Shown piece by piece: positions 1 to 48,935 of a DNA stretch of 48,935 nt (its first letter is position 1; every line of letters begins with the position of its first letter). Origin of the DNA: Acidimicrobiaceae bacterium (GTDB lineage Bacteria > Actinomycetota > Acidimicrobiia > Acidimicrobiales > Aldehydirespiratoraceae); assembly GCA_009843915.1 (NCBI GenBank), contig VYCM01000077.1, positions 1 through 48,935 of the forward strand. The letters run 5' to 3'. The notes under the pieces are model-generated. The model was not told the DNA's origin and searched no databases. It saw only the letters and a program-made list of their open reading frames with translations. Position numbers and translations under genes: made by a program.

Positions 1-1193
1 ACCCGGGCGATGATCGGACGGGGCCGCGACCTCAGCCGGCTCACATGGTCGCCGGTCGCGGCGACGCCCACCGACTCGATCTCGACACCAGGCAGGGTGC
101 CCCCTCCGGGCGTGGCCGCGGTGCTCACCTCCCGCAGGCCCTCGTAGGCGCCGAGGCGCTCTCGAAGCTGGGCGGGAGCGAGCGCCGCCATGCGCCAGAA
201 GTCGATGGCCTGGCCGTCCTGGCGCAGGTAGGCCAGAGCGGTGTGCTGCAGTGCGGCCAGCACCAGCGACCCGGGCCGCAGAGCCCGAGCCAGCCGGTGG
301 CGGCGGCAGGCCTCAACCAGATCGGCCCGCCCGGCGATGATGCCGGCCTGGGGTCCGCCCAGGAGCTTGTCGCTGGAGAACGTCACCAGCGCCGCGCCGG
401 CCTCGAGCGTCTGGCGGGCGGCCGGCTCCCGGTCCAGCCACGGAGGCGGCCCGCTGTCCAGCCACGGGCAGCGGCTGTCGAGCAGCCCTGAGCCGATGTC
501 GGCCACGAGCGGTGGTCCCAGGCCGGCCAACTCGGACGTGCTGGGAGCCTCGGTGTAGCCCACCACCCGGAAGTTCGACTGGTGCACCTGCACCACGACG
601 GCCACGTCGTTGCCGGGGTCGGCCACCGCGGCGGCGAAGTCGGCCCGGCGGGTGCGGTTGGTGGTCCCGACCTCCACCAGCCGGGCGCCCGACCAGGCCA
701 TCACATCGGGCACCCTGAACCCGCCGCCGATCTCCACCAGCTCGCCTCGGGATACCACCGCGTCGCGGCCCTCGGCCAGCGCGGCCAGCACCAGCATCAC
801 CGCCGAGGCGCAGTTGTTCACCGCCATCGCGGCCTCGGCCCCGCAGGCCCGGGCCAGCAGCGCGGGCGCGCCGGCCTGGCGGTCGCCGCGTTCACCGGTC
901 TCGAGATCCAACTCCAGGTTCGAATAGTCGGCGCTCTGGCTCCAGGCCAGCGGCGCCCGGCCCAGGTTGGTGTGCAGCAGCACGCCGGTCCCGTTGATGA
1001 CCGGCGCCAGCAGCCGCCGGCGGATGGCGCGGGCCCGATCCTCGGCCGAATCGGGATCACCGGCCGCGATCGCGGCCCGGGCCGCGTCCACCAGAAGGGG
1101 ATGCGGCAGGTCGACGCCGGCCAGCGAGCGGGCTAGCCGGTCGACGGAAGGCGGTCGATCCTGAGTCGGCACGTCGGCCACAAGGCTAGGCAT
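1..1193 (-). CDS. selA: L-seryl-tRNA(Sec) selenium transferase (SelA), 3' end beyond window
   Basis: This PLP enzyme converts seryl-tRNA(Sec) to selenocysteinyl-tRNA(Sec) using selenophosphate. About 397 codons are visible and the frame stays open to base 1, so the C-terminus is missing. The start is ATG at 1191-1193 (MPSLVADVPTQ). Family signatures read in order: NGTGVLLHTNLG from residue 67, LVEIGGGFRVPDVM, LVEVGTTNRTR, and FSSDKLLGGPQAG with the PLP-binding lysine at residue 276. The N-terminal SVDRLARSLAG segment is also typical. It is divergent from fxsA with a 44-base gap. selB is often beside selA and could lie off the left edge, but I cannot see it. The gene implies that this organism makes selenoproteins, and a clear candidate substrate gene sits about 5 kb away at 6491-7291. 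Confidence 0.96.
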   Translation of the reverse strand, partial: MPSLVADVPTQDRPPSVDRLARSLAGVDLPHPLLVDAARAAIAAGDPDSAEDRARAIRRRLLAPVINGTGVLLHTNLGRAPLAWSQSADYSNLELDLETGERGDRQAGAPALLARACGAEAAMAVNNCASAVMLVLAALAEGRDAVVSRGELVEIGGGFRVPDVMAWSGARLVEVGTTNRTRRADFAAAVADPGNDVAVVVQVHQSNFRVVGYTEAPSTSELAGLGPPLVADIGSGLLDSRCPWLDSGPPPWLDREPAARQTLEAGAALVTFSSDKLLGGPQAGIIAGRADLVEACRRHRLARALRPGSLVLAALQHTALAYLRQDGQAIDFWRMAALAPAQLRERLGAYEGLREVSTAATPGGGTLPGVEIESVGVAATGDHVSRLRSRPRPIIAR

Positions 1194-1237
1194 CCTGGCC
1201 AGCGGTCAATACGGGGCGATGCCCATACGCTGGGGGC

Positions 1238-1768
1238 GTGTTCGTCCTGCTGCTCCTCGCGCTGCTCTGCGTGCCACTGCTGGAGCTGTATGTGATCATC
1301 CAGGTGGCCGGCGGGATGGGGACCGGCCAGACCATCGTGCTGCTGGTCGTGGTCTCGGTGGTGGGGGCGTGGATGGTGCGCCGCTCCGGGCTGGGTGTGC
1401 TCAACCAGATCCGGGCCCGCCTGAGCCGTGGCGAGCTGCCTGCCGCCGAGTTGGTGGACGGGTTGCTGATCCTCGTGGCGGGCGCGTTGATGCTCACGCC
1501 CGGTTTCATCACCGACGCGGTCGGGCTGCTGTTGCTGTTCTTTCCCACCCGTGTGCTGGTCAGGTCGCTGCTGATGCGTCACTTCTCGAAGAAGGTCACC
1601 GTCGGGGGATGGTCTGCTGGTCCCGGCGGTCGAGGCGGGTTCGGCTTCGGCTACAGCTCGGGCGGTGCCGGCGGGTTCCACCCGGGCGGTCCCGATGTCC
1701 GGGACGTGAACGAGGTGCGTGAGATCCGCGACAGCCGGCAGAGCAGTGAGGACTCAGATGGAGATTGA
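1238..1768 (+). CDS. fxsA: FxsA family membrane protein
   Basis: A 176-residue protein starting at GTG 1238. The N-terminal half has the FxsA layout: a hydrophobic segment (residues 1-20), a second one at about 28-46 (TIVLLVVVSVVGAWMVRR), a short amphipathic stretch with LSRGELPAAELVDGLLIL, and a third membrane region at about 70-105 containing LMLTPGFITDAVGLLLLF, the most diagnostic motif. The C-terminal 60 residues are a Gly/Ser-rich then acidic tail without fold signatures. The E. coli namesake affects phage T7 exclusion by the F plasmid; its biochemical role is unknown. The 3' end overlaps the next gene by 11 bases, so the two are probably cotranscribed. Confidence 0.9.
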   Translation: MFVLLLLALLCVPLLELYVIIQVAGGMGTGQTIVLLVVVSVVGAWMVRRSGLGVLNQIRARLSRGELPAAELVDGLLILVAGALMLTPGFITDAVGLLLLFFPTRVLVRSLLMRHFSKKVTVGGWSAGPGGRGGFGFGYSSGGAGGFHPGGPDVRDVNEVREIRDSRQSSEDSDGD

Positions 1769-2927
1769 CCCGAGCACGACTGCGGCCGTGGACGAGGTGC
1801 TCACCACCACCCGCGCCGTGCGACGGCGCCTCGACCTTGAGCGCGATGTGGGCGACGAGATCATCCTGGACTGCATCGAAGTCGCCGAGCAGGCCCCCAC
1901 CGGGGGCAACCAGGGCAGCCGGCGCTGGCTCATCGTGCGTGATCCGGAGCTCAAGCAGAGGTTGGCCGACCTCTATCGCGACGTGATCGGCAACCGCATG
2001 ATCGAGGCCCGCGACCGTCTGGCCGGCACCGGGGACCCGCGGGAGCGGGCCATGCTCTCCGCGGGGCATCTGGCCGAGCACCTCGGCGAGGTGCCGGTCA
2101 TCGTCATACCGGTGATCCTCGGCCGCCACGACGGCAGCGGGCGTCCCGGCCTGTTCGACTCGGTGATCCAGAGCGGCTGGAGCTTCTGCTTGGCCCTGCG
2201 GGCAAGGGGCCTGGGCACGGCCTGGACCACTGCCGGCCTGGCCAAGGCCCCCGAAATCAAGGAATTGCTCGGCATCCCCGACGATGTGACCGAGATCGCC
2301 ATGTTCCCGGTGGCCTGGACCGTCGGCACCGACTTCAAGCCGGCTCGGCGGCATCCGGCCCGCGAGATCGCCTACTTCGACGGCTACGCCCGCACCTACG
2401 AGCGAGGGCCCAGCGACCCGGTGCGCATCGCCGACGGTCCCGGCACGGTCGTGGAGGCGGACGTCCGGGCCGAGCCGGCCGCAGTGTGGGCCGAGGTGAC
2501 CGACATCAACCTGCCGGCGCGGTTCTCCGAGGAGTTCCAGGGGGCCGAATGGACCGGCGGCCACGACGGCCCGTCTCTGGGCGCCTGTTTCGTGGGCCGC
2601 AATCATCACCCGGGCCGGGGGGACTGGGAGGCCCGGTGCTTCGTGGACGTGTTCACCGAGCAGGTCGCGTTCGGCTGGTGCACCAGCGACGTCGGCAACC
2701 CCGGCGCCCGCTGGCGCTTCGAGCTCGAGCCCGTTGTGGGCGGCACCCGGCTGCGCTTCCGGGGCATCCTCGGTCCCGGCCCCTCCGGGCTCGACCAGAT
2801 CATCTCGGCCCGCCCCGACCTGGAGCCCCGCATCATCGACCGTCGCATGGCCGAGCACCGGGCCAACATGCAGCGGGTTGTGGAGGGGATCAAGGCCCAC
2901 ATCGAGCAGGCCGCCGCGGGCCCCTGA
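1758..2927 (+). CDS. Nitroreductase family protein fused to a C-terminal SRPBCC domain
   Basis: A 389-residue protein from ATG 1758, preceded by a GTGAGGA ribosome-binding site inside the fxsA 3' end. Residues about 10-200 are a flavin (FMN) nitroreductase domain: TTRAVRRRLD, then EQAPTGGNQG for flavin and substrate binding, IQSGWSFCLALRARGLGTAW, and LLGIPDDVTEIAMFPVAW. Residues about 225-385 look like an SRPBCC/polyketide-cyclase helix-grip domain (VEADVRAEPAAVWAEVTDI near its start, LEPVVGGTRLRFRGIL in the sheet, a long C-terminal helix). Stand-alone nitroreductases are about 200 residues, so this is a true fusion with an intact frame. The SRPBCC part could bind a hydrophobic ligand for the flavin site, which is inference. 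It precedes an F420-type oxidoreductase by 4 bases. Confidence 0.85.
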   Translation: MEIDPSTTAAVDEVLTTTRAVRRRLDLERDVGDEIILDCIEVAEQAPTGGNQGSRRWLIVRDPELKQRLADLYRDVIGNRMIEARDRLAGTGDPRERAMLSAGHLAEHLGEVPVIVIPVILGRHDGSGRPGLFDSVIQSGWSFCLALRARGLGTAWTTAGLAKAPEIKELLGIPDDVTEIAMFPVAWTVGTDFKPARRHPAREIAYFDGYARTYERGPSDPVRIADGPGTVVEADVRAEPAAVWAEVTDINLPARFSEEFQGAEWTGGHDGPSLGACFVGRNHHPGRGDWEARCFVDVFTEQVAFGWCTSDVGNPGARWRFELEPVVGGTRLRFRGILGPGPSGLDQIISARPDLEPRIIDRRMAEHRANMQRVVEGIKAHIEQAAAGP

Positions 2928-2931
2928 CCGT

Positions 2932-3969
2932 ATGAGGACCTCGGTCCAGCTCACTGCGGATGCGGCGCCGTGGTCCGAGTCGGTCGACTTCGTGACGGGA
3001 GCCGAGGCCCTGGGCGTGGACGCGGTGTGGGTCGCCGAGGCGTGGGGGTCCGACGCGGCCTCCCCGCTGGGCTACCTCGCGGCCCGGACCGAACGGGTGA
3101 CGCTGGGCGCGTCGGTGTTCCAGGTCGGGGTCCGCTCGGCGGTGATGACGGCCCAGACCGCGCTGACCCTCAACGAGCTGTCGCAGGGGCGGTTCGTGCT
3201 GGGGCTGGGAGTGTCGGGACCGCAGGTCATGGAGGGTCTGCACGGAGTGGGCTTCGCCGATCCGCTGGGCCGCATGGCCGAGACGCTCGACGTGATCGCG
3301 CAGGCCTTCGCCGGTGAGCGCATCGCCTATTCGGGCCATCATCTGCGGCTTCCCCTGCCCGGCGGGGAGGGCAAGTCGCTGCGCCTGTCGATCCGGGCCG
3401 GGACGGCCCCGCCCGTCTACCTGGCCTCGATGCTGCCCAGGATGCTGGAGCTGACCGGCGAGCGGGCCGACGGCTGGCTCGGCACCAGCTTCGTGCCCGA
3501 GAGCGCCGAGGACGCCTATTTCCGTCATCTGCGGGCGGGCGCGGCCCGGGCCGGGCGGACCCTCGACGACATCGACATCTGCCAGGGGGCCGAGGTCGCC
3601 TTCGCCCGTGACGAGGCTGAACTGGCCGTCATGGTCGACGCCCGCCGGGCCGGACTGGCCTTCAGCCTGGGCGGCATGGGCTCGGGCCGCTCCAACTTCT
3701 ACAACTCTGCTTATGCCCGCCAGGGCTTCGCCGATGTTGCCGCCGAGTCGCAGCGTCTGTGGCTGGCTGGCGACAGGCAGGGCGCGGCCGCGGCGATCCC
3801 CGACGAGATGGTGCTGGCCACCACCCTTATCGGCACCGTCGAGATGGTGCGGGACCGTTTGGCCGGGTGGGCTGCTGCCGGAGTCGACACCGTGCGCCTG
3901 TACCCGGCCGGCGACACCGTGGACGAACGCCTTGAGACTCTGGGCCGCGCCCTCGACTTGGTTCCATAG
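2932..3969 (+). CDS. LLM-class (luciferase-like) F420-dependent oxidoreductase
   Basis: A 345-residue TIM-barrel protein of the bacterial luciferase-like superfamily. The start ATG 2932 lies 4 bases after the preceding stop, suggesting translational coupling. Typical signatures are AEALGVDAVWVAEAW, RTERVTLGASVFQVG, LNELSQGRFVLGLGVSG and LGRMAETLDVI, followed by LASMLPRMLELTGERADGWL in the second half. Actinobacterial proteins with the GLGVSGPQVMEG segment normally use cofactor F420, so F420 is the expected cofactor here, but FMN cannot be excluded. The substrate is unknown. Its pairing with a nitroreductase-SRPBCC protein suggests a two-step redox modification of a small molecule, which is inference only. 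Confidence 0.9.
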   Translation: MRTSVQLTADAAPWSESVDFVTGAEALGVDAVWVAEAWGSDAASPLGYLAARTERVTLGASVFQVGVRSAVMTAQTALTLNELSQGRFVLGLGVSGPQVMEGLHGVGFADPLGRMAETLDVIAQAFAGERIAYSGHHLRLPLPGGEGKSLRLSIRAGTAPPVYLASMLPRMLELTGERADGWLGTSFVPESAEDAYFRHLRAGAARAGRTLDDIDICQGAEVAFARDEAELAVMVDARRAGLAFSLGGMGSGRSNFYNSAYARQGFADVAAESQRLWLAGDRQGAAAAIPDEMVLATTLIGTVEMVRDRLAGWAAAGVDTVRLYPAGDTVDERLETLGRALDLVP

Positions 3970-4025
3970 CCGCAAGGGGTGTCCGGCTGCAGGTCGGTGC
4001 GCTGACATACTGGGTCCGGTGCGAA

Positions 4026-5339
4026 ATGGAAGCTGATCGCGGCTCGAGGCCCGTGATGGGTATGTCGCTCAGTTTGGCGGTAGCCAGGCGGGCGCTGTTG
4101 CTGGCCCTAGTGGCGCTGCTGGTCGCCGTGGTGGCGCTGGTAGCCGCGTTCGTGGCCGACCCCGGCAGTGACGACGCGGCCGACGACGTCGATACCGCCG
4201 ACCTCGCGGAGGCGCGAACCGCGGCGGCCGCGGCTCAGGCCAGTGCCGAAGACGCTGCCATCATGTCCGCCGCGTCGGCGGCCAAGGCCGACGAGGCGGC
4301 TGTCGTGGCCCAGGAGGCGGTCGTGATGGCCCAGCAGGCCGCGGCTGCGGCCGAGGCAGCGGCGGCTCAGGCTGCGGCCGCGTTGGAGGCCCTCGCCGTG
4401 GCACAGGCCGCGGCTGCAGCCGATGGTGGTACGCAGCCGGCGGAGACATCGGACGAAGCGACCGAGGCTGAGACGCCTACGGCCGAGACCGACACAGCCG
4501 GCGCCACCGAGGACGCCGGGGAGACAGCCGAACCCGCCGCCGAGACCGATGCCGACGACACTGACCCGGCCACGGACACCGAGGACGCCGACGCCGCCGA
4601 CACAGGCGACGACCAGTCCGGGGAAACGTCGACGGACGGAGCCGACGGCACGCCGGACGACACGCCCGAGCCGGCTGTGTCCCTTCCCGGCGAGCCATAC
4701 GAGTTCGGCCCACCGGACGGTGCCGCGCTCGCGGTGGTGGGTGTCTCCCACGACAGCGTGCTGAACGTGCGAGACGTGCCCGCGGGGGAGATCGTCGCCC
4801 GGCTGGACAACGTGATGAACGTGGGCAGCGAGCCGGTCGTCTACGTCCGCGAGGCCGACTCTGACGCACTCATCGCCACCCTCGATCTCAATCGGGGTGT
4901 GATCGCCACCGGCAACACCCGCAAGCTTCCCACCACGATCTGGCACGAGATCCGCATGGCCGACGCGGTGGGATGGGCCAGCAGCGCCTTCCTGTCGCCG
5001 TTGGGCTCTACCTCTGACGCCACTGCCCAGATCGTCGCCGTCCTGGGTGATACGCCCGCCGCGCCGACTCTGGCCGAGCTGGCACGGGTTGTCGCTGGCG
5101 CGGTGGCCTCCGACGATCCGCCGTCTCGCATCGTCGTGTCGGGCGCTCCCGTCATCGGCGATCTCGCCGAGATCACGGTCGACGTGTTGGGCCTGCCCGA
5201 CGACGCCGTCCGCGGCTTCCGGCTGCAAGTCTTCGCCCAGCAGGATTCCGATTCCGGTTCGTTCGTCCTCAAGTCCGTCGAGAGCACGACGATCTGCGAC
5301 AGCCACCGAGGCGTAAGCGAAGAAGGCCTCTGCAACTAA
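4026..5339 (+). CDS. Membrane-anchored Ala-rich coiled-coil protein with SH3b-like C-terminal domain
   Basis: A 437-residue protein of unknown function. Layout: a single membrane segment at about residues 22-44, with no lipobox cysteine; an almost pure Ala/Glu/Gln coiled coil at about 55-137; a Thr/Glu/Asp-rich, disordered-looking linker at about 138-225; and a globular C-terminal domain (about 228-437). The globular part begins like a bacterial SH3 domain, with VLNVRDVPAGEIVARL and later VGWASSAFL. This fits a cell-envelope protein whose sensor or binding domain stands away from the membrane on a rod. A possible -10 (CATACT, 4006-4011) lies 14 bases before the ATG. ATG 4056 and ATG 4062 are alternative starts that would keep the membrane segment. 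Confidence 0.75.
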   Translation: MEADRGSRPVMGMSLSLAVARRALLLALVALLVAVVALVAAFVADPGSDDAADDVDTADLAEARTAAAAAQASAEDAAIMSAASAAKADEAAVVAQEAVVMAQQAAAAAEAAAAQAAAALEALAVAQAAAAADGGTQPAETSDEATEAETPTAETDTAGATEDAGETAEPAAETDADDTDPATDTEDADAADTGDDQSGETSTDGADGTPDDTPEPAVSLPGEPYEFGPPDGAALAVVGVSHDSVLNVRDVPAGEIVARLDNVMNVGSEPVVYVREADSDALIATLDLNRGVIATGNTRKLPTTIWHEIRMADAVGWASSAFLSPLGSTSDATAQIVAVLGDTPAAPTLAELARVVAGAVASDDPPSRIVVSGAPVIGDLAEITVDVLGLPDDAVRGFRLQVFAQQDSDSGSFVLKSVESTTICDSHRGVSEEGLCN

Positions 5340-5411
5340 CCCGCTGAATCGCAGCCCCCACCGATAGTTTGCGGTCATCGTGAGCGGCGCGGTCTACGAC
5401 GGAGGGGTTGG

Positions 5412-6494
5412 ATGATCCCTGTTCATGGCGACCAGCAGGTCGACGATCCGTGGGAGGCCATCGAGGCCTGCTACACCGCCGGCTGGACCGACGGCCTGCC
5501 CGTGGTCCCGCCCACCGAGCCGCTGGTCGCCGCCATGCTGGCCGGCGGCGTCTGGGATGCCGACGAGGTGCTGCTCGACGACCCGTGGCGTGGGATGGCC
5601 GTCACTGCCCGCAAGGCCGCCGTCAACGCGGTGATGTCCGGCTGCTTGCCCGAGTACTTCCCGGTGGTGGGCGCCGCGCTGCAGGCCATGAGCGCTCCGG
5701 AGTTCGCGTTGCATGCCGTGGCGGCCAGCACCGGCGGGGCGGCCGTGCTTGTGGCTGTCAACGGGCCGATCCGCGAAGAGATCGGGATCCACTACAAGGA
5801 GAACCTCTTCGGGCCCGGGTTCAGGCCCAACGCCACCATCGGCCGCACTGTCCGGCTGGTGCTGCGCAACTGCCTCGCAGCCATACCCGGAGCGCTGGAC
5901 AAGAGCACTCAAGGCTGGCCCGGCAAGTACGCCATCTGCTTCGCCGAGGACGAGGCGTTGTGTCCCTGGGAGCCTTTCCACGTCTCCCGGGGATATGAGA
6001 CGTCACAGAGCACGGTCACCATCATGGCCGCCGAGTCCGGCCACAACATCGTCAACCACGCCTCCTCGGAGGTGTCCGAGCTGCTCGGAACGTTCGCCGA
6101 TGCGATGGCGGCCTTCGGTTCGCTCAGCTCGGGCCGCTCGCTGATCGTGTTCGCGCCCGAGCACGCCCGCAAGATCTCGGCCTCCGGGTGGAGCCGGTCC
6201 CAGGTTCAGGAATACCTGTTCGAGCACTCGGCCCGCTCCTTCGCCGATGTCAAGCGGGGTGGCAAGGTGGAGCCGGGCGGCTTCGTGGAGGGGTTCGACC
6301 CGGTGTGGTGGATGAGGTCGGACCCGACCGTGCATCCCGGCGACGAGGACATCCTGGTACGGCGGGGGACCGGCCCGGACGACATCGCGCTGATGGTCGG
6401 CGGCGGCGACGCCGGCGGGCACTCGGCGTTCTTCCCGACGTGGAGCCGGGACCGCAGCGTCCCGCTTGTAACCCAGGAGATAATCACCCCATGA
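5412..6494 (+). CDS. Uncharacterised protein paired with a UGSC selenoprotein
   Basis: A 360-residue, apparently soluble protein whose function I do not recognise. The start ATG 5412 has a strong GGAGGGG site at 5401-5407. Distinctive segments are WTDGLPVVPPTEPLV near residue 27, AVNAVMSGCLPEYFPVV near 67, TGGAAVLVAVNGPIREEIG and NATIGRTVRLVLRNC in the middle, and a C-terminal stretch with HSAFFPTWS. Its stop overlaps the start of the next gene (ATGA at 6491-6494), so the two are translationally coupled and probably work together. The next gene encodes a selenoprotein of the UGSC family, which makes this protein a candidate partner, substrate-binding subunit or sequential enzyme. No signal peptide or membrane segment is visible. 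Confidence 0.8.
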   Translation: MIPVHGDQQVDDPWEAIEACYTAGWTDGLPVVPPTEPLVAAMLAGGVWDADEVLLDDPWRGMAVTARKAAVNAVMSGCLPEYFPVVGAALQAMSAPEFALHAVAASTGGAAVLVAVNGPIREEIGIHYKENLFGPGFRPNATIGRTVRLVLRNCLAAIPGALDKSTQGWPGKYAICFAEDEALCPWEPFHVSRGYETSQSTVTIMAAESGHNIVNHASSEVSELLGTFADAMAAFGSLSSGRSLIVFAPEHARKISASGWSRSQVQEYLFEHSARSFADVKRGGKVEPGGFVEGFDPVWWMRSDPTVHPGDEDILVRRGTGPDDIALMVGGGDAGGHSAFFPTWSRDRSVPLVTQEIITP

Positions 6495-7291
6495 CGGTCA
6501 CTCTCATCGATCCGACCCTGGCTCCGGCCGGCACAGGCCGAGATCTCGCAGCCCGTCCCGCCAACCTCGACGGGGCTGTGCTCGGTCTGGTCAACAACGG
6601 CAAGACCCGCGGCCGCGAGATCCTCCAGCGTGTGGCGGAGAACCTCCAGGCCAGGCATCCGATCCGGGCCACGATCCTGGTGACCAAGCCCGACTCGAGC
6701 TTCCCGGCCGCACCGGAGGACGTCGAGATGCTGGCCGCCGACGCCACCGCCATCATCGCCGCCATCGGCGATTGAGGCAGCTGCTCGTCGGGCAGTGTGC
6801 TCGACGCCGTCCGGTTCGAGGAGCTCGGCCTGCCCGCGGCCGCCATCGTGACCGAGCCCTTCACGACCACCGGCAAGGTCATGGCCGAGCTGCAGGGCTT
6901 CGCCGACTACCCGTTCGCCACCGTCCCGCATCCGATCGGCAGCCTCTCGGAGGACCAGGTGACCGCTCTGGCCGACGCGGTCACGCCCGCGGTCGAGAGC
7001 CTGCTGCTGCACGGCGAGGCCGGCCCCGTCGCCGCCGCTGGTGCCGGACCGGGGAGCCTCGACGCGGTGGTGGAGTCCCTGGCTGTGGCTCTCCGGGCTG
7101 ACCGCGCCGACCTGACCGCCGAGCAGTCCGGGAGCCGCATCACGTTCCGGCTCCACATTCCCGACGAGGCCTGCGCCGAATGCGTGATGCCCTCTTCGAT
7201 GCTGGTCCCCATGTTCCAGCACCGTGTCGACCAAGAACTCGGCCCCGGATTGACGGTTGAGTTGGACGACCCCCGAACTTCCGTGAATTAG
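6491..7291 (+). CDS. UGSC family selenoprotein (in-frame TGA read as selenocysteine)
   Basis: Read through the TGA at 6773-6775, this is one 266-residue protein with selenocysteine at residue 95. The N-terminal 94 residues run from MTVTLIDPTLAP to TAIIAAIGD. The next residues are Sec-Gly-Ser-Cys-Ser-Ser-Gly-Ser, the motif after which the UGSC selenoprotein family is named, and the same frame continues with good codon use to TAG at 7289-7291. The middle region (EELGLPAAAIVTEPF, GFADYPFATVPHPIGSL) is well formed. A C-terminal region carries Cys228-x-x-Cys231 in a setting that loosely resembles NifU C-terminal domains. The ATG has an AGGAGA site at 6475-6480. A SECIS-type hairpin follows the TGA, and selA is in the same window. 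The family's biochemical role is unknown; the Sec/Cys pair suggests redox chemistry. Confidence 0.93.
6773..6775 (+). other. In-frame UGA selenocysteine codon
   Basis: This TGA lies between GAT (Asp94) and GGC AGC TGC (Gly-Ser-Cys). Reading it as a stop would leave a 94-residue fragment and an orphan downstream frame opening at GTG 6797. Reading it as Sec gives the UGSC motif exactly. Support comes from the hairpin at 6786-6806 and the selA gene at the left edge. Confidence 0.92.
6786..6806 (+). promoter_or_regulatory. Bacterial SECIS hairpin within the coding sequence
   Basis: The RNA folds as an uninterrupted 8-pair stem, CGUCGGGC (6786-6793) with GCUCGACG (6799-6806), including one G-U pair, closed by the loop AGUGU (6794-6798). 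The apical loop begins 18 nucleotides after the UGA, and G is the second loop base. Both match the published bacterial SECIS pattern (loop about 16-37 nucleotides downstream, G among the first two loop bases). The expected role is binding of SelB to bring Sec-tRNA to the ribosome. It was folded by eye, not computed. Confidence 0.8.
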
Positions 7292-7306
7292 CCACCCGAG
7301 AGGTGG
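7292..7306. terminator. Weak stem-loop between convergent genes
   Basis: CCACC and GGTGG form a 5-pair stem with a CGAGA loop immediately after the selenoprotein stop and before the end of the convergent mrp gene. There is no T-run, so a terminator role in either direction is only suggested by position. Confidence 0.35.
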
Positions 7307-7337
7307 ATAATCGACAGAAGTTCCTAGGGACAGCCCG

Positions 7338-8510
7338 TCAGGCTTCGGCCGTGTCCACCGCGTCGAGCGCGGCCACGGCGGCTTCCAGCATGCGGGCGCT
7401 GCAGCCGGCCATCTCCACCGGTGGCACGTGCTCCTCCGACAGGGCTTGGGCCGCCGCCTTGAAGGCCTCGGCTGCCGGGCCGTCGCCCAGCACGGCGGGC
7501 TCGCCGGTGTCGAAACCGTCGGCCACGGCAGCCTCGAGGGGGATGCGGCCCAGCAGCGGCGCACCGACCTCCGCGGCGAGGGCCTCGCCCCCTCCCGAGC
7601 CGAACACGGCGTGATGCCCGCCGTCGGGGGTGGCCAGGTAGCTCATGTTCTCGACCACGCCCACGATGCGCAGGTAGTTCTTGCGGCCCATGTCCACCAC
7701 CCTGGCCGCCACCTTCTGGGCGGCCGTCGCCGGGGTGGTCACGATGATCATCTCGGCTCGAGGCAGCATCTTGGCCAGGCCCATCTGCACGTCGCCGGTG
7801 CCGGGCGGCATGTCGATCAGCAGGTAGTCGAGGTCGTCGCTCCAGCGGACGTCCTCGCAGAAGTGCTGCACGGCCCGGTTGAGCATCAGCCCCCGCCACA
7901 TCAGCGCCGAGTCCTCGCGGTCCACCAGGAATCCCATCGACACGACGTCGAGGCGACCCTCGCCGACGGTCCGGGTGAGCGGGACGATCTTGCCGTCGAG
8001 GGAGCGCAGATCGCCGTCGACGCCCAGCATCCGGGGCACCGAGTAGCCCCAGATGTCGGCGTCCATCACGCCGACGTTGAACCCCTGCGAGGCCAGCGCG
8101 GCGGCCACGTTGGTGGTGACCGTGGACTTGCCCACGCCGCCCTTGCCGCTGGCCACCATCAGCACCTTGGTGGTGGGCGGGATGGCGGTGTCCGGCGCGC
8201 GTTGTGAAACATTGAAGCGGGCCTTGGACATGGCCGCGGCCTTCTCGTCGGCGGTGAGCTCGGCCCACACGATGCGCACCTTGGTAACCCCGGGAAGGGA
8301 CTCCAGCCGGGCCTTGACGTCCTTTTGGATCTGGGCCCGCAGCGGGCAGCCGGCAGTCGTCAACGCGATCTCGATCCGCACCTGACCGTCGTCGGACACC
8401 TGCGCGCCCCGGGCCATGCCCAGCTCCACCAGGTTGCTTCCCAACTCAGGATCGACCACACCGCGCATGAGATCCATCACGGCCTCGGCCGTCGGCGCGG
8501 TCGTGGTCAC
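7338..8510 (-). CDS. mrp: Mrp/ApbC-type P-loop ATPase, iron-sulfur cluster carrier
   Basis: A 390-residue protein with an N-terminal MIP18/DUF59 domain (about residues 5-85, with VVDPELGSNLVELGMA and TTAGCPLRAQI) and an Mrp/NBP35-type ATPase domain. The ATPase has the deviant Walker A motif SGKGGVGKST at 121-130, DADIWGYSVPRMLG and LLIDMPPGTGDVQM. In ApbC-type proteins the conserved ENMS motif is followed by a CxxC that holds the bridging Fe-S cluster. Here the sequence is ENMSYLATPDGG, so those cysteines are absent, as I recall for actinobacterial Mrp homologues. Members transfer or assemble Fe-S clusters in the cytoplasm. It is divergent from an A-type carrier gene at 8631, which strengthens the Fe-S assignment. 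Confidence 0.93.
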   Translation of the reverse strand: MTTTAPTAEAVMDLMRGVVDPELGSNLVELGMARGAQVSDDGQVRIEIALTTAGCPLRAQIQKDVKARLESLPGVTKVRIVWAELTADEKAAAMSKARFNVSQRAPDTAIPPTTKVLMVASGKGGVGKSTVTTNVAAALASQGFNVGVMDADIWGYSVPRMLGVDGDLRSLDGKIVPLTRTVGEGRLDVVSMGFLVDREDSALMWRGLMLNRAVQHFCEDVRWSDDLDYLLIDMPPGTGDVQMGLAKMLPRAEMIIVTTPATAAQKVAARVVDMGRKNYLRIVGVVENMSYLATPDGGHHAVFGSGGGEALAAEVGAPLLGRIPLEAAVADGFDTGEPAVLGDGPAAEAFKAAAQALSEEHVPPVEMAGCSARMLEAAVAALDAVDTAEA

Positions 8511-8630
8511 AACCCGATGCTACCGTGGTGCCTGTCAGGCCGATCCGGCCCGCCGGTAGCCGCGCCGGCCACCGCTCGCTAGGTTGGCACCAGACCGAGT
8601 GCCGCACCCACCAGCGCACGGGGAGCCATC

Positions 8631-8951
8631 ATGATCACACTCACCGACAAGGCGTCGACCAAGGTATCGGAGCTCATCAAGGCGGAGGGAGAGGACGGCC
8701 TCGCCCTGCGGGTGGCCGTGCGCCCCGGCGGCTGCTCGGGTTTCTCCTACGAGATGTACTTCGACACCGACATAGTCGAGGGCGATACCAAAGAGACCTT
8801 CGGCGACGTTCAGGTGGTGGTGGACCCGTCGTCGGCCATGCTGCTCGACGGGGCCACGCTCGACTACTCCGATGGGTTGCAGCAGGCCGGGTTCTCGATC
8901 GACAACCCCAACGCCCAGCGCAGCTGCGGCTGCGGCCAGAGCTTCAGCTAG
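8631..8951 (+). CDS. erpA: A-type iron-sulfur carrier protein (ErpA/IscA/HesB family)
   Basis: A 106-residue protein matching the usual A-type carrier length. The three cluster-ligand cysteines are present: Cys35 in RPGGCSGFSY, and Cys99 and Cys101 in the C-terminal SCGCGQSF. These proteins accept [2Fe-2S] or [4Fe-4S] clusters and pass them to apo-enzymes. It is separated from mrp by a 120-base divergent region. A GGAG site lies shortly before ATG 8631. The symbol is a family-level assignment; sequence alone does not separate ErpA from IscA. The next gene contains two predicted [2Fe-2S] centres and is a possible client. Confidence 0.93.
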   Translation: MITLTDKASTKVSELIKAEGEDGLALRVAVRPGGCSGFSYEMYFDTDIVEGDTKETFGDVQVVVDPSSAMLLDGATLDYSDGLQQAGFSIDNPNAQRSCGCGQSFS

Positions 8952-9025
8952 CGCTCTCATTCCCCGGGCCGGCCGGGGGTTCCAGCGGCCGGTGCTTGGC
9001 GCGCCTCGATCTAACCTGCGGTTCA

Positions 9026-10636
9026 ATGGTTGCCGCTGCCGCTGATCCCTTCGAACTGACCGTCGACGGCGCGGTGGTGGCGGTGGCCGACGAGGGCCTC
9101 ACGCTGCTGGACGTGCTTCGGGAGCAGCTTGGGGTGCGCTCTGTGAAGGACGGGTGCAGCCCCCAGGGCCAGTGTGGCTGCTGCACCGTGCTGGTGGACG
9201 GGCAGCCCCGGGTGGCATGCGTTACCCCGGCCCGTCGAGTGCAGGGCCGGACTATCACCACCCTTGAAGGGCTCGACGCAGATGTGCGCGACGTCTGGGC
9301 TCGGGCCTTCGCGGCCACCGGAGCCAGTCAGTGCGGGTTCTGCACGCCCGGGATCATCTGCCGTTTCGCCGGGCTGCACGACAGGGGCGCCGATCACAGT
9401 GATCGCCGCGTCGCGGCCCGGGCTCTGGCCGCCCATCTGTGCCGGTGTACCGGTTGGCAGCCCATTCTTGACGCTTGGCAGGCCTATCCCGGGCTCGTTT
9501 ACGGAGTCGCCGACGCCGCTACCGACCTGGATTCTGATCAGAGAGCCGCGGCCGACCTCCGGGCGACGATCGAGGGGCGGACCTCGCAGTCGACCGGGCC
9601 CCATGTGTCCCTCGGATTGGGTGGATTCGCCGACGACACCGTCCCGGCTGGAGCCCTCGTGGCTGTGCGGGCCGGGCCGGACTGCGAGGCTGCTGACGAG
9701 CACGGCTGGGTGGTCGCTGAGACCGCCGCTGAGGCGCGAAGCCTGGCCGGGCAGGTTCCGGGCCGGCGCACCACGGCCCGTTGGGCGCCGCCGTTGGAGG
9801 TGCCGCCCGGCGACTGGGCCGTCACCCTGCGCACGAGCTGGGTGGAGCCCGGCTACCTGGAGACCGACGCGGCCTGGTGCCGGCCCGGCGGCGAGCCCGC
9901 ATCCGCGCTCGGCAACGGCGGCGCGTTCGGGGGGAAGCTCCACTCGCCGGTGGTGGAGGCCGCCCGCTTGCTGGCCGCCCGTCACGGTCGGCCGGTGCGG
10001 GTGCTGTGGTCCCGCCCCGACACGGTCGAACTCGGCCCCAAACGCCCGCCGATCGCGGCGGGGTTGCGGCCCGACGGAACCGGTGGGATCGTCGTGGCAC
10101 GAACGCCGGGCATTGCTGCCGTGATCCAGGAATGGGCGCCCGGCCTGGTCGTCACCGAGGTCGACGTGCCGGGGCCGCCCACCTCGTCGCAGGTGAGGGG
10201 GGCAGGCTGGGCCGAGGCGGCGGTGCTTCTGGCCGCAGCCCGGGGCGAGCCGGGCTGGATCGCCGGACCCGATGGCGGATCTGCTACCGCAGCGGTAGCG
10301 CCCGACGGCACGATCTGCGTGGAGGTGCGGGCCGGCCGGACCCTCGACGAGACCGTGCTGCGCTCCTATTGCACCGGTGCGGCCCACATGGCCTATTCAT
10401 GGGTGACCAGCGAGTCGCTCGGGGTGGATCCCGACGGACACGTTCACGACCTGACCGTCCGATCCTTCGGCATCGTCGGCGCGGCCGACATGCCCGCCGT
10501 CGAGGTTGAGATCATCGACGACGGTTCGGAGCCCGTCAACGGCAGCGACGCCGTGTTCGCCGCGGTGGCCGCCGCAGTGTGGATCGACCGTGGCTGCCCG
10601 TCTACCTGGCCGACCGGATCCTCGACTCGAGCCTAG
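9026..10636 (+). CDS. [2Fe-2S] protein fused to a shortened molybdopterin-subunit-like domain (xanthine dehydrogenase relative)
   Basis: A 536-residue protein. Residues about 8-155 match the small subunit of xanthine dehydrogenase/CO dehydrogenase enzymes: a plant-type [2Fe-2S] centre (Cys44, Cys50, Cys53, Cys65; GCSPQGQCGCCTV) and a second, helical [2Fe-2S] centre (Cys103, Cys106, Cys139, Cys141; CGFCTPG and CRCTGW). The remaining 380 residues resemble parts of the large Moco subunit: LGLGGFADDTVPAGALVAV like the a/b hammerhead domain, GNGGAFGGKLHSPVVEAARL like the cofactor-binding region, and LRSYCTGAAHMAYSWVTSE near the end. A normal large subunit is about 700 residues. The usual catalytic KGxGE segment appears here as NGSDAVFAA, without the glutamate. 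The frame is intact. It may be an electron-transfer or divergent hydroxylase protein; activity is uncertain. Confidence 0.8.
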   Translation: MVAAAADPFELTVDGAVVAVADEGLTLLDVLREQLGVRSVKDGCSPQGQCGCCTVLVDGQPRVACVTPARRVQGRTITTLEGLDADVRDVWARAFAATGASQCGFCTPGIICRFAGLHDRGADHSDRRVAARALAAHLCRCTGWQPILDAWQAYPGLVYGVADAATDLDSDQRAAADLRATIEGRTSQSTGPHVSLGLGGFADDTVPAGALVAVRAGPDCEAADEHGWVVAETAAEARSLAGQVPGRRTTARWAPPLEVPPGDWAVTLRTSWVEPGYLETDAAWCRPGGEPASALGNGGAFGGKLHSPVVEAARLLAARHGRPVRVLWSRPDTVELGPKRPPIAAGLRPDGTGGIVVARTPGIAAVIQEWAPGLVVTEVDVPGPPTSSQVRGAGWAEAAVLLAAARGEPGWIAGPDGGSATAAVAPDGTICVEVRAGRTLDETVLRSYCTGAAHMAYSWVTSESLGVDPDGHVHDLTVRSFGIVGAADMPAVEVEIIDDGSEPVNGSDAVFAAVAAAVWIDRGCPSTWPTGSSTRA

Positions 10637-10856
10637 AACGCAGCGACGGCGTCTCGGGCCGCTGCGGGTAGCCGGTCTCGGCTTCCTTGCGGGCCAGCTC
10701 CAGGTACTCGTTGGGGCCGTCGTCGCCCCGGTTGGCCGCGTCGGAGTCGACCTTCAGGAAGCTGCCCAGTGCCGCGGCCAGGATCCCGCAGCCGACCAGC
10801 ACCACCACCGGGAACACCACCACCAGCACGATCACCATCACCACCGCTCCGGCCAT
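10602..10856 (-). CDS. Small single-pass membrane protein
   Basis: An 84-residue protein from ATG 10856. Residues 3-33 are one strongly hydrophobic segment (MVIVLVVVFPVVVLVGCGIL). The rest is hydrophilic, ending in a basic tail with RSRLESRIRSAR. I recognise no family. Its 3' end overlaps the end of the convergent [2Fe-2S] fusion gene by 35 bases, which leaves no room for a conventional terminator. A longer in-frame start at 11141 would run through the neighbouring gene's coding sequence and is unlikely. Confidence 0.65.
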   Translation of the reverse strand: MAGAVVMVIVLVVVFPVVVLVGCGILAAALGSFLKVDSDAANRGDDGPNEYLELARKEAETGYPQRPETPSLRSRLESRIRSAR

Positions 10857-10918
10857 GTCGCCAGCATACGCGCCCAGCCGGTGCCGAGCAGGACGGGTGA
10901 GTTCGATGAAACCGCGGC

Positions 10919-12571
10919 TCACACCACCCGGGCGATGAACCAGCGTTGCGGAACAGCAGCCGCGTAGAAACCGGCGGCCGGGGTGGGGTCGAAGCCGACG
11001 GACGCGTCCGCGGCGCTCTTCCACGGGATGCCGTAGATATGCACCTCGGCCATAACGAAGTCCTTGCCGACGGCCAGGTCCACGGAGACCATGCTGTTCG
11101 GATCTACGCCGAAGGCCTCCGAGGCGGACTGCCACCCCCACTCGGCGCCGTCAGCGGACCAGCCCACCCAGACTTCGCTCGATCGTCCACTGCCATTGCC
11201 TGAATGGGAGCCCATCACTACGGCGAGTTCGTCACCCGTGAAGGCGACAAGGTCCTGGTTGGACTGCGGGTCCTCGAAGATCAGTGCGCGAGTCCCGTCG
11301 TCGGCCTTGTCACGGACGCCTTCGGGCACACCCTCGGGCGTCGACCGTGGACCGAAGACGTAGACGGCCTTGTCCGCGGCGAGATCCCAAAGAGTGAACT
11401 CCTGGGTCTGCGCGTTGCGGTGCAGTTCGTAGCCATCCTTGGTCACTCGCCGTATCGATCTCATGAGTCCCGGCTCTGTCGCGCTGCGGCCGGTCAGGAC
11501 AGCCGCGACGACACCGGCCGGTCCTGCCGAGAAGCTGCCGAAGTTCTCGATGGTCTCCAGGAAGACGGCCCTCGTTCGGCCGTCCCGGTAGCGGATCCGA
11601 TCGACCCGTGTTCCGTTGCGAGTGCGGGCCAGGGCCCACAGCGCTCCCGCACTGCCGGTGGCCCACAGTTCCACCGTGTCCAACGGTTCCTCGTGCCATG
11701 TCCGCCCGTCGACCGACGTGAGCAGAGCCTCCCATTCGCCCTGCGTAGCCAGCACTATTCCTTCGGGCGAGGCCATCCCGGTGACGCTGTAGACCCATCC
11801 CTCGTACGCGGCGCTCAACGGGAGGAAGGGGCCCTCCCCCGAGTAGATCCTGGTGACCGTGCGTCTCCGTCTCTGCAGCAGCTCAAGCTGTTGGGTCGAG
11901 AGCCCCAGGTCCTCGTAGGGCATCTCCAACTCTTGAAGACGCCAGCGGTCGCGACCTCTCCGAGGCGGCTCGGCCTCGGGCAGGAGTTCGTCGGCAAACG
12001 TCAAGGTGACGCCGTCGACCGACGGCACCCAGTTCACCAAGTCCTTCCCGGCGGGCACCAGGCCGCGGTCGGCCAGCAGAACATCCAGGTCCAGTCTTGT
12101 GCTGGTCCGGACGACCACGATGAGACGGTCACCCAATGCCAACGCCCCGACGACCTCGGACTCCTCGGTCGTGTACGGCAGCGGCTCGGACTTCGGAGGC
12201 GCCTCGATGCTCGCCTTGACCCAACTCGAACCTTCATCGTCGGAGAACCAGACGTGTTCGGCGACGGTCCAGTCCGGTTCGATCCCGACATCGTGACCGA
12301 ATGCCACCCACCGGTCGCCGGCCAGATCGATGGACGCGTCGGCGTCGGAACCGATGTCTGCCAACTGGAAGCCGTTCGGTAGCGGCAGCTCGGACCACTC
12401 GAAGCCGTCCGTGGTTGCGGCCAGACGGATCGGCATGTCGGGCCCGCGGTAGATGCGGCGCAGGACCCGACCGCCTCCGGCGGATTCCAAGCCTTGGAAC
12501 TCATCGAGTTCGCCGAGGTCGGGGACAAACTCGTTCCAGGCCAGAAGATGACCGGGGTCGGATTGCCTCAC
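10919..12571 (-). CDS. Asp-box (BNR-like) beta-propeller protein of unknown function
   Basis: A 550-residue protein whose recurring S/T-x-D-G-x-x-W motifs mark sialidase/BNR-type blades: TTDGFEWSEL, SDDEGSSWVKA, SVDGRTWHEE and SADGAEWGWQ, each followed by a short strand. These repeats are shared by many secreted or surface beta-propellers with varied functions, and I see no sialidase catalytic residues. No signal peptide is visible from the start used here, so either the protein is cytoplasmic or the original N-terminus has been lost. Base use is somewhat less GC-biased than in neighbouring genes. It is divergent from an aldehyde dehydrogenase gene. Confidence 0.7.
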   Translation of the reverse strand: MRQSDPGHLLAWNEFVPDLGELDEFQGLESAGGGRVLRRIYRGPDMPIRLAATTDGFEWSELPLPNGFQLADIGSDADASIDLAGDRWVAFGHDVGIEPDWTVAEHVWFSDDEGSSWVKASIEAPPKSEPLPYTTEESEVVGALALGDRLIVVVRTSTRLDLDVLLADRGLVPAGKDLVNWVPSVDGVTLTFADELLPEAEPPRRGRDRWRLQELEMPYEDLGLSTQQLELLQRRRRTVTRIYSGEGPFLPLSAAYEGWVYSVTGMASPEGIVLATQGEWEALLTSVDGRTWHEEPLDTVELWATGSAGALWALARTRNGTRVDRIRYRDGRTRAVFLETIENFGSFSAGPAGVVAAVLTGRSATEPGLMRSIRRVTKDGYELHRNAQTQEFTLWDLAADKAVYVFGPRSTPEGVPEGVRDKADDGTRALIFEDPQSNQDLVAFTGDELAVVMGSHSGNGSGRSSEVWVGWSADGAEWGWQSASEAFGVDPNSMVSVDLAVGKDFVMAEVHIYGIPWKSAADASVGFDPTPAAGFYAAAVPQRWFIARVV

Positions 12572-12630
12572 GGCACCGAGCGTAGGCGGGACGCGATGCC
12601 GCCAATGCCGGGGCTGTCTAGGGTGCGGTG

Positions 12631-14061
12631 ATGCATCAACTCATCGGGGGACAGCGCCGTCCGGGGCGGGGCGCAGAGCCGCTGGCCGTGGTTGAACCGG
12701 CCACCGGCGACGTGCTGGCCGAGATCGACACCGCCTCACTCGCCGACGTGGATGATGCCGTGGCCGCCGCCAACGCGGCCGCGCCGGAGTTGGAGCGGCT
12801 GAGCTTCTTCGAGCGGGCCGATCTGCTGTGGGCCACCGCCGACCGCCTCGAAGCCAGCGCCGCGCCTCTCGCTGAGCAACTGGCTCGGGAGTCGGGCAAG
12901 GCACTGGCCGCGGAGGCGGTCGACGAGCTGGCCGAGTCGGCCGACATCTTCCGGCTGGCGGCCGAGGAGATCAAGCGGCTCGAGACCCATGTGCTGCCCA
13001 GCGTCGATCCCCGCAAGCGGGTGTTCACCCATCGCAAGCCCAACGGCGTGTACGCGCTGGTCACGCCGTGGAACTTCCCCATGAACATCCCCGCCGAGCT
13101 CCTGGCCGCTGCGCTGGCGGCCGGCAATCCGGCCGTGATCAAGCCCTCGGAGAACGCCCCGCTGTCGGCTCTGGCTCTGGCCGAGGCCGTGGCCGGCGCC
13201 GGATTCCCGATCGGAGCGGTCTCGGTGGTGATGGGCCGGGGCGAGGTCGGCCAGGCTCTGGTCTCGCACTCCGGCGTCCACGGCGTCGGGTTCGTCGGCT
13301 CGCAGGCCACCGCCGCAGCGATCGTGGCCGCGGCGGGCATGAAGCGCACCATCATCGAGGCGTCCGGAAACGGCCCCCAGATCGTGTTCGACGACGCCGA
13401 CCTGGAAGCCGCCGCCGACGCAGCGGTTTTCGGCGCCCACTTCGTTTCGGGCCAGTGCTGCGTGGCCACTGAGCGCCTGCTGGTGCACGATTCGGTGCAC
13501 GACGAGTTGGTCGACCTGCTGGTGGACCGGGCCGGCTCCGTCACTCTCGGCGACCCGCTCGACGACGCCACCCTGATGGGGCCGCTCAACAATGAGGTCG
13601 TGGCGGCCCGCATGGACGACCACGTGGCCGGCGCGACGGCCCAGGGTGCGCGGGTGCTGCTCGGCGGGCGCCGCGAGCCGGACCGTCCGACCGGGCTCTA
13701 CTACGAGATGACCGTCATCGACGATGTGACCCCGGCCATGGACGTGTTCCGCCACGAGAGCTTCGGGCCGGTCATACCCGTCACCCGTTTCGGCTCGGAT
13801 GACGAGGCCTTCGCACTGGCCAACGACTCCGACCTGGGTCTGCAGGCGTCGGCGTTCACTGCGTCGCTGAGCAGGGCCTACCGGGCTGTCGACGAACTGC
13901 GCACCGGCACGGTGCTCATCAACGAGGGGACCGCCTTCTGGGAGCAGCACCCGCCGTTCGGCGGGGCGTCTCGCACCGGCACCGGTTGGGGCCGTATCGG
14001 CGGCAAGTACACGATCCTCGACATGACCGACCTGCGCACCGCCATCATCGACACCGGCTAG
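12631..14061 (+). CDS. NAD(P)-dependent aldehyde dehydrogenase
   Basis: A 476-residue member of the aldehyde dehydrogenase superfamily, oxidising an aldehyde to an acid. The oxyanion-hole asparagine is in TPWNFPMNIP, the general-base glutamate in IIEASGNGPQ, and the nucleophilic cysteine in FVSGQCCVATERLL. The cofactor segment IKPSENAPLSA is present. ATG 12631 is used; an in-frame GTG directly before it (12628) is the alternative. The LELGGK seen in most family members is IEASGN here, marking a distinct subgroup, but the substrate cannot be named. It ends 23 bases before the convergent ligase gene. Confidence 0.93.
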   Translation: MHQLIGGQRRPGRGAEPLAVVEPATGDVLAEIDTASLADVDDAVAAANAAAPELERLSFFERADLLWATADRLEASAAPLAEQLARESGKALAAEAVDELAESADIFRLAAEEIKRLETHVLPSVDPRKRVFTHRKPNGVYALVTPWNFPMNIPAELLAAALAAGNPAVIKPSENAPLSALALAEAVAGAGFPIGAVSVVMGRGEVGQALVSHSGVHGVGFVGSQATAAAIVAAAGMKRTIIEASGNGPQIVFDDADLEAAADAAVFGAHFVSGQCCVATERLLVHDSVHDELVDLLVDRAGSVTLGDPLDDATLMGPLNNEVVAARMDDHVAGATAQGARVLLGGRREPDRPTGLYYEMTVIDDVTPAMDVFRHESFGPVIPVTRFGSDDEAFALANDSDLGLQASAFTASLSRAYRAVDELRTGTVLINEGTAFWEQHPPFGGASRTGTGWGRIGGKYTILDMTDLRTAIIDTG

Positions 14062-14084
14062 AGGCCGAGCTTGCCGGGCTGTCG

Positions 14085-15224
14085 CTAGATCTCGGGCGGA
14101 GCGATCGTGTCGGCGATCAGCGCGTCGACGACTGCCTTGAGAGCCTCGTCCTCGGTGGCGCCCTCCTCAAGCGCACCGCGGTACACGGCGAGTTGGCGAT
14201 CCGCGGACGTGCCTCGCTGGGAGATCGTTCGGGTGTGCTCGATCTCCGCCACGCAGTTGAGGGCCTCGGCATCGGGTCTGACCAGCTCGATCAGTTCCTC
14301 CAGCAGGTCACCGAAGGGCACCAGTTCACCCTTGCCGAAGTCCATGAGCTCGCCGTTGATCCCGTAACGCTCCGCTCGCCACAGGTTCTCCGATAGCAGG
14401 AAGTTGGCGTAGCTCCGCCAGCGGCGGTTCTCCAGCCTGAGCCGCCAGAGCATCCTCATCAGGCAGACGTACATGGCGGCCAACGCGATGGTGTCCTCCA
14501 TCCTGGCGGGCAGGTCGGTGACCCGCATCTCCACGGTGGGGTAGCGCTCCGACGGGCGGATGTGCCACCACACCATGGTGGAGTCCTCGATGATCCCGGC
14601 TCGCACGAGCACGTCGATGTGGCGCCTGAACTCGGACCACGAGCCGAACTTCTCCGGGAAGCCGGTGCGGGGCAAAGCCTCGCCCACTGTCAGGCGGTAG
14701 CACTTGAGGCCGGTGTCGCGTCCCTCCCAGAACGGCGACGAGGTCGACAGGGCCAGCAGATGAGGCAGGAAGTACGCGGCCTGGTCCATCAGATCGATCC
14801 GCAGATCGGGATCCTCGATGCCGACATGGACGTGCAACCCGGAGATGAGCAGCCGCCGGGACACGGCCTGCAGGTCGGCGGTGAGGACCCGGTAGCGCTC
14901 CTTGTCGGTGTACTGCTGCGAGAGCCACCTCGCGAACGGGTGGGACGAGGCGGCGATGGGCGCCATCCCGTATTCGGCGGCAGCCTCGGCCACCGCTTGG
15001 CGGAGCACCCAGACATCGGCGCGGAGCTCCTTCAGGTTGGAGCAGACATCCGTGCCAATCTCGATCTGGGAGTCGAACAGCTCCCTGGCCACCAGGCCGT
15101 GGCGCACGTTGGACACGGTCTCAAGCACGCCGGGAGGCTGCTTGGTGATGAGGGCCCCGGTCTCGCGGTGCACGAGCAGGTACTCCTCCTCGACGCCCAT
15201 GGTCCATGCCGGCTCGTCTATCAC
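14085..15224 (-). CDS. Carboxylate-amine ligase / glutamate-cysteine ligase family 2 (YbdK type)
   Basis: A 379-residue GCS2-family protein. The N-terminal TMGVEEEYLLV is the family hallmark; SQIEIGTDVCSN, SGLHVHVGIEDPDLRIDLM and YPTVEMRVTDLPARMEDT supply the metal/ATP-binding Glu and His residues. YbdK-type enzymes have weak gamma-glutamylcysteine synthetase activity. In Actinomycetota, relatives participate in low-molecular-weight thiol or ergothioneine-related pathways, so the exact product is uncertain. The start at 15224 is used; ATG 15200 (MGVEEEY) is a possible shorter start. It is followed on the same strand by no gene in this direction, and preceded by the OsmC gene 42 bases upstream, consistent with a thiol/peroxide-stress theme. 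Confidence 0.88.
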   Translation of the reverse strand: MIDEPAWTMGVEEEYLLVHRETGALITKQPPGVLETVSNVRHGLVARELFDSQIEIGTDVCSNLKELRADVWVLRQAVAEAAAEYGMAPIAASSHPFARWLSQQYTDKERYRVLTADLQAVSRRLLISGLHVHVGIEDPDLRIDLMDQAAYFLPHLLALSTSSPFWEGRDTGLKCYRLTVGEALPRTGFPEKFGSWSEFRRHIDVLVRAGIIEDSTMVWWHIRPSERYPTVEMRVTDLPARMEDTIALAAMYVCLMRMLWRLRLENRRWRSYANFLLSENLWRAERYGINGELMDFGKGELVPFGDLLEELIELVRPDAEALNCVAEIEHTRTISQRGTSADRQLAVYRGALEEGATEDEALKAVVDALIADTIAPPEI

Positions 15225-15266
15225 CCTGCTCCCCTCCGGTAGTCGCCGCGAGACTAGTCGTGCCCG

Positions 15267-15710
15267 TCAGCCCGCGAAGACGGTCTCGGTGGTGAAGGTG
15301 ACGCCTCGTTCGAGGGTCTTGTGCACCGGGCAGCGGCGGGCGATGTCGGCCAGGCGGGAGCGCTGGTCGTCGTCGAAGTCGCCCTCGATGAAGACCTGGC
15401 TTCGCACCCGGTCGATGTAGCCCGACGACTCGGACTCGCAGTCGTCGCAGTCGTTGGCGTGGACCCGGTCGTGGGTGTAGCTGGCCGACACTGAGTGCAG
15501 GTTCCAGCCCTTGCGTCGGCAGTACATCGACACGGTGATGCAGGTGCAGGCGGCCACCGACGACAGCAGCAGCTCGTAGGGGTTGGGGCCGGTGTCGGCC
15601 CCGCCCACGTCGGCGGGCTCGTCGGCGCGCCACAGGTGCGAACCGGATCTCAGTTCCACCGAGAACTCGGCGCCGGGCTCGATCTTGACATCCGCAGTGA
15701 TGGTGGTCAT
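15267..15710 (-). CDS. OsmC family protein
   Basis: A 147-residue protein with the OsmC/Ohr fold signatures: GPNPYELLLSSVAACTCITV, where the conserved cysteine lies in the central helix, and a C-terminal RRCPVHKTLER with the second cysteine region. OsmC proteins are thiol-dependent peroxidases, and some relatives have lost that role. ATG 15710 (MTTITADV) is used because it begins just before the first strand. An in-frame upstream start at 15770 would run 20 codons into the divergent gene's 5' end. The 40-base gap to the divergent crotonase gene must hold both promoters. Confidence 0.9.
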   Translation of the reverse strand: MTTITADVKIEPGAEFSVELRSGSHLWRADEPADVGGADTGPNPYELLLSSVAACTCITVSMYCRRKGWNLHSVSASYTHDRVHANDCDDCESESSGYIDRVRSQVFIEGDFDDDQRSRLADIARRCPVHKTLERGVTFTTETVFAG

Positions 15711-15750
15711 GGCGCAAGCGTAAGAGTGCGATGCTGCGATACTGCGGTCT

Positions 15751-16530
15751 ATGACCTCTTCAGCGGCCACCTACGAGCGCGACGGGCACGTCGCCACCAT
15801 CACCTACAACCGGCCCGAGGCCCTCAACGCGATCAATGGGGCCATGCGCCGGGCCCTCGATGAGGCGTGGGTGACATTCCGCGAGGACACCGAGGCCTGG
15901 GTGGCCATCGTCACCGGCGCGGGGCGGGCCTTCTGCGCCGGCGCCGACCTCAAGGACCCCGAGGGTTCGACGGGGGACTGGCCGGGGTCGTTCTGGGAGT
16001 GGCCCACCATCACCACGTTCGAGTCGGGCATGGAGATCTGGAAGCCCACCATCGCCGCGGTCAACGGTCCCTGCATCGGCTACGGGCTCACCGCGGTGCT
16101 GGCCTGCGACTTCGTGCTGGCCAGCGACCGGGCCACCTTCGCCTACCCCGAGGTCCGCATCGGCGTGCCCACCATCGTGGGGGCGTTGCGCCTGCCCGAC
16201 CGGGTGGCTTGGCCCGACGCCCTGGAGTTGCTGCTCACCGGCGAGACGATCGATGCGGAGCGAGCCAAGGAGATGGGCCTGGCGTGGAAGGTCATACCCC
16301 ACGAAGATCTCATGGCCGAGGCCCGCACGCTGGCCGACCGGCTGTGCGCCGGCGCGCCCCTCGCTGTACGGGCCACCAACGAGATGGCCCGCCGGGGCCG
16401 GACACTCCCGTGGACGGAGGCGGTCCGCATGGGCGAGACCATGCGCCGCGTCGCGTCCAACACCGCCGACGCGGCCGAGGGGATAGCCGCCTGGCAGGAA
16501 GGCCGCCCCCCGAACTGGCAAGCCCGCTAG
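15751..16530 (+). CDS. Enoyl-CoA hydratase/isomerase (crotonase) family protein
   Basis: A 259-residue crotonase-fold protein acting on an acyl-CoA. The CoA/oxyanion-hole motifs are GAGRAFCAGADLKD (residues about 55-68) and NGPCIGYGLTAVLACD; the FAYPEVRIGVPTI segment contains the second catalytic glutamate. In enoyl-CoA hydratase the first glutamate falls in GGGCELA; here the segment is GYGLTAV with Thr instead, so a plain hydratase is less likely than an isomerase, lyase or hydrolase. The 17 bases after its stop contain the promoter of the toxin-antitoxin pair. The substrate is not deducible. Confidence 0.9.
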   Translation: MTSSAATYERDGHVATITYNRPEALNAINGAMRRALDEAWVTFREDTEAWVAIVTGAGRAFCAGADLKDPEGSTGDWPGSFWEWPTITTFESGMEIWKPTIAAVNGPCIGYGLTAVLACDFVLASDRATFAYPEVRIGVPTIVGALRLPDRVAWPDALELLLTGETIDAERAKEMGLAWKVIPHEDLMAEARTLADRLCAGAPLAVRATNEMARRGRTLPWTEAVRMGETMRRVASNTADAAEGIAAWQEGRPPNWQAR

Positions 16531-16531
16531 T

Positions 16532-16560
16532 GGTGTATACTCACCTTATGCGGCGTATAC
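16532..16560 (+). promoter_or_regulatory. Leaderless promoter and likely operator of the toxin-antitoxin pair
   Basis: GGTG-TATACT-CACC (16532-16545) is an imperfect palindrome containing a good -10 hexamer (TATACT, 16536-16541). The antitoxin ATG lies 7 bases after the hexamer, so transcription would begin at or next to the start codon. A second GTATAC lies at 16555-16560 inside the first codons. Paired palindromes over the promoter suit autorepression by the ribbon-helix-helix antitoxin. Confidence 0.55.
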
Positions 16561-16772
16561 AGCTATATATCGACGAAGACCTCGACGAAGCGCTGTCGGC
16601 CGTGGCTGCCCGGCGGGGCGTGTCGCGCTCGGCGTACGTGCGGGACGCGGTGCGGTCATGCCTTGCTGACGGCCCAGAGACACTCTCGGACGCGCTCGAT
16701 GCGCTGGTCGGCAGCGTGGACGTCGAACCCAGCGATGATCTCGACGCAGTCATCTACAGCACCGATTCGTGA
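16548..16772 (+). CDS. Ribbon-helix-helix antitoxin (VapB/CopG type)
   Basis: A 74-residue protein. The N-terminal MRRIQLYIDEDLDEALSAVA strand and helix followed by RRGVSRSAYVRDAVR are typical of CopG/MetJ-type ribbon-helix-helix DNA-binding domains. The acidic C-terminal 30 residues (VDVEPSDDLDAVIY) would wrap the toxin. Its stop overlaps the toxin start (GTGA at 16769-16772), so the pair is translationally coupled. The expected role is to neutralise the PIN-domain toxin and repress its own operon. Confidence 0.88.
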   Translation: MRRIQLYIDEDLDEALSAVAARRGVSRSAYVRDAVRSCLADGPETLSDALDALVGSVDVEPSDDLDAVIYSTDS

Positions 16773-17164
16773 GATTCGTCGACACGTCCTTCTGGATCGG
16801 ACTGGCGGTCCCCGCAGATCGGCGTCACGCCGACGCGTTGCTGCTCTGGCACGGCGACCGTAGGCCACTTCGGACCTCCAATCTGGTCGCGGGAGAGACT
16901 TGGACATGGCTGAGGCGCCGCGCCGGTCATGCCGACGCTGTCAGCTTCATAGTCATGCTTCGCCAGTCAGAGCGCGTGTCTGTAGCCACGGTCGACGCGG
17001 CCATAGATCAGCGGGCATGGGAGTGGCTAGCTCGCCACGACGAGCGTTCCTACTCCTACGTCGACGCCACCAGCTTCGAGATCATGCGACGCGAGCGGAT
17101 CACTGAGGCCTTTGCGTTCGACGGAGACTTCAGCGCGGCCGGCTTCGTGGAAGTCCGACCCTGA
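16769..17164 (+). CDS. vapC: VapC family PIN-domain toxin ribonuclease
   Basis: A 131-residue PIN-domain protein of normal VapC length. The acidic residues that bind the catalytic metal are in place: Asp5 in RFVDTSFW, Glu43 in AGETWTW, Asp99 in YVDATSF, and Asp118 or Asp120 in AFAFDGDFSAAGF. VapC toxins cleave RNA, often tRNA or rRNA; the target here is unknown. It starts at GTG 16769, overlapping the antitoxin stop, and lies just before a GNAT gene with a 7-base gap. Confidence 0.92.
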   Translation: MRFVDTSFWIGLAVPADRRHADALLLWHGDRRPLRTSNLVAGETWTWLRRRAGHADAVSFIVMLRQSERVSVATVDAAIDQRAWEWLARHDERSYSYVDATSFEIMRRERITEAFAFDGDFSAAGFVEVRP

Positions 17165-17171
17165 GTGGAGC

Positions 17172-17702
17172 ATGGCACCGACTCGAATAAGGCGGGCTAT
17201 CAACTCCGACGCTGGTCCGTTAGCACGAGTCCACGTCGATACGTGGAGGACCGCATACGCCGGCGTCGTGCCGGCCGACTACCTGGCGGGCTTGTCGTAC
17301 GAGGCGAGGGAGTCGCGCTGGAATGACATCTTTGCCGCCGGCCAGCCCGCAACCAGCACCTTCGTTGCCGAGACGGACATGGGCGAGATCATCGGATTCG
17401 CCAGCGGTGGCCCTGAACGCCTGGGTAATCCCGCGTACGAGGGTGAGATTTACGCCGTCTACGTACTCCAAGAGCACCAGCGGCTGGGTGTGGGGCGACG
17501 CGTCTTCGATGCTGTCGTTCAACAACTCTTACGCGACGGGTTCGCTTCGATGATGCTTTGGGTGCTCGAGGACAACCGTCGGGCCCGTCGGTTCTACGAG
17601 TCGATGGGAGGCGAGCAGGTTGGGCAACGGACCATCACTATCGGCGGGGCGGACCTCACCGAACTGTCCTACGGCTGGAAGGACATCTCCGGGATCGCCT
17701 GA
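17172..17702 (+). CDS. GNAT family N-acetyltransferase
   Basis: A 176-residue single GNAT domain. It begins MAPTRIRRAINSDAGPLARV; motif A is clear in IYAVYVLQEHQRLGVGRRVF (the Q-x-x-G-x-G acetyl-CoA loop), followed by LWVLEDNRRARRFYESMGG, the standard motif B tyrosine region. ATG 17172 is chosen because the longer frame from 17112 runs back through the toxin gene. The acceptor is unknown. It may be cotranscribed with the toxin pair, since only 7 bases separate them, but it lacks the features of GNAT-type toxins, which are usually preceded by their own antitoxin. Confidence 0.9.
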   Translation: MAPTRIRRAINSDAGPLARVHVDTWRTAYAGVVPADYLAGLSYEARESRWNDIFAAGQPATSTFVAETDMGEIIGFASGGPERLGNPAYEGEIYAVYVLQEHQRLGVGRRVFDAVVQQLLRDGFASMMLWVLEDNRRARRFYESMGGEQVGQRTITIGGADLTELSYGWKDISGIA

Positions 17703-17708
17703 TGCCCG

Positions 17709-17736
17709 GCCGGGGGCGGTCACCGCCGCCCCCGGC
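17709..17736. terminator. GC-rich stem-loop between convergent GNAT and potD genes
   Basis: GCCGGGGGCGG (17709-17719) pairs perfectly with CCGCCCCCGGC (17726-17736) around a 6-base loop. It lies between two convergent stop codons. There is no T-run on either strand, but an 11-pair GC stem could end transcription in both directions. Confidence 0.6.
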
Positions 17737-17756
17737 GAACGGGCAGTGCCTGGGTG

Positions 17757-19001
17757 CTAGCTCTTGGCTTGGCTGTGCATGTCCTGGATCAGCAGGGCCA
17801 GGTCACCCGCATGGGGGATGAACTCCAGCCGGGCGTCGACCTCGGGCGGCGGGTAGATACCCGGATCCTCCAGGATCTCGTCCAGGATGTATGGCGTGGA
17901 AGCCGCGTTGGGACTGCCGTAGTAGGTCCAGTTGGTCAACTGGGCGCCGTTCTCGGCGTCGGTCAGGAAGTTGATCATGGCGTGCGCCGAGCAGATGTTG
18001 TCGGCGTTGTGCGGTATGGCCATGGTGTCCACCCAGCGGACGCCACCCTCCTTGGGGATGGTGTAGACGTGGGTCTCGTAGGCGTCGGCCTCGAAGATCG
18101 ACAGCGCGAACCCGCCGCTCCAGCCATGAGCCACGTCGACCTCACCGTTGACCAGGTCGTCACCGAAGGTGACCGAGTCGTACTTGAGCAGCCGGTCGTG
18201 AGTAGCCCTCAGCAAATCTCCGGCCTCTCGCACCGCGTCCTCGTTCCGGTTGTTGATCACGTCCTCGATGCTGTATCCGAGGTACTTGAGGGCGGCGGAC
18301 ACCGTTTCAGGAGCATCGTCGAGCATCGAGATGCTCCCCGGAACCAGCGCCGCGGTGTCGGGATCGAAGAGCACCGCCCAGGTGGACTCTCCGCCCAGTA
18401 GGTCGAGCACCTCGTAGGTCAGGCCGATGCCAGTGGTGCCCCACTGGTAGGCGACGTGGTACTTGTGCTCGGGATCGAAGGGCGGGTTGTTGAACTCGGT
18501 GGCGATGTTGGCCGCGTTGGGTATGGCGTCGTAGTTCAGTTCCAGCAGCAGTCCTTCGCGACGCATGGTGTCGACCATGTAGTCCGAGGGCACCACCAGA
18601 TCGAAGATGGCCGCGCCCGACTCGACCTTGGTGAGCATCTCCTCGTTGGACTCGTAGGTCGTGTAGTCGACGTTGATGCCGGTCTCGGCCTCGAACGCGG
18701 CCAACAGCTCGTCGTCGATGTACTCGGCCCAGTTGTAGAAGGCCAGGTCGCCGTCGGTCTCGCCGGCCGCGCAGGCCGCCGCTCCGGTCGCTTCCTCGGC
18801 CGGGGCTTCCTCGGCCGGTGCGGCGGCTTCCGTCGTCTCCGGAGCCTGGGTCGTCTCGGGGGCCGCCGCGGGTTCGGCGGTCTCCTCATCGTCGCCGCAG
18901 GCCGCGGCCAGTAGGCCGGCGACGCCGATGATCGCTGCCACCAGGATGAGGCGGCTTCTGCGTGGCTGCCACCTTGGGGTGGCGCTTCTTGCTTTAGTCA
19001 T
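17757..19001 (-). CDS. potD: Polyamine (spermidine/putrescine) ABC transporter substrate-binding lipoprotein
   Basis: A 414-residue PotD/PotF-type protein. It has a twin-arginine-like basic start, a hydrophobic segment and a lipobox with Cys35 (LLAAACGDDEE), so it is an outer-leaflet lipoprotein. A Pro/Glu/Thr/Ala-rich spacer (37-75) leads to the binding domain that starts LAFYNWAEYIDDELL. Family motifs include FEAETGINVDYTTYESNEEM, DLVVPSDYMV, YQWGTTGIGLTYEV and HGWSGGFAL. It ends the potABCD set, 50 bases after potC, with a strong AGGGGAGG ribosome-binding site and a possible promoter of its own. This would allow more binding protein than transporter, a common arrangement. Confidence 0.95.
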   Translation of the reverse strand: MTKARSATPRWQPRRSRLILVAAIIGVAGLLAAACGDDEETAEPAAAPETTQAPETTEAAAPAEEAPAEEATGAAACAAGETDGDLAFYNWAEYIDDELLAAFEAETGINVDYTTYESNEEMLTKVESGAAIFDLVVPSDYMVDTMRREGLLLELNYDAIPNAANIATEFNNPPFDPEHKYHVAYQWGTTGIGLTYEVLDLLGGESTWAVLFDPDTAALVPGSISMLDDAPETVSAALKYLGYSIEDVINNRNEDAVREAGDLLRATHDRLLKYDSVTFGDDLVNGEVDVAHGWSGGFALSIFEADAYETHVYTIPKEGGVRWVDTMAIPHNADNICSAHAMINFLTDAENGAQLTNWTYYGSPNAASTPYILDEILEDPGIYPPPEVDARLEFIPHAGDLALLIQDMHSQAKS

Positions 19002-19050
19002 GGGTTCCTCCCCTCTAGAACTCCGTCATAGAGCCTAGCACCCGATAGGT

Positions 19051-19056
19051 ACTATA
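19051..19056 (-). promoter_or_regulatory. Possible internal -10 element before potD
   Basis: TATAGT on the minus strand overlaps the potC stop codon, about 50 bases before potD. I see no convincing -35 element. The idea that potD has a separate promoter rests on this hexamer and the intergenic gap. Confidence 0.3.
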
Positions 19057-19906
19057 GAATTTGGGTCTGTTGCGATGCGCTGGCACGGCGTCGCTGCAGA
19101 GCGAGCGAGCCCAGCACCAGCGCGATCGACGCAGTGAGCATAAGCGTGGAGATGGCGTTCAACTCGGGCGTAACGCCCCGGCGGATGCTGCTGAACACAT
19201 ACACCGGCAACGTGGTCGAACCCGGTCCGGTCACGAATGCGGAGATCACGACGTCGTCGAGCGACAGGGTCAGTGCCAGCAGACCGCCGGCGGCGACCCC
19301 GGGCATGATCAACGGCAGGGTGATCCTCCGGAACGTCTGCCACCCCGTCGCGTAGAGGTCGCGGGCGGCCTCCTCCAGCGTGCGGTCGAACTGGTCGAGC
19401 CTGGCCCGGACCACCACGCACACGAACGAGATGTTGAACGCGATGTGGGACAGGGCGACAGTGGAGATCCCGAGCGTGAGTCGCGGCCCGAACGAGTCGA
19501 TCAGCTTGAACGCCTCCGCGAAGAACACCAGCAGCATCACCGCCATGGTGATGTCGGGGATCACGATGGGCAGGTACACCGTCCCGTCGAGGGCCCGACG
19601 CCCCCGGAACCGGTAGCGGTCGAGGGCGAGGGCCACCGCGGTGCCCAGCACCATCGACACGACGGTGGAGATCAGGGCCACGATGAGCGACACCCGTATG
19701 GCCGAGGTGATCACGTCGTTGCGCAGGGCTTCGCCGTACCACCCCAGCGAGAAGCCTCCCCAGATGTTCACCCGGGCGGACGCGTTGAACGAGAAGAACA
19801 CCAGCACAGCGATGGGCACGTACAGGAAGGCGAACACCACCCAGGCCCATACGGCCAGCCCTCGCCGGGTGCGCCGCCCGAGGCCGACTTCGACGACGCC
19901 GCTCAC
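19052..19906 (-). CDS. potC: Polyamine ABC transporter permease PotC
   Basis: A 284-residue inner-membrane permease with about six membrane helices, first at residues 16-38. The EAA loop that contacts the ATPase reads EEAARDLYATGWQTFRRITL. The segment PIVIPDITMAVMLLVFF is typical of PotC. It overlaps the 3' end of potB by 4 bases. Together with PotB it forms the channel for the polyamine importer. Confidence 0.94.
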   Translation of the reverse strand: MSGVVEVGLGRRTRRGLAVWAWVVFAFLYVPIAVLVFFSFNASARVNIWGGFSLGWYGEALRNDVITSAIRVSLIVALISTVVSMVLGTAVALALDRYRFRGRRALDGTVYLPIVIPDITMAVMLLVFFAEAFKLIDSFGPRLTLGISTVALSHIAFNISFVCVVVRARLDQFDRTLEEAARDLYATGWQTFRRITLPLIMPGVAAGGLLALTLSLDDVVISAFVTGPGSTTLPVYVFSSIRRGVTPELNAISTLMLTASIALVLGSLALQRRRASASQQTQIL

Positions 19907-20871
19907 GACGCCACCGCCGTCACGGTCTCAGCCTCACCCTGGTCGGGCCCGCGCCTTCGATTGCGGGGCCGGCTGCCGTCCTCCGCACCGCTGCCGGATC
20001 TCTGGTTCAGCGCGACGGCCACCAGCATGGCCACGATCAGCAGCACGCTGAGAGCCGCTCCGAGCGGCCAGTTGCGGGCGTCGCGAAACTGGCGGGCGAT
20101 GTACGAGCCGACCAGCAGGGTCTTGGCCCCGCCCAGGATGTCGGGAACGACGTACGAGCCGAAGCTGGGGACGAACACCAGCACGCAGCCGGCCACGATC
20201 CCCGACCGGGTGAGGGGCAGCGTGACCTTCCAGAACGCCTTCGCGCCGCTGGCGTAGAGGTCGCGGGCCGCTTCGGTGAGGCTCCAGTCCATGCGCTCCA
20301 GCGCCACGTACAGGGGCAGCACCATGAACGTGAGGAAGCTGTAGACCATCCCGATCGTCACTGCGGTGGGGGTGAACAGGATCCGGAACGTCCCGAAGCC
20401 CAGGCTCTCGCTGAGCGCGGAGGCGGGCCCGTTCGATCCCAGCAGGAAGCGGATGGCGAAGACCCTCACCAGCGCGTTGGTCCAGAACGGGATCATCACC
20501 ATCACCAGCAGCACGGCCCGCACATGGCGCGGCCGGGTGGCTATGTAGTACGCGAAGGGATACCCCACCACCACGCACAGCACGGTGGTGAGCGTGGCCA
20601 GCCACGCCGACCGGCCGATGATCCCCACGATGATGTCGTCGCCTAGGGCCCGGTAGGACTCGACGTTCCAGCCGCTCAGCGATGTCCGGCCGGTGGAGGT
20701 GCGGGTGGCGAAGGAATAGACCGAGATCAGGCCGAGCGGGGCGACGAAGAAGATCAGCAGGTAGAGGGCTCCCGGCGAGGCCAGCAGCATCCCCTGGCGA
20801 CGACGTGCGAGGGCTGCCGCCTCCTCCCCGGCGGCTCCGGCGGTCGGTGAGGATCGGCGGGCGGGGCCCAT
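19903..20871 (-). CDS. potB: Polyamine ABC transporter permease PotB
   Basis: A 322-residue permease with about six membrane helices, first at residues 27-50 (LLASPGALYLLIFFVAPLGL). The EAA loop is TEAARDLYASGAKAFWKVTL, and IPFWTNALVRVFAI is characteristic of PotB. The N-terminal 25 residues are an Ala/Arg-rich cytoplasmic extension. It begins 5 bases after potA and overlaps potC by 4, so the three genes are translationally coupled. Confidence 0.94.
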   Translation of the reverse strand: MGPARRSSPTAGAAGEEAAALARRRQGMLLASPGALYLLIFFVAPLGLISVYSFATRTSTGRTSLSGWNVESYRALGDDIIVGIIGRSAWLATLTTVLCVVVGYPFAYYIATRPRHVRAVLLVMVMIPFWTNALVRVFAIRFLLGSNGPASALSESLGFGTFRILFTPTAVTIGMVYSFLTFMVLPLYVALERMDWSLTEAARDLYASGAKAFWKVTLPLTRSGIVAGCVLVFVPSFGSYVVPDILGGAKTLLVGSYIARQFRDARNWPLGAALSVLLIVAMLVAVALNQRSGSGAEDGSRPRNRRRGPDQGEAETVTAVAS

Positions 20872-20876
20872 CGGCG

Positions 20877-21944
20877 TCAGTCCGCAACCACGGCGGCCGC
20901 GCCGCGGTCCCAGGCGACGGTCACCTCGTCGCCGGCTGCGAACGGCTCCCCGACTTCGCCCTCCACCCGGACCTCGATGGAGACCGGGCCCGCGGCCACC
21001 TCGTACACCACGGCGTGGCCGAGATAGGTGATGTCGCGCACTTCGCCGTCGAGGCTCGAGCCCTCGGCTGCTGTCGTGCCACGCGGCTGTAGGCGGACCC
21101 GCTCGGGGCGCAGGCTGACCGCCACCCGCGAGCCCTCGGGCGTCGACGTCTCGGCTTCGATGAGGGCGCCGTTGTCCAGGCGCACCGTGCTGGCCGACTC
21201 CACTGAGGCTTCGAGGATGTTCGTCCGGCCGATGAAGTCGGCCACGAAGCGGCTGGCCGGACGGTCGTAGATCTCTCGGGGAGTGCCGACCTGGAGCAGG
21301 CGGCCCTCGGACATGACCCCGATCCGCTCGCTCATGGCGAGGGCTTCCTCCTGGTCGTGGGTGACGAACACGAAGGTGATGCCCACCTCGCGCTGCAGGG
21401 CCTTCAGCTCCTGCTGCATCTCCTGGCGGAGCTTGAGGTCCAGCGCTCCCAGCGGCTCATCGAGCAGCAGCACCTTGGGCTGGTTGACCAGCGCCCGGGC
21501 CAGCGCCACTCGCTGCTGCTGGCCGCCGGAGAGCTGGTCGGGTCTGCGTTCCTCCATCCCGGCCAGCCGCACCATCCCGGTGGCTTCGGCCACTCGCTGG
21601 CGGAGCTCGGGATTCTTGATCCCGCGCATTCGCAGCCCGAACTCGATGTTCTGCCGGACGGTCATGTGGGGGAAGAGGGCGTAGGCCTGGAACACGGTGT
21701 TGACCGGCCTGCGGTCCGGCGGCGCCATGCCGACCTCCTCGCCGAAGATGCGCAGGCTCCCCTCGGTGGGCAGATCGAGTCCGGCGATCATTCGCAGCGT
21801 GGTGGTCTTGCCGCATCCCGACGGGCCGAGCAGGGCGAAGAACTCCCCGTCGCCGATGGCCAGGTCGATGTTGTCGACCGCCACGACCTCGCCGAAGCGC
21901 TTGGTGACGCCCTCGATCTCTACGGCCGCTACCGGATCAGTCAT
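20877..21944 (-). CDS. potA: Polyamine ABC transporter ATP-binding protein PotA
   Basis: A 355-residue ATPase that energises uptake. Walker A is GPSGCGKT (residues 40-47), the signature motif is LSGGQQQRVALARAL, Walker B is VLLLDEPLGALD and the switch histidine is in FVFVTHDQEEALAMS. A C-terminal TOBE-type regulatory domain (about 275-350) follows. The phrase MAPPDRRPVNTVFQAYALFP is typical of PotA. It begins 41 bases after the fusion gene, so the pot genes may be read through from the gntR promoter. Confidence 0.95.
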   Translation of the reverse strand: MTDPVAAVEIEGVTKRFGEVVAVDNIDLAIGDGEFFALLGPSGCGKTTTLRMIAGLDLPTEGSLRIFGEEVGMAPPDRRPVNTVFQAYALFPHMTVRQNIEFGLRMRGIKNPELRQRVAEATGMVRLAGMEERRPDQLSGGQQQRVALARALVNQPKVLLLDEPLGALDLKLRQEMQQELKALQREVGITFVFVTHDQEEALAMSERIGVMSEGRLLQVGTPREIYDRPASRFVADFIGRTNILEASVESASTVRLDNGALIEAETSTPEGSRVAVSLRPERVRLQPRGTTAAEGSSLDGEVRDITYLGHAVVYEVAAGPVSIEVRVEGEVGEPFAAGDEVTVAWDRGAAAVVAD

Positions 21945-21985
21945 GCGATCCTCCCCGACGGCGAATTATGCCCCACGGGACTCGG

Positions 21986-24589
21986 CTAGGCCGCGGCAAG
22001 GGCGGCGACCACGCTGCCCAGCAGGCTGGAGGCACCGAAGCGGAGGCGGTCCGGTGTGAGCCAGTCCTCTCCCAGGACCGAGCGCACGATGTCGACGTAC
22101 TCGAGAGCGTCGGCCGTGGTCCGGACGCCGCCGGCCACCTTGATGCCCACCGGGCGCCCCCCAGCGGCGCGGTGCTCGGCAACGGTCCGGGCCATTGCCA
22201 GCACAGCTTCGGGCGACGCGCCCGAAGCGCCCTTGCCGGTGGAGGTCTTGACCATGTCGGCCCCGGCGTCGATGGCCAGCCGGGTCGCCTCGGCGATCGC
22301 GCCGGCCGAGCCGAGCTCGCAGACCTCCAGGATCACCTTGAAGTGGGCCCCGCCGGCCGCCTCCTTCAGCGCCCGCAGCTCGGCCGCCGCGGTGTCGCTG
22401 CGGCCCGACAGGAAGGCGGAGCGGTTCAGCACGGTGTCGATCTCCTGCGAGCCGGCGGCCACCGCGGCCCGCACCTCGGCCACCTTCACCTCCAGGGGCG
22501 ACAGGCCGCTCGGGAAGGCGCCGGCCACGCTGGCCACCGCCACCGGCGTGCCCGCCAGCAGCTCGGCGGCCAAGCCCGCCAGCGCGGGGTACACGCACAC
22601 CGCGGCTACCGGCCCCACGGTGGGATCGGCCGGGTCGGGGCGCAGGGCCTGGGAGCACAGCGCCCGGATGCGCCCGGGTGTGTCGTCGCCCTCCAGGGTG
22701 GTGAGGTCGGTGCAGGCCACCACCAGCCGCAGGTCGTCCGCTCGTCGCATGCCGTCTGCTCGGGATCCGTCCGGAGGCTCCGCGGTCGGCGTCACGGTCG
22801 CAGTCTTGCCTGTCGACGGAGCCTCGGCCGCTGCGGTGACGCTATCGCGCCCGTGCCTCTCGGGATCGGCCACATGCCGCACAGCCGCGTCCAGCAGTTC
22901 CGTGATCCGTGTCCGGGCCTCGACCCGGGCGGAACGCAGCCCGCCGGCGTCGTCAACGTCGACGACGGCCTCGGCGTAGACCTTCATCTTCGGCTCGGTG
23001 CCGCTCGGCCGGACGATCACCCTGGCCTCGGCGCCGTAGAGCTCGAGAACGACTACGTCCACTGGGGGCAGGTGCTCTGAGCCGCCGGCCAGGTCGTGCA
23101 CCGTGGTCACCGCGGCTCGGGCCAGCTCCGTCGGCGGGCTCGCCCGCAGCGCAGCCATGGCGCGGGCCATCGGCGGCTCGTCGCCGGGAGCCGCCTCGAA
23201 GCGGACCGAGCGCTGCCCGGTGGCGTGCACTCCATGGCGGCGGTGGAGCTCGTCGAGCAGATCGGGAAGGGTTCGTCCCACGGTCTTGAGGCGGGCCACG
23301 AGCTCGGCCATGGCCAGGGCCGCGCCGATGCCGTCCTTGTCCCGGACCGCCTCGCCCACCGCATAGCCGAGAGCGTCCTCGTAGCCCAGCACCAGATCGT
23401 GGCCGGGCCGTTGCGAGCGGGCTTGCATGATCCATTTGAAGCCGGTGGGCGTCTCGGCCCAGTCCGCGCCGTGGCCGGCCGCGATGCGGGGCAGCAGGCG
23501 CGACGACACGACCGTGTTGATGACCAGTCTCGGACGTCGAGGCTCCCCGCCGTTGCCGGACGCGGACCGGCGAAGCAGGTGCTCGGCCAGCAGGCAGCCC
23601 GTCTCGTCGCCGGTCAGCAGCCGCCACCGCCCCCCGTCCGGCACAGCCACCCCCAGCCGGTCGGCGTCGGGATCGTGGGCCAGGGCCACGTCCGCGCCCG
23701 TGTCGGAGGCCAGCCGCAGCAGCCGGTCGAGGACGCCGGTCTCCTCGGGGTTGGGGAACGGCGTGGTGCTGAAGTCGGGGTCGGGTTCGGCCTGATCTGC
23801 CACCAGCGCCGGCGGTTCGAACCCCGCCTTGGACACGGCCCGAAGGAATGTGTCGGCTCCCACGCCGTGAAGCGGTGTGTAGGCCATTCGCACCGAGCGG
23901 GGCCCTCCGGGTGCCAGCAGGCCCATCACCGCCTCCAGGTAGGCCTCGACCTCCTCGTCGCCGGCCGCGGTGATGAGGGGATCGTCGCCGGGGGCCAGGT
24001 CGGACTCCGCCGGCGGGGCGGTTCGGTCGATGATCCGGCCGATCTCCTCGTCGATCGGTGCGGCCAGCAGGCGGCCGCCTCGCCAGTAGACCTTGTAGCC
24101 GTTGTCGGACCGCGGGTTGTGGCTGGCGGTGACCATCACCCCGGCCGGCGCGTTGAGATTCTTGACCGCGAAGGCCAGCACCGGCGTGGGCAACTCACCC
24201 GGCAGCATCCTCACGCCGATACCCCGACCGGCCAGCACCCGGGCCGTGTCAGTGGCGAAGTCCTTGCTCCCATGGCGGGCGTCGTGTCCGACGATCACAG
24301 CTCCATCGGGCGGCCCGTCCTGCAGCAGCCGCTCGGCCAGGGCCCAGGTCACAGTCCTCACCAGGACGCGGTTCATGCGGGCCGGACCGGCTCCCATCGG
24401 ACCCCGGATGCCGGCCGTGCCGAAGGCGAGCCGCCCGGAGAAGCGGCGTTCGAGCTCGGCTGGGTCGCCGTCCAGCAGGTCTTGCAGTTCGGCCCGCGTC
24501 CCGGGGTCGGTGTCGGCGGCCAGCCACCGCTCGGCCTCTTGGTGGATGCCTGCCGGGTCACTCCCGGCTGCAGGCGGCTGTCGTGTCAA
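21986..24589 (-). CDS. Bifunctional phosphohexomutase/phosphopentomutase - deoxyribose-phosphate aldolase fusion
   Basis: An 867-residue two-enzyme fusion. Residues about 1-575 are an alpha-D-phosphohexomutase: FGTAGIRGPMGAG at 56-68, the phosphoserine loop TASHNP with Ser156, the metal loop DPDADR (306-311), the sugar loop GYEDALGY (402-409) and the phosphate-binding RPSGTEP (527-533). Residues about 612-860 are class I DeoC: CTDLTTLEGDDT, EIDTVLNR, KVILEVCELG, the Schiff-base Lys781 in VKTSTGKG and Lys817 in GIKVAGGVRT. A low-complexity linker (575-612) joins them. If the mutase acts on pentoses, the protein would carry deoxyribose-1-phosphate through deoxyribose-5-phosphate to glyceraldehyde-3-phosphate and acetaldehyde. 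The start is TTG 24589, immediately after the gntR stop; no better start exists before the conserved region. Confidence 0.92.
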   Translation of the reverse strand: MTRQPPAAGSDPAGIHQEAERWLAADTDPGTRAELQDLLDGDPAELERRFSGRLAFGTAGIRGPMGAGPARMNRVLVRTVTWALAERLLQDGPPDGAVIVGHDARHGSKDFATDTARVLAGRGIGVRMLPGELPTPVLAFAVKNLNAPAGVMVTASHNPRSDNGYKVYWRGGRLLAAPIDEEIGRIIDRTAPPAESDLAPGDDPLITAAGDEEVEAYLEAVMGLLAPGGPRSVRMAYTPLHGVGADTFLRAVSKAGFEPPALVADQAEPDPDFSTTPFPNPEETGVLDRLLRLASDTGADVALAHDPDADRLGVAVPDGGRWRLLTGDETGCLLAEHLLRRSASGNGGEPRRPRLVINTVVSSRLLPRIAAGHGADWAETPTGFKWIMQARSQRPGHDLVLGYEDALGYAVGEAVRDKDGIGAALAMAELVARLKTVGRTLPDLLDELHRRHGVHATGQRSVRFEAAPGDEPPMARAMAALRASPPTELARAAVTTVHDLAGGSEHLPPVDVVVLELYGAEARVIVRPSGTEPKMKVYAEAVVDVDDAGGLRSARVEARTRITELLDAAVRHVADPERHGRDSVTAAAEAPSTGKTATVTPTAEPPDGSRADGMRRADDLRLVVACTDLTTLEGDDTPGRIRALCSQALRPDPADPTVGPVAAVCVYPALAGLAAELLAGTPVAVASVAGAFPSGLSPLEVKVAEVRAAVAAGSQEIDTVLNRSAFLSGRSDTAAAELRALKEAAGGAHFKVILEVCELGSAGAIAEATRLAIDAGADMVKTSTGKGASGASPEAVLAMARTVAEHRAAGGRPVGIKVAGGVRTTADALEYVDIVRSVLGEDWLTPDRLRFGASSLLGSVVAALAAA

Positions 24590-25258
24590 TTACAGGATCG
24601 CCGGTGTCGACTCGATGGCCATCTGGAACGACTCCAGCGCGTTCATGATGTGCTTGCGGCTCATTTCCCTGGCCTGCGAGGGGTCGCCCGATGCGATGGC
24701 GTTGTAGATGTCTTCGTGCTCTTCCCAGGTGATGTCGCCGCGGCTGTCGGTCACCACCGAGAACACCAGCTCGGTCTGCTGGCGGAGCGGGTCGAGCACC
24801 TGCTGCAGGAAGGGGATCCCGGCCGCCTTCTCCACCGCGATGTGGAACTCCCGGTGGCACAGGGCGGCTGTGACCGCATCCCCCCGCTCGGTCGCCTGCC
24901 GGCCCTCCTCCATGCACTGCCGGATCCGCTCGATGGCGTCGGGATCCTGGAGCATGGCGGCCTGCTCGACGGCGTATCCCTCCACCAGGATCCTGATCTG
25001 CTGGATGTGGTGGACCTCGCACTTGTCGATGGCGCACACGTGGGCGCCCCGCCGGGGCACGACCTCGATCAGGCCGGTGGCCTCCAGCGACCGCATGGCC
25101 TCGCGCACCGGGTTGCGGCTCACCCCCAGCCGCTCTGCGAGCTGACCCTCGACCAGCCGCTGACCCGGTTTCAGCTCCCCGTCAAGGATCATCAGGCGAA
25201 GCTGGCCTGCGACAACTTCTCGTAGAGGCTGCTCACCGTCCTTGTCGTTCAAGATCAA
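24590..25258 (-). CDS. GntR family transcriptional regulator (FadR/FCD subfamily)
   Basis: A 222-residue regulator. Residues about 8-75 form the winged helix: LREVVAGQLRLMILDGELKPG, RLVEGQLAERLGVSRNPVREA, LEATGLIEVVPRRGAHV. Residues about 85-215 form the all-helical FCD ligand-binding domain, with CHREFHIAVEKAAG carrying the conserved FH motif and metal-binding histidines. FCD regulators usually respond to small organic acids or sugar phosphates. It is the first gene of the minus-strand run containing the mutase-aldolase fusion and potABCD, and is divergent from an SDR gene across 121 bases, so it could control either side. Confidence 0.92.
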   Translation of the reverse strand: MILNDKDGEQPLREVVAGQLRLMILDGELKPGQRLVEGQLAERLGVSRNPVREAMRSLEATGLIEVVPRRGAHVCAIDKCEVHHIQQIRILVEGYAVEQAAMLQDPDAIERIRQCMEEGRQATERGDAVTAALCHREFHIAVEKAAGIPFLQQVLDPLRQQTELVFSVVTDSRGDITWEEHEDIYNAIASGDPSQAREMSRKHIMNALESFQMAIESTPAIL

Positions 25259-25379
25259 TCCTCCGTGGGCGGGTGGCCGATGTTACAGGCTCGCCGATCC
25301 CGATAGGAAGCTGAGCAACCCAGCCGGGTAGACAGTCGGGCGCGCCCACCGCCCGAAGGGGGCGCAGGAAGGACGAGCG

Positions 25380-26354
25380 ATGACCACCCTGATCACCGGC
25401 GCCGGCATGATCGGCTCGCTGGCCGCGGCCCGCATCGTCTCGGAGCGGAGCGAGCGGCCCGTCCTCTACGACATCGCCTTCAGCGAGCGGAACCTCAGCG
25501 AGCGGCTGGACGGCGGTTCGGTGGAGCTCGTCAAGGGCGACATCGGCGACATCGGCGACCTGCTGCGAGCCATCGAGGAACACGGCACCGAGCGCATCAT
25601 CCACACGGCGTCGCTGCTCACCCGGGACCTGATCCCCCGCCCGGTGTCGGGCGTGAGGGTCAACGTCATGGGCACCATGAACGTGCTGGAGGCCGCTCGA
25701 ATGGCGGGCCTGGAGCGGGTGGTGTTCTGCAGCTCGACGGTGGTGACGATGGGCCGGCGCCGGGTTGCCCCCGACGACGACACGGTGGAGGACTTCACCC
25801 TCAGCGTGGTGAGCGAGTATCCGCCGTCGCTGTACGCGTCGATGAAGCTGGCCTCGGAGTGGCTGTGCCACAACTACACCGACTCCTACGGGCTCGACAC
25901 CGCGGTGGTGCGCTTCGGCGGCGTGTTCGGACCCTGGCACGGCGTGCCCGGCGGCGGACCCAGCAAGCTCCTGAAGCAGCTCATCGAATGCGCGCACTTC
26001 GCGCGCACCTACCGCATCGCCGAGCCCGATCTGCACCGCCAGGGCATGGACTACACGTACTCCGTCGACGGCGCCCAGGCTCTGGTGAGGGCGGCCTTCG
26101 CGCCCGAGGTCCCCAACCGGGTCTACAACGCCACCATGGGCGAGCTCCACACCATCGCGGCCATCATCTCCGAGATCGAGCAGGCCGCGGGTCGCCCGAT
26201 CGACCTCGAGGTCACCCAAGAGGACTCGATGACCAAGTACGGCAACCCGACCAGCCCCATGGACCTGGCCGCGTCGCGCCGCGATCTCTCCTACAAGGTG
26301 GAGTACCCGATGGGCCGGGCCGTGGCCGACTACCTGGACTGGCTGGCCCGGTGA
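25380..26354 (+). CDS. NAD-dependent epimerase/dehydratase (extended SDR)
   Basis: A 324-residue extended short-chain dehydrogenase. The nucleotide-binding glycine motif is TGAGMIGS (residues 6-13). VNVMGTMNVLEAARMAGL, VVFCSSTVV and the catalytic Tyr/Lys in YASMK are present, followed by VVRFGGVFGP. The true substrate is unknown. The C-terminus overlaps the start of the downstream amidohydrolase (GTGA), so they are coupled. A related SDR at 41459 is likewise coupled to an amidohydrolase, suggesting a recurring two-enzyme module. Confidence 0.92.
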   Translation: MTTLITGAGMIGSLAAARIVSERSERPVLYDIAFSERNLSERLDGGSVELVKGDIGDIGDLLRAIEEHGTERIIHTASLLTRDLIPRPVSGVRVNVMGTMNVLEAARMAGLERVVFCSSTVVTMGRRRVAPDDDTVEDFTLSVVSEYPPSLYASMKLASEWLCHNYTDSYGLDTAVVRFGGVFGPWHGVPGGGPSKLLKQLIECAHFARTYRIAEPDLHRQGMDYTYSVDGAQALVRAAFAPEVPNRVYNATMGELHTIAAIISEIEQAAGRPIDLEVTQEDSMTKYGNPTSPMDLAASRRDLSYKVEYPMGRAVADYLDWLAR

Positions 26355-27451
26355 GGGTGATCGACGCCGACGGCCACGTGCAGGAGGACTCGTCGGAGAT
26401 CCTCGAGTACCTGCCCGCGACCTATCGGGAGATGGCTCTGGAGACGCCCCGCAGCGTGGGACTCGTGCCTCCGGTGGTGGGCCTGTTCCCGCCGCTCGAC
26501 CACGTGCACACCAGCTTCCGGCACTCCGCGGCCAGCTTCAACCGGGCCGGGAGGGTCCGGGCCCCGCAGTGGCGCGAGTTTCTCGACACGGTCGGCATCT
26601 CCGCGGCGGTGCTGTACCCCACCGCAGGCCTGTCGATCGGCAGGGTCAACTACCCCGAGGTGGCGGTGGCGCTGGCCCGGGCCTACAACGACTGGCTCAG
26701 CGACACCCACACCTCAGCCGACGACCGGCTCAGCGGCATGGCCCTGCTGCCTCTCCAGACCCCCGCCGCGGCCGTGGAGGAGCTTCAGCGGGCGGTCACC
26801 GAGCTCGGTCTGGTGGGTGCCATGCTGCCCTCGAACGGGCTGAAGGGACATCTCGGCTCCCAGGAGTACTGGCCGGTGTACGCCGAGGCCGAGCGGCTCG
26901 GCTGCGCCATCTCGGTCCACGGCGGCTGCCACGCCAGTTTCGGCATCGACCATCTCGATGTGTGGCCCTTCGTGCATGCCCTGGGCCATCCGTGGGGCCA
27001 GATGATCGCGCTGGCCGGGATCGTCTCCAACGGCATCCTCGACCGCCATCCCGGGCTGCGCATCGCCTTCCTGGAGGGCGGCGTCAATTGGTTCGTCACC
27101 TGCCTGGAGCGCTTCGACAACTCCTGGGCCGCGTTCAGCCAGCACGACCCGGCCGGGCGGTTCTGCGCGGTGGAGCCGGGCGAACGCGTGAGCGACTACG
27201 TGCTGGCCCACGCCGACGCGGGCCGGGTGTTCGTGGGCTGCGAGGGCGACGAGCTGGGTCTGGTCCGCTTCGTGGAGCTGGTGGGCAGCGCGCCCCTGGT
27301 GTTCTCGTCGGACTTCCCCCACGAGGTCACCGCCGACACCTGCCGCCAGGAGATCGGCGAACTGCTGGAGAACCCCGACCTGGCCGACGCCGACAAGCAG
27401 GCCATCCTCGCCGGCAACGCCGAACGCCTCTACGGAGCCCTGGCTGCCTGA
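26351..27451 (+). CDS. ACMSD-like amidohydrolase family protein
   Basis: A 366-residue metal-dependent hydrolase/decarboxylase-type TIM barrel, starting at GTG 26351. It begins with RVIDADGHVQEDS, the variant first metal motif common in actinobacterial members. Other ligands and active-site segments are ISVHGGCHASFG, RIAFLEGGVNWFV and VFSSDFPHEVT, with NAERLYG as the usual C-terminal closing motif. This subfamily includes 2-amino-3-carboxymuconate semialdehyde decarboxylase and related ring-cleavage enzymes; hydrolysis of C-C or C-N bonds is also possible. The 3' end overlaps the convergent MFS gene by 22 bases. Confidence 0.88.
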   Translation: MRVIDADGHVQEDSSEILEYLPATYREMALETPRSVGLVPPVVGLFPPLDHVHTSFRHSAASFNRAGRVRAPQWREFLDTVGISAAVLYPTAGLSIGRVNYPEVAVALARAYNDWLSDTHTSADDRLSGMALLPLQTPAAAVEELQRAVTELGLVGAMLPSNGLKGHLGSQEYWPVYAEAERLGCAISVHGGCHASFGIDHLDVWPFVHALGHPWGQMIALAGIVSNGILDRHPGLRIAFLEGGVNWFVTCLERFDNSWAAFSQHDPAGRFCAVEPGERVSDYVLAHADAGRVFVGCEGDELGLVRFVELVGSAPLVFSSDFPHEVTADTCRQEIGELLENPDLADADKQAILAGNAERLYGALAA

Positions 27452-28680
27452 GCAGGATGGCGGTCGATCAGGCGGCCGGTCACTGCCATCACGGCGGCGG
27501 CCGCGCCCGAGGTGATGGCCGCGAAGCTCCAGGCCCAGCCGTAGCTGGTCGCCTCCACCAGCAGACCGAACAGCACCGGGCCGCACACCGCTCCGGTGAA
27601 GTTGCCCGTCATGGTGATGCCGGTGGCCGCGCCCGGTGCCGACGGGTTGTAGCGAACGGTGGCCAGGTGGAACAGGCCCGGCCAGGCGTACGAGGTCGCG
27701 AAGGCGAACGGCATGGCCGCGTACAGCATCGCCTTGGATCCTGTCGACAGCCCCACGAAGGCCAGTGCAGCCACCGCGAACATCGCGGTGAGCATGTGGA
27801 ACGGGCTGAGCGACGCCCGGTCCGCGCTGGCTCCCATGGCGAGCCTGGAAGCGATCCCGACCACGCTTCCCGCCATCAGCAGGATCCCGGCCGCGGCCTC
27901 GTCGATGCCGATCTCCACGCTCGACAGCACGAAGAACGAGCTGAGGGCCATGGAGCCCATGGCGGCCAGGCAGGTGGAGCAGGTCACCGCGATCAGCAAC
28001 CGCATGGCGACGTCGGGGCGGGGCCGGACCAGCGGACGGTCGGTGACGGCACGCTGGCGACTGGTGGCGGGCGGCTTTCTGCCGACGGCCGGCACGCCCA
28101 GCGACACCGCGAAGGCGAGCAGCCCGCCCAGCACGAAGGCCCAGCTCCAGCCGATCGTCAGCCCGACCGTCGGGATGGCCAGCCCGCCCAGCAGCGCGGC
28201 GGCCGGCACTCCCGCTTTCTGGATGCCCAGTGCGAGTCCCTGGCGCCGGCTGGAGACCCCCCTGGCCACGTACAGGTTGGCGGCCGGCTGTCCCCATGAG
28301 TTGGCCAGGCCGGCCAGACCTACGAGGATCATCAGCGCCAGCCAGGACCGGCCCAGAACGCCGGTGACGACCAGGACGGCACCGGCCGCCGCGGTGGAGA
28401 GGCGCAGCCCGGTGGTCGGCCCGATGCGTTCCACCATCCGTCCGGACAATGCCGAGGTCAGGGCGCCTACGAAGAAGAAGGCGCTCACGGTCATCCCGAT
28501 CTCGGCCTCGCCTATACCGAGGTCGTCCTGGATCTGGACCGCCAGGGCGCTCACCAGCGTCGGGCTGAGGTTGGCCGCCGCGGTCACCAGCAGGGAGGCC
28601 GTCACCAGGGCGGTGAACCCGGCAGGGTTTCCCGAACTCCTCACGAGGCTGCCTCGACCCGGTCCGGAGCGATCGTGCAC
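27430..28680 (-). CDS. Major facilitator superfamily transporter
   Basis: A 416-residue transporter with about 12 hydrophobic helices. The intracellular loop 2-3 motif GRMVERIGPTTGLR is seen, with a second copy near the middle (AMGASADRASLS). The start used is GTG 28680. A longer frame to 28791 would run through the bidirectional promoter, and TTG codons shortly upstream are other options. The substrate is unknown. It is divergent from the aldehyde dehydrogenase at 28809 and shares the GTATAC-containing control region, so it may import or export an intermediate of that cluster. Confidence 0.85.
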   Translation of the reverse strand: MHDRSGPGRGSLVRSSGNPAGFTALVTASLLVTAAANLSPTLVSALAVQIQDDLGIGEAEIGMTVSAFFFVGALTSALSGRMVERIGPTTGLRLSTAAAGAVLVVTGVLGRSWLALMILVGLAGLANSWGQPAANLYVARGVSSRRQGLALGIQKAGVPAAALLGGLAIPTVGLTIGWSWAFVLGGLLAFAVSLGVPAVGRKPPATSRQRAVTDRPLVRPRPDVAMRLLIAVTCSTCLAAMGSMALSSFFVLSSVEIGIDEAAAGILLMAGSVVGIASRLAMGASADRASLSPFHMLTAMFAVAALAFVGLSTGSKAMLYAAMPFAFATSYAWPGLFHLATVRYNPSAPGAATGITMTGNFTGAVCGPVLFGLLVEATSYGWAWSFAAITSGAAAAVMAVTGRLIDRHPAQAARAP

Positions 28681-28725
28681 CTGGAGCGTCCTCTCGTTGG
28701 CAAGTCTCGAACCGGTCGGCCTAGG

Positions 28726-28746
28726 GTATACGGCGTCCTGTATACA
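28726..28746. promoter_or_regulatory. Paired GTATAC boxes in a divergent promoter
   Basis: GTATAC at 28726-28731 and the extended palindrome TGTATACA at 28739-28746 are spaced 14 bases centre to centre between divergent MFS and aldehyde dehydrogenase genes. Because each is palindromic, it could be a -10 box in both directions or the operator of a GntR/FCD-type repressor. Confidence 0.45.
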
Positions 28747-28808
28747 AAGCGCGGTCGTGCGCGGCGCGCCCGCCTCGCGGGCGATGCGCACGCTGGTGGA
28801 GGCACACC

Positions 28809-30263
28809 ATGACGCAGGTACCTGCTCGGATCACCGTGGACGGCAGCGGTGACGCCGACGAGGTCGGCATCCTGATCGACGGCGCCATCCGGCCCGGCTC
28901 GGGCCCCGAGCAGAAGCTGGTCAGCCGGAGCGACGGCCGGGTGCTGGCCGTGATGCGCAGCGCCGGCCCCGAAGACGTCCGCACCGCATACGAGGCAGCC
29001 GCCCGGGCCGCGCCGGACTGGGCGGCGGCGGGTCCCGCAGCCCGGGCCGAGGTGCTGCACCGTGCCGCCGGGCTGTTTCTCGAGCGGGCCGACGAGCTGG
29101 CCCCCATCATCTCGGCCGACATGGGCAAGCCGGCCTCGGAGGCCAGCGTCGAGGTGGCCAAGGGGGCGGCCGTGCTCGACTACTACGCCGAGCTCGGCTA
29201 CCGGCGCTTGGGCGCCACCTACTCCACCGACTTCGACGAGGAAGTCTTCACGCTCATCGAGCCCCTCGGAACCGTCGCCCTCATCACCCCCTGGAACTTC
29301 CCGTTCACGATCCCCATCCGCAAGCTGTCGGCCGCCCTGGCCGCCGGCAACGCAGTCGTCTTCAAGCCGTCCACCAACGCCGGCGTCACCGGCCTGATGA
29401 CCGCGGCCACCCTGCTCGACGCCGGCCTGCCCGCCGGCCTGCTGCACGCCACGATCGGCCGGAGCTCGGTGATCGCCGACTCCCTGCTGTCCGCCCCCGA
29501 ACTCGACGGCGTGAGCCTCACCGGCTCCTACGAGGCCGCGGTGGACATCAGGAGCCGGCTGCGGATGGAGGTGCCGTTCCAGGCCGAGCTGGGCGGCAAG
29601 AACACCATCGTGGTGTGGGCCGACGCCGACCTCGCCAAGGCGGCCGACGTCATCGTGGCCTCGAGCTTCCGCAACAACGGCCAGATCTGCACCGCGGCGG
29701 GACGGCTGCTCGTGCACACCGACGTCTACGACGACCTGCTGGCGCGGCTGAAGGCCCGGTTGAGCGATATGACCGACACGTCCGGCCGCGACGAGCTCGG
29801 GATCCTGGTCAGCGACGGCGAGGCGGGCCGGGTCGAGGACTACGTGTCCCTGGCCGAGCATCAGGCCTCCGACGTGGTGCGCCCCGAGCCCGGCGGCTGG
29901 CGCGACGGCCGGGTGGCGCCCGCACTGCTGGTGAATCCGGCCGCCGGGCCGCTCACCACCGAGGAGATCTTCGGACCCGTGGTCACCTTCGAGCCGGTGA
30001 GCGACATCGATGAGGCCGTCGCCATGGCCAACGCCACCGCCTACGGCCTCACCTCCGGCATCGTCACCGGCGACATCGCGGTGGCCCGCCGCTTCTGGAA
30101 GGGCTCGCACGCCGGCACCGTCAAGGTCAACTCGCCCCTCACCGGCGTCCCCTTCCATGTGCCCTTCGAGGGCTACGGGCACTCCGGCGCGGGCTGGGCC
30201 GAGGGCGGGGAGTCGTCGCTCGAGTTCTTCACCCGCACCAAGACCGTCTATATGCGCTCCTAG
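28809..30263 (+). CDS. NAD(P)-dependent aldehyde dehydrogenase
   Basis: A 484-residue aldehyde dehydrogenase with all catalytic parts: ITPWNFPFTIPIRKL, the general-base glutamate in QAELGGKNTIV, the cysteine nucleophile in NNGQICTAAGR and the late EEIFGPVVTFEP motif. GTGGAGG at 28796-28802 is a good ribosome-binding site for ATG 28809. It is first in a same-strand group with a heme-oxygenase-like protein, a second aldehyde dehydrogenase and an MFS transporter. Many close family members act on alpha-ketoglutarate or succinate semialdehydes; the substrate cannot be fixed here. Confidence 0.94.
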   Translation: MTQVPARITVDGSGDADEVGILIDGAIRPGSGPEQKLVSRSDGRVLAVMRSAGPEDVRTAYEAAARAAPDWAAAGPAARAEVLHRAAGLFLERADELAPIISADMGKPASEASVEVAKGAAVLDYYAELGYRRLGATYSTDFDEEVFTLIEPLGTVALITPWNFPFTIPIRKLSAALAAGNAVVFKPSTNAGVTGLMTAATLLDAGLPAGLLHATIGRSSVIADSLLSAPELDGVSLTGSYEAAVDIRSRLRMEVPFQAELGGKNTIVVWADADLAKAADVIVASSFRNNGQICTAAGRLLVHTDVYDDLLARLKARLSDMTDTSGRDELGILVSDGEAGRVEDYVSLAEHQASDVVRPEPGGWRDGRVAPALLVNPAAGPLTTEEIFGPVVTFEPVSDIDEAVAMANATAYGLTSGIVTGDIAVARRFWKGSHAGTVKVNSPLTGVPFHVPFEGYGHSGAGWAEGGESSLEFFTRTKTVYMRS

Positions 30264-30308
30264 CCCGGCGCCCGCGATCACTCAACTCACAACAGAAAGA
30301 GGCTTCCC

Positions 30309-31028
30309 ATGCTCGGACCCGTCGAATACCGCAAGGCCCTGGAGGCCGCCCGCGACGAGTGGCACTCCAAGAACCATCCGTTCTTCAAGACCTGGGCTGC
30401 AGGCGAGCTGTCCAACGCGGCCATGAGGGCCTATTGCCAGCAGCACTTCAACTTCGTCAGCAATGCGTCGCGCTACTCCGGGATCATGTACGGGCTGTGC
30501 GACTGGCACGACGCCCGGGAACTGCTGCTGGAGAACCTCAACGAGGAGGAGGATCCCGACGAGCGCCACGTCGATCTGCTCTCCCGCTTCGGCATGGCCC
30601 TGGGCATGACCTTCGAGGAGGGGCGGTCGGCCCCCGATCTGCCCACCACCGCCGCCCTCAAGGACTTCATCATCAACACGCTGATGATGAAGAGCGTGCT
30701 GGAGGGCATCGCCACCCTCACCATCGGGCTGGAGTCGCAGGTGCCCGAGCTGTACGCGCCGCTGATCGACCCGCTGCGCAACGTCTACGGGTTCTCCGAC
30801 ACCGACATCGAGTTCTTCACCCTGCACGTCGTGGCCGATGTCGAGCACGGCGACGCCGGCTTCGAGATCATCACCAACCATTCGGTCGACGAGCGGGACC
30901 AGCGGATGGTGATCGAACAGGTGCGCCTGGCCGCCATGAAGCGCTGGTTCTATATGGACGGGCTGTGGCTGCAGTACGTGGAGGGCCGCCAGTGGTACCC
31001 CGAGGCCGGCGCCCAGGCCGCGGCCTGA
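30309..31028 (+). CDS. Heme-oxygenase-like (TenA/PqqC superfamily) putative diiron protein
   Basis: A 239-residue all-helical protein of the heme-oxygenase-like fold, the family usually called iron-containing redox enzymes. It starts like PqqC/CADD (FFKTWAAGELSNAAMRAYCQQH). The acidic/His helix NLNEEEDPDERH (residues 76-87), Glu142 and DVEHGD (177-182) are plausible iron ligands, as in diiron oxidases of this fold. It is not PqqC by context, since no pqq genes are nearby. It sits 45 bases after one aldehyde dehydrogenase gene and 33 bases before another, suggesting an oxidative cleavage whose aldehyde product is then oxidised. This is inference. The AGAAAGAGG site supports ATG 30309. Confidence 0.85.
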   Translation: MLGPVEYRKALEAARDEWHSKNHPFFKTWAAGELSNAAMRAYCQQHFNFVSNASRYSGIMYGLCDWHDARELLLENLNEEEDPDERHVDLLSRFGMALGMTFEEGRSAPDLPTTAALKDFIINTLMMKSVLEGIATLTIGLESQVPELYAPLIDPLRNVYGFSDTDIEFFTLHVVADVEHGDAGFEIITNHSVDERDQRMVIEQVRLAAMKRWFYMDGLWLQYVEGRQWYPEAGAQAAA

Positions 31029-31061
31029 GCCTGTAGCCGGCCCGGTCGCGGGCCCATCACC

Positions 31062-32576
31062 ATGTCTGCGCTGACAGACCTGCTCGACCTGCCGGCCGGA
31101 GCGTCCGCCGGCGCCGCCGTCCCGATGTGGATCGGTGGCCGCGCGGTGGCATCGGACGACGGCGACGCCGCCATGCGCGACGATGTCTGCCCTTCCACCG
31201 GTGCGGTCCTGGCCCGGGTGCATCAGGCGTCCGCGGCCGACGTCGACCGGGCCGTGGCGGCCGCGGCCCGGTCGCAGCCGGCGTGGGCCGCCATGGGAGT
31301 CCACGAGCGGGCCGCCCGGCTGGCCGAGTGGGGTCGGCGGGTGGCGGAGGCCGCGCCCCGGCTGGGCCTGCTCGATGCCCGCGACGGCGGCACCGCGGTC
31401 TCCTCCATGACGGCCAGCGCGGCCAAGGGCGGCAAGTTCCTCCAGACCATCGCGGGAGTGGCCCCCGAACTCCACGGAAGGACCATCCCGGCCACGCCCG
31501 CCGGGCTGCACTTCACCGAGCCCGCTCCGTGGGGCGTGGTTGCGGCGGTGTGCGCCTACAACCATCCCACCCTCTTCACCTGCATGAAGGCCGCGCCCGC
31601 GCTGGCCGCGGGCAATTCGGTGGTGCTCAAGCCGGCCGAGCAGACTCCGTTGTCGCCGCTGGTGATCGCCTCGCTGGCCGCCGATCTGCTGCCGGAGGGC
31701 GTGCTCAACGTGGTGCCGGGGGGAGCGGCCGCGGGCGAGGCCCTAGTCGGGCACCCCGACGTGCCCCGGGTGTCGTTCACCGGCTCGCTGCGCACCGGTC
31801 TGGCGGTGCAGGCCCGCGCCGGCGCGTCGGGGGTCCTCAAGAGCGTCACCCTGGAGCTGGGCGGCAAGAACCCCATCTTGATCTTCGACGACGTCGACCC
31901 CGACACCGCCGCGGCCGCGGTGGTGAAGGGCTCGAACTTCGCCCGGGTGGGCGGGCAGAGCTGCGGCGCCACCAGCCGGCTCCTCATTCACGCCGGGCTG
32001 CGTGAGGCCGTGCTCGAGCGGGTGGTGGAGTCGACCGAGCAGATCCGCATCGGCATGCCCGACGACCCGTCGTCTGACATGGGCTGCATGGTGTCGCACG
32101 CCCACCGCGACCGGATCCTGGGGTTCGTCGAGGCGGGCAGGGTCGACGGCGGGCGGCTGCTCACCGGTGGCACGTCCCCGGCCGATCCGCGGCTCGCCGC
32201 GGGCGCCTTCATCCGGCCGGCCGTGTTCGACGGTGTGGACCACGGCGCCACCATCGCCCGCGAGGAGATATTCGGGCCCGTCCTGGCCGTGACTTCCTTC
32301 ACCGAGGCGGCCGACGCCGTTGCCATGGCCAACGACACCCCCTACGGGCTGACCGCCAGCATCTGGAGCAACGATGTGAACCGGGCGCTCAGCGCGGCCC
32401 GGGCCATCGACGCCGGCTACGTGTGGGTCAACGACGTGGAGGTGCGCTACCCGGGCCTGCCCTTCGGAGGCTGGAAGCAGTCGGGCATCGGCAAGGAGCT
32501 GGGCCTCGTCGACGACATCTTGAGCCACACCCGTTCCAAGGCCATCAGCATCGCCATCACGCCGGCGCGTGACTGA
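31062..32576 (+). CDS. NAD(P)-dependent aldehyde dehydrogenase
   Basis: A 504-residue aldehyde dehydrogenase. Usual motifs: the cofactor-binding VLKPAEQTPLSP, TLELGGKNPIL with the general base, the cysteine in GGQSCGATSR, and EEIFGPVLAV. At the oxyanion-hole position the normal PWNFP is replaced by AYNHPTL, which retains Asn but changes the neighbourhood, as in betaine-aldehyde-like and some aromatic aldehyde dehydrogenases. Its stop overlaps the following MFS start by 8 bases. It probably acts on a different aldehyde from the enzyme at 28809. Confidence 0.93.
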   Translation: MSALTDLLDLPAGASAGAAVPMWIGGRAVASDDGDAAMRDDVCPSTGAVLARVHQASAADVDRAVAAAARSQPAWAAMGVHERAARLAEWGRRVAEAAPRLGLLDARDGGTAVSSMTASAAKGGKFLQTIAGVAPELHGRTIPATPAGLHFTEPAPWGVVAAVCAYNHPTLFTCMKAAPALAAGNSVVLKPAEQTPLSPLVIASLAADLLPEGVLNVVPGGAAAGEALVGHPDVPRVSFTGSLRTGLAVQARAGASGVLKSVTLELGGKNPILIFDDVDPDTAAAAVVKGSNFARVGGQSCGATSRLLIHAGLREAVLERVVESTEQIRIGMPDDPSSDMGCMVSHAHRDRILGFVEAGRVDGGRLLTGGTSPADPRLAAGAFIRPAVFDGVDHGATIAREEIFGPVLAVTSFTEAADAVAMANDTPYGLTASIWSNDVNRALSAARAIDAGYVWVNDVEVRYPGLPFGGWKQSGIGKELGLVDDILSHTRSKAISIAITPARD

Positions 32577-33729
32577 CGGTCCCGCCTCCGGCGGCGCGGC
32601 CGACCCGGCGGCGCGGCGGGAGGTAGTGGGCCAGTACGCGGGAGCGCTGCTGTTCTCGCTGAGCCTGGGCGTGACGGTGGTGGCCTACCCGCTGTTCGTG
32701 ATCGATCAGGGTCGGTCACCGACAGTGGCGGGCGTGCTGGTGGGGTTCTCGGCCGCGGTGCAGGTGCTGACCCGGTCGCGGCTCGGCTCGGTGATGCGGG
32801 TCATGTCCAACTCCGATGTCATCACCGCCGCGGCGGTGCTGCTGGGCCTCTCGGTCGGGCTGCTGGTCTTCGAGTCGGGGCTGGTCGCGCTGGTCGTCTC
32901 GGCCGCGGTGCAGGGTGTGGCCCGGGCCTGCTTCTGGACGGGCAACCAGGTGCAGATCGTGCGATCGGCCCGGTCGACTTCCAGGGCGATCGCCACCCTC
33001 AACATGGTGGCCACCATCGGGATGCTGATCGGGCCGGCGGCGGGCGGGATCATTGCCCAGAGCTCGTACCGGGCCGCGTTCGCGGTCGCATCCGCGGTGG
33101 CCCTGGCCGGCATCGCGCCCACGCTGGCGCTGTCGCGCCCGCCCCCGTTCGCTCGGGTGGGCGGCCACAGCTACCTCCAGCTGCTGCGCAACCCGGGAGT
33201 GCGAGTGGGCGTCTGGGCCAGCGTCGCGGTCGGTGCCTGGCGAGGCCTGCTGGGCTCCTATGTGCCCATCGGGCTCGACGCGGCCGGCAGCAGCGAGACC
33301 GTCATCGGCGTGGTGGTAGCGGTGGCCAACGGCGCGGCCGCGGTGAGCGGCTACCTCGCGGTCGACACGGAAGGCTCGCGGGTGGCCCCCGGCGTGGCCC
33401 GCTGGGGCGCCGTCACCCTGGTGGCCACCGCACTGGTGGGCTTCGAACTGCCCGTGGCGCTGATCACGGCCGCGCTGGTGGCCGGCGGCGCGGCCATCGG
33501 CCTGTTGCAGGTTCTGGCCATCACCGCGGTGAGCGAGGCGGTCCGTCCCGAGCTTCAGGGCGACGCGGTGACCATCGCGGGGGTCGCCCGGGGTGTCACC
33601 CTGTCCGGCGCGCCGCTGGGTGTGGCCGCCCTGCTGGTGGTGGGGCTGGGACCGGCTGTGCTGGCGGCCACGGTCGCGTTGGTCGGTCCGGCGGCCCTGT
33701 TCTGCCGGCCTCGTTTCAACCGGGAATGA
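32569..33729 (+). CDS. Major facilitator superfamily transporter
   Basis: A 386-residue transporter starting at GTG 32569, inside the 3' end of the aldehyde dehydrogenase. Around 11-12 hydrophobic helices are visible. The loop motif between helices 2 and 3 is weak (TRSRLGSVMR). ACFWTGNQVQIVR and LIGPAAGGIIAQ in helices 4-5 are typical of drug-efflux-like members. As last gene of this cluster it may export a product or take up the substrate. Confidence 0.87.
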   Translation: MTDGPASGGAADPAARREVVGQYAGALLFSLSLGVTVVAYPLFVIDQGRSPTVAGVLVGFSAAVQVLTRSRLGSVMRVMSNSDVITAAAVLLGLSVGLLVFESGLVALVVSAAVQGVARACFWTGNQVQIVRSARSTSRAIATLNMVATIGMLIGPAAGGIIAQSSYRAAFAVASAVALAGIAPTLALSRPPPFARVGGHSYLQLLRNPGVRVGVWASVAVGAWRGLLGSYVPIGLDAAGSSETVIGVVVAVANGAAAVSGYLAVDTEGSRVAPGVARWGAVTLVATALVGFELPVALITAALVAGGAAIGLLQVLAITAVSEAVRPELQGDAVTIAGVARGVTLSGAPLGVAALLVVGLGPAVLAATVALVGPAALFCRPRFNRE

Positions 33730-33987
33730 GAGAGGCCGAGCGGGTAGGTGAGCGAATCCGCTGCATACGGGCGAGGCCGTGGCCCGAGCGGCCCGTGAGC
33801 GCAGCGAACAAGAGCGGGAGATACCCCGCCCCGACGCCCACGTTCTTGGAGGCCGAGCGGGGGCCGCAACCGCTGTATACAACGATTTGCAGGGTTGTCC
33901 GTGCCGGTATACCGTGAGCGGTCCGGCTGTGGATCTGAATGCCACGGCTGTCCTCGACCACGGATTCACTTGGGGGGTTAGCTCCAG
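33730..33987. other. Intergenic region with short direct repeats and promoter elements
   Basis: No gene is seen. The 13-base sequence GAGGCCGAGCGGG occurs at 33732-33744 and 33849-33861. Between them lie GC-rich imperfect palindromes (ACGGGC near 33766, GCCCGT near 33791) that could fold as a terminator for the MFS gene. GTATAC boxes are at 33875-33880 (in CTGTATACAA) and 33907-33912. The second may be a -10 (TATACC, 33908-33913) with TTGCAG (33887-33892) as a poor -35, spacing 15. They would drive the solute-binding protein gene. Confidence 0.45.
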
Positions 33988-35874
33988 ATGTTGAAGAAGT
34001 TCACGTTCATGCAGCGGCTCATGGCTGCGCTGTTCGTCTTTACTCTCGTTGCGGCCGCGTGCGGCGACGACGAACCGGCGGCTCCGGATACCAGCGCGGC
34101 AGACGCCGCCGCGCTTGCCGAGGCAGAGTCTGCGGCCGCCGCTGCCGAGTCGGAGGCCGCCGCGGCGCAGGCGGAGGCTGACGCCGCCGCTGCCGAGGCC
34201 GCTGCCGCGGCCGCCGAGGCCGAGGAGGCCGCGGCTGCTCTGGCTGCTGCCGAGGCCGAAGGGGCTGCCAGTGCCGACGAACTCGCAGCGCTGCAAGCCG
34301 AGTTGGCCGCCGCCCAGGAGGCTGAGGCTGAGGCTGCCGCGGCCGCTGCGGCTGCTGACGAAGCTGCTGCTGCCGCCGAGGCGGAGGCAGACGCCGCTGC
34401 TGCCGAGGCCGAGGAGGCCGCGGCTGCCGCTGACGCGGCCATGATGGCCGCCGAGGCGCCCGAGTCGATCACTATCGCCATCCTCGAGGGTCCCGGCCGG
34501 ATAGATCCCCACTACCAGGACGGCGAGATGCGCCGCACCATGGAGAACGTGTACGAGCGGCTCCTCGAGCGCGACCTCGTGAACCCGTCGATCTTCGTGC
34601 CGAGGCTGGCCGCGTCGCTGCCGAGGCTGGTCGACGAGACCACCTGGGAGCTCAAGCTGCGCCGGGGCATCAACTTCCACAACGGCGCCCCCTTCAACGC
34701 CGCCGCGGCGAAGTACTCGATCGAGCGGCTGATCGACCCCGAGTTCGACTCCGACCTCAGGGAGCAGGTCGAGAACATCTCGAGCGTCGACGTCGTGGAC
34801 GACTACACCATCCGCATCAACACCCACGGCCCGGACCCGGTGCTGCCGGCCCGGCTGTACATGGTGCAGATAGTCGAGCCCGGAGCGGCCGCCGACGGCC
34901 TCGAGGACGAAGCGGTCGGTACCGGCCCCTACAAGTTCGTCGAGTGGATTGCCGGCGACTCTCTGACGCTCACCCGCAACACTGACTACTGGGGCCCCGA
35001 GCCGCAGATCGACGATGTGAAGTTCGTGTTCCTGCCCGATGAGCAGTCCCGCGTGGCGGCCGTGCAGGCCGGAGACGTGGACCTGGCCGTCGGCCTCTCG
35101 GCCGATTCGGCTGGTGAGGTGCCCAAGCTGTTCGTGCGCGACGAGGGCATCGAGTACCCGTACCTGCGGATGAAGAACTACGAGGGTCCGCTGGCCACCT
35201 ATCCCGAGCTGCGGATCGCCATCGCCCACGCCCTGAACGTGGACGACTACGTCGAGTTCATCTACGAGGGCCAGGCCAGCCGGGCGAACTGCCACATCTT
35301 CGGCTCGGGCGTGTTCGGCCACAACCCGAACATCACCGACCGGCCCTACGACCCGGCGATGGCCCAGCAGATCATCGCCGACTCCGGCTATCAGGGCGAG
35401 GAGATCTCGTTCCTGGCCAACGGCACTCGCTGGACCAAGTTCGACGAGCTCTCCGAGGCCATCGCGGCCGACATGGAGGCCGTCGGGCTGAACATCGACT
35501 TCCAGCTGCTGGCTTGGGAGGTCTGGCTCTTCGACGAGTTCCTCAAGGCACCCGGCGAGGTCGGCGGCGACATCTTCCTGTCGTCGTCTTCCAACGAGCT
35601 GCAGGACGGGGCGAGGCTTGGCTCCTACATCGGTGACACCATCGTGTCCTCGTACCTCGACGACACTCTCCGCGGCATGCTCGACGCGGCTGAGAGCGAG
35701 CTCGATGCCGTCGCCCGCGAGCAGATGTACCACGAGATCATGAAGTACAACTGCGACAACGTCGGCATCCTCCCGCTCCTCACGTACCTGAGCGTGAACG
35801 GCGGCGCCGAGAACCTCAGCTGGATCCCGCGCTACGACGACACGGCTCGCGTGGAGGACATGACGCTGAGCTGA
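33988..35874 (+). CDS. Family 5 (peptide-type) ABC solute-binding lipoprotein with Ala/Glu coiled-coil spacer
   Basis: A 628-residue lipoprotein. The signal peptide ends in VAAAC with lipid-attachment Cys25. Residues about 38-157 are almost entirely Ala, Glu, Asp and Gln in heptad-like order, a predicted coiled coil about 120 residues long. The following domain is SBP_bac_5: SITIAILEGPGRIDPHY, LRRGINFHNGAPFNA, GTGPYKFVEWIAGDSLTLTRN, and repeated YDPAMAQQIIADSGYQG. This family binds peptides, nickel, sugars or opines; the ligand is unknown. No permease or ATPase genes are adjacent, so it is an orphan in this window. A hairpin terminator follows. Confidence 0.92.
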   Translation: MLKKFTFMQRLMAALFVFTLVAAACGDDEPAAPDTSAADAAALAEAESAAAAAESEAAAAQAEADAAAAEAAAAAAEAEEAAAALAAAEAEGAASADELAALQAELAAAQEAEAEAAAAAAAADEAAAAAEAEADAAAAEAEEAAAAADAAMMAAEAPESITIAILEGPGRIDPHYQDGEMRRTMENVYERLLERDLVNPSIFVPRLAASLPRLVDETTWELKLRRGINFHNGAPFNAAAAKYSIERLIDPEFDSDLREQVENISSVDVVDDYTIRINTHGPDPVLPARLYMVQIVEPGAAADGLEDEAVGTGPYKFVEWIAGDSLTLTRNTDYWGPEPQIDDVKFVFLPDEQSRVAAVQAGDVDLAVGLSADSAGEVPKLFVRDEGIEYPYLRMKNYEGPLATYPELRIAIAHALNVDDYVEFIYEGQASRANCHIFGSGVFGHNPNITDRPYDPAMAQQIIADSGYQGEEISFLANGTRWTKFDELSEAIAADMEAVGLNIDFQLLAWEVWLFDEFLKAPGEVGGDIFLSSSSNELQDGARLGSYIGDTIVSSYLDDTLRGMLDAAESELDAVAREQMYHEIMKYNCDNVGILPLLTYLSVNGGAENLSWIPRYDDTARVEDMTLS

Positions 35875-35904
35875 TCGTCGAGGCCTAACGGTCCCCTCCA
35901 CCTG

Positions 35905-35945
35905 CGAGGGAGCACGACCCGATGAGGACCGGTCGTGCTCCCTCG
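35905..35945 (+). terminator. Stem-loop terminator after the solute-binding protein gene
   Basis: CGAGGGAGCACGACC (35905-35919) and GGTCGTGCTCCCTCG (35931-35945) pair over 15 perfect base pairs with an 11-base loop. Only a weak T-rich stretch (GGCTTCTTGCT) follows. Placement 30 bases after the stop fits a terminator. Confidence 0.75.
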
Positions 35946-35977
35946 TGGGCTTCTTGCTAGAGGCCGAATAGACCGTC

Positions 35978-36673
35978 ATGTATCCCTGGCACGACGCCAT
36001 ACCCCCCGACGACACGGCCCGGTACCTAGCGGCCGGATACGGCGACACGTTCAGCGGCGACGAGTTCCGGGCCATCAGCGCGGGCACCTCGCCGGCGCTG
36101 GTCGTGGTCGACATGACGCTGGCCTTCGTGGACGGCCGCTGGCCCACCGGCTGCCCCGAGACGGCATGGCCCGCAGTGGACGCCAACGCCCGGCTGCTGG
36201 ACGAGTTCCGCCGGCTCGGCTACCCGGTGTACTTCACCAAGCTCTACGCCGATCCGGGCCACGTTCCCTTCCCGGGCCAGAAGGGACGCTGGAAGACGGT
36301 GGGCCGCCGCCCGCCCGACCCGGACCTGCCCCCCGGCGATGTGATCGTGGACGAGCTGGCCCCCAAGCCGGACGAGCTGGTGATCTGCAAGAGCCACAAG
36401 CCGAGCGGGTTCTTCGGCACCGAACTGGCCGCCCTGCTGGTCTACGACAGGGTGGACACGGTGGTGGTCACCGGGCTGACCACCAGCGGCTGCGTGCGGG
36501 CCACCGCGGTGGACGCCTTCCAGTACAACTTCGACGTGGTCATCCCCTTCGAGTGCGTCGCTGACCGCAGCCAGATTTCCCACAAGGTCAACCTGCTCGA
36601 CCTGCACATGAAGTACGCCGACGTGGCCCCCCTAGACCACGTCATCGACTGGCTCAACAGCCTGCAGGACTAG
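35978..36673 (+). CDS. Isochorismatase-fold cysteine hydrolase
   Basis: A 231-residue protein of the isochorismatase/N-carbamoylsarcosine amidase superfamily. The Asp-Lys-Cys triad is complete: Asp45 in VVVDMTLAF, Lys138 in ICKSHKPSGFFGT, and Cys172 in GLTTSGCVRATAVDA. Related enzymes hydrolyse amides such as N-carbamoylsarcosine, nicotinamide or ureidoacrylate. The N-terminal 36 residues precede the core fold as an extra segment with PPDDTARYLAAGYGDTF, seen in some amidase members. It stands alone between a terminator and a convergent gene. Confidence 0.9.
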   Translation: MYPWHDAIPPDDTARYLAAGYGDTFSGDEFRAISAGTSPALVVVDMTLAFVDGRWPTGCPETAWPAVDANARLLDEFRRLGYPVYFTKLYADPGHVPFPGQKGRWKTVGRRPPDPDLPPGDVIVDELAPKPDELVICKSHKPSGFFGTELAALLVYDRVDTVVVTGLTTSGCVRATAVDAFQYNFDVVIPFECVADRSQISHKVNLLDLHMKYADVAPLDHVIDWLNSLQD

Positions 36674-36682
36674 CACTCAAGG

Positions 36683-36700
36683 CTTGGCCTTCCGGCCAGG
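36683..36700 (+). terminator. Stem-loop after the isochorismatase gene
   Basis: CTTGGCC and GGCCAGG form a 7-pair stem (one G-U) around a TTCC loop, 10 bases after the stop codon. There is no clear T-run. Confidence 0.45.
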
Positions 36701-36724
36701 GGGTGTGCGCGAGGCGGGAGACGG

Positions 36725-36779
36725 CGGTGGTCGACTTGCGAGCGAGTAGGGCGAAGCCCGTGCGAGCAAGCGACCGCCG
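36725..36779 (-). repeat. Structured intergenic repeat, copy 3 (inverted)
   Basis: On the minus strand this element has the same core ACGGGCTTCGCCCTA (36747-36761) and a nearby CCGGCGGGT as the two copies at 43.8-44.0 kb. The outer stem is different: CGGTGGTCG, one bulged A, CTTGC on one side and GCAAG, CGACC, GCCG on the other, about 14 pairs. It lies between the convergent isochorismatase and gamma-glutamyltransferase genes. No coding capacity is seen. Confidence 0.7.
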
Positions 36780-36803
36780 GCGGCCACCCGCCGGGCAGGC
36801 AGG

Positions 36804-38336
36804 TCAGTCAGTAATCCCAATAACGGCTGAGGTGCCATCGCGGCGAGGGTCGCTGGCCGCGGTCAGCGTTTCGGCTCTTTGAAGGACGGCCTGAGCTCCG
36901 CCGAAGCCTCCGATCACGTCTGCTGTGTCCACCAGTTCGTAGCCCGCCGCTCCGATAGCGGCTCGCCATTGCGGCTCGAGGCCCGCCTCTGTGGTGACCT
37001 GCCCTTCGCCGATCAGGCGGAACCGGCCGGCTTCCACGGCGGCGGTCAGGCCGGCGCCGCCGAGTACCCGGTGCAGGATCTGCAGCTGGCCCTGCGGCTG
37101 CATGATCCCGCCTACCACTCCCATGCCCAGCATGGGTTGGCCGTTCTCGAGCACCAGCGTGGGAACGATGGTGTGGTAGGGGCGCTTGTTGGGCGCCACC
37201 GCGTTGGGGTGGCTCAAATCGGTTGAGAAGCCCCGTCCCCGGCTCTGCAGCACGAAGCCGCCCTCGGGCACGGTCACTCCCGAGCCGAACCGGTCGCACA
37301 CGCTGGATGTCAGCACAACTGCCTGCTCGGCGGTGAACACCACCGTGAACACCGTCCCCGGCCCCAGCGGCATCGGCCCGCGCCGCGGCGCGCCCGCCAT
37401 CCGGGCCCGCATCTCGTCGTGGTCGGGCACCTCGGCTGCGGCTGGGTCGGCCAGACAGTCGAGGGCCAGCGCAAAGGCCCGGTCGAGCGCCTCGACCATT
37501 GCGGCCGCGGCCTCGACTCCGGCATCGTCCTCCGTGGCGCCGAGCAGGCCTCGGTCGTGCACCCATTCGGCGGCCAGAGCCGTGACCGTGCCCTGGCACG
37601 GCGGCGGCACGGTGATCAACTCGTGCTTCCCCAGACCCACTCGCAGCGGCTCGACCCATTCGCTGCGGTGGCCGGCAAGGTCGTCGATGTGCACGTTCCC
37701 GCCCGCGGCCGTGGCGGACTCGCACACGGCCTGGGCCAGCGGGCCGCGGTACAGGGCATCGGAACCGTCGGCTGCGATCTGCTTCAGGACCGCGGCGAGG
37801 GCGGGGTTGCGCCACGGCTCTACCGGCGCCGGGGCTGTGCCAGCAGGGAAGTACAGGGCATCACCCGCGGCGTCTAGCCGGCCTCGGGAACCCTCCCAGA
37901 GCCGGCTCCCGGTCGCGCCGACCTCGACGCCCTCGGTGGCGGCCTCGATGGCCGGCTCGAACAGCGACGGCCACGGCAGCCAGCCGAACCGGCCGTGCAG
38001 GTCCTGCCATGCGGCCACCGCCCCCGGCACCGTCACCGCCCACCCTCCGACCGACGGCACGAAGCCGTGGCCGTTGTCGGGTACCGACTCCGGGTCGGTA
38101 CGGCGTCCGGAGCGCCCGGCCCCGTTGAGCACCGAGACTCCCTCGTGAGTCGCCACGACAGCCATCAGATCCCCGCCGACACCAGTGCCGGTGGGCTCCA
38201 CCACCCCCATGACCGCATCGGCCCCGATCGCCGCGTCCACTGCCGACCCACCGGCCCTCAGCAACCTCACTGCCGTGTCAGTGGCTCGCGGGTGCCCTGC
38301 CGCCACCGCCGCTTGTCTCTGTCGTCCCGTCACCAC
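36804..38336 (-). CDS. Gamma-glutamyltransferase family protein
   Basis: A 510-residue Ntn-hydrolase. The large-subunit start reads AAVAAGHPRATDTAVRLLRA followed by GGSAVDAAIGADAVMGVVEPTGTGVGGD, as in the family. The autocatalytic Thr is expected in GPGTVFTVVF, and FGSGVTVPEGGFVLQSRG matches the small-subunit glycine loop. It has no signal peptide, so it is probably cytoplasmic, unlike E. coli Ggt. Members without secretion signals include oxamate amidohydrolase and other amidases. GTG 38336 is chosen at the first conserved residues; an in-frame start to 38381 exists. It ends next to the inverted repeat. Confidence 0.88.
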   Translation of the reverse strand: MVTGRQRQAAVAAGHPRATDTAVRLLRAGGSAVDAAIGADAVMGVVEPTGTGVGGDLMAVVATHEGVSVLNGAGRSGRRTDPESVPDNGHGFVPSVGGWAVTVPGAVAAWQDLHGRFGWLPWPSLFEPAIEAATEGVEVGATGSRLWEGSRGRLDAAGDALYFPAGTAPAPVEPWRNPALAAVLKQIAADGSDALYRGPLAQAVCESATAAGGNVHIDDLAGHRSEWVEPLRVGLGKHELITVPPPCQGTVTALAAEWVHDRGLLGATEDDAGVEAAAAMVEALDRAFALALDCLADPAAAEVPDHDEMRARMAGAPRRGPMPLGPGTVFTVVFTAEQAVVLTSSVCDRFGSGVTVPEGGFVLQSRGRGFSTDLSHPNAVAPNKRPYHTIVPTLVLENGQPMLGMGVVGGIMQPQGQLQILHRVLGGAGLTAAVEAGRFRLIGEGQVTTEAGLEPQWRAAIGAAGYELVDTADVIGGFGGAQAVLQRAETLTAASDPRRDGTSAVIGITD

Positions 38337-38401
38337 ACCCGAATGTACGCAGGCATCAACTCTCGCGCCGATCGTCCGCATCGACGCTGGGTCGGGGGGC
38401 G

Positions 38402-38758
38402 CTACGCCCTCACGTACGGCGTGGGCACGAGAGTCTCTTCGACCGGATCGACCGACAGGCGGAGCCCCGCGAGCGTGTACCTCCCGAGCACGGGATCGGC
38501 GTCCTCCTCGCCGAAGACCACCAGAGTGGCCGTGCTGCGCTTGTCGATCGTGGCCCGGGCCTCGCCGATGTCCCAGGTGACGCGCCTCCCGTCAGCGAGT
38601 TCAAGCGCGACCTTCTCGGTCGGTACCACCTCTAGTTTCTTCAGCAGGCTGGCGGGCACGATCATGAAGAGGCTATCGGTGTCCACCAACGCGTCGAGCT
38701 GCAAGGACTGCTTGCCGTCCATGCTGTCGAGCCGGATCGGACAGCGAAGTGTCGCCAT
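38402..38758 (-). CDS. Retropepsin-like aspartic protease homologue with altered active site
   Basis: A 118-residue protein related to single-domain clan AA aspartic proteases. The catalytic segment reads LDALVDTDSLFMIVP (Asp26), so the usual Asp-Thr-Gly is Asp-Thr-Asp. The second half has DADPVLGRYTLAGLRLSVDP, the usual Leu-Gly-x-x-x-Leu region. Homodimers of such domains form one active site. It is a paralogue of the gene 40 bases upstream, sharing IRLDSMDG, ELADGR, GEARAT and the VPTPY C-terminus. The Gly-to-Asp change may abolish proteolysis. Confidence 0.75.
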   Translation of the reverse strand: MATLRCPIRLDSMDGKQSLQLDALVDTDSLFMIVPASLLKKLEVVPTEKVALELADGRRVTWDIGEARATIDKRSTATLVVFGEEDADPVLGRYTLAGLRLSVDPVEETLVPTPYVRA

Positions 38759-38798
38759 TGGGCTTACGGTCCTCCCGTGGGGGTCGTTGAGGGTGTGC

Positions 38799-39221
38799 CT
38801 ACCTGAGGAGGTAGGGCGTGGGCACCACTTCGTGCTTCCAGGGATCCACCGTCAACAGGAGCCCCTGGAGCGTGTGGGCCCCCAGCAGGGGACGGGCGTC
38901 ATCGTCACCGAAGGTCACCCACGTAATGGCACTGCGTCCGCTGACGGTGGCCCGGGCCTCTCCCATGTCGTAGATGGCGGTCCGCCCGTCTGCTAGTTCC
39001 ATCCTGACCTTCACCTTGGGCACGACTCCCAATTCGTGGAGCAGGCCGGCTGGCGCCGACGTGCAGCTGCTGCCGGTGTCCACCAGGGCGTCCAGATGCA
39101 AAGACCTCTCGCCGTCCATGCTGTCCAGTCGGATCGGCCAGTCGAATGTGCCCACCGGTCCCTCCCAGTCCTTGAAGGGCAGCCACATTCGCCCTCTTGC
39201 TCGCTCTCCGGCCCTTGTCAT
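38799..39221 (-). CDS. Retropepsin-like aspartic protease homologue
   Basis: A 140-residue protein with the canonical motif LDALVDTGSSCTSAP (Asp48-Thr-Gly-Ser) and a second-half ARPLLGAHTLQGLLLTVDP. It matches single-domain bacterial retropepsin-like proteins; the cellular substrate is unknown. ATG 39221 is supported by a TACAAT -10 that ends 8 bases upstream, which would give a leaderless message. Internal starts at 39188 or 39155 would remove the basic N-terminal extension. It is the first gene of a tandem pair. Confidence 0.78.
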   Translation of the reverse strand: MTRAGERARGRMWLPFKDWEGPVGTFDWPIRLDSMDGERSLHLDALVDTGSSCTSAPAGLLHELGVVPKVKVRMELADGRTAIYDMGEARATVSGRSAITWVTFGDDDARPLLGAHTLQGLLLTVDPWKHEVVPTPYLLR

Positions 39222-39229
39222 GATATTTC

Positions 39230-39235
39230 ATTGTA
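39230..39235 (-). promoter_or_regulatory. -10 element of the retropepsin-like gene pair
   Basis: TACAAT on the minus strand ends 8 bases before ATG 39221. With the usual 6-8 base spacing, transcription would begin at or next to the start codon. No -35 hexamer is evident. Confidence 0.5.
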
Positions 39236-39326
39236 CACTGCTATAGGTGCGGGTGCAACCCGTCGGTTACCGCTTTCGTTGGTCTTGGCAGTTCGCGCCG
39301 GCTAATGAGATGCCGTCCGTGGCGGT

Positions 39327-39334
39327 TGTATACA
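39327..39334 (+). promoter_or_regulatory. TGTATACA palindrome upstream of the VOC-monooxygenase operon
   Basis: TGTATACA is a perfect 8-base palindrome with TATACA as a good -10 element, 10 bases before GTG 39345. It matches the box at 28739-28746 exactly. It may be promoter, operator, or both. Confidence 0.5.
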
Positions 39335-39344
39335 GTCAGTCGCC

Positions 39345-39785
39345 GTGGCTGCCCGGCTCCGACACCTAGCCATCTCCGTGCCCGACGTGGCCGCGGCCCA
39401 GGCCTTCTTCGAGCAGGCCTTCGGCATGACCAAGGCCGGCGACGCCGGTCGCGGCGTGTACATGACCGACGGCGTGATGAACGTCGCCCTGCTGCACTTC
39501 GGCGGCGACCCCGTCGTCGGGGTCACCGACGAGGGTTCGGAGCCCTTCTACGGGCTCTACCACTTCGGAATGTGGGTCGACGACCTCGAGGAGGCCTCCG
39601 AACAGGCGGAGCGGGCCGGTGCCGAGCACCTGAGAGGTCGGCGCCCCGACGAGCCCAACCGCTACTACGAGGTCAAGTACCGGTCGCCCGACGGCCTGGT
39701 GTTCGATCTCACCACCTCGGGCTGGATCGGCGCGCTGCGAGACCCTGCGGAGCCCGATCCCGCAGATTCCGGTGACACGGGCTGA
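39345..39785 (+). CDS. VOC (glyoxalase/extradiol dioxygenase superfamily) protein
   Basis: A 146-residue single-module VOC protein beginning at GTG 39345. LRHLAISVPDVAAAQAFFEQ is the first beta-alpha-beta unit with a metal-binding His. LYHFGMWVDDLEEASEQAE starts the second, and YYEVKYRSPDGLVFDL supplies the last acidic ligand. Family members include glyoxalase I, ring-cleavage dioxygenases and epimerases. It is first in a tightly packed five-gene operon that runs to 43797, and overlaps the next gene by 14 bases. Confidence 0.88.
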   Translation: MAARLRHLAISVPDVAAAQAFFEQAFGMTKAGDAGRGVYMTDGVMNVALLHFGGDPVVGVTDEGSEPFYGLYHFGMWVDDLEEASEQAERAGAEHLRGRRPDEPNRYYEVKYRSPDGLVFDLTTSGWIGALRDPAEPDPADSGDTG

Positions 39786-40980
39786 CGACCGGGTGATCAT
39801 CGCTGGCGCCGGTCCGGTCGGGCTGGTGCTGGCCCTGTCCCTCGCCGGGCGCGGCCACCGGGTGGTGGTGGTCGAGAAGTTGGTGGACCTGCTCGATCAG
39901 GTCCGGCGGGCCGGAACCATCCACGCGGCCACTCTGGGGATGCTCGACGGCATCGGCCTCTACGAGCGTCTCGAGCCCCGCGGCATCGTCGCCCCCCTCG
40001 TCCACTACTGGGACCGCGGCGCCTCCGAGCCCATCGCGGTGTTCGACCATGCCGTGCTGGCCGGCGACACCCGCTTCCCCCACGCACTGCAGTGCGACCG
40101 CCTCAAGCTGGTGGAGGAGTCGCTCAAGATGGCCTCCGGCACCGACCTGATCGAGGTCCGCACCGGGGCCGAACTGGTTGGCTTCAGCCAGGGCCCGGAC
40201 TCCGTGACTGCAACGGTAGAGACTGCCGACGGGGAGCGGGAGGAACTGCGCGGCACCCACCTGGTGGGCTGCGAGGGCGCCCACAGCGTGGTGCGCAAGC
40301 AGCTCGGCATCGACTTCGAGGGGTTCGCCTTCCCGGACCGCACCATGACGCTGAGCGTGCTGTTCGACTTCGACTCGATCCTGCCCTATGGCTATCGCAA
40401 CTACATCCTCGACCCGGTCGAGTGGGCCAACCTGTTCCGGTGGACCGACCTGTGGCGGGTGGTGCTGCCCGCCGACGTGAACGCCGACCCCGACGCGCTG
40501 CTCGACGACCACGTCATCGAGGCCGGGCTCCAACGATTCCATCCCACCGGCACTCCCTACGAGGTGGTGTCCAAGTCGCTCTACACCGTGCACCAGCGGG
40601 TGGCCGAGACCTTCCGGGCGGGGCGGGTGCTGCTGGCCGGCGACGCGGCTCACGTCAACAGCCCGATAGGCGCGATGGGCATGAACAGCGGGATCCACGA
40701 CGCGGTCAACCTGGCCGGCAAGCTGTCGTCGGTGCTGCGGGACGAGGCTGGCGGCGAGGTCCTGGACCGCTACGTCCGCCAGCGCCGGCATGTGGCCGTG
40801 GCCCATGTGCAGGCCATCACCATCCGTAACAAGAAGCTGATGGCCGAGGCCGACCCCGAGGTGCGGCGGCGCAACCGCGACGAGCTGCGGAGGGCCGCCG
40901 ACGATCCCTCCCTGGCCCGGGAGTTCCTGTTGCGGGCCTCGCTGATCTCCAGCGTCCGCGAAGCCGAGGAGATCCGCTGA
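39772..40980 (+). CDS. FAD-dependent monooxygenase (p-hydroxybenzoate hydroxylase/MhpA-like)
   Basis: A 402-residue group A flavoprotein hydroxylase. The Rossmann motif is VIIAGAGPVGLVLALSLAG (about residues 8-26), the second FAD motif is LVGCEGAHSVVRKQLGI, and the third is GRVLLAGDAAHVNSPIGAMG with MNSGIHDAVNL. In most members the middle motif has DGARS; here CEGAHS lacks that aspartate. Such enzymes insert one oxygen atom into an aromatic or heteroaromatic ring using NAD(P)H. It starts at GTG 39772 within the VOC gene's end and its stop touches the RidA start. Confidence 0.9.
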   Translation: MTRADDRVIIAGAGPVGLVLALSLAGRGHRVVVVEKLVDLLDQVRRAGTIHAATLGMLDGIGLYERLEPRGIVAPLVHYWDRGASEPIAVFDHAVLAGDTRFPHALQCDRLKLVEESLKMASGTDLIEVRTGAELVGFSQGPDSVTATVETADGEREELRGTHLVGCEGAHSVVRKQLGIDFEGFAFPDRTMTLSVLFDFDSILPYGYRNYILDPVEWANLFRWTDLWRVVLPADVNADPDALLDDHVIEAGLQRFHPTGTPYEVVSKSLYTVHQRVAETFRAGRVLLAGDAAHVNSPIGAMGMNSGIHDAVNLAGKLSSVLRDEAGGEVLDRYVRQRRHVAVAHVQAITIRNKKLMAEADPEVRRRNRDELRRAADDPSLAREFLLRASLISSVREAEEIR

Positions 40981-41462
40981 TGGCGGCTGGCGCGATCGAG
41001 ACTCGGCTCGCGGCCATGGGTTTGACCCTGCCCGAGCCGCGGCAGTTCCCCAGCGAGAATCGTCAGGGATGTGTGCGGGTCGGCAACGTGATGTTCGTGT
41101 CGGGCCACGGCCCGCACCATCCCGGCATGGACATCGTGCGCCGGGGGAAGCTCGGCGCCGAGCTGTCCGTGGAGCAGGGCTACGAGGTGGCCAAAGCCTG
41201 CGGGCTGTCCATCCTGGCCACCCTGCGGGCCGAACTCGGTGACCTCGGCCGCATCAGCAGGGTGGTCCGGCTGCTGGGCATGGTGAACTGCACCCCGGAC
41301 TTCGAGTTGATGCCCAAGGTCGTGGACGGCGCCTCGGATCTGTTCTTCGAGCTGTTCGGCCCCGAGCGCGGCCGCCACGCGAGAGCCGCGGTGGGCATGG
41401 CCAGCCTGCCCCGCCAGCAGCCCGTCGAGATCAGCGGAGAGTTCGAGGTGTCAGAGGCATGA
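40980..41462 (+). CDS. RidA (YjgF/YER057c/UK114) family protein
   Basis: A 160-residue RidA-type trimer-forming protein. GNVMFVSGHGPHHPG and LATLRAELGDLGRISRVVRLLG, then AAVGMASLPRQQPVEIS match the family. RidA proteins hydrolyse reactive enamine/imine intermediates, and catabolic-operon members can act as dedicated deaminases or hydrolases. The usual active-site Arg before the last strand is in a divergent setting, RHARAAVGMA. It shares one base with the monooxygenase stop (TGATG) and overlaps the next gene by 4. Confidence 0.9.
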   Translation: MAAGAIETRLAAMGLTLPEPRQFPSENRQGCVRVGNVMFVSGHGPHHPGMDIVRRGKLGAELSVEQGYEVAKACGLSILATLRAELGDLGRISRVVRLLGMVNCTPDFELMPKVVDGASDLFFELFGPERGRHARAAVGMASLPRQQPVEISGEFEVSEA

Positions 41463-42406
41463 CCACACTGGTGACCGGGACCGGGCTGGTGGGCACGTCC
41501 TTCGCCCGTTGCGCCCTGCAGAGGGGAGAGCCGGTCGTATTCCTGGACCTGCAGTCCCGAGATGACTACCTGCGAGCACGCCTCGGACCGATCGCGGCCG
41601 ACATCCCCACCGTGAAGGCCGACATCCGCGACCTGTCGGCGGTGACTACGGCCATGCGGGAGCACAAGGTGGAGACGGTCGTGCACACCGCCGGGCTGAT
41701 CGGCGACAGCGTGTCGCGTCCGCTCTACACCGGGCTCGAGGTCAACGTCACCGGCACGATCAACGTCCTGGAGGCGGTGCGGCTCGCCCGGGTGCGCCGG
41801 CTGGTGCACGTCAGCAGCTTCGCGGTGTACGACCGCCGCCGGGCCCGGGGGGCGCCCATCACCGAGGACGCGCCCCGGGGGCCGGGACGGGCCTACGGCA
41901 ACTCGAAGGTCATCAAGGAGCTGGCCGCCGAGAGCTACCAGAAGGAGTTCGGCTTCGAGCTGGCCATCCTGCGGCCGGCCAACGCCTACGGCTACGGGCA
42001 CTTCGAGGGGGGATCCTTCGGGTCCAAGATCCAGGCCCTGCTCGAGGCCGGCCTGGCGGGGCAGACCGCCTTCGTCAAGCAGGAGCACACCATGGACTTC
42101 GAGTACGTGTACGACCTCGACGTGGGCCGGGCCGTCGACATGGCCGCCACCGTGGACTTGCCGGACAAGCCCGTCTTCAACATCGGCACCGGCACCATCA
42201 CCTCCTTCGACGATCTGGTGGCGGCCGCCCGGCGGATCGTCGGAGACCTCAAGGTGCAGGTGATCCCGGGAGCGCCTCCGGCGGTGTCGGCCGGCGACCC
42301 GCTCGACCTGTCCCACACCGAGGCCGGACTGGGCTGGAAGCCCACCTTCGACATGGAGGCCGGCTTGAGCCACTACGCCTACGAGTTGAGAGGCCGAGCA
42401 GGATGA
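41459..42406 (+). CDS. NAD-dependent epimerase/dehydratase (extended SDR)
   Basis: A 315-residue extended SDR with TGTGLVGT as the nucleotide-binding motif, VNVTGTINVLEAVRLARV, VHVSSFAVYD and the Tyr/Lys motif in RAYGNSKVIKELAAES. The C-terminal half includes FNIGTGTITSFDDLV, as in sugar-nucleotide epimerase relatives. It resembles the SDR at 25380, and both overlap the start of a downstream amidohydrolase. In the setting of a monooxygenase/RidA operon it more likely oxidises or reduces a pathway intermediate than a sugar nucleotide. Confidence 0.9.
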   Translation: MTTLVTGTGLVGTSFARCALQRGEPVVFLDLQSRDDYLRARLGPIAADIPTVKADIRDLSAVTTAMREHKVETVVHTAGLIGDSVSRPLYTGLEVNVTGTINVLEAVRLARVRRLVHVSSFAVYDRRRARGAPITEDAPRGPGRAYGNSKVIKELAAESYQKEFGFELAILRPANAYGYGHFEGGSFGSKIQALLEAGLAGQTAFVKQEHTMDFEYVYDLDVGRAVDMAATVDLPDKPVFNIGTGTITSFDDLVAAARRIVGDLKVQVIPGAPPAVSAGDPLDLSHTEAGLGWKPTFDMEAGLSHYAYELRGRAG

Positions 42407-43797
42407 TCGATTTGCTGGTTCGTAACGCCGACTGGCTCATCACCATGGACCCCGAGCGCCGCATGGTGCGCGACGGCTCGGTGGCCGTCGACGGCGGCGA
42501 GATCAAAGCGGTCGGCCCCGCTGCCGATGTGGAGGCCGCCGGCTACCGGGAGGCGACCCGCACCATCGACGCCCGCGGCCGGCTGATCACCCCCGGCTTC
42601 ATCGACAACCACCAGCACCTGGCCCCCTTCTTCGTGCGGGGCCTCGGCGACGACGTGTCCCTCAAGGTGTTCCTCCACGACCGCTGCTACCCGATGGAGG
42701 CCGGTGTCACCGACGAGGAGGCCTACCTGGCCGCCATGTGCGCGCTGCTGGAGTCGGTCCGCCACGGCACCACCACGGTGTGCGACCCGGGCTCGCAGAA
42801 TCCGGAGAACTCGGTCCGGGCCGCCGACGAGATCGGTTGCCGGGCGGTGCTGGCCCGCTCGCTCACCGACATGGCCGGGGGCAGGGCCATGCCTGGCACG
42901 TTCGACTCCACCACCGACGAGGCCATCGCCGACGGGCTGGCCTTCGTGGAGTCCCACACGGGTGCGGCCGGCGGCCGGGTGCGGCCCTGGTTCTCGCTGC
43001 GCACCGAGCGGATGGTGTCGGACCGCCTGTGCCGGTCGATCGCTGAACTGGCCGCCGAGCACGGCACCGGCATCGTGTCCCACATGATCTCCAATCGCGA
43101 CTCGGTGGAGCACCACCAGCGGGTGTTCGACGGCGAGCGCCCCATCGCCCGCTACGAGCGCAACGGCGTGCTGGGCCCCAACGTGCAGCTGGTCCACTGC
43201 CACTTCCTCACCGACGACGAGTGCGACCTGCTGGCCGAGCGCGATGTCAAGGTGTCGATGTGCCCCACCGCCAGCGCCGTGTTCGGCTGGGGCGGGCTGC
43301 AGCGGGCCACCCACCTAAAGCTGCTGGAGCGGGGCGTGACCGTGGGGGTGGGCACCGACATCGGCGCCTGCTCGCACACCACCGACATCCTGCGCATCGC
43401 CCAGTACTTCCGGGTGTACCGCGACATCTTCGAGGACGCCTCGCTGATGCCGGCCGAGACCATCCTCGAGCACCTCACCGTCGACGGCGCCCGCTCGGTG
43501 CTGTGGGACGACGAGGTCGGCTCGCTGGAGGCGGGCAAGCGGGCCGACCTCCTGCTGTTCGACCTCGACCGGCCCGAGTGGGTGCCGCTGCACAACCCGC
43601 TGTCGAACCTCGGTCACGGTGTGAGCGGCGACTCGGTCGACACCGTGGTGATCGACGGCAAGGTGATCTTGGAGGGCGGCGAATTCGTCAATCTCGATGC
43701 CCGAGCCATCATGGCCCGAGGCCGAGAAGCAGCCGCAACCGCAGCCGACCGCACCGGTCTGGCCCAATACGCCAAGCCCCGCTGGCCAGTCGTCTGA
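42403..43797 (+). CDS. Metal-dependent amidohydrolase/deaminase (TRZ/ATZ, cytosine deaminase-like)
   Basis: A 464-residue amidohydrolase of the s-triazine hydrolase/guanine deaminase group. The N-terminal beta domain (LLVRNADWLITMDPE) leads to the first metal motif GFIDNHQHLAP, then IVSHMISNRD, LVHCHFLTDDE, and VGVGTDIGACSHTTD with the catalytic Asp. VGSLEAGKRADLLLFDLDRP closes the domain. Such enzymes remove amino, chloro or other groups from N-heterocycles. As last gene of the operon it could hydrolyse an amine-bearing ring compound before or after hydroxylation; the substrate is unknown. Confidence 0.9.
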   Translation: MIDLLVRNADWLITMDPERRMVRDGSVAVDGGEIKAVGPAADVEAAGYREATRTIDARGRLITPGFIDNHQHLAPFFVRGLGDDVSLKVFLHDRCYPMEAGVTDEEAYLAAMCALLESVRHGTTTVCDPGSQNPENSVRAADEIGCRAVLARSLTDMAGGRAMPGTFDSTTDEAIADGLAFVESHTGAAGGRVRPWFSLRTERMVSDRLCRSIAELAAEHGTGIVSHMISNRDSVEHHQRVFDGERPIARYERNGVLGPNVQLVHCHFLTDDECDLLAERDVKVSMCPTASAVFGWGGLQRATHLKLLERGVTVGVGTDIGACSHTTDILRIAQYFRVYRDIFEDASLMPAETILEHLTVDGARSVLWDDEVGSLEAGKRADLLLFDLDRPEWVPLHNPLSNLGHGVSGDSVDTVVIDGKVILEGGEFVNLDARAIMARGREAAATAADRTGLAQYAKPRWPVV

Positions 43798-43816
43798 CCC
43801 GCAGGGGGCTTGCCCT

Positions 43817-43906
43817 CCGGCCGGCGGGTCCTGTCGCCGAGTCAGATGACCGACACGGGCTTCGCCCTATTCGTCGGTCATCTGACTCGTCGCCACCCCC
43901 CGGCCT
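43817..43906 (+). repeat. Structured intergenic repeat, copy 1
   Basis: Begins CCGGCCGGCGGGTCCTGTCG and ends CACCCCCCGGCCT. CGAGTCAGATGACCGAC (43838-43854) pairs perfectly over 17 bases with GTCGGTCATCTGACTCG (43873-43889). The loop holds a second hairpin, GGGC-TTC-GCCC, inside the core ACGGGCTTCGCCCTA (43855-43869). It lies 19 bases after the amidohydrolase stop and may terminate the operon. Confidence 0.85.
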
Positions 43907-43929
43907 GGCGCACCGTGCACTTACTCGTC

Positions 43930-44020
43930 CCGGCCGGCGGGTCCTGTCGCCGAGCCGAGATGACCGACACGGGCTTCGCCCTATTCGTCGGTCATCTGAC
44001 TCGCCGCCACCCCCCGGCCT
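43930..44020 (+). repeat. Structured intergenic repeat, copy 2
   Basis: Nearly identical to copy 1, offset by 113-114 bases. The left arm differs by one inserted base and one substitution (GAGCCGAGATGACCGAC), which shortens the perfect stem to 11 pairs before a bulge. The core and right arm are kept. Confidence 0.85.
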
Positions 44021-44146
44021 CGCCGGTCGCCCCGGTTCTTGCGGTCCTCTTACCGGAGCGTGTGATCATTGGGTCACTCCAGCCCCCAACGGTGCCGAGG
44101 CCTCCCCCAGGGTCTCGGCACCGCCGCGTCTGGAGATGAACCGGCT

Positions 44147-44152
44147 GTATAC
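44147..44152 (+). promoter_or_regulatory. GTATAC box upstream of the ApbA/PanE-type gene
   Basis: CTGTATACCG lies 32 bases before GTG 44185. TATACC could be the -10 of the reductase/acyl-CoA synthetase operon. It shares the GTATAC core with the boxes before several other transcription units here. Confidence 0.4.
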
Positions 44153-44184
44153 CGTTTGGGCTGTTCTGCTGGCACACTGTCGCG

Positions 44185-45162
44185 GTGAGGATTTGCGTGG
44201 TCGGTGCGGGTGCGATCGGCGGGATGATGGCGGCTCGATTGGCGGTGGCCGGGCTTGACGTGAGTGTCATCGCCCGGGGCGAGCACCTGGAGGCGATCAG
44301 GCGCGATGGGCTGCGGCTGGTGGAGCTCGACGGCACCGAGACCGTTGCCTCGGGTCTGGACGCTTCCGACGACTTCGGGGCGCTCGGCACCCATGACGCG
44401 GTGATCCTTGCTCTCAAGGCTCACCAGATCGCGGCCGTGGCTCATGAGCTCGGACGGCTGTGCGATGACGGCACGATGATCGTGCCGGTGCAGAACGGCA
44501 TCGGATGGTGGTACTTCCAGCGCCACGGCGGTCACCACGACGGGCGCCGGCTCGAAGCGCTGGATCCCGACGGCGTGCTCGCCGCGGCCATCGACGCGGC
44601 ACAGATCGTGGCCTGCATCGCCTACCCGGCCGCGGAGAAGACCGCACCCGGGGTGATCACCCATGTTGAGGGCGACCGCTTCCCGGTGGGCGAGCTCGAC
44701 GGCACCAAGTCGGAGCGGGCCAAGGCACTGGGCGAGGCCCTGACGTCAGCCGGGTTCAAGTCGAGGGTGCTCACTGATATCCGCTCGCACCTGTGGGTCA
44801 AGGCCTGGGGCAATCTGGCTTTCAACCCGATCAGCGCGCTCACCGGGGCGACGCTGGCCGGCATCTGCCGCACGCCGGCCACCCGGGAACTGGCCGCGCA
44901 GATGATGACCGAGGCCGGCAGGATCGCCGAGGCGCTCGGCGTGCGCATCCGGGTCAGCGTCGAGCAGCGCATCGCGGGGGCCGAGGCGGTCGGCGAGCAC
45001 AAGACCTCGATGCTCCAGGACTCCGAGGCCGGCCGGCCGCTGGAGCTCGACCCGCTGGTCGGCGTGTTCGTCGAACTCGGCGAGATCACCGGAGTGCCCA
45101 CCCCCGCGATCAGTACCGTCTACGGGCTGGCCTCCTTGCTCAACCGCCGTCTAGGCGCATGA
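44185..45162 (+). CDS. 2-dehydropantoate 2-reductase (ApbA/PanE) family oxidoreductase
   Basis: A 325-residue NADPH-dependent reductase starting at GTG 44185. ICVVGAGAIGGMMAARLAV is the Rossmann motif. VILALKAHQ and VPVQNGIGWW are family motifs, and VKAWGNLAFNPISALTG carries the catalytic Lys and substrate-binding Asn. Ketopantoate reductase proper is usually about 300 residues; this slightly longer protein, coupled to an acyl-CoA synthetase (ATGA overlap at 45159-45162), may instead reduce another 2-oxo acid in catabolism, so I give no symbol. Confidence 0.88.
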   Translation: MRICVVGAGAIGGMMAARLAVAGLDVSVIARGEHLEAIRRDGLRLVELDGTETVASGLDASDDFGALGTHDAVILALKAHQIAAVAHELGRLCDDGTMIVPVQNGIGWWYFQRHGGHHDGRRLEALDPDGVLAAAIDAAQIVACIAYPAAEKTAPGVITHVEGDRFPVGELDGTKSERAKALGEALTSAGFKSRVLTDIRSHLWVKAWGNLAFNPISALTGATLAGICRTPATRELAAQMMTEAGRIAEALGVRIRVSVEQRIAGAEAVGEHKTSMLQDSEAGRPLELDPLVGVFVELGEITGVPTPAISTVYGLASLLNRRLGA

Positions 45163-46706
45163 CGGCCGGCGAGACGCTGCGAGGCCTGCTCGATGCCGGG
45201 GCCGACGGCGCGCCGGCGATCGTGGCGCCTGACGGCGCGGTGCTCACCCATGCCGGGATGCGGTCCGAGGTGGACCGGCTCGCGGGCCGGCTCCGAGGCC
45301 TCGGCTTGGGCCCGGCCGATCGCATCGCCATCGTCGTGCCCAACGGGCCCGAGATGGCTCTCGCCTTCCTGGCCGCGGCCTGCACCGGATGCGCCGCGCC
45401 GCTCAACCCGAAGTACCGCACCGACGAGCTGCGCTTCTACCTCGACGACCTCGGTGCCAAGGCGATGATCACCCTGCCCGACGACTCCGGAGCCGTCGCC
45501 CGGGCCGCGGCCCGCGAGGCCGGTGCCGCCGTGCTGCCGGTATCGCTGGTCGGCTCGGTCAACGGCAGTGCCGGTGCGCTCGATCTGGTCGCCGGGTCCG
45601 GGGCCGACGGCGCGCCCGCGCCGGACCGTCCCACCGCAGACGACGTGGCCCTGGTGCTGCACACTTCCGGTACCACGTCCCGGCCCAAGATCGTCCCGCT
45701 GCGCCAACGGCACCTGGCCCGCTCGGCCGCGGGCATCGCCGAGTCGCTCGCGCTGACTCCCGGTGACCGGTCACTGCAGGTGATGCCGCTGTTCCATATC
45801 CACGGGCTGCTGGCCGGGCTGCTGGCGCCGCTGTCGGCGGGGGGCGCGGTCGCCTGCACCGAGGGCTTCGACGCCTTCAGGTTCTTCGCTCAGCTCGAAG
45901 CCCTGGAGCCCAGCTACTACACCGCGGTCCCGACCATGCATCAGATGGTGCTCTCCCGCGCCGACCGCCACCGCGACACGGCCCGCTCCGCCGGCCTGCG
46001 CTTCGTGAGGTCCTCCTCCGCGTCTCTTCCGGCCCCGGTGCTGCACGAGCTGGGCGAGCTGTTCGGCGCGCCCGTGATCGAGGCCTACGGCATGACCGAG
46101 GCCACTCACCAGATGTGCGCCAACCCTCTGCCCCCGGCGGTGGCCAAGCCCCGGTCGGTCGGGGTCCCCACCGGCATCGAGCTGGCCGTGCTCGACGACC
46201 GGAACCGGCTCCTGTCACCGGGCGAGCGGGGAGAGGTGTCGATCAAGGGCTCGACCGTGATCGACGGCTACGAGAACAACCCCGAGGCCAACGAGGCCGC
46301 CTTCACCGATGGCTGGTTCCGCACCGGCGACGAGGGCTACGTCGACGACGAGGGCTACCTGTTCCTCACCGGCCGCCTCAAGGAGCAGATCAATCGCGGC
46401 GGTGAGAAGGTGTCCCCGCTCGAGGTGGACGAGGCCCTGCTGGGCCACCCGTCGGTGGCCCAGGCGGTCACCTTCGCCGTGCCCCACCCCAAGCTGGGCG
46501 AGGAGGTGGCCGCGGCGGTCGCGGCCGTCTCCGGGAGTTCCGTCGACGAGCGGGAGCTTCGCCGGTTCCTGTCGCAGTCGCTGGCCGCGTTCAAGGTTCC
46601 CCGCCGGATCTTGGTGCTCGACGAGCTGCCCAAGGGCCCCACCGGCAAGCTCCAGCGCATCGGCCTGGCCGAGCGCCTGGGCCTCGCCCCGGCCGGGAGC
46701 GAGTAG
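45159..46706 (+). CDS. AMP-dependent acyl-CoA synthetase (oxalyl-CoA synthetase-like)
   Basis: A 515-residue adenylate-forming enzyme. Core motifs are LHTSGTTSRPKIVPL (ATP loop), YGMTEATHQM, GWFRTGDEGYVDDEGYLFLTG, and the C-terminal PTGKLQR with the catalytic lysine. The TSGTTSRPK spelling and the overall length resemble oxalate-CoA ligases of the AAE3/Pcs60 group, but related enzymes activate other short or medium acids. It overlaps the reductase stop by 4 bases; together they could handle a 2-oxo or dicarboxylic acid. Confidence 0.9.
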   Translation: MTAGETLRGLLDAGADGAPAIVAPDGAVLTHAGMRSEVDRLAGRLRGLGLGPADRIAIVVPNGPEMALAFLAAACTGCAAPLNPKYRTDELRFYLDDLGAKAMITLPDDSGAVARAAAREAGAAVLPVSLVGSVNGSAGALDLVAGSGADGAPAPDRPTADDVALVLHTSGTTSRPKIVPLRQRHLARSAAGIAESLALTPGDRSLQVMPLFHIHGLLAGLLAPLSAGGAVACTEGFDAFRFFAQLEALEPSYYTAVPTMHQMVLSRADRHRDTARSAGLRFVRSSSASLPAPVLHELGELFGAPVIEAYGMTEATHQMCANPLPPAVAKPRSVGVPTGIELAVLDDRNRLLSPGERGEVSIKGSTVIDGYENNPEANEAAFTDGWFRTGDEGYVDDEGYLFLTGRLKEQINRGGEKVSPLEVDEALLGHPSVAQAVTFAVPHPKLGEEVAAAVAAVSGSSVDERELRRFLSQSLAAFKVPRRILVLDELPKGPTGKLQRIGLAERLGLAPAGSE

Positions 46707-46761
46707 CGCGGCGACCCGACGGGCTCTCGCCTACCCGCGCTCGCTCTTAGACTGCCGAGCG

Positions 46762-47178
46762 ATGGCCCATATCGAGCTGTTGACACTGGCCAATCACGCC
46801 GAGGTGCAGAACGGGCTGCTGTACCTGATGGGCGCGGGCTGGGACACCGTCACCCGGGCCTACAAGGAGGGCAAGAAGCCCCGACCGCAGCACTTCTCCA
46901 TCGCGCTGTCGGTGCTGGTCCCGTGGTTGGAGCACAACCAGCGCCACGAGGTGATGATCCGGGTCGAGGACGAGGACGGCCACCACAAGCTGATGGAGGC
47001 CAAGGCCAACATCGAGGTCGGTCGCCCGCCCGGCAAGGTTCCCGGCTCCGACAGCCGCTCGCCGCTGGTGGTCACCGGCATCGTCCAGTTCCCCAAGCCC
47101 GGCGGCTACCGGGTGAGGGCCACCCTCGGCGCCGAGCAGCGCGACTACGCCTTCCGGGTCATCGACAAGGTCACCTGA
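46762..47178 (+). CDS. Conserved hypothetical beta-rich protein
   Basis: A 138-residue protein with no membrane segment. It begins MAHIELLTLANHAEVQNGLL followed by YLMGAGWDTVTR, and ends with alternating strand-like segments (VTGIVQFPKPGGYRVRATLG). This resembles a small uncharacterised actinobacterial family, possibly the one named DUF6941; I cannot confirm it. It lies 55 bases after the synthetase and 6 bases before the next gene. Confidence 0.75.
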   Translation: MAHIELLTLANHAEVQNGLLYLMGAGWDTVTRAYKEGKKPRPQHFSIALSVLVPWLEHNQRHEVMIRVEDEDGHHKLMEAKANIEVGRPPGKVPGSDSRSPLVVTGIVQFPKPGGYRVRATLGAEQRDYAFRVIDKVT

Positions 47179-47184
47179 CTAAAG

Positions 47185-47652
47185 ATGATCAAGGATCTGC
47201 TGGCTCTGCCCCGAGCCACGTGGCCGCGGGCGGTGCTGTTCGGGGCCGTCGCGGCGGTGCTGATCGCGGTGCCGTCCGACCTGATCGACACCCCGATCTT
47301 CGGCCGGCCGGTGCCCGTGCGATGGATCGACTATGTGATCCTGGCGGTCACTTCGGCCCTGATCGGGCTGATCTTCGCCATCCGTCCCGAGCCGGCCGAG
47401 TCCAGCGGGTTGGCCGAGGCCGCCGAGCGCCAGGGCACCCGCACCATCTGGGGCGGGTTCGTGTCGTTCCTGGCCGTGGGCTGCCCGGTGTGCAACCAAG
47501 CGGTGGTCGCCCTGGTCGGTGTGGGCGGAGCGCTGTCGTGGTGGGCGCCGGTGCAGCCCTTCGTGGGCCTGCTGGCGGTGGCCCTGCTGCTCTACACCCT
47601 GCGCAAGCGCCTCAACACCTACAAGCTCACCGCCTGCCCGGTTCCCGCCTAG
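47185..47652 (+). CDS. Small membrane protein with a conserved-looking CPVC motif
   Basis: A 155-residue protein with about four hydrophobic segments (18-32, 48-66, 88-112, 119-137). The third contains AVGCPVCNQAVVALVGVGGA, a C-x-x-C (Cys100, Cys103) at the membrane, as in disulfide-exchange or metal-handling proteins. A redox function is conceivable but unproven. It follows the preceding small gene by 6 bases and is convergent with the MFS gene. Confidence 0.75.
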   Translation: MIKDLLALPRATWPRAVLFGAVAAVLIAVPSDLIDTPIFGRPVPVRWIDYVILAVTSALIGLIFAIRPEPAESSGLAEAAERQGTRTIWGGFVSFLAVGCPVCNQAVVALVGVGGALSWWAPVQPFVGLLAVALLLYTLRKRLNTYKLTACPVPA

Positions 47653-47659
47653 CGTCGAC

Positions 47660-48862
47660 TCACCGCGCCTCGGGAGCGGCCGGTGCCGTGGCCCGTTGCA
47701 TGGCGGCGGCCACCAGTGCGGGCAGGCCCAGCGCGGCCAGCATCAGCGCGAACAGGGGCACGCCCAGGCTCAGCAAGCCGCTGGCGATCGCCGAGAGCAG
47801 GGCGGCCGAGCCCAGCAGCGCGGCCCGGAAGGTGCCGATCCCCCAGCCCGACTGGGGAGGCAGCGCGGCCACCAGCATGGCGTTGGCCACCGGCAGCACC
47901 GACACCGCCATGCCCACGAACGGCACCAGCAGCCACACGCCGATGTCGGCCGGCAGCAGCAGCATCGGCAGTCCCAGCGCCGACGTGCTCACCATCATCA
48001 GCCGGGCCGTCCACGGTCCGCCCCGCTTGTCGTAGAGGGCGCCCCCGACGATCTTCACCGGCGCCGACAGGGTCCGCCCCGCGATGAGCATCGCGGCCAC
48101 CAACCGCAGGTCCAGGCCCCGGTCCACGACGAAGAACGCCGTTGAGAAGCCGATCACCACGAAGTGCATCGAGACCCCTCCGAAGCTGGCGTAGAAGGCC
48201 AGCCGGTAGGTCCGTTTCCGGGCGTTCTGGGCCAGCTGAGCCAACCAGGCAACCGGTGCGGGATCCCGGTTCACCTCGGTCCAGCGGGGCACGTAGGCGA
48301 TGGCCAGCGCGGCGGGCACCGCGCACCCGACGTACACCCAGCGCCAGGCCCCCCCGGCGAAGGCGCTGGCGGCCGCGGCGGCCAGCCCGAACGAGTAGGC
48401 CTGACCCCACACCGCGATGGCCTTCCCCGGCGCGTCCGGGTAGAGCCGAGCCACGCTGGCCAGCGCGGGTGGGAAATAGATCCCGAAGGCGACCCCCAGC
48501 AGGGTCTGGCCCACCAGCAGCACCCAGAACGACGGGGCCACCGCCGACAGCGCCATCCCCGCGGCCAGGCTGACTGCCGTGGCCCGCACCAGCGACCGGT
48601 CGCTCAGCCAGCGGCTGACGGCCCCGCCGATCACGTTGAACGCGGCGATGCCGCCCGCCACCGCGGCCAGGATGGCGGCCAGGTTGCTCTCCGACAGGTC
48701 CAGGTCCTCTCGTACGAGCGGGAACAGCGGCGAGATCATGGTCTCGGCGCCGCCGAGGATGAAGTACAGCGTGAACAGGTAGCCGAACGTCGCCCAGCGG
48801 GCGGTCAGACCGCTCTCGCTGTCGCCTGTGCCTCCGACGGCGCTGGTGACCGGTTCGCTCAA
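47660..48862 (-). CDS. Major facilitator superfamily transporter
   Basis: A 400-residue transporter with about 12 hydrophobic helices. The loop 2-3 motif is VSRWLSDRSLVRAT, and LLGVAFGIYFPPALASVARLYP with PGKAIAVWGQAYSFGLAA are typical of helices 4-5. The start is placed at TTG 48862, whose TTGA overlaps the stop of the upstream ATPase gene. The longer frame to GTG 48928 reads through that coding sequence. It is cotranscribed with the ABC ATPase, suggesting a transport-related operon that extends past the right edge. Confidence 0.85.
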   Translation of the reverse strand: MSEPVTSAVGGTGDSESGLTARWATFGYLFTLYFILGGAETMISPLFPLVREDLDLSESNLAAILAAVAGGIAAFNVIGGAVSRWLSDRSLVRATAVSLAAGMALSAVAPSFWVLLVGQTLLGVAFGIYFPPALASVARLYPDAPGKAIAVWGQAYSFGLAAAAASAFAGGAWRWVYVGCAVPAALAIAYVPRWTEVNRDPAPVAWLAQLAQNARKRTYRLAFYASFGGVSMHFVVIGFSTAFFVVDRGLDLRLVAAMLIAGRTLSAPVKIVGGALYDKRGGPWTARLMMVSTSALGLPMLLLPADIGVWLLVPFVGMAVSVLPVANAMLVAALPPQSGWGIGTFRAALLGSAALLSAIASGLLSLGVPLFALMLAALGLPALVAAAMQRATAPAAPEAR

Positions 48863-48935
48863 TTCACCCAGCAGGCCACCAGGTGGCCGCTGGAGCGCTC
48901 CGTCAGCGGGGGGCGCTCGTGGAAGCACTGGTCCA
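48859..48935 (-). CDS. C-terminal end of an oligopeptide/dipeptide-type ABC transporter ATPase (partial)
   Basis: Only the last 24 codons are in the window. They read CFHERPPLTERSSGHLVACW and end VN before TGA at 48859-48861. The cysteine-x-P-P-L... followed by VAC is the standard tail of DppD/DppF/OppD-type ATPases (the oligopeptide transporter C-terminal domain). The frame is distinct from that of the MFS gene. The family call rests on the tail alone. Confidence 0.7.
   Translation of the reverse strand, partial: DQCFHERPPLTERSSGHLVACWVN

Follow-up and report, generated by a model that had tools for sequence, protein, structure and literature searches.

The stretch of DNA analyzed here (48,935 nucleotides, hereafter the window) codes for a member of the known UGSC family, in all likelihood a genuine selenoprotein, and, immediately upstream, for a 360-residue protein that is its near-obligate partner. 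The latter is nameless in both Pfam and NCBIfam and is new here. Most likely, the two proteins form a thioredoxin-recycled reductase, in which the UGSC selenolate would attack a substrate bound by the partner. The explanation as a whole (selenocysteine (Sec) insertion, a UGSC domain related to GrdB and a redox cycle coupled to the partner) is the best that we can offer, and we regard it as somewhat probable on balance. The relevant features of the window are as follows.

3–1049, minus strand: selA, cut by the contig end (TIGR00474, 342.7 bits)
5412–6494, plus strand: partner gene, 360 residues, unnamed family; its stop overlaps the UGSC start (ATGA)
6491–7291, plus strand: very probable UGSC-family selenoprotein gene, 266 residues, Sec at 95, ATG to TAG
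6503–7006, plus strand: UGSC domain, residues 5–172 (PF24696, E 1.1e-50; AlphaFold2 model; fold comparison)
6773–6775, plus strand: in-frame UGA predicted to be read as Sec, codon 95; Cys at the aligned site in an Arthrobacter ortholog
6786–6806, plus strand: putative SECIS hairpin, 8 pairs, loop AGUGU (6794–6798); conserved across the family, not significant alone
7061–7288, plus strand: predicted C-terminal NifU_C-like domain with CxxC (CAEC) (relatives of tail profile A6; PF01106)

UGSC gene and its in-frame UGA

The reading frame at 6491–7291 comprises 266 codons with a single in-frame TGA, where direct reading gives the motif UGSCSSGS. The layout described in the earlier note is confirmed: the frame opens with ATG at 6491 and runs for 94 residues up to TGA at 6773–6775 (codon 95), and coding continues for 171 more residues to TAG at 7289–7291.

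Orthologs were collected by scanning genome contigs with the window protein. The 18 relatives that contain them are all MAGs named Acidimicrobiia, Acidimicrobiaceae, Acidimicrobiales or Microthrixaceae, and one of the orthologs (L090) is a fragment. All 17 full-length orthologs have TGA at the same codon, with the protein conserved on both flanks; homologs that uniformly stop here, with nothing conserved downstream, were not seen. U95-G-S-C98 aligns with homologs, and Cys replaces Sec in L023, L038, L041, L042 and the Arthrobacter plasmid ortholog. The latter has the same two-domain layout and is 35% identical over residues 1–262. Of 296 genomes sampled from the phylum, 24 have UGSC matches (22 above the cut-off), and one in-frame TGA is present in 28 of the 38 match rows. 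The [U/C]G[S/A]C motif is found in 27 of the 31 tabled loci, the other four (L043–L046) being weak matches, with L045 and L046 below the cut-off. Since later alignments took only motif-bearing rows, invariance of the motif there proves nothing. Three UGSC loci, all with TGA, are present in the source genome; the two additional genes (L002 and L003/L048) each have their own partner gene.

The read-through protein matches Pfam PF24696 over residues 5–172 (E 1.1e-50; 172.6 bits, cut-off 25) and NCBIfam NF041046 (127.7 bits, cut-off 125). The halves before and after UGA match NF041046 separately (E 2.3e-9 and 1.6e-14), each below the cut-off set for the whole protein. With the known family the window protein shares the match over both cut-offs, the motif, the Sec/Cys position and the SECIS, but it and its Acidimicrobiia orthologs carry an additional NifU-like C-terminal domain. 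A UGSC/‘Unknown_1’ fusion is mentioned in a passage of a 2008 paper (PMC2398784) and may or may not correspond to this domain. UGSC-motif selenoproteins also appear, in a passage of another source, among bacteria whose tRNA-Sec has the anticodon CUA (PMC5330540), whereas the Sec codon here is UGA. Because PF24696 and NF041046 already name the family, the selenoprotein call is not new. The earlier warning that automatic annotation would truncate or split the gene is weakened likewise, as the family is modeled, its members are named ‘UGSC family (seleno)protein’, and pipelines may not truncate them. The assignment itself, a UGSC-family selenoprotein, is supported by the profile matches, the retained TGA and the hairpin conserved across the family. 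Judging from these sequence features, Sec insertion at codon 95 is nearly certain.

SECIS hairpin

A hairpin had been proposed just downstream of the UGA, and its geometry holds: arms 6786–6793 and 6799–6806 pair at 8 positions and enclose the loop AGUGU. The spacing is also correct, with 10 nt from the UGA to the stem, 18 nt to the loop and G in the second loop position. Taken alone, the window hairpin does not reach significance (z −0.13 over 43 nt), and the minimum-energy fold differs. As many as 6% of random synonymous recodings retain at least the same number of its 7 core pairs, so that support for the hairpin comes from its repetition across genes. In the family-wide count, for which 21 of the 28 distinct Sec rows were used, 87.5% of cells are paired at the hairpin position compared with 13.7–48.8% when it is slid. 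Three pairs are changed on both sides (e.g. the loop-adjacent C-G to G-C; U-A to A-U or G-U). Paired cells, both-side-changed cells and the covariation score each lie above all 500 shuffles, and two other hairpin measures are unremarkable (equaled in 49 and 139 of 500 shuffles). All 7 core pairs are kept in 23 of the 28 distinct Sec rows and 4 to 6 in the remaining five (only 4 in L052); the number falls to 1–4 in the four Cys rows. It is plausible that the hairpin acts as a bacterial SECIS.

Sec-insertion machinery

The reported selA is indeed within the window (TIGR00474, 342.7 bits), though cut by the contig end. As for the remaining machinery, selC (tRNA-Sec with anticodon TCA) and selD are present in the source genome, while selB above the cut-off was not found in the source bin, which is 88% complete. 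By its sequence, selD (L021) is itself a selenoprotein gene, with an in-frame TGA and Sec in HGAGUACK. Among the 17 related genomes holding orthologs, 16 have selB above the cut-off. It adjoins selA in most relatives; of the 17 loci that the selB search returned (one of them is not selB), 13 have selA within the same stretch. Since the window starts inside the 3′ part of selA, selB probably lies just past the contig end.

NifU-like C-terminal tail

The C-terminal tail of the window protein is, as judged by profile comparison, a fused, divergent NifU-like CxxC domain that is specific to this subfamily and new here. Its CxxC is invariant in the 12 aligned sequences from which the tail profile (A6) was built. 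This profile finds stand-alone relatives of the tail, and four out of six exceed the PF01106 cut-off (best E 1.4e-10). The fused Cys ortholog of Arthrobacter also matches PF01106 (27.2 bits, cut-off 27). The tail thus shares the conserved CxxC and matching stand-alone relatives with the NifU C-terminal domain, but the window tail itself falls short of a direct PF01106 match. Other genomes encode the NifU-like domain in a gene of its own close to UGSC.

In known families, NifU-like domains serve as Fe-S carriers. Downstream of the UGSC gene are an Mrp/ApbC-like ATPase gene (7338–8510, minus strand) and a HesB/IscA-like gene (8631–8951, plus strand), both named by reading. These two genes, both of Fe-S carrier types, occur near UGSC in 8 of the 18 relative loci; the pair is absent from the other 10 within the stretches covered. 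Such neighbors beside a NifU-like tail are suggestive. Three further loci (L132, L133 and L139) have a short-chain dehydrogenase gene followed by a stand-alone NifU-like gene, with an alcohol-dehydrogenase-like gene adjoining (names by reading) and no UGSC inside the stretch.

Partner gene

Neither Pfam nor NCBIfam yields a match for the partner, even at E values up to 10. Its homolog lies directly upstream of UGSC on the same strand in 36 of the 38 loci examined (by alignment or tblastn) and, by coordinates, directly downstream in the remaining two (L035 and L052). These 38 loci come from 43 motif-bearing UGSC loci, window aside (L029, L032, L033, L036 and L039 were left out); the weak or partial loci L043–L046 and L090 are outside the 43-locus count. 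In the 296-genome sample, the partner is present in all 22 genomes with UGSC above the cut-off vs 1 of the 274 others (Fisher p 2.5e-32, ignoring kinship). By coordinates, it adjoins or is fused to 33 of the 36 UGSC rows above the cut-off, the rows without an adjoining partner being G046 C612, G102 C23 and G156 C68. One genome without any UGSC match (G183) has five partner-profile matches, which lie in two long open frames on a single contig (C272).

Natural UGSC-partner fusions occur in G136, Sporomusa termitida and Variovorax boronicumulans. The fusion at L044 (1477–3198) has DMGTS instead of U/CGSC, as does the Sporomusa plasmid fusion; by sequence, the DMGTS fusions are a Sec/Cys-free branch of the UGSC family.

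Five residues of the partner (Cys78, Arg145, Asp163, Lys172 and Glu179) are invariant in 32 aligned sequences, namely 31 of the 37 upstream ORFs and the window (alignment A4). The alignment left out L035, a CoA-transferase-like ORF by reading, and L078, L083, L085, L086 and L087, all five of which match the partner by tblastn. The structural model of the partner (mean pLDDT 80.2) gave no convincing fold match.

Probable relationship to GrdB and PrdB

Sequence profiles support the view that UGSC is a remote relative of the GrdB/PrdB catalytic domain, though not a member of PF07355. Alignment of 39 UGSC sequences against 17 GrdB C-terminal sequences by hhalign gave a probability of 94 (E 1.3e-7, score 51.5) and spans 84 columns, in which the two Sec positions coincide. 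In control runs, 60 column shuffles scored at most 21.1 and the reversed profile 17.9. The similarity is weaker with other target alignments, and HMMER lists only PF24696 at E up to 0.01, without a PF07355 match. Besides the profile likeness to the Sec domain of the glycine, sarcosine, betaine and D-proline reductase subunits GrdB/GrdF/GrdH/PrdB (PF07355, TIGR01918, TIGR04483), UGSC has in common with GrdB/PrdB the superimposed Sec, a [HY]P-type stretch and the UxxC arrangement. As in GrdB/PrdB systems, UGSC has a fixed partner gene, and thioredoxin genes are found near some members. In contrast, UGSC is only ~170 residues long (430 for GrdB of L055). Its partner is not a GrdE/PrdA homolog (probability 0.2 against a GrdE-type profile, the set of which includes L058, matching NF040793 and TIGR04480 below their cut-offs). 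Moreover, unlike in GrdB systems, the UGSC partner, mostly beside UGSC, is also present in haloarchaea and Proteobacteria. In the full-text, open-access journal literature on UGSC that we searched, we came across no mention of the partner or of a kinship with GrdB. In the phylum sample, short proteins resembling GrdB (roughly PF07355 positions 200–345) are common (e.g. G000:C138:5851-6276), and the four such loci that were read (L069–L072) each have TGA at the Sec site.

The AlphaFold2 model of UGSC (mean pLDDT 88.8) has alternating beta and alpha elements in a Rossmann-like order, with Sec95 at the N-terminal end of the helix that follows strand 3. Judging by titles, most of the 50 fold matches listed are Rossmann- or flavodoxin-like; no thioredoxin title is among them, though such a listing cannot exclude a fold. 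The model suggests that the UGSC domain is Rossmann-like.

Plasmid context

The partner was found in 24 plasmid records. We opened 12 hand-picked regions, 11 of them annotated and one without annotation. A gene named UGSC adjoins the partner in 5 of the 11 annotated regions, and trxB is within 5 kb of the partner in 3 of the 11 (Roseovarius, Variovorax SRS16 and Arthrobacter). The gene order in Arthrobacter is trxB, trxA, partner and UGSC-NifU fusion. Several regions also have TRAP or TTT transporter parts, CoA-transferases and LysR regulators nearby, neighbors that would point to organic acid catabolism.

Proposed mechanism and alternatives

The proposed mechanism would proceed as follows. 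Directed by the hairpin just downstream, tRNA-Sec would insert Sec at the UGA. The first 172 residues would constitute the UGSC domain, which would be distantly related to the domain that bears the selenolate in GrdB/PrdB and would act together with the protein of the preceding gene. The partner would bind and activate the substrate, an organic acid or an amine, which would be attacked by the selenolate of Sec95, and Cys98 of UGSC would resolve the Se adduct, giving a selenide-sulfide (U-x-x-C). Thioredoxin and thioredoxin reductase would then restore the selenol, a step in which the NifU-like CxxC domain fused on in the window's subfamily may assist. The known enzymes offer precedents (PMC3091704): GrdA and GrdB are supplied by NADPH, thioredoxin reductase and thioredoxin, and for D-proline reductase it has been proposed that the selenolate of PrdB attacks a substrate carbon and that a PrdB Cys then resolves the selenoether. 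The computed basis of our scheme consists of Sec codon and hairpin conservation, the near-obligate partner, the fusions, the NifU-like tail, the GrdB-like profile match and the Rossmann-like model; from these we infer Sec insertion, the reaction, the role of the partner, the electron donor and the substrate.

It might be argued that the partner is the real enzyme and that UGSC, rather than being a catalyst, serves it as a redox or delivery subunit (for electrons, sulfur/selenium or a cluster). In the partner, a Cys and many polar residues are indeed invariant, two natural fusions retain this Cys without Sec/Cys in UGSC, the G183 genome holds the partner without a UGSC match, and NifU-like domains belong to Fe-S carriers in known families. 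However, the [U/C]G[S/A]C motif is kept in 27 of the 31 tabled loci, Sec would be costly for a mere spacer, and the GrdB-like match is centered on Sec. We consider such a division of labor unlikely, if worth keeping in mind. A different view accepts the selenoprotein but takes UGSC for an ordinary thioredoxin-fold thiol/selenol oxidoreductase or peroxidase. That label goes back to a supposition in a passage of the 2008 Global Ocean Sampling paper (PMC2398784); part of a 2026 review (PMC13188914) also lists UGSC beside Prx/Trx/Grx-like proteins of Trx-like fold, and UxxC is a redox motif. Nevertheless, the confident model (pLDDT 88.8) alternates beta and alpha elements with Sec after strand 3, the profile matches GrdB, and the partner is fixed and enzyme-like, all of which makes this view quite improbable; the 50 listed fold matches include no thioredoxin title, an absence that excludes nothing.

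Finally, the UGA could be a real stop, the result of a pseudogene, a sequencing error or two separate genes, as the missing selB in the source bin and the non-significance of the hairpin alone might hint. Against this stand the identical TGA in 17 of 17 orthologs from different MAG records with conserved flanking protein, the single in-frame TGA in 28 of the 38 family match rows of the phylum sample, and the hairpin, which shows pair changes and of whose 7 core pairs four Cys members keep just 1–4. In addition, selA, selC and selD are present, and selB is found in 16 of the 17 relatives. A real stop is hardly credible.

Significance

UGSC ranks with the most abundant selenoprotein families of the Global Ocean Sampling data set, both marine and non-marine, according to a passage of the corresponding paper (PMC2398784), and the functions of such selenoproteins are described as largely uncharacterized in part of the 2026 review (PMC13188914). 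Three points go beyond the earlier note: a NifU-like domain fused to UGSC, a partner gene that overlaps the UGSC gene and a likely kinship with GrdB/PrdB. Tentatively, and as a proposal slightly short of probable, UGSC and its partner may represent a new class of selenolate- or thiolate-dependent, thioredoxin-recycled reductases in actinobacteria, Proteobacteria and haloarchaea. A GrdB/PrdB-derived domain would be combined here with an unrelated substrate-binding protein in place of the pyruvoyl subunit, and a NifU-like reductant or cluster carrier would be fused to it in the window's subfamily. The near-fixed partner, the GrdB-like ancestry and the thioredoxin neighbors in some species argue against the thioredoxin-fold label of 2008 and make of the ‘unknown redox protein’ a two-protein enzyme that can be tested, for which the Cys members with the same partner offer a route to selenium-free expression.
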